Positions 1 to 22,621 of a DNA stretch of 22,621 nucleotides are shown piece after piece. The stretch lies in the IMG/VR virus record IMGVR_UViG_3300031671_000015, positions 1 to 22,621 of that record, one strand, 5' to 3'. The translations under genes were made by a program, and so were the position numbers. The DNA comes from a virus. How positions within the stretch are numbered: the first letter of the stretch is position 1; each line of letters starts with the position of its first letter. The notes under the pieces are model-generated. The model ran no database searches. It was not told where the DNA came from and was given only the letters and a program-made list of their open reading frames with translations.

Positions 1-187
1 CTTGTAAAAGCTCCAGGCCGTCCTCTACCGCCGTGGCGAAGATGTTGATGCTCTGCCCGTCCTGAGTGTCCGGGTCCAGGTTGATGTCGGCCCCGTAGAT
101 TGTCGTGTATCCGTCGGTCAGTTCCGCAACGATGTCGGAGACCTGCTGAATGGTGAGGCCATTGGCCGTCAAAGAGTTCGTCGCCAC
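1..187 (-). CDS. baseplate J-like protein, N-terminal part (runs off the left edge)
   Basis: The first 62 codons are present, starting at a GTG at 187 with GGAG eight bases upstream and directly after the stop of the gp25-like gene. The translation contains YGADINLDPDTQDGQ followed by an acidic helix ending in EDGLELLQ. This is the typical N-terminus of gpJ/gp6-type baseplate wedge proteins in contractile tails. These proteins form the wedge ring around the hub and pass the contraction signal to the sheath. The position after the spike and gp25-like genes is the standard baseplate order. The rest of the gene lies outside the window, so its length and C-terminal domains cannot be judged. Confidence 0.85.
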   Translation of the reverse strand, partial: MATNSLTANGLTIQQVSDIVAELTDGYTTIYGADINLDPDTQDGQSINIFATAVEDGLELLQ

Positions 188-188
188 G

Positions 189-554
189 TTAGACTCCTAC
201 CTGCTGAGTTGGGATTGTGAGTTGCTGGGACGGGCTGTAGATGGTGCTGATGTTGAGGCTGATGGTTTCCAGGCGCGCGGCGGAGGAGAACACGCCGCTG
301 ATGGAGTTGACGCCCGTCACGCCGTAGCTGGCCAGCACTACCTGCTTTATCTCCTGGATGAGGTTGTCCTGCTGGCCAACATCTAGGCGGTTCTTCCAGT
401 CCACGCCCGAGAACATGGAATAAAAGCAGTCGCCCACCCACATGAGCACCTTCGTCCTGATGTTCTGCTCTATGGCCGCCGCGCCGGTCAGGTAGTTCGA
501 CGCGCCGCCGCCGAACACCCAGTCTCCTTGAGCCGTCAAAGATCGCACGATCAT
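189..554 (-). CDS. gp25/gpW-like baseplate wedge protein
   Basis: A 121-aa protein between the spike and baseplate J genes. It shows the pattern of the T4 gp25 / P2 gpW family: an N-terminal strand region, a central helix (about residues 53-76, DWKNRLDVGQQDNLIQEIKQ), a YGVTGV turn, and C-terminal strands. In related contractile tails this small protein connects the sheath's first ring to the wedge and helps start sheath assembly. The ATG at 554 follows the spike stop by one base, so translation is probably coupled. The classical gp25 EPR motif is not evident. The assignment therefore rests on size, fold-like pattern and gene order more than on a signature motif. Confidence 0.65.
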   Translation of the reverse strand: MIVRSLTAQGDWVFGGGASNYLTGAAAIEQNIRTKVLMWVGDCFYSMFSGVDWKNRLDVGQQDNLIQEIKQVVLASYGVTGVNSISGVFSSAARLETISLNISTIYSPSQQLTIPTQQVGV

Positions 555-555
555 G

Positions 556-1221
556 TCAGTATAGGAGCGCCTGGAGCGCCGTCCCCACCGCCTCTAGGGC
601 CGTCACCGTCGCCGCGCTCACCGTCCCGGTCGAGCCGCTCACCGTCACCGTCAGGCTTTCCAGAGCCGTCAAAAGATTGGCTAGAATCGTGGCGAGGTTC
701 TGCGCGGCGTTCTGCACCGTGATCTTGCCGCCTGTCATTCCCACCTTTGTCGTTCCGGCCGCGTCTACCATCCTAGCCTCGGAGCCGGAGTATTCCGCTA
801 TGGTCGCGTCCTTTTGCCAGTTGACGCCCACCAATGCGATGGCATCCCCCAGCGCGTGCATGCTCCCGTCAGGCGGTGGTTGGACGCCGCCTCCAGCGAA
901 CCAGGCGTCGATATTTCGGTCGGCAAAAAGCACGAGGCACGGATCGCCGGCGGATATCGGCATCTGAACGGAGAAGCCGCCGCCCTGCAAGGTGAAGACT
1001 GGACAGTCCACCAGCTTTGGATAGGTCTGATAGCTCCCGTCCTTTTTCTGGAACATGAAGGATAGCTGGACGCTCGCCGTGCGATGGGTCGCGTCAAAGG
1101 ATTGGATGTTGCCGATCTTGATGGCGTGGAAATTGGCCAGGAGCGCGCGCTCGGAGATGTTGAGGATGTCCTCAAGCTCCGGCTCGGCGATGGGAAGGCC
1201 GGCGCCTTGTGGTGAGCTCAT
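556..1221 (-). CDS. baseplate central spike protein, Gp138 N-terminal-domain type
   Basis: A 221-aa protein. The start at 1221 is chosen because it makes an ATGA overlap with the hub stop. Residues about 1-125 match the OB-fold-like N-terminal domain of Gp138/gpV spike proteins, with the motifs ATHRTASVQLSF, YPKLVDCPVF, GGGFSVQMPISAGDPCLVLFADR and the DAWF element. The C-terminal third (ESLTVTVSGSTGTVSAATVTALE) is a Thr/Ser/Val repeat-like region expected to form the trimeric beta-helix needle shaft. The protein should sit at the tip of the tail tube and puncture the cell envelope. No metal-binding tip (HxH) is visible, so the apex may come from another protein. Confidence 0.8.
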   Translation of the reverse strand: MSSPQGAGLPIAEPELEDILNISERALLANFHAIKIGNIQSFDATHRTASVQLSFMFQKKDGSYQTYPKLVDCPVFTLQGGGFSVQMPISAGDPCLVLFADRNIDAWFAGGGVQPPPDGSMHALGDAIALVGVNWQKDATIAEYSGSEARMVDAAGTTKVGMTGGKITVQNAAQNLATILANLLTALESLTVTVSGSTGTVSAATVTALEAVGTALQALLY

Positions 1222-2165
1222 GCGACCGCCGCCGTAGATGAGGAATACCAGCAGGTAGGTGTGGTCTTGCACTCGCCGCCCACCGCGTCAGAGATGATTC
1301 CGCTGTGCTTGAGGCCCACCAGTGTATAGCTCCCGTCGTTGACCGATTCGAGGCTTTGCAGGTTGATATTCTGGCCTATCTGCAGCCGCGGCTCAAAGAG
1401 CATGTCGAAGGAGACGTAGAATTTCTGCTTGATGGGCGTATTGATGAGGCCGTAGTCCGATGTGATGGTCGTGATTCCGGCGCCAAGGCCGGGCACCGCT
1501 TGTCCCTTTGGCACCATATAGAGCTTGCCTAGGTCGATGAACACATCTGCGTTCGCGGCCGTTGCGAGTTGGACCAGAATATCCCATGGGCTGCCGCAAT
1601 AGGCCCGCCCGCGCGTCACGGGAGCCGTTATAAGCGGCGAGATGTAGACGCTGGTCACGTTTGTCATGGCGGCCGCCACCTGCTTGACCCGGCTGTTGAA
1701 ATTGACTCCGCTTGAAAAGGTCGTATTGATGTAGGAATTTGCCTTTGAGAATCCGCCATCCCAAGCCCGCATGGTCGTGATCCATGATGGCCCGGAGCGC
1801 GTCGAATAGGCGTTGTAGAGATAGCCGTCGAAGATAACGGGCAGCGACTGCGGATTCTGCGGCCCCGTCTGATTCTGCCATGAGGCATAGCCGGCCCGCA
1901 CCGTGATCTTCCGGTAGCCTCCCGATTGCGCGAACTGATCGTTCCAGTCAAGGTAGATGTCCGATCTAGCGTTGGCTCCAAGATTGTAGATGGTAAACTC
2001 TCCCTCCGCCGTGGCCTGGTAAGCGCCGCGGTTGATGTCAAGCTCCAGCGTCAGCGGACTCGTGATGGTCCAGGTGATGGTCTGACCCATGACCTGCATC
2101 CAGAATACTCTCTGGAATTTAGAGCCGGGGGCTAGAGTGGTCAGCCCTGCTTGTGCCGTGGCCAT
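1218..2165 (-). CDS. baseplate hub protein (gp27/gpD-like)
   Basis: A 315-aa protein in the hub position, between the plug and spike genes. It has gp27/gpD-like features. The N-terminal half has beta-rich tube-domain patterns (LELDINRGAY, EFTIYNLGANARSDIYL, YRKITVRAGY, VIFDGYLYNAYSTRSGPSWITTMRAWDGG). The C-terminal half has the hub pattern (SPWDILVQLATAANADVFIDLGKLYMVPKG, LEPRLQIGQNINLQSLESVNDGSYTLVGLKHSG). In this family a trimer joins the hexameric tail tube to the spike. The start codon overlaps the plug stop (TAATG) and the stop overlaps the spike start (ATGA), so plug, hub and spike are translated as a coupled set. No lysozyme or peptidase domain is fused. Confidence 0.8.
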   Translation of the reverse strand: MATAQAGLTTLAPGSKFQRVFWMQVMGQTITWTITSPLTLELDINRGAYQATAEGEFTIYNLGANARSDIYLDWNDQFAQSGGYRKITVRAGYASWQNQTGPQNPQSLPVIFDGYLYNAYSTRSGPSWITTMRAWDGGFSKANSYINTTFSSGVNFNSRVKQVAAAMTNVTSVYISPLITAPVTRGRAYCGSPWDILVQLATAANADVFIDLGKLYMVPKGQAVPGLGAGITTITSDYGLINTPIKQKFYVSFDMLFEPRLQIGQNINLQSLESVNDGSYTLVGLKHSGIISDAVGGECKTTPTCWYSSSTAAVA

Positions 2166-2521
2166 TAGGTCAGGACTCCGAAATATGACTTTTCCACTTG
2201 CGCCACATCCGAAGCGTCCAAGATGTAGAGGGTAGCGTATCCGCTGGCAAAATCATTAACCGTTATGGGGTCTAGGCCGCTGCCGGTCACGCAGGCCATT
2301 CCAAAATTAAGGAAATTCTTGAACTGCCTGAGCAGATTCGGATGGACGCATAGCCCCGAGCCTAGAAGCGAACCTGTCGGGAACTGGGCGTGGACGAAAT
2401 CGAAGAACCACCGGGAAGCGGCGGCGCGGTAGTAGACGGTCAGTTGCCCCGCGCTCCCATCCGGCATTTGCAGTTGCACCTGCTGGAAGGCGGCATTTGA
2501 GAGGTTGTCGACGGTGATCAT
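2165..2521 (-). CDS. baseplate plug protein, Pam3 gp18-like
   Basis: A 118-aa protein beginning at an ATG that overlaps the preceding stop as ATGA. The sequence FQQVQLQMPDGSAGQLTVYY followed by WFFDFVH and a C-terminal DPITVNDFASGYATLYIL matches the small beta-rich plug domain described for cyanophage Pam3 gp18. That domain closes the tail lumen above the hub. Its position directly upstream of the hub gene agrees with this role. I assign it from pattern recognition of the family and context; there is no catalytic motif to confirm. Confidence 0.7.
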   Translation of the reverse strand: MITVDNLSNAAFQQVQLQMPDGSAGQLTVYYRAAASRWFFDFVHAQFPTGSLLGSGLCVHPNLLRQFKNFLNFGMACVTGSGLDPITVNDFASGYATLYILDASDVAQVEKSYFGVLT

Positions 2522-3408
2522 GACACCACCGAGAGATTGAGCGGATTTGTCGGAGAGACTAGGGACGCGATGGGCGTCGGCGTTCCAGGGGTCGATCCGT
2601 TGAGACTCAGCGGCTGGCGTTGAGACTGCGCGCGCCCCTGGCTCTTATTGACCGTGCTGGCCGGCGTCTCGGAGCCCGAGATTGGCACCACCCGGATTTG
2701 CTTCATGCTCACCGTGATCTCGGTCTTGGACGGCGTGTTCTCCGGCTGGATCAAATCGACCGACTCGATCATCATGTTCTGCAGCGTCGTCCAGGGCGTG
2801 ACCACATTAAAGAGGGCATGGTTGCCAAGAAGCGTGGAAAGGGTCGCGTAGGCCGCCTGCTGCTTGTTAGGCGCCCCGTTGCCGCTCTTAAAGAGCGAGG
2901 CGATGGTCTGAGCCTGGTTGAGATATTGGTTTGCCTCGTTGACATAGTTCTGCGCCTTGGCCACGGCTCCGTTTACCTGATTGGTCAGCTTTTGCAGGGC
3001 TCCGGGCGTGTATTTCCCCAGGTAGGCTGGGATCGACCCCATCTTTTGAGCGACGGTGTTTAGGATGCCGACCACGCCGCCTTTAGGGTTTGGCAGAACA
3101 TACTCGCCGACATAGCCTGAGAGCGAGCAATGGATGGGCGCGATGGCAGAGTGATCCTGGATGGCGGCGTTGTCCTCTGCCCAATGGTCGGTAATCTCCG
3201 CGGCCAAATGTAGGCTGTCCTCGGCGAAGGTATCGAATAGAAATCCACCGATGCCGACTAGACCCTTGGGTTGCAAAAATTTAAGGCCGGTCAGGTTGCT
3301 TAGATAGCTGGTAATGGCGGATGGCTGGCCGTTGAGGGCGCCCTGGATGTTTGTAAACGCCCCGGAGACCGTCCGCGCCGCGCCGTTGGTGTAGTCCGTG
3401 ATGGCCAT
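2518..3408 (-). CDS. Dit-like / tail tube initiator-type baseplate protein
   Basis: A 296-aa protein after the tape measure. The block about residues 68-115 (DSLHLAAEITDHWAEDNAAIQDHSAIAPIHCSLSGYVGEYVLP) is the signature of Dit-like N-terminal domains in contractile and siphovirus baseplates. A second conserved patch near residues 205-240 (TPWTTLQNMMIESVDL, then TEITVSMKQIRVV) is also typical. The middle (about 120-185) is a predicted helical or coiled stretch and the last 50 residues are Pro/Ser/Thr-rich and probably flexible. It probably forms the first ring below the tail tube. The start at 3408 lies three bases after the tape-measure stop and has only a weak Shine-Dalgarno, so coupling to upstream translation is likely. 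Confidence 0.7.
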   Translation of the reverse strand: MAITDYTNGAARTVSGAFTNIQGALNGQPSAITSYLSNLTGLKFLQPKGLVGIGGFLFDTFAEDSLHLAAEITDHWAEDNAAIQDHSAIAPIHCSLSGYVGEYVLPNPKGGVVGILNTVAQKMGSIPAYLGKYTPGALQKLTNQVNGAVAKAQNYVNEANQYLNQAQTIASLFKSGNGAPNKQQAAYATLSTLLGNHALFNVVTPWTTLQNMMIESVDLIQPENTPSKTEITVSMKQIRVVPISGSETPASTVNKSQGRAQSQRQPLSLNGSTPGTPTPIASLVSPTNPLNLSVVS

Positions 3409-3410
3409 GT

Positions 3411-4418
3411 CTATTGCCCGGGCGCCGTGCGGGCCAGCGCCGTCTTTATCTTCTGCGCGTGATAATCCGCGCCCCCTTTAAGGGCTTTCTTTATCTTCTC
3501 GGGATCAACCGACCCATTGATGTGATTGGTCTGCTTGACCGTCACATTCACGCTCTGGCCGCCTTGGCCGTTGGCCCACCAGGGCTTTACGGCCGCATGA
3601 GCTAGAAATCCTTTTGCTTGGGCGCGTGCTTCGGCTTGTGTCTCGTAGTCTCCGGCATTGAACCATCCGGCCGCCTTCCCGATTCCGACATCGGCAGAGC
3701 CGAGAAATTTGTATATCCCCTCCGCGATGGGTCCGAAGACCTGGATCAGGTTGCCGATGGCCGTGTAGCCTAGGTAGTGCATCTCCGTCGAGGCCACATC
3801 GAGCGAGACCTTCATCTTGGTCATGGCCGCGATCTGCTGTTCGGTCAGGTTGGGCATTTTATTTCCCTGGTGCGTCACGCGGTTTCCGATGAGACGCTGC
3901 AACTCCTCGACCGGAATGCCCATCATCCCCAACAGATGGGCCGCCTCGGCCTTCCCTAGCGGTCCATGGGACTTGATGAATTCGGGCACCTTCTGCTCCA
4001 ACTGTTTGAAGATGTCCTGCTCCGTCTCGCCCGGCTTTAGGTTAAGCCCAAAGAATCCGGCAGCCTGCAAGAAGGAGCCCGAGCCCTGCCCCAAGGAAAA
4101 CGCCGCGAGCTGGTTTTGCAGGTCCACCGCCGTCTCTTCCGATGCCTTCATGGACACGTTGAAATCAAGGCCGGATTTCTCCATGCGCTGGAGAGCCTGC
4201 GCGTTGAGGCCGTAGACCGTTTCCAGCATGTGGAAATGCGCCGCCGTGTTCACCGCCTCGAAGCCGAGATCGACCAAGCCCGAGGCCAAGCGGTCGATGG
4301 CGAAGAGCTCCCCGAGCGTCAGGAGCTTGAGGTCGGAGAGGGTGGTGTTGAGAGCCTTGAACGCAAAGTCCGAGAACTTGATCCGGAATTCCGCGAACAG
4401 CTCTGCGATTTTTTCCAT
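3411..4418 (-). CDS. tail tape measure protein (short, 335 aa)
   Basis: This gene lies directly after the tail-assembly chaperone and before the Dit-like gene, the fixed place of the tape measure. The ATG at 4418 touches the TAA of the frameshifted chaperone. The protein is largely helical, with a hydrophobic alpha-helical segment around YLGYTAIGNLIQVFGPIAEGIYKFLG (about residues 215-245). It ends in a motif common at tape-measure C-termini (VNVTVKQTNHINGSVDPEKIKKAL). At 335 aa it is much shorter than the 600-1,000+ residues usual for contractile phages. It would template only about 50 nm of tail if the usual ~0.15 nm per residue holds. No peptidase or lysozyme domain is seen. Confidence 0.8.
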   Translation of the reverse strand: MEKIAELFAEFRIKFSDFAFKALNTTLSDLKLLTLGELFAIDRLASGLVDLGFEAVNTAAHFHMLETVYGLNAQALQRMEKSGLDFNVSMKASEETAVDLQNQLAAFSLGQGSGSFLQAAGFFGLNLKPGETEQDIFKQLEQKVPEFIKSHGPLGKAEAAHLLGMMGIPVEELQRLIGNRVTHQGNKMPNLTEQQIAAMTKMKVSLDVASTEMHYLGYTAIGNLIQVFGPIAEGIYKFLGSADVGIGKAAGWFNAGDYETQAEARAQAKGFLAHAAVKPWWANGQGGQSVNVTVKQTNHINGSVDPEKIKKALKGGADYHAQKIKTALARTAPGQ

Positions 4419-5014
4419 TTATTGCTCTCGATTAAGCTCTATGTAGGCTTCCTCGTAATCCGCCATGAAACTTTCATACTCCTGCGCCGCCAGGACCTGG
4501 TCCGCCGGGGCGCTTAGGATGCGGCCCACGTCACCGCTCCAGTATCCCGCCTTCGCCAAGCCCAGGGCTACGACTAGCGCCTCGTCCGCGCGGATGTCTA
4601 CGGGCGGCCTGCGGCCGCGCCTTGAGACTCCGCCCCTGATGCGGAAGAGACTATCGGAAAAAAACGCGCTGTGTGAAAGTCCACCAGCGCGGAAAAAATC
4701 TCCACCAGGTCGCTCGATGCCTTGGGCCCGATGGCGTTGTCATCGAAGAGCGAGGCGTCTATCTTGCGGCCCTCGTAGGTCGCCGAGGCCGAGCACTCAA
4801 AGGCCAAGCGGTAGACATCCGGGTCGCAGAAGAGCATCATCGTAGACTCGCGCTTGATGAGGTCTAGCTCCTCGGCGTTCTTAGGGATGCCGGCCCGCTT
4901 GGTGGCAGCGGCCACGGCCTTGAAGAGTTGGCACGCCTTCTCGAACGGAGCCCATGAGATGAAGAGCTTGGCACCGCTCCTGAGCACGACTTCTTTCCCC
5001 CTGCTGTTTTCCAT
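4419..5014 (-). CDS. tail assembly chaperone, -1 frameshifted (GT-like) form
   Basis: This is the predicted fusion product: the short chaperone is read to the T7 run at 4658-4664, then in the -1 frame to a TAA at 4419-4421, giving about 198 aa. The -1 frame has no stop between the slip site and that TAA. Its last 60 residues look like a genuine protein (VDIRADEALVVALGLAKAGY, later EEAYIELNREQ), rich in acidic helices like other T domains. No independent start with a good ribosome binding site serves this part, and the stop abuts the tape-measure ATG. All of this is the standard G/GT arrangement. The shift itself is inferred from the sequence. Confidence 0.75.
4598..5014 (-). CDS. tail assembly chaperone, short (G-like) form
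   Basis: A 138-aa protein between the tail tube and tape-measure genes, the position of the lambda gpG/gpGT-type chaperones. A GTG at 5017 is also possible. The ATG at 5014 is preferred because the GGGGG Shine-Dalgarno lies six bases upstream. The protein is soluble and helical with no catalytic motif. Near its end the codons CGT TTT TTT create a run of seven T that is an ideal -1 slippery heptamer. The frame reached by slipping stays open for 79 more codons. In tailed phages the short form and the frameshifted form are made in a fixed ratio and coat the tape measure before tube polymerisation. Confidence 0.8.
   Translation of the reverse strand: MENSRGKEVVLRSGAKLFISWAPFEKACQLFKAVAAATKRAGIPKNAEELDLIKRESTMMLFCDPDVYRLAFECSASATYEGRKIDASLFDDNAIGPKASSDLVEIFSALVDFHTARFFPIVSSASGAESQGAAAGRP
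4658..4664 (-). promoter_or_regulatory. -1 programmed ribosomal frameshift slippery site (T TTT TTT)
   Basis: Seven consecutive A on the plus strand read as T TTT TTT in the zero frame of the chaperone gene. This permits both tRNAs to re-pair after slipping back one base. The zero-frame stop (TAG, 4598-4600) follows 57 bases after the heptamer. I did not identify a convincing downstream pseudoknot by eye, although the region after the heptamer is GC-rich. Confidence 0.75.
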
Positions 5015-5040
5015 CACCGACCCCCTTTTTGATTCATATT

Positions 5041-5059
5041 TGAAGCGAATTGCAAATTA
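5041..5059. repeat. 19-bp exact repeat, copy 1 (also at 19533-19551)
   Basis: TGAAGCGAATTGCAAATTA on the plus strand. On the minus strand it starts with the TAA stop of the 53-aa gene and continues into the leader of the chaperone gene. The identical 19 bases occur once more, again starting at the TAA of a small gene. A 13-base core (AATTTGCAATTCG) recurs in inverted orientation at 15070-15082. Confidence 0.85.
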
Positions 5060-5218
5060 AGGCAAAGGCGTTGCCCTCGGCTTGAAAAGCGCGCGCTGCG
5101 CCTTGGTCAGCCCCAGCATGCACGGAATCTGATGCGTCCTGAGCTTAGGCCGCGTCGGGTCCGCCGTCCACTTGCACCAGGCCAGAGGCTTTGCGTGTTT
5201 TTCTTGCTCTTTTGACAT
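5057..5218 (-). CDS. small hypothetical protein (53 aa) between tail tube and chaperone genes
   Basis: A 53-codon reading frame fills the gap between the tail tube and chaperone genes. It starts at an ATG four bases after the tube stop and ends at a TAA inside the 19-bp repeat. The product is basic (MSKEQEKHAKPLAWCKWTAD ... TKAQRALFKPRATPLP), with one Trp-Cys-Lys-Trp patch and many Lys, Arg and Pro. I recognise no family. The Shine-Dalgarno is poor (CTAGTAAA before the ATG), so expression would rely on coupling to the tube gene. It may be a small tail-assembly accessory protein; that is inference from position only. Confidence 0.5.
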   Translation of the reverse strand: MSKEQEKHAKPLAWCKWTADPTRPKLRTHQIPCMLGLTKAQRALFKPRATPLP

Positions 5219-5222
5219 TTTA

Positions 5223-5675
5223 CTAGGTGATCTTCCTCTGCCAGTATCCGAAGCGGATGTGCCAGACGGCGACGGCCTGCTCGACGTTGCCGCTCGCCGA
5301 GGTCATAAGCTCGGGGGCCTTGGAGATGATGCCGCCGCTCATGGCCATCGTAGCCGAGAGGACATCGTTGTTTTGATCGACGACGTTCTTGACGAAGACG
5401 CCGGTGTTGAAGGCCACGGCGCCGCTCTGATACTGGTTTAGGATGCCGTTGAGGTATTGGTCGTCCACGGCGGCCAGGAGCAGGCGCAGCTCGAAGTCCA
5501 CGATCTGCCCCTTGAAGTTCACCGCGGCGATGATGTTGCCGTTCTTGCCGATGTCCATCTCCACCAACTCGTCGGGGAAGGTGAGCTTTCCGCAGTCGTT
5601 GTTGGCGAAAGTGGAGAACACCTGGTTGTTGATCTGCAAAGTGTCGGTCTGGGTAATTACTGAGGTTGCGGACAT
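5223..5675 (-). CDS. tail tube protein (DUF3277-like)
   Basis: A 150-aa protein immediately after the sheath gene, the usual place of the tube subunit in this virus group. It starts at an ATG preceded by AGGAGG. Sequence features fit tube proteins of the DUF3277 type: an N-terminal strand with ITQTDTLQINNQVFSTFANNDCGKLTFPDELVEM, a central VNFKGQIVDFELRLLLAAVDDQYLN, and a C-terminal strand ending HIRFGYWQRKIT. It should stack as hexamers to form the inner tube that crosses the envelope on contraction. Confidence 0.8.
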   Translation of the reverse strand: MSATSVITQTDTLQINNQVFSTFANNDCGKLTFPDELVEMDIGKNGNIIAAVNFKGQIVDFELRLLLAAVDDQYLNGILNQYQSGAVAFNTGVFVKNVVDQNNDVLSATMAMSGGIISKAPELMTSASGNVEQAVAVWHIRFGYWQRKIT

Positions 5676-5688
5676 AGTTCCTCCTGTT

Positions 5689-6870
5689 TTATCCGAGCGC
5701 CACGGTGACTTGGATGGCGGCCTTGTGGATTGCGCCGGCGCTTAGGCAGGCGATCTGGATTGCTGGTGCGGTGCGCGTCTGCAACTGAGCCTGCGTGAGA
5801 CCCGAGACCGGCGCGGAGTAGATGTAGTAGCCGATATTTGAGATGTTCTGCAAGAACACCGCCTGCTGGCCGAAGGTGTTTGACCCCGCCGGCCACGCGC
5901 CCGGGGCGATGAAGCCGTTGAAGACCGACTGGGCCATGGTGATGGCCAGGGCGGCCTTGAGCGTGTTCATGCCGTTCTCGGTAAACGGCAGCTTGTTCGC
6001 CTGCCCCACGATGGTGTCAAATCCCTGCGTCTGCAAGGCCATGGCCAGCCAGAGCTGGTTCTGGATTTGATCCGACCAGTTGTTCGCTCCGCTCTCGTAG
6101 AGGCAGACGTAGCTTGAGAAATTGGCGTAGACCGAGGCCCCGGCCGCCTGCGCCGCCGTGACGATAGTGTCGGTCAGCGTGTTGTCCGCTCCGATGCCGG
6201 AGAGCTGCTTGCCCTGCATGGTGAGCGTGCTCCCCGCCGCCGTGAAATTGACGGACAAGAGCCGCGCCGCATAGGCCGCGGCAAAGATTTGCGTCTGCTG
6301 TGCTCCCGCGCCATTCTTGAGCGCGGTGCCGTAGTAGGCGTAGCGCGTGTTCTCATCGCTCGCCTGACGGATCAAATCCAAGAGGCCGCCTGAGTTCACG
6401 TCGTTGGCATTGCTCGACGTGATGAAGAACATCAGGTTCTGGCTCTGGATGTAGGTGCATAGAGCCAAGAGCGCGGTCTGGCCGATGTCCGCGGGCTCCT
6501 GGTCGCAGAGCACGCCGAAGAAGGACACCAGCCCCTGGGCCCGGACCACGGCGGCCTGGATGCTTTCCAAGGACGGGCTCTGTAGCCTCGGCAAAATGAC
6601 GAGGTAGCCACCGGAGACGCCCAGGAAGTTCGGCTGCTGGGCAAAGGCCGACTCGGCGATGGCATAGGTGTTCGAGTCCACGCCGAAATCCGTCCCTACG
6701 GCGCCAAGGCTCGTGTAGATGGCGAAGACTTGGCCGGCGGACCAGCCGGACGGAATGTTGTCCTGCGTGACCAAAAGTATCGTGCTCTGATTCGGCGTCT
6801 GGGGCAGAACCGGAGTCGCGGAGAGCGAGACGGTGACCAGGTCCGAAAGCGGGAATATCGCGGATGCCAT
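5689..6870 (-). CDS. tail sheath protein (DUF3383 family)
   Basis: A 393-aa protein with the layout of DUF3383 contractile sheath proteins. The N-terminal segment is VTVSLSATPVLPQTPNQSTILLVTQ. A central domain has SLGAVGTDFGVDSNTYAIAESAFAQQPN and LVILPRLQ. A C-terminal block (TFGQQAVFLQNISNIGYYIYSAPVSGLTQAQLQTRTAPAIQIACLSAGAIHKAAIQV) is expected to form the handshake strands that join neighbouring subunits. Start at 6870 with an AGGAGG Shine-Dalgarno; the preceding stop is one base away. This gene is the clearest evidence that the virus is a myovirus. Length is normal for the family. Confidence 0.92.
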   Translation of the reverse strand: MASAIFPLSDLVTVSLSATPVLPQTPNQSTILLVTQDNIPSGWSAGQVFAIYTSLGAVGTDFGVDSNTYAIAESAFAQQPNFLGVSGGYLVILPRLQSPSLESIQAAVVRAQGLVSFFGVLCDQEPADIGQTALLALCTYIQSQNLMFFITSSNANDVNSGGLLDLIRQASDENTRYAYYGTALKNGAGAQQTQIFAAAYAARLLSVNFTAAGSTLTMQGKQLSGIGADNTLTDTIVTAAQAAGASVYANFSSYVCLYESGANNWSDQIQNQLWLAMALQTQGFDTIVGQANKLPFTENGMNTLKAALAITMAQSVFNGFIAPGAWPAGSNTFGQQAVFLQNISNIGYYIYSAPVSGLTQAQLQTRTAPAIQIACLSAGAIHKAAIQVTVALG

Positions 6871-6871
6871 G

Positions 6872-7465
6872 TTATCCTCCTTTTGGGAATGGGTTCTTCG
6901 TTAGATCAATCGTCTTTGGTGCTTCCGAGTCCACCTGCAAAGTCGCCGAGAACGTATCAAAGGACGATGCGCTCTGCCGCTTGGTGTGCAGGGCGTTGAC
7001 CGAGCAGCGCGTGGTGTAGCGGTTTATGTAGTTCTTCGCCTCAAGATATGTCGTGTCCGTCATCTCCCCGGAAATCCAGGCCATGCCGACGCCAACGCTA
7101 GAGAGATATCTCTTGGCGTAGAATGACCGCAGCGCCATGAGCACTTCTTCCTTCCTGAGCCGGGCAGAGTCGTCCGGGATAATGGACATGAAATCTATCT
7201 GGATGTGATGGACCATTGCCACCTGATCGACTTCCTCATCCGTCGCCGTGTCCAGGTAAGACACCGCGCCAATGGTTTCAGAGGGGCCGAGATAGCCCGC
7301 GACGCAGAAGAGACCTTCGTTCGGAACTTGCCAGCGCTCATAGTCGATCATCATCCTGCCCGCCGGCAGATTCAATTGGTTGGCCAGCAGATTGCACACG
7401 GCCTTCAACGGCTCGATGGTCGTCGTGGTCGGCGTGGAGTTGCGCGCGATGCTCTGCTGGGCCAT
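6872..7465 (-). CDS. neck / tail-completion protein (putative tail terminator)
   Basis: A 197-aa protein with a TAATG overlap to the gene before it and a one-base gap to the sheath gene. The sequence has a helical N-terminus (IEPLKAVCNLLANQL), then MMIDYERWQVPNEGLFCVAGYL and HHIQIDFMSIIPDDSARLRKEEVLMALRSFYAKRY. That pattern recurs in proteins upstream of DUF3383 sheaths, often labelled LIC_12616-type or tail-completion proteins. By position it should cap the tail or join sheath and neck. No catalytic motif is seen. Confidence 0.6.
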   Translation of the reverse strand: MAQQSIARNSTPTTTTIEPLKAVCNLLANQLNLPAGRMMIDYERWQVPNEGLFCVAGYLGPSETIGAVSYLDTATDEEVDQVAMVHHIQIDFMSIIPDDSARLRKEEVLMALRSFYAKRYLSSVGVGMAWISGEMTDTTYLEAKNYINRYTTRCSVNALHTKRQSASSFDTFSATLQVDSEAPKTIDLTKNPFPKGG

Positions 7466-7860
7466 TATGCGCTCTCCGCTCCGGTTTCGGAACCGGTCAC
7501 GCCCAGCGTCTTCCCGGCCGAGCCCGCTGTCGGAACCTGCTGCAACTGGTATTTCCTAAATCCGCTCGCGCCCCAATCCTCATAATCCGTCACGCGGTAT
7601 TGCAGTCCTTCCTCGTCTTGCAGGTAGGAGTCCAGAGGCACGCTCGTATCATCGGAATAAAAGGTCCAATACTTAAACTGCCGCTCGCCTTCGGGCAAGA
7701 GGAGAAGCTCCCGTGCCGGCGTGGGGGTTTTGACGCCGTAGATGCTCTTCAAAACGGTGAAGGTTTCCTGCGACTCGAAATCAACGGCCGTCTTGGCAAT
7801 CAGGCCAAGAGAGATCGGATCGCCGAAATCGAACAGGGCATCGCTCATGTCAGGGAGCAT
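7465..7860 (-). CDS. neck / head-tail joining protein, hypothetical
   Basis: A 131-aa product. The start at 7860 is chosen because GGAGG lies seven bases upstream, inside the end of the previous gene, so the two genes overlap by 11 bases. The protein has a characteristic stretch (about residues 62-110) reading FKYWTFYSDDTSVPLDSYLQDEEGLQYRVTDYEDWGASGFRKYQL. I associate this with small proteins between the gp10-like and tail-completion genes of related myoviruses. Its beta-rich pattern would fit an adaptor ring. The molecular role is inferred only from synteny. Confidence 0.55.
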   Translation of the reverse strand: MLPDMSDALFDFGDPISLGLIAKTAVDFESQETFTVLKSIYGVKTPTPARELLLLPEGERQFKYWTFYSDDTSVPLDSYLQDEEGLQYRVTDYEDWGASGFRKYQLQQVPTAGSAGKTLGVTGSETGAESA

Positions 7861-8392
7861 TCTGGCCTCCGACTTGATCCACGCGGAAGGAAATTGACTT
7901 GCGAAGCTCGCCAGTGTCGATGAGCGGCTTCTCACCGCCGCCATTGCGGCCTTTGTGCGCCCGCTTACGCAAGGCGATGGTGACGGGCGATAGCGGCGCC
8001 CAGCCGGGGCCGGAGTTTGCAAAGGATTGCAAAACGGTGCGGACCATCTCGGCGCCGATGGCGTCCCAGAAATCCACGGCCGGGGCGCCTTTCAAGGCCA
8101 GCAGGAACCCGCGCTTGGCTCTGTCCAAAATCTTCAACCGCTTGCTCTTGAGCGGATCGTGCAGGAATGACCGCCGCGGGATAGGATGCTTGCCGAAGCC
8201 TCCAGTAAAGCTCCCGTATTCGTGCACCGCCCCCACGGCCGCGTTGCTCAGGCCGCTGCCGTCATGCCGCTCCGTGTCCTTGCCGTCATGGTTGCCCTTC
8301 AAGATGCCGACCTTGACGCTGGTCTTGGCGCGCAGGACGGCCGCCATGAACCTTAGCCCCGTGTCGTCATACTTGAACTGGTTGGCGTCCAT
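7850..8392 (-). CDS. HK97 gp10-like / virion morphogenesis protein
   Basis: A 180-aa product starting at ATG 8392, one base after the connector stop. It has the hallmarks of gp10-like tail-completion proteins: an N-terminal helix, a central VHEYGSFTGGFGKHPIPRRSFLHDPL block, and a C-terminal block WAPLSPVTIALRKRAHKG ... PLIDTGELRKSISFRV. This family acts at the head-tail interface, completing the neck before tail joining. The order after the DUF4054 connector is the expected one. Confidence 0.8.
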   Translation of the reverse strand: MDANQFKYDDTGLRFMAAVLRAKTSVKVGILKGNHDGKDTERHDGSGLSNAAVGAVHEYGSFTGGFGKHPIPRRSFLHDPLKSKRLKILDRAKRGFLLALKGAPAVDFWDAIGAEMVRTVLQSFANSGPGWAPLSPVTIALRKRAHKGRNGGGEKPLIDTGELRKSISFRVDQVGGQNAP

Positions 8393-8393
8393 A

Positions 8394-8900
8394 TCAGTAA
8401 CCGCTCTCCGGACTCCAGCATTGGAAGATGGACACGACATTGCCGACGAGCTTCGGCATGAGCATTTGCAGATACTGCCGCCCGTATGCCGTCTGCGTAA
8501 ATTGGAAGAGCATGGGGTTGTCCGTCACGCTCTGAGGCCAGACGTAGCTCTCCGAGATGCCGCCGACGCCCTTTGAGGACACCGGGCCCTTGGAGCCGCT
8601 GCGCGTGCCGCCGAAGCTGGACGGCGCCCGCAATCCGCCCGCCGCCTGGATATTGAGCACCAGGAAATGCGCCGAGGCGTAGAGGTAGGCCAGCGTCTGC
8701 TCGGTCGTCGTGTTGCCAGAGCCTGCTGCACCCAATGGCGTGGTGTCGAAGAGGACGGCATTGAAGTAACTGGCGGCCAGATTCAAGGCGTTCTGGATGT
8801 CCGCGTCCCGCACCGCATCGGTGCCCGCGCCGTATGGCCAATCACGCGTGAACTGCGCTTTGAACTGCGCCACGCTGACTGGCGGATTCGGACTCGCCAC
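8394..8900 (-). CDS. DUF4054 head-tail connector protein
   Basis: A 168-aa product. It begins VSVAQFKAQFTRDWPYGAGTDAVRDADIQNALNLAASYFN and continues through EQTLAYLYASAHFLVLNIQAAGG to QTAYGRQYLQMLMP. This is the pattern of DUF4054, an all-helical head-completion protein that docks under the portal. The start is a GTG at 8900 after AAAGGGGGAAGT, a purine-rich Shine-Dalgarno used repeatedly in this cluster. The long C-terminal QFTQTAYGRQYL segment near residues 130-140 is the best family marker. Confidence 0.8.
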   Translation of the reverse strand: MASPNPPVSVAQFKAQFTRDWPYGAGTDAVRDADIQNALNLAASYFNAVLFDTTPLGAAGSGNTTTEQTLAYLYASAHFLVLNIQAAGGLRAPSSFGGTRSGSKGPVSSKGVGGISESYVWPQSVTDNPMLFQFTQTAYGRQYLQMLMPKLVGNVVSIFQCWSPESGY

Positions 8901-8942
8901 ACTTCCCCCTTTATTGCTCGTTTGTCCGTCTAATCGGCCCGT

Positions 8943-8977
8943 GGGGTCCTACCGAACCTAAAATCCGGTAGGACCCC
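8943..8977 (-). terminator. perfect 12-bp hairpin between capsid and connector genes
   Basis: GGGGTCCTACCG at 8943-8954 pairs perfectly with 8966-8977 around an 11-base loop. It stands between the 81-aa gene and the DUF4054 gene. Neither side has a clear T run, so it is either a weak or factor-assisted terminator, or an mRNA-stabilising or processing hairpin. Confidence 0.6.
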
Positions 8978-9010
8978 CTGACTTCGAGCCTGCGCTTAGC
9001 CTGCGCTGCG

Positions 9011-9256
9011 CTACTTCTTCGCCGCAGGCACGGAGACGCCCGCGCCCGCCGCGACCGGCTCTTTGCCGTCCTTGGGCTTGCCCGCTGCCGCCACCACCGC
9101 GCCCGCCTTGACGACGACGAACTGGTGGTAGGCCAGGAGTTTCTTGCCCTCGGCATCGGAAACGTCCACGACCTGCTCGTGGAGGATTTCCCGCTTTGGG
9201 CCCCCTTCTGCTGCCGGCGGCAGAACGAACTTGCCGCCACGGTTCAAGATTTTCAT
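9011..9256 (-). CDS. small hypothetical protein after the major capsid gene (81 aa)
   Basis: An 81-aa product starting at ATG 9256 with GAGGAG upstream. Residues 1-50 are compact (MKILNRGGKFVLPPAAEGGP, then EQVVDVSDAEGKKLLAYHQFVVVK). Residues 51-81 are an Ala/Gly/Lys/Pro-rich tail. Small proteins with a folded core and a disordered Ala-Lys tail are common directly after DUF2184-type capsid genes and may be minor head components. I cannot name a family. An 11-base near-perfect tandem repeat (AGCCTGCGCTT) lies just at and after its stop. Confidence 0.55.
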   Translation of the reverse strand: MKILNRGGKFVLPPAAEGGPKREILHEQVVDVSDAEGKKLLAYHQFVVVKAGAVVAAAGKPKDGKEPVAAGAGVSVPAAKK

Positions 9257-9305
9257 GCTTTTCTCCTCAAAGAATCATCATCCTGCTGCCTTCGCTATCT
9301 CGCCC

Positions 9306-10394
9306 TTAGGCCGGATAGTCGAAGTAGAGCACCTCGGGCACGCGGTAGACGATGGCGCCAGTGAACTGACCGTAGGCCACGCCGTTCCAGTTGAAGCCGT
9401 CCGCGCTCATCGCGGGGTTCAAGGTGTAGTCCACGGGGAAGTCCATCTTGACCGTCTCCCCGTTCTCCTCGTCCCGGTTGTAGAGCACGTAGCGGTTGGT
9501 CCCGGTCGAATGCCAGAAGCCGGCGTTGCGCGCGGCCATGCCGTAGCGCGAAGGGAGAATCTTGAAGTTCTCCTTGCCGGTCATCTGCTTGAAGGCATCC
9601 AGCATGTATTTGATCATGCTGTTGATCGGGAACTGCGCCGAAGTCGCGGCTCCGAGCCCGAAGAAGTCGTCGTAGGGCATCACGAAGGTGTCCGGCACCT
9701 GCGTGTAGTTGGAGTTGTCCGCGTAGGCTTGCAGCAAGCCCGCCACGACGGCCTGGAAGCTCGAAGGCGAGGACGCCAGGGAGCTGATGGCCGCAGTGAT
9801 GAGCGTGGTGTTCACCGTCACGCTGGAGTTGGAGAACAGACCCGGGTAATGCGACAGGTCCGATTCCAAACCCAGGAAGGCGGTGTCCTGAGTGCCCAGC
9901 GTCCAGATCATCCGGTTGGCCCGGATGCGGGACGTGATGAGGTCCCAGTTGTCGGACGCCAGAGCCTGGTTGATTTCAGCCAGGTCGTAGCCGTATCCGC
10001 TCACCCAGGTCTTGATGTTGGCGGTGATCGGCGTCAAGCCCACCTCGGCGCGGGGGATGTTCGAGGGTCCCGGGTTGAGGGAGTCCCGCAAACCGCCGGC
10101 GAACGACCCGGCGATGATGCCCGTCGCGTTGGTGATGATGTTTCCCAGCCACGCCCCTGCCCCGAAATCGCAGGGAACGAAGTCCGCGATGTTGACCTGG
10201 TAGAGCCTCTGTTGGAGGACTTTAGCGCGGATGAAGGTCGTTGACTGAGTTGCGTATTGATAGCCCAGAGACGAAGAGTCGATGCTCCCGTCGCTGTTCT
10301 TACGGATGGTCATGCCAGGGCGCCAGCGCATCGCTTGCACGCTGTTCTGGAGAGCCCTGAGGTCTGCTCCGACTTGTGAGATTCCGGATTCCAT
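9306..10394 (-). CDS. major capsid protein (DUF2184 type)
   Basis: A 362-aa product. ATG 10394 is preferred over 10403, because the AGGAGG at the end of the previous gene lies too close to the upstream ATG. Motifs include AEVGLTPITANIKTWVSGYGYDLAEINQALASDNWDLITSRIRANRMIWTLGTQDTAFLG and the C-terminal VYRVPEVLYFDYPA. These recall DUF2184 proteins, HK97-fold major capsid proteins that usually accompany DUF2213 proteases and DUF1073 portals, as here. It forms the icosahedral shell. There is no obvious cleavable N-terminal delta domain; scaffolding is supplied by the gene two positions upstream. Confidence 0.88.
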   Translation of the reverse strand: MESGISQVGADLRALQNSVQAMRWRPGMTIRKNSDGSIDSSSLGYQYATQSTTFIRAKVLQQRLYQVNIADFVPCDFGAGAWLGNIITNATGIIAGSFAGGLRDSLNPGPSNIPRAEVGLTPITANIKTWVSGYGYDLAEINQALASDNWDLITSRIRANRMIWTLGTQDTAFLGLESDLSHYPGLFSNSSVTVNTTLITAAISSLASSPSSFQAVVAGLLQAYADNSNYTQVPDTFVMPYDDFFGLGAATSAQFPINSMIKYMLDAFKQMTGKENFKILPSRYGMAARNAGFWHSTGTNRYVLYNRDEENGETVKMDFPVDYTLNPAMSADGFNWNGVAYGQFTGAIVYRVPEVLYFDYPA

Positions 10395-10408
10395 GTTCCT
10401 CATGCCTC

Positions 10409-10888
10409 CTAGTAGTTCGCGTTGAGCAGCGCCACCCGGAACAGTTGTCCCGAGGCCGCCACATCCAGCGCCTGTGCGATTGTCGTGCCCGAGCCCACGG
10501 CGATCATGCTGATGCTGCCGTCGGTGTTATACTGCAAGAGCTCACCGGGCGTGATGGCCTCTCCGGCCACGTGCCAGATGATCGGGTTGCCGCCAGCGCC
10601 GGGGCAGGCGACGTAAATCTGCCCCGGGGTGGCTACCGAGTTGCTCCTCGTGTTGTAGATGATCATGCCGAAGGGCTTGTCGGTATCCACTGCCGCCAGG
10701 AAATTGAGCGTCCCCTGAGCGGTGATGGTGCTGTCCAGCTTGACGATCTGTCCCGGCTGGAGAGAGCCTGACTGGTTGGGACTCACGATGCCGGCCATGA
10801 TGGTAGCTGTGGGCGGCAGGTTGAAGTCCAGCAGTCCCAGGATAGGAGTGATCCTCTCCTGGTTGGTGATGTTGAGTTGCGATCCCAT
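10409..10888 (-). CDS. capsid decoration / cement protein
   Basis: A 159-aa beta-rich protein between the protease-scaffold and major capsid genes, the usual place of the decoration protein. The sequence is dominated by Gly-containing beta-barrel-like repeats (PGQIVKLDSTITAQGTLNFLAAVDTDKPFGMIIYNTR, then GEAITPGELLQYNTDG). These resemble DUF2190-like head cement proteins that bind at the local three-fold axes and stabilise the packed capsid. A strong Shine-Dalgarno (AAAGGAGG, five bases before ATG) fits the high expression expected of a shell component. Confidence 0.7.
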   Translation of the reverse strand: MGSQLNITNQERITPILGLLDFNLPPTATIMAGIVSPNQSGSLQPGQIVKLDSTITAQGTLNFLAAVDTDKPFGMIIYNTRSNSVATPGQIYVACPGAGGNPIIWHVAGEAITPGELLQYNTDGSISMIAVGSGTTIAQALDVAASGQLFRVALLNANY

Positions 10889-10900
10889 AGATGCCTCCTT

Positions 10901-11608
10901 TTACGCGCGGTGCTCGACGCTTCCCGCGCCGAGGCTATCCATCGTGACGGAACCCTGCGAGGCCGAGTTCATGCGCTCGCGCCCCGCCTTGATCCGATCC
11001 TGCTTGGTCAGAAACGGCACGGCTTGCGGCGCGCCGCCCGGAGGCAAGCCCCGGAGATCGGCCGCATTGCGAAGCTCGGCCGATTTTCCGTTCTTGAGCT
11101 CGTGATTCTCCTTGCGGAGCTTCTCGGCCTCGTCTTCTGCCGCCTGCAACCGCTCTTTCAAATCCTTCTCGGATTTCTCGGAGAGCGTGTGAGCCGCCTC
11201 GGTGCCGTGGGGAGGGTTGTCCTCCGCGCCGGCATCCTTGGGCTGGCCGCCGCCGTCCGCGGCGCCGTGTTCCCGCTCTTGGCGGTCCCGGCGCTCCTTC
11301 TCTTCGCGGTTCTTGCGGTCTTTCTCTTCCTTCTCTTTTCGCTCTTTCTCTTCCGCGTTTCTACGGTTCATGCGATTGCGGTGAGCCTGACGGAGCGCGC
11401 CCAGCTTGACCTTGGCGCCGTTCTCCATCTCGATCTCATCCTCATCCGCCCCGGAGAGAACCCTGTCCTGCCGCTCCTGCTCCGCCATCGCCGAGACCAG
11501 CTCGGCCATGGGAACGGCTTCGCCGTCCACATCGACGAGCACTTCCTCATCGCCCGCATTCAAGCGGAGCGCGGAGGGCTTCGGCTTATTCAGCCATTTG
11601 AACGCCAT
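10901..11608 (-). CDS. internally initiated scaffold protein (nested, same frame)
   Basis: Inside the protease-scaffold gene a perfect AGGAGG (11616-11621 on the minus strand) lies seven bases before an in-frame ATG at 11608, exactly where the protease domain ends. Translation from it would give a 235-aa protein consisting only of the linker and charged coiled-coil scaffold. The lambda C/Nu3 gene pair uses the same arrangement. No promoter is needed. This is a predicted product; the ribosome binding site is the evidence. Confidence 0.6.
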   Translation of the reverse strand: MAFKWLNKPKPSALRLNAGDEEVLVDVDGEAVPMAELVSAMAEQERQDRVLSGADEDEIEMENGAKVKLGALRQAHRNRMNRRNAEEKERKEKEEKDRKNREEKERRDRQEREHGAADGGGQPKDAGAEDNPPHGTEAAHTLSEKSEKDLKERLQAAEDEAEKLRKENHELKNGKSAELRNAADLRGLPPGGAPQAVPFLTKQDRIKAGRERMNSASQGSVTMDSLGAGSVEHRA

Positions 11609-12295
11609 TTTGTAGCCTCCTGTTTTCGAGTTCGCCCGGATGCGGGCTTTTTCGTAGCGGGGGTTCTTGACCAGGGCCAAGTGCGTATACTCCCCGTCCA
11701 AAACTTTCTCCGTGTAGGGGATGGAGTGATGGGTGCCGGCCTTCATGTCCCGACGCGTTGGGACATAGGCGCAGGATACGTGCCAGGCGCCCGACTTGCA
11801 ATGCTCGATTGCGTCTTTTGTCCAAACGATGAAAGCACAATGCCACCAGCCGTCCGCTTCTTTCCAGACATCCGTCACGATGCCGTCGCTCTCGCCTTCC
11901 GCGATCATGGATGGCCAGACATCGGCATGATCCCAGTCCACGACCGGCTTGCCGACCAAGGAACGCGCCATCTTTTCCAACACGTCGGCCTCGAGCAGCA
12001 CCATCTCGTCCTTTGGCTGCTCCTGCGTGGCCTTGTAGAGGCAGGGCCCCGGCTCAATAAAATTGGCGGCGAAGCGCTCAGGCCATATCTGATCGTAGGA
12101 CTCTTTCACATCGCCCGCGCTCGAGGGTCCGGAGTTGGGGGCGCTATAGACGGGCGGCTCCGGGATGTTGCCGTTGGTCATCATGCCGGGCATCACCAGC
12201 GAGGCCATGCGCCCGCTCGGAGAGCCGAAGAGCGCGAAATCCGTGAGGCTCCCGTGACTCGTCCCGCCTTCCATCGCCACTTCTTCTAGGTTCAT
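10901..12295 (-). CDS. DUF2213 prohead protease fused to scaffold
   Basis: A 464-aa protein. ATG 12295 is chosen because AGAGG precedes it; the longer TTG start would lie in the terminator loop. Residues about 60-225 are the DUF2213 region, with GKPVVDWDH, SGAWHVSCAYVP and HLALVKNPRYEKARI. These resemble the His/Ser core of HK97-type prohead proteases; H123 and S174 are my candidates for catalytic residues. From about residue 230 the protein changes to a highly charged coiled coil (EEKERKEKEEKDRKNREEKE) and a second heptad stretch, typical of scaffolding. It should organise procapsid assembly and then digest the scaffold. A second start inside the gene would release the scaffold alone. Confidence 0.75.
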   Translation of the reverse strand: MNLEEVAMEGGTSHGSLTDFALFGSPSGRMASLVMPGMMTNGNIPEPPVYSAPNSGPSSAGDVKESYDQIWPERFAANFIEPGPCLYKATQEQPKDEMVLLEADVLEKMARSLVGKPVVDWDHADVWPSMIAEGESDGIVTDVWKEADGWWHCAFIVWTKDAIEHCKSGAWHVSCAYVPTRRDMKAGTHHSIPYTEKVLDGEYTHLALVKNPRYEKARIRANSKTGGYKMAFKWLNKPKPSALRLNAGDEEVLVDVDGEAVPMAELVSAMAEQERQDRVLSGADEDEIEMENGAKVKLGALRQAHRNRMNRRNAEEKERKEKEEKDRKNREEKERRDRQEREHGAADGGGQPKDAGAEDNPPHGTEAAHTLSEKSEKDLKERLQAAEDEAEKLRKENHELKNGKSAELRNAADLRGLPPGGAPQAVPFLTKQDRIKAGRERMNSASQGSVTMDSLGAGSVEHRA

Positions 12296-12319
12296 GATTT
12301 TTCCTCTTGGCTCCTTGCC

Positions 12320-12370
12320 AAAACGAAAGACCCCGCGAAAGCTCAAAAGATTTCAAGCTCTCGCGGGGTC
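12320..12370 (-). terminator. rho-independent terminator before the capsid genes
   Basis: A 15-bp stem with one mismatch (12329-12343 with 12356-12370) and a 12-base loop. On the minus strand it is followed by TTTCGTTTT. It lies just downstream of the 68-aa gene and just upstream of the protease-scaffold start, so it should end or attenuate transcripts coming from the minor head gene. Confidence 0.8.
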
Positions 12371-12407
12371 CTGGTTTAGGATGCCCGCTTATTCGGCGGC
12401 GTGGGGA

Positions 12408-12614
12408 TTAGAGCGTTGAGTGAACCTCCGTGCGGCCCAGCGCTCCGTGCTTGACGTGCAGAATGAATTGGGCCGTGGCTTTGACCTCGGTGGCGGCGAG
12501 GAGAGTCTTGCAGAACTTGCTCATTTCATCGCTAGTATAAGCCATGGCTAGAAACTTGTCAAGCATTTTTTTACGCTCGGTCCCTTCCGGGACTTCCGAG
12601 ATCGTTGTCAGCAT
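12408..12614 (-). CDS. small hypothetical protein (68 aa, or 38 aa from an internal start)
   Basis: A 68-codon frame starting 13 bases after the minor head protein stop and ending before the terminator. The sequence is mildly charged and helical (ERKKMLDKFLAMAYTSDEMSKFCKTLLAATE ... LHVKHGALGRTEVHSTL). The ATG at 12614 has no good Shine-Dalgarno. A consensus promoter lies inside the frame (12534-12562) and an in-frame ATG at 12524 falls only nine bases after its -10 box. The product may therefore be a 38-aa protein from a nearly leaderless message. I recognise no family. Confidence 0.45.
   Translation of the reverse strand: MLTTISEVPEGTERKKMLDKFLAMAYTSDEMSKFCKTLLAATEVKATAQFILHVKHGALGRTEVHSTL
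12534..12562 (-). promoter_or_regulatory. consensus sigma70 promoter, TTGACA-17-TATACT
   Basis: On the minus strand TTGACA (12557-12562) and TATACT (12534-12539) are separated by exactly 17 bases. Both hexamers are identical to those of two other promoters in this window (19500-19528 and 22293-22321). It would start transcription near 12527, about 200 bases before the terminator. Confidence 0.7.
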
Positions 12615-12627
12615 GTTCTAATCCAGA

Positions 12628-14541
12628 TCAATCGAAGGCGCTGGCAGGAATCTTGTCGCCAATCCTGATGGCCAGAGTGGACTCCGTCTCGACAATGGGC
12701 TCGCAAACGCAGCGGCAGTTTGATACAATGAGCCCTTCTGTTGTATAATACCCCAGTGTAGTTTGGAAATTATAAACATACCCGGAGTATTTAACATGGC
12801 TGACACGCTTAACCCGATCCATCGTCCCGCATCCAATCGCCTGCAATTTGATCCAAGTCCCATCATTCGAGCCTATCTTGACGGGGAGAGTGAGCTTTCC
12901 ATTTCCAAACGAACGGGATATGAACGAGTTGTAATTAGACGCCGTCTCCTTGAGGCTGGTGTCCACATCCGTAATGGTTCCGAAGCCAATCTTATCAGGT
13001 TTTCCAAAATGTCTGCCACCGCGCGGAAGCGGCTGGCTGCCCCGGCTCATGCGGCCGCTAGGAAGATTGCGCCGTCCGTGCGCCGCCAATGGCTGGAGAA
13101 AGCCGCCTTGACGAAATGCAAACGGATCGGGCATGGTGAGAGAGAACTTATGGACATTCTTATCCAACGCGGATTGCCTGCCGAGCCGCAACGGGCTTGT
13201 GGCGCTTATAACATCGACATTTCCGTTGGCTCCGTCGCCGTGGAATTGATCAGCCTTCCCTGGGAAAGAAAAGCTAAGGCCAGATTTCCTGAGCGATTTA
13301 AATACCTCGCTGATCATGGGTATACGCTCATTTCTATATTTTCCTGGGAGATAGGCCAAGTCTTTGGACAGGTCAATGAGATAGTCAGAATCATTGAGGA
13401 CACCTATCGGCTTCCACCCATCCAACGTAAGCACAGGATGATTAGGTGTGGCTCGAATCGTTTTACCCGATTCAAGAACGAGCGTGGTCAATTCGCCGCT
13501 AAACCAGCGCCGGAAACATTTTTCTATACCTCCTCCGAAATCAATCCGTAGATCACCGGGAAGGCAGTTATAATCCTCCCCGGCGTTCTCAGGTTCGCCC
13601 GTGCTCATGTATTGCGCCGGCGCCTTCTGCGCGAAAGAGAACACTCTGCCGTTTAGCTCCTTGTGCCCCGGGCGCACGTCGCCGTCTCCCGCCGTCCGCC
13701 AGACATACCGGAAGATGTTCGCCTTCTGGTATTTCTCCGAGGCGTAGATGGTCATGAAGAGATTCGTCTCTTGCCGGGCCAGGAAGCGCGCCTTGGACTG
13801 CGAGACGCCGTAGCGGCCACCGATGTCCTGGATGAGCGAGGTCGAACGGTAGCCGCCGCGGGCATTGCTCTCAACGATGCCGCGCAGCTCCTTAATCTCG
13901 TCCTCAGCGAAGCGCTTTATCCAGAGCTTCATGTTGTTGGTGTAGAGAGCCGCCATGCGCTTCTTGTCTTCCTCCGTCGCCTGGTCAAACGGGATGCCGA
14001 CTCGCTTGGCGATGGATTTGAAGTGAGTTGCAAAGTGGCCATCCGCCTGCCTGGTCATCTTGTCGGCGCCTAGCTCCTTTGGCGTGATGCGGTCTATCTG
14101 CCGGCGAAGCATCTCATCCGCGGTGGCCAGGAACTGGCGCATCTTGCCGTTAGCGATAGCGCACTTGCGCCCGAAGGCTTCGGCCGCCCGCTGGACTTCC
14201 GGCGGAACCGCATCATTTGCGATGGTGTAGATGCCGCTGCGGTGGTCGAACCGGCCGCCCATGGCTCGTATCGCCCGCCCCAGCGTGGCCGAGAAGCGCC
14301 CGGAGAACACGCCATTGCGATACTGGATCACGCCGCGCTCTAGGGCCTTGGCCAGAGCCTTGGCGTCAGAGTCCATGGAGGCTTCGCGTATCTCCTTGCC
14401 CGCGTTGATTCCAAGCTCCGATTTTATGATGTCGGCCAGGGGCTTGAAGATGAGTTCGTAGAAAATCGCGCGCAGGCCATCATCCACTGGCTCGTAGGCC
14501 CTGCTTGATGGATGATAGCCCGGCAGCGCGATCCGCGGCAT
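12628..14541 (-). CDS. Mu gpF-like minor head (head morphogenesis) protein interrupted by an intein
   Basis: A 637-codon frame. Residues about 240-325 plus 609-620 form the conserved C-terminal domain of SPP1 gp7 / Mu gpF minor head proteins: YGVSQSKARFLARQETN, then FRYVWRTAGDGDVRPGHKELNGRVF, and the closing GEDYN + CRCVCEP. In normal relatives the last two pieces are continuous. Here 283 residues with intein blocks separate N325 from C609. Splicing would yield a 354-aa protein that sits near the portal inside the head. ATG 14541 touches the preceding stop (TAAATG). The intein insertion point is the most conserved motif of the family, as expected for a homing element. Confidence 0.88.
   Translation of the reverse strand: MPRIALPGYHPSSRAYEPVDDGLRAIFYELIFKPLADIIKSELGINAGKEIREASMDSDAKALAKALERGVIQYRNGVFSGRFSATLGRAIRAMGGRFDHRSGIYTIANDAVPPEVQRAAEAFGRKCAIANGKMRQFLATADEMLRRQIDRITPKELGADKMTRQADGHFATHFKSIAKRVGIPFDQATEEDKKRMAALYTNNMKLWIKRFAEDEIKELRGIVESNARGGYRSTSLIQDIGGRYGVSQSKARFLARQETNLFMTIYASEKYQKANIFRYVWRTAGDGDVRPGHKELNGRVFSFAQKAPAQYMSTGEPENAGEDYNCLPGDLRIDFGGGIEKCFRRWFSGELTTLVLESGKTIRATPNHPVLTLDGWKPIGVLNDSDYLIDLSKDLAYLPGKYRNERIPMISEVFKSLRKSGLSFSFPGKADQFHGDGANGNVDVISATSPLRLGRQSALDKNVHKFSLTMPDPFAFRQGGFLQPLAAHGRRNLPSGRMSRGSQPLPRGGRHFGKPDKIGFGTITDVDTSLKETASNYNSFISRSFGNGKLTLPVKIGSNDGTWIKLQAIGCGTMDRVKRVSHVKYSGYVYNFQTTLGYYTTEGLIVSNCRCVCEPIVETESTLAIRIGDKIPASAFD
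12720..12749 (+). promoter_or_regulatory. promoter for the antisense endonuclease gene
   Basis: TTGATA (12720-12725), an 18-base spacer and a perfect TATAAT (12744-12749) on the plus strand, pointing into the endonuclease gene. The expected start is near 12756, giving a leader of about 40 bases. The promoter is embedded in codons for the last block of the intein; the -35 box begins at its final codon. Confidence 0.65.
12796..13551 (+). CDS. homing-endonuclease-like protein (Vsr/EDxHD type) encoded antisense to the intein
   Basis: This is the only convincing plus-strand gene, 251 aa, wholly inside the intein on the other strand. ATG 12796 is chosen because GGAG lies eight bases upstream; a TTG at 12763 is less likely. 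Residues about 20-70 look like a helix-turn-helix (AYLDGESELSISKRTGYERVVIRRRLLEAGVHIRN followed by GSEAN). A basic Ala-rich helical linker follows. Then comes a compact nuclease-like domain: GERELMD (E115), PQRACGAYNIDIS (Q132, D141), VAVELIS (E150), ERFKYLADHGYTLISIF. This order matches Vsr-fold homing endonucleases related to I-Bth0305I, with some residues of the EDxHD signature not evident. It probably cuts intein-less alleles of the minor head gene. The codon register is exactly complementary to the intein's. Confidence 0.75.
   Translation: MADTLNPIHRPASNRLQFDPSPIIRAYLDGESELSISKRTGYERVVIRRRLLEAGVHIRNGSEANLIRFSKMSATARKRLAAPAHAAARKIAPSVRRQWLEKAALTKCKRIGHGERELMDILIQRGLPAEPQRACGAYNIDISVGSVAVELISLPWERKAKARFPERFKYLADHGYTLISIFSWEIGQVFGQVNEIVRIIEDTYRLPPIQRKHRMIRCGSNRFTRFKNERGQFAAKPAPETFFYTSSEINP
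13556..13583 (+). terminator. possible hairpin terminator after the endonuclease gene
   Basis: CCGGGAAGG and CCTCCCCGG pair at 8 of 9 positions around a 10-base loop. It begins five bases after the endonuclease stop codon and spans the intein-extein junction. The following bases are only weakly T-rich, so termination is uncertain; constraint from the junction codons could also explain it. Confidence 0.35.
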
Positions 14542-15021
14542 TTATTCGGTCTTTCCTGCCGCTGGGGTTGCGGCCTCCGGCGCTGATGGTTTCAGAATTC
14601 CTTCCTCTGCCATCTTCGCCAAGCAGAGCGGGCAAGTCACTGCCGCCCCTTGGCCGGCCTTGATGTCGGGATACTTATGCGCCGTGATCCCGCAATACAT
14701 GGCCTGATAGGCTTGGCTCTTTAGGCCGTGGACAAACTGCGTCTGGTCCGCTTCCTGTGGCACGGCCGCTTTATCGGTCGGTGGTTGCTCGGCCGGCTGC
14801 TTCGCTGGCGGCTGCACGACTCCCAGCAGCTTCATCCGCGCGATCTCCGCGAACATGTTCGCTTTCACCACCTCGATCATGCCCAGAGCGAGGATGTTGT
14901 CCGGCGGCGCGCTGTAGCGCAGGTTTCCCGTCAGCGCGTTATACTCGATGCCGATTTGCAGGATGCTCGGCCCCTTCACGCTTTCCAGAATCTTCTGGAT
15001 GTTCTTCGACTGGTTCGACAT
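14542..15021 (-). CDS. small Cys-containing protein of unknown function upstream of the minor head gene
   Basis: A 159-aa product. ATG 15021 is preferred because GGGGGTCGCAA precedes it. Residues 1-72 are a folded-looking mixed region (SILQIGIEYNALTGNLRYSAPPDNILALGMIEVVKANMFAEIARMK). Then comes a Pro/Gln-rich linker (PPAKQPAEQPPTDK) and a C-terminal part with C110, H115, and CPLC at 130-133, which could bind zinc. The tail is Ala/Pro-rich. I recognise no family. The position between the histone-like gene and the minor head gene, and the TAAATG junction with the latter, place it in the head operon. Confidence 0.6.
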   Translation of the reverse strand: MSNQSKNIQKILESVKGPSILQIGIEYNALTGNLRYSAPPDNILALGMIEVVKANMFAEIARMKLLGVVQPPAKQPAEQPPTDKAAVPQEADQTQFVHGLKSQAYQAMYCGITAHKYPDIKAGQGAAVTCPLCLAKMAEEGILKPSAPEAATPAAGKTE

Positions 15022-15070
15022 TTGCGACCCCCTTTTATATCCGATCTTTTTGTCCACTCGCCCCGCCCGA

Positions 15071-15090
15071 ATTTGCAATTCGTTGCAAAT
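15071..15090. repeat. perfect 8-bp inverted repeat with TTCG loop, sharing the AATTTGCAATTCG core
   Basis: ATTTGCAA-TTCG-TTGCAAAT lies between the histone-like gene and the next gene. Together with the base before it, it contains the 13-base core of the 19-bp repeat found at 5041-5059 and 19533-19551, in inverted orientation. It could be a small RNA hairpin or a protein-binding palindrome. No T run follows, so a terminator is unlikely. Confidence 0.6.
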
Positions 15091-15105
15091 CGTGGGACGA
15101 TTTAT

Positions 15106-15324
15106 CTACTTGCCTTCTGCCGCTTTGGCTTCTTCGTTCGCCGGCTGTTGAAGAAGCGAGGGCAGGTGCCGCGCCTTGAGCGTCTTGACGCCTTCCTTCT
15201 TCACGGCCTCAAGAGCGTTGATGACGATGCCCGCGACTCTCTCGGAGAGAGCCTTGTTGAACTCCGCGCTTACGCGCACTTCCGCTTGCTTGGCCAGTTC
15301 GGCCACCTTGGCTTTTACGATCAT
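15106..15324 (-). CDS. bacterial/phage-type histone-fold protein (72 aa)
   Basis: A 72-aa protein starting at ATG 15324 after AAAAGGGGG. Residues 1-58 read like a single histone fold. A short helix 1 (IVKAKVAELAKQ) is followed by V-RVSAEFNKALSERVAGIVINALEAVKKEG as the long helix 2 and KTLKARHLPSLL as loop 2 and helix 3. The N-terminal K(A/S)KV-EL and the GxKTLxxRxL end are the hallmarks of short bacterial histones, the group to which Bdellovibrio Bd0055 belongs. Residues 59-72 form an Ala/Glu/Lys tail. It lies in the middle of the head genes, so it may be packaged or act on DNA during packaging. Function is inferred; the histone reading is from sequence pattern without a search. Confidence 0.65.
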   Translation of the reverse strand: MIVKAKVAELAKQAEVRVSAEFNKALSERVAGIVINALEAVKKEGVKTLKARHLPSLLQQPANEEAKAAEGK

Positions 15325-15395
15325 GTTGCCCCCTTTTTTGGTTTGTTGATCGGGCTCTTTTGGGGTTTAATTCAAACCCGATGCCCGAGTCGTGG

Positions 15396-17312
15396 TCAGT
15401 AAACCACATCGGAAACTGGTTGCTCGCCGCCGCCTTTGGGAGTCCCAATGCGGAAGGCGGAGCATTTGCACTCCTTGCCGCCGGACATGGCGGAGCAGGG
15501 GTCCAGGTCGCTGGAGTTGTGATGCTCGAAGTCGTGGCCGCAGTTGCACATGGCGGGGTCCTCGATCTGAGAGCGGCCGTCTTCGCCGTTAGTGCGAGAG
15601 ACATCAAAATCACCGCTCAACAATTCCTGAGACAAAGTGGCCAAAGACCGAGTCTTAGTCTTAATCTTGACACCAAGTTCTTTTTCCATATCGGCTATGC
15701 TCTTGCCATTTTTCCAGCCATCAACCACTTTGCGCTTAAGGTCATCATTGACCCCGTTCTTATGCTCCTTGAACCATTGCACTTCGCCTTCGTGCTTGGC
15801 CGCCTTGGCATGGCTCGGGAAATCGCCCAGGTTCTTGCCCTTGTGGGACAGGAGCCTGAAGTCGTGCTCGCCTTCCTTGACGATGTGGTTTTTGCGATCC
15901 ATGCCAAAAACTGTTTGTTCGGGTCCTACCAATCCTTCCCGGCAGGCCCTACTCATGGCATTGTGTGCTTTTTCCGATGGAAAACCTGCGGCTTCAAGTT
16001 TGCTCTGAGCGCGTTCAAACGAGAAATTCTTGAACATATGAAGATTGCGTTTGATGAATTCATAGGCATCGCTCATATTCTGGCGATCCGCGCCTTTTGC
16101 AATGGATTGCAATTCCTGCTTCACTTCATCGAGCGCGCCGGGCACTTCGCTGGCGTGGAGTCCTTGGCGCAGTTCCATGCCGTTGTGGTAGATGGAGAAG
16201 TCATCGCGGCCCATCTCGCGGACCTCGGGCTTGGCCGCGTTGCCGTGTTCGCGCCCTTTGCTTTTTGCGGCCAATGGCGTCAATGCCTCGCGGTTCGGAA
16301 TGTGGTCCGAGGCGAGATGCTTTCCCACCTTCCCGCAGTTCGGAATGCGGCAGAAGTCATGCGCTTCTTGGCAACCTGCGGGGCAGATCGCAAGATGTTG
16401 GCCGGCGTTGCCGTGTTCGCGCGCCTCGCTATTCCTGCGGCCATGGGCATCCTCGTATGATGTTTTCCAAATACGTTTTACTTCGGATGGCTGCTCGCTA
16501 TAAGGTTTTAGTTTGCCGTAACGCGCCCCGGAAACATCAACAACTGCCTTATCTCCCAATCCCAAAAAGCCAAGCATATCCTTCCCATGCAGTTCCCAGG
16601 CTCGAGCAAGTTCCGATTCGGAGGCGTTGTCCCGCGCGAATTCCGGCTCCATCTCTCCCAACTCATGCTCGATGCCTTCCACATGGCGCCCGATCTCGGC
16701 GATGTCGCCTTTCGGATTGGCGTTTTTGTGCGCCGATGCCGACATGTCATCCAGCAGTAGCCCTAGGTTCTGGGCCTCCTGCCGCATCTCTGCCATCCGC
16801 GCGCCCTGGTCCTCGCCTTCATCCATGGCCGAGAGCTTGTCCGATAGGGCCTGGATGGACATGGCGATGGCCGCCTTAGCGTCCGGAGCCGCGTTCTTGC
16901 GCTCCACGCTCGGGTCTATGCGATAGACATTTCCCGCCGAATCGGTAAACGGCAGGCCCTCCCATTTGAAATCGACGATCTCCTCGCTGGGCATCATGTC
17001 CGCGATGACATTGGCCGCCTGGATGCCGGGCTGATCGAGGTCAAGCAAAAAGACCTCCGTCGGCATGGGCGCCGAGCGCTTCATGCCGTGCTGCGGAAGT
17101 TTGTTGTTCAGGAGCTCCACGGAGATGCCGAGTTCCTCATGTGCCTCGCGCATGGCGGCGTCCCTGGGAGATTCCCGCGCGTCGATGTGGCCGCCGGGCA
17201 GGCCCCAGAAGCCGTCGCGCTCCTTGACTACCAGCACATTGCCGCCGTTGACCACCATGATACGAGCCCGCGGGCCCATGTCCTTTCTCACATCGTCAAA
17301 CCAGTTGCTCAT
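15396..17312 (-). CDS. Nudix hydrolase domain fused to zinc-finger and helical regions (638 aa)
   Basis: The N-terminus (about residues 15-130) is a Nudix domain with a complete Nudix box from G41 to I63 (GHIDARE-x7-REAHEELGI). Such domains hydrolyse nucleoside diphosphates linked to another moiety; the substrate here is unknown. The rest is a long helical protein with a central Cys/His cluster (C310, C314, C321, C326 with nearby His), flanked by two EHGNA repeats. At the end is a second cluster (CNCGH at 589-593, H597, H598, C606, CKC at 615-617). A basic segment near residue 525-560 resembles a helix-turn-helix. The start makes an ATGA overlap with the portal stop. A Nudix fusion inside the head module is unusual; it might be an ejected or virion-bound protein. 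Confidence 0.7.
   Translation of the reverse strand: MSNWFDDVRKDMGPRARIMVVNGGNVLVVKERDGFWGLPGGHIDARESPRDAAMREAHEELGISVELLNNKLPQHGMKRSAPMPTEVFLLDLDQPGIQAANVIADMMPSEEIVDFKWEGLPFTDSAGNVYRIDPSVERKNAAPDAKAAIAMSIQALSDKLSAMDEGEDQGARMAEMRQEAQNLGLLLDDMSASAHKNANPKGDIAEIGRHVEGIEHELGEMEPEFARDNASESELARAWELHGKDMLGFLGLGDKAVVDVSGARYGKLKPYSEQPSEVKRIWKTSYEDAHGRRNSEAREHGNAGQHLAICPAGCQEAHDFCRIPNCGKVGKHLASDHIPNREALTPLAAKSKGREHGNAAKPEVREMGRDDFSIYHNGMELRQGLHASEVPGALDEVKQELQSIAKGADRQNMSDAYEFIKRNLHMFKNFSFERAQSKLEAAGFPSEKAHNAMSRACREGLVGPEQTVFGMDRKNHIVKEGEHDFRLLSHKGKNLGDFPSHAKAAKHEGEVQWFKEHKNGVNDDLKRKVVDGWKNGKSIADMEKELGVKIKTKTRSLATLSQELLSGDFDVSRTNGEDGRSQIEDPAMCNCGHDFEHHNSSDLDPCSAMSGGKECKCSAFRIGTPKGGGEQPVSDVVY
16237..16422. 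repeat. 18-bp direct repeat pair inside the Nudix fusion gene
   Basis: GCGTTGCCGTGTTCGCGC occurs at 16237-16254 and again at 16405-16422, encoding the two REHGNA-type peptides that flank the central Cys/His cluster. A shorter repeat (GTTCGGAATG) lies between them. This suggests internal duplication of a small zinc-binding unit. Confidence 0.7.
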
Positions 17313-19285
17313 GGCCTTTCTCTCCCTTGCATTTCAGATATTTTACGCACGGCCGCAGCCGTTGCGCCTTCCGCTCCTTCCGCCACTCCACCGGGATGCT
17401 CCGCCCAGTTGCTTGGCAGGCTTGAGGTCTTGCCGGCCGGCGCGTCGGCTCCCATCGGTTCTTCACGCCCGGGCAATACGCGCGTCGCCATCGGTGCTGT
17501 TCTAGATTCTCGGCTTCCGGCACCGGACTGTTCTACAGAACGTTCTACAGGCTGTTTCTCGGTCTGCGAGTGCTCGGACGCATCCGGTATGCCAGTCTGG
17601 CCGTCAAAGCCTAGAGGCGCGGGTTCCGTGCCTTCCTCGCCGAAGCCTTCCACTTGTCGATCCTCGATCTCTTGCTTGACATCGAGCGGTTTGCCTAGAA
17701 AATTCTGCGGAGCCGCATCTTCATCCGCGCCCAAGCTCACCGGAATCAAGCCCTCCTTGCGTTCTAGGTCCAGGAGTTCGGTCGCGGAGATAAGGCCATC
17801 CTGCTTTAGGGCCATGAAGCGCGTGTGCTTTGATGTCTTGATCGTCTCCTCGTCTAGGGCCGTCAGGATGCGAAGGGGCTTGAAGGAGAAGTTTACCTTG
17901 GCCGGGATGCCGGAGATGGAATGGGCCACGACGTCCACTACTTGCTGCAACGGCTGGCGCAAATCGTCGCGCACCTCGGACTCCACCATGGCCGCGTAGT
18001 TCTCGATGTCGTCTTCGCCGGAATTAAAGCCCGCGGCGGAGATGCCCCAGAGCTTGGTCATCGGCATACGGAGAGCCTGTGCTAGGTTCATCCGGTTTTC
18101 CTTGGCCATCTCGGCCAATCCTGAAAAGGACACCTGCTTCTGCTGATACTCGTCATCCAGGTCTATGACCAGCGCGCCTTCGTAGCCCTTGCGGGCATTG
18201 GCTTTCTCAAGGCGCCGTTGCGCTGCGTTCTGGCCTACCCCGCTGGCCTGTTGAGTGTTCCAGCCCTTGAGCTTGAACACATCGATCTTGGCTTCGAGCA
18301 TGAGCGAGTAGATGGCGTTCTGCGTTCGCAGGTAGCCGTTGAAGGCTTCAACCATGCGCTCATATTCGCTCATGCCCCAGCCGGCGAGTTGGTAGCGCAG
18401 GAGCCATGGCGCGCGCTTGCCGACCAGCGTCAGCACCCGGCTCTTGTGGACCTTGAGGCCATAGAAGTCGTAGTAGCCGGCCTTCGGGATGCGCGCCTCG
18501 GAGCCCAGTTCCCACCGAGCCGCATCGTAGAATTCCACCTTGCCCTTGATTCTGTCGATGTCCAATGGCTTTGCGTAGTCGTCGCCCTCGACATTGATGA
18601 TGAGCGCCCCGCCGCCGAAGAGCCGCGCCCATATCTTCGCATCCCGCACGGCGCGATAGATGCCGTTTGAGACCATCACCTTTTCCAGCTGATTCAAATC
18701 GTCGCCGTCAAGTTCCTTGCAGGAAAAATCCAAGCCGCCGCGCAGAGCATCTAGCACCGGGACATCGACCGCGGTCTGCAAGACGCCGTGAGTCTTGTAG
18801 GCATACATGCACGAAATCCAGTTGATGGTGATGGGAGCGTAGATGTTGTTGGCCTGCATGGGCCCGAAGCTGGTGATGGGAGTCTGGCCGGCGGTCGGAG
18901 AGCCCAGCGGATTGATGAGATTTCCGAGGTCGCCGGCATTGCGCCGCTCTCCGCTGACTTCTCCGGCGCGCTCCCCTACGCCCAATCCGTGCAGGTCTTG
19001 AATGAGCGTCATCATCTCATTCTCAAAGACCGCCTCGCTCTGCATCGGCATGAAACCGCTTGCCGCGGCGCTTTGGGCGCGCAGCGAGTTTTGCCGTTCG
19101 CGCTTGGCGAGTTTCAGCGAGTCGATGGCGGCCGCGAAGTCGTTTGACTTGTGGCCTTTGGGTCCGCGGCGTTCATCGGCGCGGTTGCGGAGTTCATCGG
19201 CCGTGTGCTTGGCGCGATGGCGAACGGGCGGTCTTGCGCTTCCGCTAGCATCTCCGCGCCGTGATCCGCGTGCGGACATGGACAT
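17309..19285 (-). CDS. portal protein (DUF1073 / Phage_portal_3 family)
   Basis: A 658-aa protein. The N-terminal 75 residues are basic and probably disordered. Residues about 145-520 carry the DUF1073 portal domain: INWISCMYAYKTHGVLQTAVDVPVLDALRGGLDF, then AKIWARLFGGGALIINVEGDDYAKPLDI, then EYERMVEAFNGYLRTQNAIYSLMLEAKIDVFKLKGW, and RMPMTKLWGISAAGFNSGEDDIENYAAMVES. The last 120 residues are a Pro/Glu/Ser-rich tail. Twelve copies should form the packaging and ejection vertex. A reasonable Shine-Dalgarno (AAGGA) lies upstream of ATG 19285, seven bases after the previous stop. Its stop overlaps the Nudix fusion start (ATGA). Confidence 0.88.
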   Translation of the reverse strand: MSMSARGSRRGDASGSARPPVRHRAKHTADELRNRADERRGPKGHKSNDFAAAIDSLKLAKRERQNSLRAQSAAASGFMPMQSEAVFENEMMTLIQDLHGLGVGERAGEVSGERRNAGDLGNLINPLGSPTAGQTPITSFGPMQANNIYAPITINWISCMYAYKTHGVLQTAVDVPVLDALRGGLDFSCKELDGDDLNQLEKVMVSNGIYRAVRDAKIWARLFGGGALIINVEGDDYAKPLDIDRIKGKVEFYDAARWELGSEARIPKAGYYDFYGLKVHKSRVLTLVGKRAPWLLRYQLAGWGMSEYERMVEAFNGYLRTQNAIYSLMLEAKIDVFKLKGWNTQQASGVGQNAAQRRLEKANARKGYEGALVIDLDDEYQQKQVSFSGLAEMAKENRMNLAQALRMPMTKLWGISAAGFNSGEDDIENYAAMVESEVRDDLRQPLQQVVDVVAHSISGIPAKVNFSFKPLRILTALDEETIKTSKHTRFMALKQDGLISATELLDLERKEGLIPVSLGADEDAAPQNFLGKPLDVKQEIEDRQVEGFGEEGTEPAPLGFDGQTGIPDASEHSQTEKQPVERSVEQSGAGSRESRTAPMATRVLPGREEPMGADAPAGKTSSLPSNWAEHPGGVAEGAEGATAAAVRKISEMQGRERP

Positions 19286-19292
19286 TGAGTCC

Positions 19293-19493
19293 TTAAGCCT
19301 TGGCCGGGATTTTTTTTAAGACGGCGGCATTGAGCCGCTTGTCCAGCCGTCGGCACTCTTGGCAGTAGGGCGTTGGCTGCCCGTCGGCCGTCAGGAATTC
19401 ATTTTCGTTTGCCCTGCGCGCGCACTTGGCGCATCGGCGCAGGTCCGTGAGTTGCTTGGGCGCGGGATTGGCTTTGGATGGTTTATCGGGCAT
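19293..19493 (-). CDS. small zinc-ribbon protein (66 aa)
   Basis: A 66-aa basic protein with two CxxC pairs: CAKC (21-24) and CQEC (44-47), spaced as in zinc ribbons (CAKCARRANENEF ... PTPYCQECRRLDKRL). Such small proteins are common in phage morphogenesis regions and may be nucleic-acid binding or regulatory. Directly upstream is a consensus TTGACA-17-TATACT promoter whose predicted start coincides with the ATG, so the message may be leaderless. It is the first gene of the transcript that includes the portal. Confidence 0.75.
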   Translation of the reverse strand: MPDKPSKANPAPKQLTDLRRCAKCARRANENEFLTADGQPTPYCQECRRLDKRLNAAVLKKIPAKA

Positions 19494-19499
19494 GCGCCT

Positions 19500-19528
19500 A
19501 GTATAAGATTGCTACGCGTTTTTGTCAA
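19500..19528 (-). promoter_or_regulatory. consensus sigma70 promoter driving the portal operon, TTGACA-17-TATACT
   Basis: Minus-strand TTGACA (19523-19528) and TATACT (19500-19505) with a 17-base spacer. The zinc-ribbon ATG begins six bases after the -10 box. The 19-bp repeat ends a few bases upstream of the -35 box. Confidence 0.8.
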
Positions 19529-19532
19529 GATG

Positions 19533-19551
19533 TGAAGCGAATTGCAAATTA
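19533..19551. repeat. 19-bp exact repeat, copy 2 (also at 5041-5059)
   Basis: The same TGAAGCGAATTGCAAATTA as copy 1, again beginning on the minus strand with the TAA stop codon of a small gene (the 57-aa gene) and standing just upstream of a promoter. Confidence 0.85.
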
Positions 19552-19722
19552 TTCCGTCACGCGCTTGCCGTCCTTCCAGCGGTAGAAGCCTTTGCGCTGT
19601 TGCCGGCGCGTCTTTTCGCGCTCAAGCTCTCTTTGCTTTTGCCGCCGCACGAGCTTTTCCTGTTGCCGCGCCGCTTGGCGCAGAGCCTCTTTGCCATCTC
19701 CCAGAAGTTGGCCTAGTCTCAT
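19549..19722 (-). CDS. small highly basic coiled-coil protein (57 aa)
   Basis: A 57-aa protein from ATG 19722, preceded by AAGGAG. It is dominated by Arg, Lys, Gln and Glu (EALRQAARQQEKLVRRQKQRELEREKTRRQQRKG), forming one long charged helix and ending FYRWKDGKRVTE. I recognise no family; a nucleic-acid-binding or assembly role is possible. Its start codon overlaps (ATGA) the stop of the frame that continues the transposon-interrupted gene, so it was probably translationally coupled to it before the insertion. Confidence 0.6.
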   Translation of the reverse strand: MRLGQLLGDGKEALRQAARQQEKLVRRQKQRELEREKTRRQQRKGFYRWKDGKRVTE

Positions 19723-19815
19723 TGATCGTTCTCCTTCATGATCGGAACTTTTTCGCACTTCTGAATGCCATTGGATTGCGGCTGTTCGCAATGAGTGATG
19801 AGCGGGGTTCCTTTG
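19719..19815 (-). pseudogene. 3' remnant of the gene interrupted by the transposon
   Basis: Reading the minus strand from the left edge of the transposon in the frame of the 5' fragment at 22318-22518 gives an uninterrupted tail of about 30 codons (PLITHCEQPQSNGIQKCEKV ... ENDQ). It ends in a TGA that overlaps the next gene's ATG as ATGA. Rejoining both fragments over the target duplication restores a gene of about 90 codons. It now lacks a start. Confidence 0.65.
19808..19815. repeat. left copy of degenerate 8-bp target site duplication
   Basis: TTCCTTTG directly outside the left inverted repeat, matching GTTCTTTG at 22335-22342 at 6 of 8 positions. Eight-base duplications are the rule for IS1595-family elements. 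Confidence 0.55.
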
Positions 19816-19840
19816 GGGACTTATATACTTAGCTCAACCA
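19816..19840. repeat. left terminal inverted repeat of the transposon
   Basis: Begins GGGACTTATATACTTAGCTC and is the imperfect inverse of 22310-22334, with 20 of 25 positions matching. It overlaps the last codons of the restriction endonuclease gene. Confidence 0.75.
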
Positions 19841-20547
19841 ATGCGCTCTTTCTTTGAGTAAATGCGGCATACGTCTTTAGGAGAAATCCTGAATTTAGTG
19901 CCATGATTGCGGAGGCCCTTGCTATCCGGCTTTGCCTCCCTGCAATCGAAGTCAATCTTGATTGTTCCAGCCGCCACTTCCCACACAAAGAAATTAAGCT
20001 CTAAATCCTCAAAACAGTCTGTGCGGTCATAAGTGATCTTTTGGCCCTTCCTAACCCCATGAACCAGGACTAACCGGCGCAACTTGGCTCCTGCCGATCC
20101 CATGATGGAGTCGAAGGTCCAATGCGGAACCTGTCCATTAGGGTTTTTTAGCGGCCTTATGATAATCCGGTCATTATCCGTCTCGACTTTGAACATATCG
20201 GATTTGCCCTCAATCGTATGCCGAAAGCTAAGACGGCCCTTGGCGTCCTTCCAGCCCCACTTACTGACCATATAGCGCATGATGCCTTCGGGCTCGGGCT
20301 CTTTGTGGAATAGCGTTATCAGGTTGGTATCTGGCGAATAAAATTTAAGTTCCCATCCTAGCGTATCCGGCACATCTCTATTCCCCGTCGAAAGCCCGAG
20401 TAAATCTTCAAGATACAGACCGGGGGCTCCGGTCCCTGAATACTTCTCCGTTGGCATTTCGTATTTACCATGTTGAACGATTGCGCTAAGACGTTCAAAG
20501 AGTTCTTTCCTGTTTTTTGGAGGGGCGGGCTTGTCGGGAATTGTCAT
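19834..20547 (-). CDS. MvaI/BcnI-type restriction endonuclease
   Basis: A 237-aa protein. Residues 37-68 carry the family signature: SGTGAPGLYLEDLLGL, then NRDVPDTLGWELKFY, with the PD-(D/E)xK catalytic set D61, E66, K68. MvaI and BcnI are monomeric type II enzymes that nick CC(W/S)GG strands sequentially; the target of this one is not known. The start overlaps the methyltransferase stop as ATGA, and the end reaches into the transposon's inverted repeat. Length is close to that of MvaI (about 250 aa). The frame looks intact. Confidence 0.8.
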   Translation of the reverse strand: MTIPDKPAPPKNRKELFERLSAIVQHGKYEMPTEKYSGTGAPGLYLEDLLGLSTGNRDVPDTLGWELKFYSPDTNLITLFHKEPEPEGIMRYMVSKWGWKDAKGRLSFRHTIEGKSDMFKVETDNDRIIIRPLKNPNGQVPHWTFDSIMGSAGAKLRRLVLVHGVRKGQKITYDRTDCFEDLELNFFVWEVAAGTIKIDFDCREAKPDSKGLRNHGTKFRISPKDVCRIYSKKERIG

Positions 20548-21350
20548 TTTTTCATGAGTCGTCGTGATGCCTGGATTCTTTCCCTTGCCAGCTTGCAGTA
20601 ATCCTTTGAGAGTTCAAAGCCGATCCAGTCCCGCTTACAGACTTCGGCGGCTATGGCCGTCGTTCCCGAGCCCATGAACGGATCGAGTACGATTTTGGCA
20701 TTTGTGGACTGGATGCACCTTTGAGCTAATTCTATCGGAAAAGGAGCTGGATGGGGATTATTGTTTTCCTGGGGAATTTGCCAAACGTCCCCCGCCGCGT
20801 TTGCCTTATCCGCAAGTCGAAAGTCCGGCTTGCAGATTAGATAAATAACCTCATAGGTCGGGAGGAAATATCCCGCGTTGAAATTGAAGCCGCCCGAGCG
20901 TTTCCAGATGATGATTTGACGGACTGGGAAGCCTTCGACAATATCATGGCGGTCCTGTAAAACTCCGTCTTGAACGCGCCACTTGTGGTTATAGAAAATC
21001 GCGCCATCTTCACGGAGAACGCGCATCATAGAAGCAATGCAATCGCGTTGCCATTTAACGTATTCCTCATGAGGCATACAGTCGTCGTGATTCTCGTAGC
21101 CTTTTATCAGTTTCGCATTGGCCCACTTCCCGCCGCGTCCGTCCTTCATGCCGTTTCCGGTGCTGTTGCGTAGGTTATAGGGCGGGCTCGTTACGATCAG
21201 GTCCACGGAGCCTACGGGCATACGGTTCATGAGTTCAATACAATCCCCATCATGAACTTGATTTAACCAAGCCTTCAACGCTGATAACGGAACCCGAGTA
21301 ACCGCCGCTCTAAGTAGGTCGAACATGGCGAGGGAATGTTGTTTGTTCAT
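20544..21350 (-). CDS. beta-class DNA amino-methyltransferase (N4-cytosine or N6-adenine), modification partner
   Basis: A 268-aa protein with catalytic motif IV TSPPYN (54-59) before the AdoMet motif DPFMGSGTT (223-231). This is the order of beta-class enzymes. A serine in SPPY favours N4-methylcytosine, which would suit an MvaI/BcnI partner. Other motifs include REDGAIFYNHKWR and the FELSKDYCKLARERI end. It overlaps the transposase stop (ATGA) and the endonuclease start (ATGA), so the modification enzyme is translated before the endonuclease. No separate control protein is present. Confidence 0.88.
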   Translation of the reverse strand: MNKQHSLAMFDLLRAAVTRVPLSALKAWLNQVHDGDCIELMNRMPVGSVDLIVTSPPYNLRNSTGNGMKDGRGGKWANAKLIKGYENHDDCMPHEEYVKWQRDCIASMMRVLREDGAIFYNHKWRVQDGVLQDRHDIVEGFPVRQIIIWKRSGGFNFNAGYFLPTYEVIYLICKPDFRLADKANAAGDVWQIPQENNNPHPAPFPIELAQRCIQSTNAKIVLDPFMGSGTTAIAAEVCKRDWIGFELSKDYCKLARERIQASRRLMKK

Positions 21351-22261
21351 GCCACTAACCCCTTATAAGTTAGGCGCATTCCCGAGGAATGGCCGAGCAA
21401 AGAATCTAACCGGCTTTCCTGGGATAACTGCCCCATGTTCCAACGTGTCTCAAACTCAGCGAGATAACGCGGTAAGTGCTTCCAGGTGAAATGATGAAAC
21501 ACGCCGTAATAGCCGCGCTTTAAGAGCGCCCAAAAGCTCTCTATCCCGTTGGTGTAGGCTTGCCCACGGACGTATTCCCGCATACTGTGATTGACGCTCT
21601 CATGGTCGTAATCTTTGAGCCCGAGATATGACCTATGATCGTCCGTGTAGAGCTTCGATCCGGCAACCACGTTTTGCTTAATGAAGTCGTGAAGCTGGTC
21701 CTTTTCCGTGTTGGGGATCATTTTAGTCTTAACCCTGCCGCCTCTTTCACGCGCTCCAATTACGGCCTGTTTGCCGGACGGTCCGCGTCCCTCATGGAGC
21801 TTTTTATCGAAGTGTTTGTTTTTCTCTTTGCCGCCCAAATACGTTTCGTCGGCTTCAACGATCCCGCTGATGGGTCCACCGATCGCGCCCATTGCCCCCG
21901 CAACCTCTCTAAGCCGCCCAAGCATGAACCAAGCCGTTTTCTGCGTCACGCCGATTTCACGCGCCAACTGACAACTGCTGATCCCCTTCCTATTTGAAGT
22001 GAGAAGGAACGCGGCGGCAAACCACTGGCGCAAAGGAAGGCGGCTCTCTTCAAAAATTGTACCCTTTCGGACCGAAAACATTTTGCGGCAATCGGCGCAT
22101 TTATAGCCTTCACCACGCGATACATGATACACTTTTCTACAGCTTCCACAACAGGGGCAAACAATGCCTTTCGGCCAGCGCATTTTTTCAAGATGTTCAA
22201 TACATGATTTCTCCGTCGGAAAATTCTCTAGCATCTGGAAAAGTCCTTTTTCTTTTTTCAC
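21347..22261 (-). CDS. IS1595-family (ISXO2-like) transposase
   Basis: A 304-aa transposase. The N-terminal zinc ribbon has C35 with C37/C38 (CPCCG) and C55, C58. A helix-turn-helix follows (GISSCQLAREIGVTQKTAWFMLGRLR). The ISXO2 catalytic domain has VEADETYLGG (D138), LYTDDHRSY (D207/D208), and NGIESFWALLKRGYYGVFHH (N238, E241, K248). These correspond to the DDN(E/K)-type catalytic core of the family. GTG 22261 is used with AAGGAG nine bases upstream. Its stop overlaps the methyltransferase start, so the cargo is expressed from the transposase promoter. The frame is intact. Confidence 0.92.
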   Translation of the reverse strand: MKKEKGLFQMLENFPTEKSCIEHLEKMRWPKGIVCPCCGSCRKVYHVSRGEGYKCADCRKMFSVRKGTIFEESRLPLRQWFAAAFLLTSNRKGISSCQLAREIGVTQKTAWFMLGRLREVAGAMGAIGGPISGIVEADETYLGGKEKNKHFDKKLHEGRGPSGKQAVIGARERGGRVKTKMIPNTEKDQLHDFIKQNVVAGSKLYTDDHRSYLGLKDYDHESVNHSMREYVRGQAYTNGIESFWALLKRGYYGVFHHFTWKHLPRYLAEFETRWNMGQLSQESRLDSLLGHSSGMRLTYKGLVA

Positions 22262-22292
22262 GGTGGTTTCTCCTTACTTACCCTACACCACC

Positions 22293-22321
22293 AGTATAGC
22301 AGGTATTTGTGGTTGTGTCAA
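22293..22321 (-). promoter_or_regulatory. promoter of the transposase/restriction-modification operon
   Basis: Minus-strand TTGACA (22316-22321), a 17-base spacer and TATACT (22293-22298), with TGC before the -10 giving an extended -10 element. An imperfect palindrome (ACACCACC ... GGTTGTGT, 7 of 8 bases) spans the core promoter and might bind a repressor such as the transposase. Confidence 0.8.
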
Positions 22322-22334
22322 GTATGTAAATCCC
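22310..22334. repeat. right terminal inverted repeat of the transposon
   Basis: Read from the outside in, it begins GGGATTTACATACTTGACAC and matches the left repeat at 20 of 25 positions. It contains the -35 box of the operon promoter. Confidence 0.75.
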
Positions 22335-22518
22335 GTTCTTTGCATCCGATAACCAGGGCATCAGCCGCCTTCACCCGCTTCTTCAACGCCTCGATTTCGC
22401 GGGCTTGGGCGCGGTAGGCTTTGGCTAGTATTTCGCCATTCGGATTTATGCGTCCATGCTCACCCATGAATCTTAGGGCTTCTTCAATTTCTTTTTTCGT
22501 CGGCTTCTCGTTAATCAT
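22318..22518 (-). pseudogene. 5' part of a small phage gene truncated by the transposon (66 aa as it stands)
   Basis: The frame starts at ATG 22518 after GAGGAG and overlaps the previous stop. The first 60 residues are a charged helical protein (NEKPTKKEIEEALRFMGEHG, then AYRAQAREIEALKKRVKAAD). The last codons (RDLHT and stop) come from the transposon's inverted repeat. The native continuation lies at 19719-19815; the restored product would be about 90 aa, with Cys residues near the end. Family unknown. The truncated form may still be made. Confidence 0.65.
22335..22342. repeat. right copy of degenerate 8-bp target site duplication
   Basis: GTTCTTTG directly outside the right inverted repeat; 6 of 8 bases match the left copy (19808-19815). 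Confidence 0.55.
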
Positions 22519-22621
22519 CGCTCTCCTCAAAGTCCTCGCAGGGACAGTAGTCGCATCTATCGCCAGCGGTTCCGGCAGAATGAGAGTCAGCGGTATGGCC
22601 GCAAACACACATCGCCGGACC
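22511..22621 (-). CDS. small Cys/His zinc-binding protein (possibly partial at the right edge)
   Basis: The frame is open to the window edge, with an internal ATG at 22612 giving 33 aa. The sequence has MCVCGH, a second His, then CDYCPC and EDF. This Cys/His spacing is that of a small zinc ribbon or knuckle. It resembles the last 35 residues of the Nudix fusion (both read PAMC-CGH and end with a CxC). The stop overlaps the next gene's start. Whether the true start lies further upstream cannot be seen. Confidence 0.55.
   Translation of the reverse strand, partial: GPAMCVCGHTADSHSAGTAGDRCDYCPCEDFEESDD

Follow-up and report, generated by a model that had tools for sequence, protein, structure and literature searches.

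The locus considered here raises the question of whether the two strands of a single DNA segment can encode the two halves of a mobile intein, one strand providing protein splicing and the other mobility. The window, which is the whole stretch of DNA analysed, is a 22,621-bp virus record from a tailed phage, with genes for a major capsid protein, a Phage_portal_3 portal protein and a MuF head protein. The minor head protein (637 aa, minus strand, 14541-12628) is of the Phage_Mu_F/SPP1-gp7 type and is encoded by one continuous frame of 637 codons, within which an insert of 283 aa (minus strand, 13566-12718) lies between GEDYN and CRC. Between the portal and minor head protein genes, a 638-aa protein with an N-terminal NUDIX domain is encoded (15396-17312, minus strand), and beside the portal end are found, in a row, genes for an MvaI/BcnI-family restriction endonuclease, an N6/N4 DNA methylase and an IS1595-type transposase (19834-22261, minus strand).

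The insert contains splicing blocks A, B, F and G, with Cys1, the sequence TPNH as the TxxH motif of block B, a C-terminal Ser-Asn283 and a +1 Cys, and on these sequence features it is classed as an intein. Pfam (Intein_splicing, E=1e-9; intein_Nterm) and NCBIfam name it as such, DnaB and RecA inteins are also matched, and the top Foldseek matches of its structural model are inteins. The penultimate residue is Ser and not His, a substitution shared with some other family members. In the structural model the ends (aa 1-71 and 248-283) are folded and the linker (aa 129-246) is predicted to be disordered (pLDDT <50). Family profile searches found no endonuclease families in the intein polypeptide, so it has no fused in-frame endonuclease domain. 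Both the position and residues of the minus-strand intein and the lack of an endonuclease in its linker had been proposed in an earlier, sequence-only reading of this DNA, which was correct on these points. No Rfam intron match was found in window positions 12000-14600, and the sense product is an intein, which argues against a group I intron. In addition, the head gene and the intein are unbroken, and the insert is therefore not a split intein or a fractured gene.

Table 1. Coordinates of features of the intein and its antisense gene in the window (a slash marks an insertion point).
Feature	Position	Strand	Basis
Intein, insertion site GEDYN/CRC	12718..13566	-	Pfam, Foldseek
Intein block B (GKTIRATPNHPVLT)	13426..13467	-	Alignment; intein-strand selection z 5.6
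Intein blocks F and G (GYVYNFQTTLGYYTTEGLIVSN)	12718..12783	-	Alignment; intein-strand selection z 3.4
Intein linker aa 129-246, mirror of HTH half of antisense gene	12829..13182	-	pLDDT <50; median z 0.2
N-extein of minor head protein	13567..14541	-	Phage_Mu_F 6e-10, TIGR01641 3e-13
C-extein of minor head protein (CRCVCEPIV...)	12628..12717	-	
Antisense gene, HTH and Vsr/EDxHD-like nuclease, presumed homing endonuclease, 251 aa	12796..13551	+	Homologues, shuffle z 5.6-17, pLDDT 84
Helix-turn-helix and adjoining helix, aa 21-71	12856..13008	+	Pfam HTH_23/HTH_7 in several members; model helices
Nuclease domain, aa 110-209	13123..13422	+	Alignment, 3hrl profile match, fold matches, Pfam MTES_1575
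Active-site segment YNIDISVGSVAVE, aa 138-150	13207..13245	+	Minus-strand mirror is intein motif FHGDG..NVDV
Sigma-70-like promoter TTGATA-N18-TATAAT, C-extein/intein junction	12720..12749	+	Predicted
Shine-Dalgarno GGAG before ATG 12796	12784..12787	+	Sequence; predicted
Family's usual ATG site (mirror of block F His), here ATA	12778..12780	+	Upstream-region comparison

The plus strand of the same DNA contains the intact 251-aa frame that the sequence-only reading had described, running from ATG 12796 to a TAG at 13549-13551. This frame begins just inside block F and stops within the intein, at the codon of intein residue 6, and the two frames lie codon on codon, with position 1 of one codon opposite position 3 of the other. 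Searches with the plus-strand protein (tblastn) gave 121 phage records, and at the fetched loci the match was antisense to an intein in all but one; IMG/VR added 33 loci, and then more. Clustering at 90% nucleotide identity defined 41 lineages, in 39 of which both frames are open: over the 10,112 codons of matched antisense gene the intein register is free of stops, whereas the two remaining antisense frames contain 20 and 8 on average. The other two lineages are L013, with a single TAG, and L053, a free-standing member. In L013 the lone TAG (position 1573) is on the intein strand in the linker and the antisense gene is intact; this nonsense codon could be a sequencing error, be suppressed or reflect decay.

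At all nested loci the endonuclease frame is opposite to the host-gene strand, and its stop is reached within the intein, at a distance of 2 to 16 codons from the intein start (Cys+6 in most lineages). All six fetched MuF and deaminase intein loci that were scored in addition to the antisense matches carry the antisense frame. Annotation at the fetched loci gives a head protein and omits the antisense gene, except for a short fragment in phage vB_StyS-sam, and the free-standing member is the other annotated case among the phage records examined. The arrangement is a widespread family, not unique to the window, and is present in well over a hundred sequenced phages. A search for related loci with the intein protein as query gave no confirmed match, and neither did two GTDB scans yield a confirmed relative; the GTDB patterns were narrow, so these scans are not evidence of absence from prophages.

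Selection on the two strands was examined by permuting synonymous codons of the intein, which leaves the intein protein unchanged and destroys the antisense protein. Antisense similarity was above that of the shuffles in 190 of 190 pairs (z >4, median 7.7, minimum 4.2), with z of 5.6-17 for pairs that include the window, and the reverse test gave a median z of 5.5. Control genes (capsid, protease, portal and N-exteins) gave z of -0.9 to 1.8, with 3.7 for one recent, close extein pair; the same test gave 13-15 when applied to the inteins of close relatives of the window. By region, antisense-strand selection was found over the HTH (z 6.2) and the nuclease (z 4.8), and intein-strand selection over blocks A/B (z 5.6) and block F (z 3.4). 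Intein-strand selection was absent over the linker mirroring the HTH half (median z 0.2), with none over intein aa 148-257 and a weak signal over aa 68-147. Site rates show third positions of the antisense gene to be most variable over the linker, and third positions of the intein to be most variable over the splicing blocks.

A recent pair illustrates this. Between Salmonella phage LPSE1 and Escherichia phage Snoke, differences at intein codon positions 1, 2 and 3 number 26, 3 and 8, and 24 codons alter the intein only and 5 the antisense protein only, so that the differences are mostly silent for the endonuclease. Moreover, endonuclease and splicing blocks co-diverge (r=0.84), and each is more weakly correlated with the N-extein (0.77 and 0.71). 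The substitution patterns thus show the intein linker to be under selection for the endonuclease and the splicing blocks under selection for the intein. Coding on both strands, as proposed in the sequence-only reading, is borne out by the shuffle and site-rate tests, with selection partitioned by region and not confined to the intein strand.

The AlphaFold2 model of the antisense protein (pLDDT 84) has an alpha-beta-beta-beta-alpha-beta core, in the order H115-124, E129-135, E138-144, E147-152, H163-173 and E177-182. The first Foldseek match in the PDB was the I-Bth0305I catalytic domain (probability 1.0, with a modest E of 5.6e-3), and fold matches of the nuclease domain include 3r3p, 1cw0 and 3hrl. 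VIA realignment of this predicted model gave Z 10.7 for Vsr (rmsd 2.6, 112 aligned), Z 9.8 for 3hrl (rmsd 2.0, 89 aligned) and Z 9.4 for I-Bth0305I (rmsd 3.2, 94 aligned). A phmmer search of the PDB with the single antisense protein gave no match, and the family profile matched 3hrl at 5e-4. Pfam MTES_1575 was matched by 11 of 18 members (best 1.6e-7) and HTH families by several, and PHROGs and NCBIfam hold no model spanning the whole antisense protein, their matches being to the HTH or nuclease parts. Residues E115, Q132, Y138, D141, A148, E150 and R167 are invariant in the family alignment; in the EDxHD signature the E and D/E positions are invariant and the downstream His is found in some members only (for example L037 and L042). 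By its predicted core and acidic residues E115, D141 and E150, the protein is placed among the Vsr/EDxHD-like PD-(D/E)XK nucleases. This is in keeping with the helix-turn-helix and Vsr/EDxHD-like core read earlier from the sequence, and the family profile, Pfam and fold matches place the protein in a nuclease superfamily.

The two alignments pair nuclease E150 with intein F108, A148 with G110 and Q132 with L126. The strongly conserved FHGD...DV motif of the intein linker and the nuclease motif D..VG.VAVE are complements of one another, and in lineages whose nuclease retains V or I the intein His is replaced by Tyr or Asn (L042, L031). The linker motif FHGDG is the mirror of the nuclease active site.

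All predicted signals of the antisense gene (promoter, Shine-Dalgarno, start and stop) fall within the intein or at its border. Most relatives have an antisense start region that reads nearly as TTTGGAGGTTATAAACATG, the complement of block F HVYNLQ, and the ATG mirrors the block F His. As Tyr replaces this His in the window, the canonical ATG reads ATA there and initiation would have to occur at ATG 12796, six codons downstream of the family site, or at an alternative codon. Three lineages (L002, L011 and L013) have a perfect TTGACA-N18-TATAAT that ends 28 nt before the ATG, with the -35 at the intein-extein junction. Under synonymous shuffling the evidence across the family is statistical, for promoters (Fisher P about 1e-3) as well as for Shine-Dalgarno enrichment (Fisher P about 2e-5), and in many lineages the promoter matches at only 7-9 of 12 positions. 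Antisense promoters are thus suggestive and not universal: the claim that the gene has its own promoter and Shine-Dalgarno holds for predicted signals in the window, but as regards the promoter does not extend to the whole family.

The insertion sites seen number at least four and belong to two gene families: MuF N/CRC, MuF STT/CRARD, MuF WV/CTIDGK and dCMP deaminase CVA/CAKRL. In L050 (Virus Rctr197k, 619-2025), the intein and its antisense endonuclease are located in a dCMP/cytidine deaminase (PF00383, 1.8e-15), which is annotated in its record as a putative head morphogenesis protein. Empty sites were sought with joined flanks as the query, a match being counted if it covered at least 80% of the joined query length. 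Exact empty sites proved common: intact intein-less genes were found in 215 records of Salmonella/Escherichia type with the LPSE1 query and in 80 Gordonia records with the Vivi2 query, and among the matches listed those of Klebsiella type align uninterrupted across the junction. LPSE1 and Snoke are 95.5% identical in the intein, 69% in the N-extein and 82% in the C-extein, which shows that copies have moved between phage genera. Snoke and the Escherichia phage fEg-Eco06 (L048), sibling phages whose exteins are 90% alike, differ both in the family member that they carry and in its place within the head gene, and each is empty at the site occupied in the other. Sporadic presence at an identical site, together with horizontal transfer, marks the insert as a mobile element; horizontal transfer of inteins alone does not identify the driving enzyme. 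The free-standing homologue in Acinetobacter phage IME285 (L053, 413-1345) is convergent with, and directly downstream of, an intein-less MuF gene, an orientation shared with the nested form, which suggests that the nested gene was derived from a free-standing one, or the reverse.

The locus is very probably a mobile intein with an antisense homing endonuclease, copied as a unit by repair at empty sites. This reading builds on the two open frames, dual selection, the predicted nuclease fold, empty sites, inter-genus transfer and several insertion sites, and from these we infer splicing, antisense expression, site-specific cleavage and homing. The minus strand codes for an intein in which a linker, probably of little use for splicing, connects the splicing halves (blocks A/B and F/G). 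This linker would be kept open by the presence, on the plus strand, of the gene for the mobility enzyme, a separate HTH and Vsr/EDxHD-like endonuclease read codon on codon in antisense. The head gene would be translated together with the intein, which would then excise itself, and a promoter located inside the intein or at its border would separately drive an antisense mRNA. The endonuclease would cut intein-less alleles at the rejoined site, leading to repair that copies the whole unit, and it is probably this enzyme that spreads the insert.

Such a reading requires the antisense gene to be real. A GC-rich gene avoids TTA, CTA and TCA codons and can thereby leave its opposite strand open by chance, and ORF length alone is weak evidence because longer antisense ORFs, of 366 aa (9144-10244, plus strand) and 470 aa (10877-12289, plus strand), overlie other genes of the same contig. 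These two cover the capsid and protease-like genes, over which the antisense frame tested was not conserved in a relative, and both look like composition artefacts. Given the host gene's codon usage, the antisense frame would stay open by chance with a probability of 0.001 for the window alone and of 0.04-0.17 in the most GC-rich loci and a few others, which leaves room for chance, but it falls to 7e-16 at one locus of 36% GC. The z of 13-15 for antisense conservation, against about 0 in control genes, the antisense identity of 57% where the intein is only 40% identical, the predicted nuclease fold and a free-standing homologue that exists without any antisense frame all speak against a chance ORF, which is scarcely credible and is ruled out by the comparative tests (open-frame probabilities, synonymous shuffles and control genes). 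Antisense similarity as a mere echo of intein similarity was also rejected, because antisense identity exceeds intein identity in close pairs and shuffles that keep the intein abolish antisense similarity. The proof of a real gene is comparative, namely its conservation over 41 lineages.

A real antisense protein could have another role, as a DNA-binding regulator, a defence nuclease or a factor excluding rival phages. It has an HTH domain, the free-standing member adjoins an intein-less target gene in the Acinetobacter phage, and free-standing phage homing enzymes can exclude rivals. This role is nevertheless improbable, since the gene is nested in an intein in every lineage except the free-standing one, its acidic nuclease residues are invariant, and sporadic presence, exact empty sites and inter-genus transfer are the expected products of a homing enzyme. 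It is more doubtful still that the intein no longer splices, with the endonuclease alone parasitising the head gene and the linker tolerated in the protein. The nonsense codon in the intein of L013, beside an intact antisense gene, and the Ser in place of the penultimate His in some members would fit such a loss, but C1, TxxH, N283 and the +1 Cys are invariant, the splicing blocks are under intein-strand selection (z about 3-5.6), and an intein placed within the Mu-F domain's conserved CRC motif would presumably have to be removed.

A mobile intein with an antisense homing endonuclease would represent a new intein architecture, in which one strand of a DNA segment provides splicing and the other mobility. 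It is also a case, with unusually good support, of antisense protein coding that is conserved and almost full-length. The family is likely to be an unrecognised, widespread class of mobile element of roughly 800-1000 bp, in which complementary strands code for an intein and a homing endonuclease, the splicing blocks double as antisense promoter, ribosome-binding site, start and stop, and the whole has reached, as a unit, four or more sites distributed over two gene families. With dual coding, fewer routes of decay would be available to either protein, a constraint relevant to the retention or loss of endonucleases by inteins, and the conserved linker motif of these inteins is a reflection of the enzyme's active site. 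Cultured carriers (Salmonella Jerseyvirus, Escherichia phage Snoke and Gordonia phage Vivi2) allow direct testing of all steps.

No description of an antisense, opposite-strand or overlapping endonuclease in an intein was found in the open-access literature searched, and as far as that search reached this architecture of a mobile intein has not been described before, although priority is not certain. The sequence-only reading, which knew of no described case, therefore stands on this point for the literature searched, but the arrangement itself recurs across the family, with both strands open in 39 of 41 lineages. That reading also set the locus apart from fused, free-standing and split endonucleases; the gene is neither fused nor split, but a free-standing homologue does exist (L053).

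As in canonical LAGLIDADG and HNH inteins, splicing blocks flank the mobility function, the insertion point is at conserved host-protein residues, and there are empty sites and horizontal transfer. Unlike in those inteins, the intein polypeptide does not include the endonuclease, which has a separate gene on the opposite strand that overlaps the splicing blocks. In fractured genes, the intein is said to be split, with the endonuclease gene between its halves. These systems and I-Bth0305I share with the window element a nuclease fold class tied to phage inteins; they differ in that here the intein is unbroken and has the endonuclease superimposed on it in antisense. PMC12350094 attributes split inteins with EDxHD endonucleases to Dassa 2009. 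A hidden HNH endonuclease, the ShiLan domain, occurs in a phage methylase in which no intein or other splicing domain was detected, and endonuclease parasitism with an insert tolerated in the host protein has been proposed for it (PMC11855218). Both there and here the insert is open in the frame of the host gene and has an endonuclease overprinted in a second frame, but the ShiLan enzyme is an HNH nuclease on the same strand, whereas the present one is Vsr-like, on the opposite strand and within a true intein. Group I introns with antisense homing endonuclease genes, such as Dsq.L2066, are RNA elements (PMC9548176). They resemble the present case in combining a self-splicing element with an antisense endonuclease that has its own transcription (here predicted). 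In these introns the endonuclease is inserted in a peripheral segment of an RNA element in an rRNA gene, whereas in the window element both strands are protein-coding over almost the whole element.

Follow-up and report, generated by a model that had tools for sequence, protein, structure and literature searches.

We analyzed a virus record of 22.6 kb, hereafter the window, i.e. the whole stretch of 22,621 nucleotides. The features considered are collected in Table 1. On the minus strand, a gene interrupted by an intein encodes a product that matches Phage_Mu_F (6e-10), TIGR01641 (3e-13) and phrog_15127 (2e-58). On the plus strand, a frame open from 12724 to a stop at 13551 contains a second gene, predicted to encode a nuclease, which lies back to back with the intein coding sequence.

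Several other elements were observed in the window. The minus strand carries a restriction-modification pair (19834-21350), in which a MvaI/BcnI-family restriction endonuclease (1e-24) overlaps an N6/N4 DNA methylase (1e-39). An IS1595/ISXO2-type transposase (21347-22261, minus strand) adjoins the methylase gene in this compact phage contig, and a 638-aa ORF of the phage structural region (15396-17312, minus strand) has a NUDIX domain at its start. A strong terminator-like hairpin of 20 pairs (12327-12372, minus strand) precedes a DUF2213 gene immediately upstream, and separates it from the intein-bearing gene.

Table 1. Coordinates of the genes, motifs and candidate signals of the intein-bearing locus (positions in the window)
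Feature	Position	Strand	Remarks
Host gene: MuF-like (SPP1 gp7-type) minor head/head morphogenesis protein precursor	12628..14541	-	637 aa, intein-interrupted
Intein	12718..13566	-	283 aa, Cys1...Asn283, then +1 Cys of MuF CRC motif
Candidate sigma-70-like promoter TTGATA-N18-TATAAT	12720..12749	+	consensus match; in last intein codons
Intein block F	12766..12780	-	YVYNF in window (usually HVYNL); mirror in relatives is nuclease Shine-Dalgarno and start codon
Shine-Dalgarno GGAG	12784..12787	+	8 nt ahead of ATG 12796
Antisense gene: putative homing endonuclease, HTH and Vsr-fold nuclease	12796..13551	+	251 aa; wholly inside intein
Predicted N-terminal helix-turn-helix DNA-binding region	12856..12954	+	HTH families in relatives; helices 21-53
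Putative catalytic Glu115 codon	13138..13140	+	invariant 56/56
Mirrored block	13207..13245	both	nuclease core YNIDISVGSVAVE (+), intein peptide FHGDGANGNVDVI (-)
Putative catalytic Asp141 codon	13216..13218	+	invariant 56/56; opposite intein Val117
Putative catalytic Glu150 codon (GAA)	13243..13245	+	invariant 56/56; opposite intein Phe108
Intein block B TPNH, splicing active site	13438..13449	-	mirror is nuclease C-terminal MIRC (VIRC/VIRG in relatives)

The intein and the antisense nuclease

The minus-strand element has the splicing blocks of a Hint intein: Cys1, the TxxH of block B, block F, a C-terminal Asn and a Cys, Ser or Thr at position +1. The window intein matches Intein_splicing (1e-9), as do 56/56 members of the intein alignment, in which C1, T40, N42 and H43 are invariant and N283 is nearly invariant. 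In the AlphaFold model the Hint parts are ordered, and residues 126-235 form a disordered linker (pLDDT of about 40). Fold-search matches of the sense product over the same DNA were inteins, and a search for an in-frame endonuclease in the sense linker matched no nuclease family in the 56 members.

Taken alone, the antisense protein of the window had a sole and weak match, to REase_MTES_1575 (0.003), and its comparison with the PDB, PHROGs and NCBIfam gave nothing useful, so that a profile was needed. This profile was built from 56 antisense proteins, from the window and from viral contigs; one relative, L001, is 58% identical to the window nuclease. Against the PDB it matched the endonuclease-like protein 3hrl (1.3e-7), the homing endonuclease I-Bth0305I (3r3p, 3.9e-4) and several HTH domains. 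The members themselves match the families MTES_1575 REase (29/56), HTH_23 (23/56) and DUF559 (6/56). An AlphaFold2 model of the nuclease was obtained with a pLDDT of 91.5, and in structural comparisons of this model Vsr ranked first (Z 11.9 over 113 residues, and 11.5), followed by 3hrl (Z 10.4) and I-Bth0305I (Z 10.3 over 93 residues). The predicted fold of the catalytic domain and the conserved acidic residues are those of the Vsr/EDxHD nucleases of the PD-(D/E)xK superfamily. One difference from EDxHD enzymes concerns the third site: it is a Glu in all members here, and a His lies close by (4-10 residues past E150, by sequence position) in no more than 32/56 of them. By predicted fold and aligned residues the nuclease appears to belong with Vsr and I-Bth0305I, and the profile and the model both indicate that the plus frame is a real gene, representing a real protein family.

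Residue k of the nuclease lies opposite residue 258-k of the intein. The HTH half is therefore found opposite the disordered intein linker, and much of the nuclease core, together with the C-terminal strands, opposite the ordered N-terminal Hint half.

Double coding, recurrence and selection on both strands

The initial annotation had described the block at 13207-13245 as an exact codon mirror, and both peptides are indeed read there letter for letter with identical triplet boundaries: FHGD is the exact codon mirror of VAVE, and the VDVI segment is located opposite YNID. Its reading of the plus frame as a nuclease is likewise supported by the profile and model, the block including the putative catalytic residues D141 and E150. 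Since the frame 12796-13551 sits wholly within the intein, double coding extends far beyond these 39 bases and spans nearly the whole 849-bp intein. Two unrelated proteins with predicted folds, including the putative active sites of both, appear to share this DNA codon for codon, back to back.

As the initial annotation correctly stated, an open antisense frame in this register requires the avoidance of CTA, TTA and TCA. These codons represent 13 of the 2894 Leu and Ser codons inside 62 inteins less than 70% identical, compared to 358/3354 in the extein parts of these ORFs (Fisher p ~6e-82). Antisense stops in most homologous inteins bearing the same motif would, by its own criterion, have refuted the initial annotation; they were found in 0/80 cases in a search with the sense motif and free codons, and this check does not refute it. 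None of the 162 distinct inteins has an internal antisense stop (0/162), antisense stops being located only at the two ends of the nuclease gene. When the sense intein was used as query, the antisense frame was open for 200-620 codons across the linker in all loci examined, namely that of the window, those of six phages in GenBank and 80 from viral contigs, and the remaining two antisense registers were mostly closed or short in this same sample. A chance open frame was considered as a candidate, and is ruled out by the stop-codon counts and the extein control.

Ascertainment bias due to the use of the window intein as query was checked with a query restricted to the N-terminal splicing domain and with a free-codon sense motif. 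With the N-terminal splicing domain (67 residues), 80/80 loci match the nuclease model on the antisense strand; one of these, L170, is a broken nuclease remnant. With the sense motif FHGDG....V.VV, all codons being free, both the intein and the nuclease were present in 80/80 examined loci. When only the nuclease motif was searched for, as a DNA pattern, 69 loci were retrieved, with an intein opposite in 69/69 and no free-standing nuclease homologue among these matches. The antisense protein of Escherichia phage Snoke, used as a single query, matched one viral contig and no more. Double coding of this kind is present in many phage contigs.

With coinciding registers, any codon change falls into a synonymous or a nonsynonymous class for either strand separately. 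Antisense omega was taken as dNN/dNS, and the N-extein of the same genes served as control. Antisense omega is 0.62 (0.57-0.66) over 42 independent pairs, with a control of 1.07, and 0.34 (0.25-0.40) over 5 close pairs, with a control of 0.89, the omegas of the more divergent pairs being saturated and dependent on the protein alignments. Sense omega within the intein is 0.79 for the 42 pairs and 0.60 for the 5 close pairs. By region, the linker is near neutral on the sense strand (0.95) and constrained on the antisense strand (0.60); in the FHGD module and in Hint-N, both strands are under constraint, with a sense omega of 0.66-0.78 for the FHGD module. In cultured Guernseyvirinae (Snoke group), changes silent on both strands (SS) are the most frequent per site, NS and SN changes are fewer, and changes altering both proteins (NN) are the rarest. 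In the overlap, purifying selection acts on both frames; in the extein control, antisense omega is about 1.

These results refute the explanation that the sense strand alone codes, the antisense frame being open and conserved by mirroring. Part of the conservation does pass to the opposite strand, because the codon registers coincide, and in some high-GC contigs (L007) long antisense frames occur by chance. However, identity is higher in the antisense product than in the sense linker (55% vs 36%, with a sense omega of about 0.95), the antisense product matches known nuclease and HTH families, and it is modelled with high confidence (pLDDT 91.5) where the sense linker is disordered. The codon bias at the start and Shine-Dalgarno positions, presented below, and an extein control omega of about 1 also stand against mirroring, which is left with practically no probability.

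The FHGD and VAVE motifs and the embedded start signals

The initial annotation had also suggested that one of the two motifs might be only the shadow of the other. This proposal is not supported in either direction, FHGD and VAVE each being kept beyond the needs of the other. E150 is encoded by GAA in 111/111 representatives (GAA accounts for 46% of Glu codons in the frame). Where position 149 is Val, the codon is GTG in 109/110 (background 23%), and where position 148 is Ala, it is GCC in 107/107 (background 46%). Since GAG would serve the nuclease as well, and GAA, GTG and GCC are nevertheless kept, the sense FHGD itself seems to be conserved. On the sense strand, nuclease-bearing copies never use TTT, and rarely use CAT or Gly codons other than GGC, changes which would alter VAVE.

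A natural knock-out of the antisense nuclease was observed in one contig (L170, positions 2501-3020; the same contig as L441). The nuclease part is deleted and broken, and the shortened intein keeps FHGDG, with a Phe codon, TTT, which places a Lys in the position of the putative catalytic Glu. A search for FHGDG with TTT returned this one intein, plus unrelated matches. The codon bias at VAVE, the limits on sense codons and this deleted copy together argue that both strands are constrained and that neither motif is a mere shadow of the other.

In particular, FHGD...VDV could be functionless in the intein and conserved only as the mirror of the nuclease active site, as the exact opposition of FHGD and VAVE and the neutrality of most of the linker behind FHGD on the sense side would allow. 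We consider this unlikely: the three codon preferences exclude codons synonymous for the nuclease, FHGD belongs to the ordered part of the intein model, its module is under constraint on the sense side (omega 0.66-0.78), and the sole intein deleted for its endonuclease gene retains FHGDG, written with a codon that the nuclease could not tolerate. Both peptides might also be fixed by the DNA word itself, TTCCACGGCGAY, acting as a binding or regulatory site. This 12-mer is nearly invariant over very different GC contents, but variation (GAC/GAT, with Val/Ile opposite) does occur at points acceptable to both peptides, and both peptides are structurally justified, one as a catalytic strand and the other as an ordered intein module. 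A constraint on the word is possible but less likely than one on the peptides, and as the origin of both motifs we regard it as very improbable.

Signals for the expression of the antisense gene were examined in the C-terminal blocks of the intein. In the relatives, the mirror of block F (HVYNL) corresponds to a Shine-Dalgarno sequence and a start codon, of the form GGAGGTTnTAnAC-ATG. The His of block F is encoded by CAT, the mirror of ATG, in 44/51 cases, compared to 150/424 for other His codons; its Leu is encoded by CTC, the mirror of the GAG of the Shine-Dalgarno sequence, in 38/58 cases, compared to 611/2012 elsewhere. In the window ATA stands in place of the usual start, and translation would begin 6 codons downstream, at a start with its own GGAG; the lack of the usual start codon in this ORF counts against the explanation we prefer, namely a separately expressed antisense nuclease. 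The candidate promoter of the window starts two bases inside the intein end. A perfect TTGACA-N18-TATAAT is present at the same place, ~28 nt before the antisense start, in five relatives (L101, L103, L140, L144 and L147). Promoter scores exceed those of synonymous shuffles by 0.79 +/- 0.16 of 12 positions on average, the relatives being non-independent, and this excess is suggestive only of a promoter for the antisense gene. Promoter-like, ribosome-binding and start signals are found in antisense orientation within intein blocks F-G.

Probable mobility and comparison with known homing elements

Intein-free alleles were found in close relatives of intein-bearing phages. Escherichia phage Snoke carries the intein, and Bas72, whose exteins are ~91% identical, is uninterrupted at precisely the codon boundary concerned; KpTDp1 carries it and CWW26 (N-extein 98% identical) does not. 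These alleles suggest mobility. The nuclease is thus located within a predicted self-splicing element for which element-free alleles exist in relatives, as is the case for homing endonucleases. Relatives of the intein occur at other sites: a second MuF site, the terminase large subunit, a uracil-DNA glycosylase, a P22-type portal and an unidentified gene (L131, L207, L149, L203, L408, L185, L218, L062 and L220). Those that belong to the N-terminal-domain and nuclease-motif sets carry the antisense nuclease.

We consider it very likely that this is a mobile intein with homing, and that its endonuclease is made as a protein of its own from the opposite strand, in a codon-facing register; the antisense nuclease is probably the intein's own homing endonuclease. 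The homing role is deduced from context, because Vsr-like folds are also found in mismatch repair and in restriction enzymes. The antisense protein could accordingly be a real nuclease used for restriction, repair or action against competitors, and simply sitting in the intein, a role for which frames intact everywhere would indicate steady selection. The obligate association with an intein (69/69), the plus and minus alleles at the exact site and a spread to several genes, all of which fit homing, make such a role decidedly unlikely. Almost no degenerate nuclease copies were found among the loci examined, which is unusual for homing endonuclease genes and counts against the homing reading. 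Frame breaks are apparent at several points in one record, MG969409 (L459); since it is marked UNVERIFIED, it does not figure among the degenerate copies.

From the two genes and their mirror, the predicted folds, the conservation, the selection on both strands, the embedded signals and the plus and minus alleles described above, we infer that the antisense nuclease would be transcribed and translated, and would cleave DNA and promote homing. The head-protein precursor would be made from the minus strand, and the Hint domain would splice itself out at the junction between its Asn and the Cys that belongs to the MuF CRC motif. On the plus strand, the candidate promoter in the last intein codons, with the Shine-Dalgarno sequence and start in or near the mirror of block F, would lead to translation of the nuclease, which would stop just short of the intein end. 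The nuclease would then, most likely, cut the insertion site in host-gene alleles that lack the intein, in co-infecting phages, and repair of the cut allele would copy the intein in, allowing it to spread.

According to a review (PMC3943268), intein endonucleases are produced fused to the intein. In-frame homing inteins (LAGLIDADG/HNH, e.g. PI-SceI) resemble the present element in that a Hint domain and a nuclease gene form one mobile element, with intein-free alleles at the same site. They differ in that their nuclease is fused, whereas here it is a separate protein from the opposite strand, whose frame also runs over the splicing blocks. The nucleases I-Bth0305I/EDxHD and Vsr (3r3p, 1cw0) share with this one the predicted catalytic fold, the acidic residues and a phage setting; I-Bth0305I comes from a mobile intron, and the host element is here an intein. 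Antisense homing endonuclease genes occur in nuclear rDNA group I introns of Didymium and relatives. There too the nuclease gene lies within a splicing element and is read from the strand opposite to that of the host gene, but an intron need not code, so that there is no double protein coding, whereas both strands code here. Dassa et al. reportedly described in 2009 fractured-gene split inteins with Vsr-like endonucleases, in which a free-standing ORF lies between the split halves; a Vsr-type nuclease is again associated with inteins, but its ORF does not overlap them. Ambigrammatic narnaviruses use the same register, with avoidance of UUA, CUA and UCA, and need the reverse frame (PMC8316113). 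They are RNA viruses, whereas the present case is a DNA mobile element in which both products belong to known folded families. No report of an intein with an antisense endonuclease was found in the open-access literature.

It is likely that these loci represent a class of phage inteins that is large and lacks annotation. In it, two old and unrelated enzyme families of predicted fold, the Hint domain and a Vsr-type nuclease, would lie codon to codon, each active-site motif opposite coding sequence of the other, as a self-contained antisense homing unit with its promoter, ribosome site and start in the splicing blocks. Inteins are described as carrying their endonuclease in frame; here a widespread phage family probably carries it as an independent gene on the opposite strand. 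Annotation is affected, the antisense gene being annotated in none of the six GenBank regions opened first. With two ancient enzymes of predicted fold on one DNA duplex in mirror register, the family offers a strong natural example of bidirectional coding, such as has been discussed in relation to how aminoacyl-tRNA synthetases arose (PMC4082485) and such as ambigrammatic RNA viruses show. For the phages, antisense placement could give the nuclease a timing separate from that of the host gene, its own promoter freeing it from late-gene timing. The overlap may also shield the nuclease from decay and keep its genes intact, because frameshifts would at the same time break the essential head protein.
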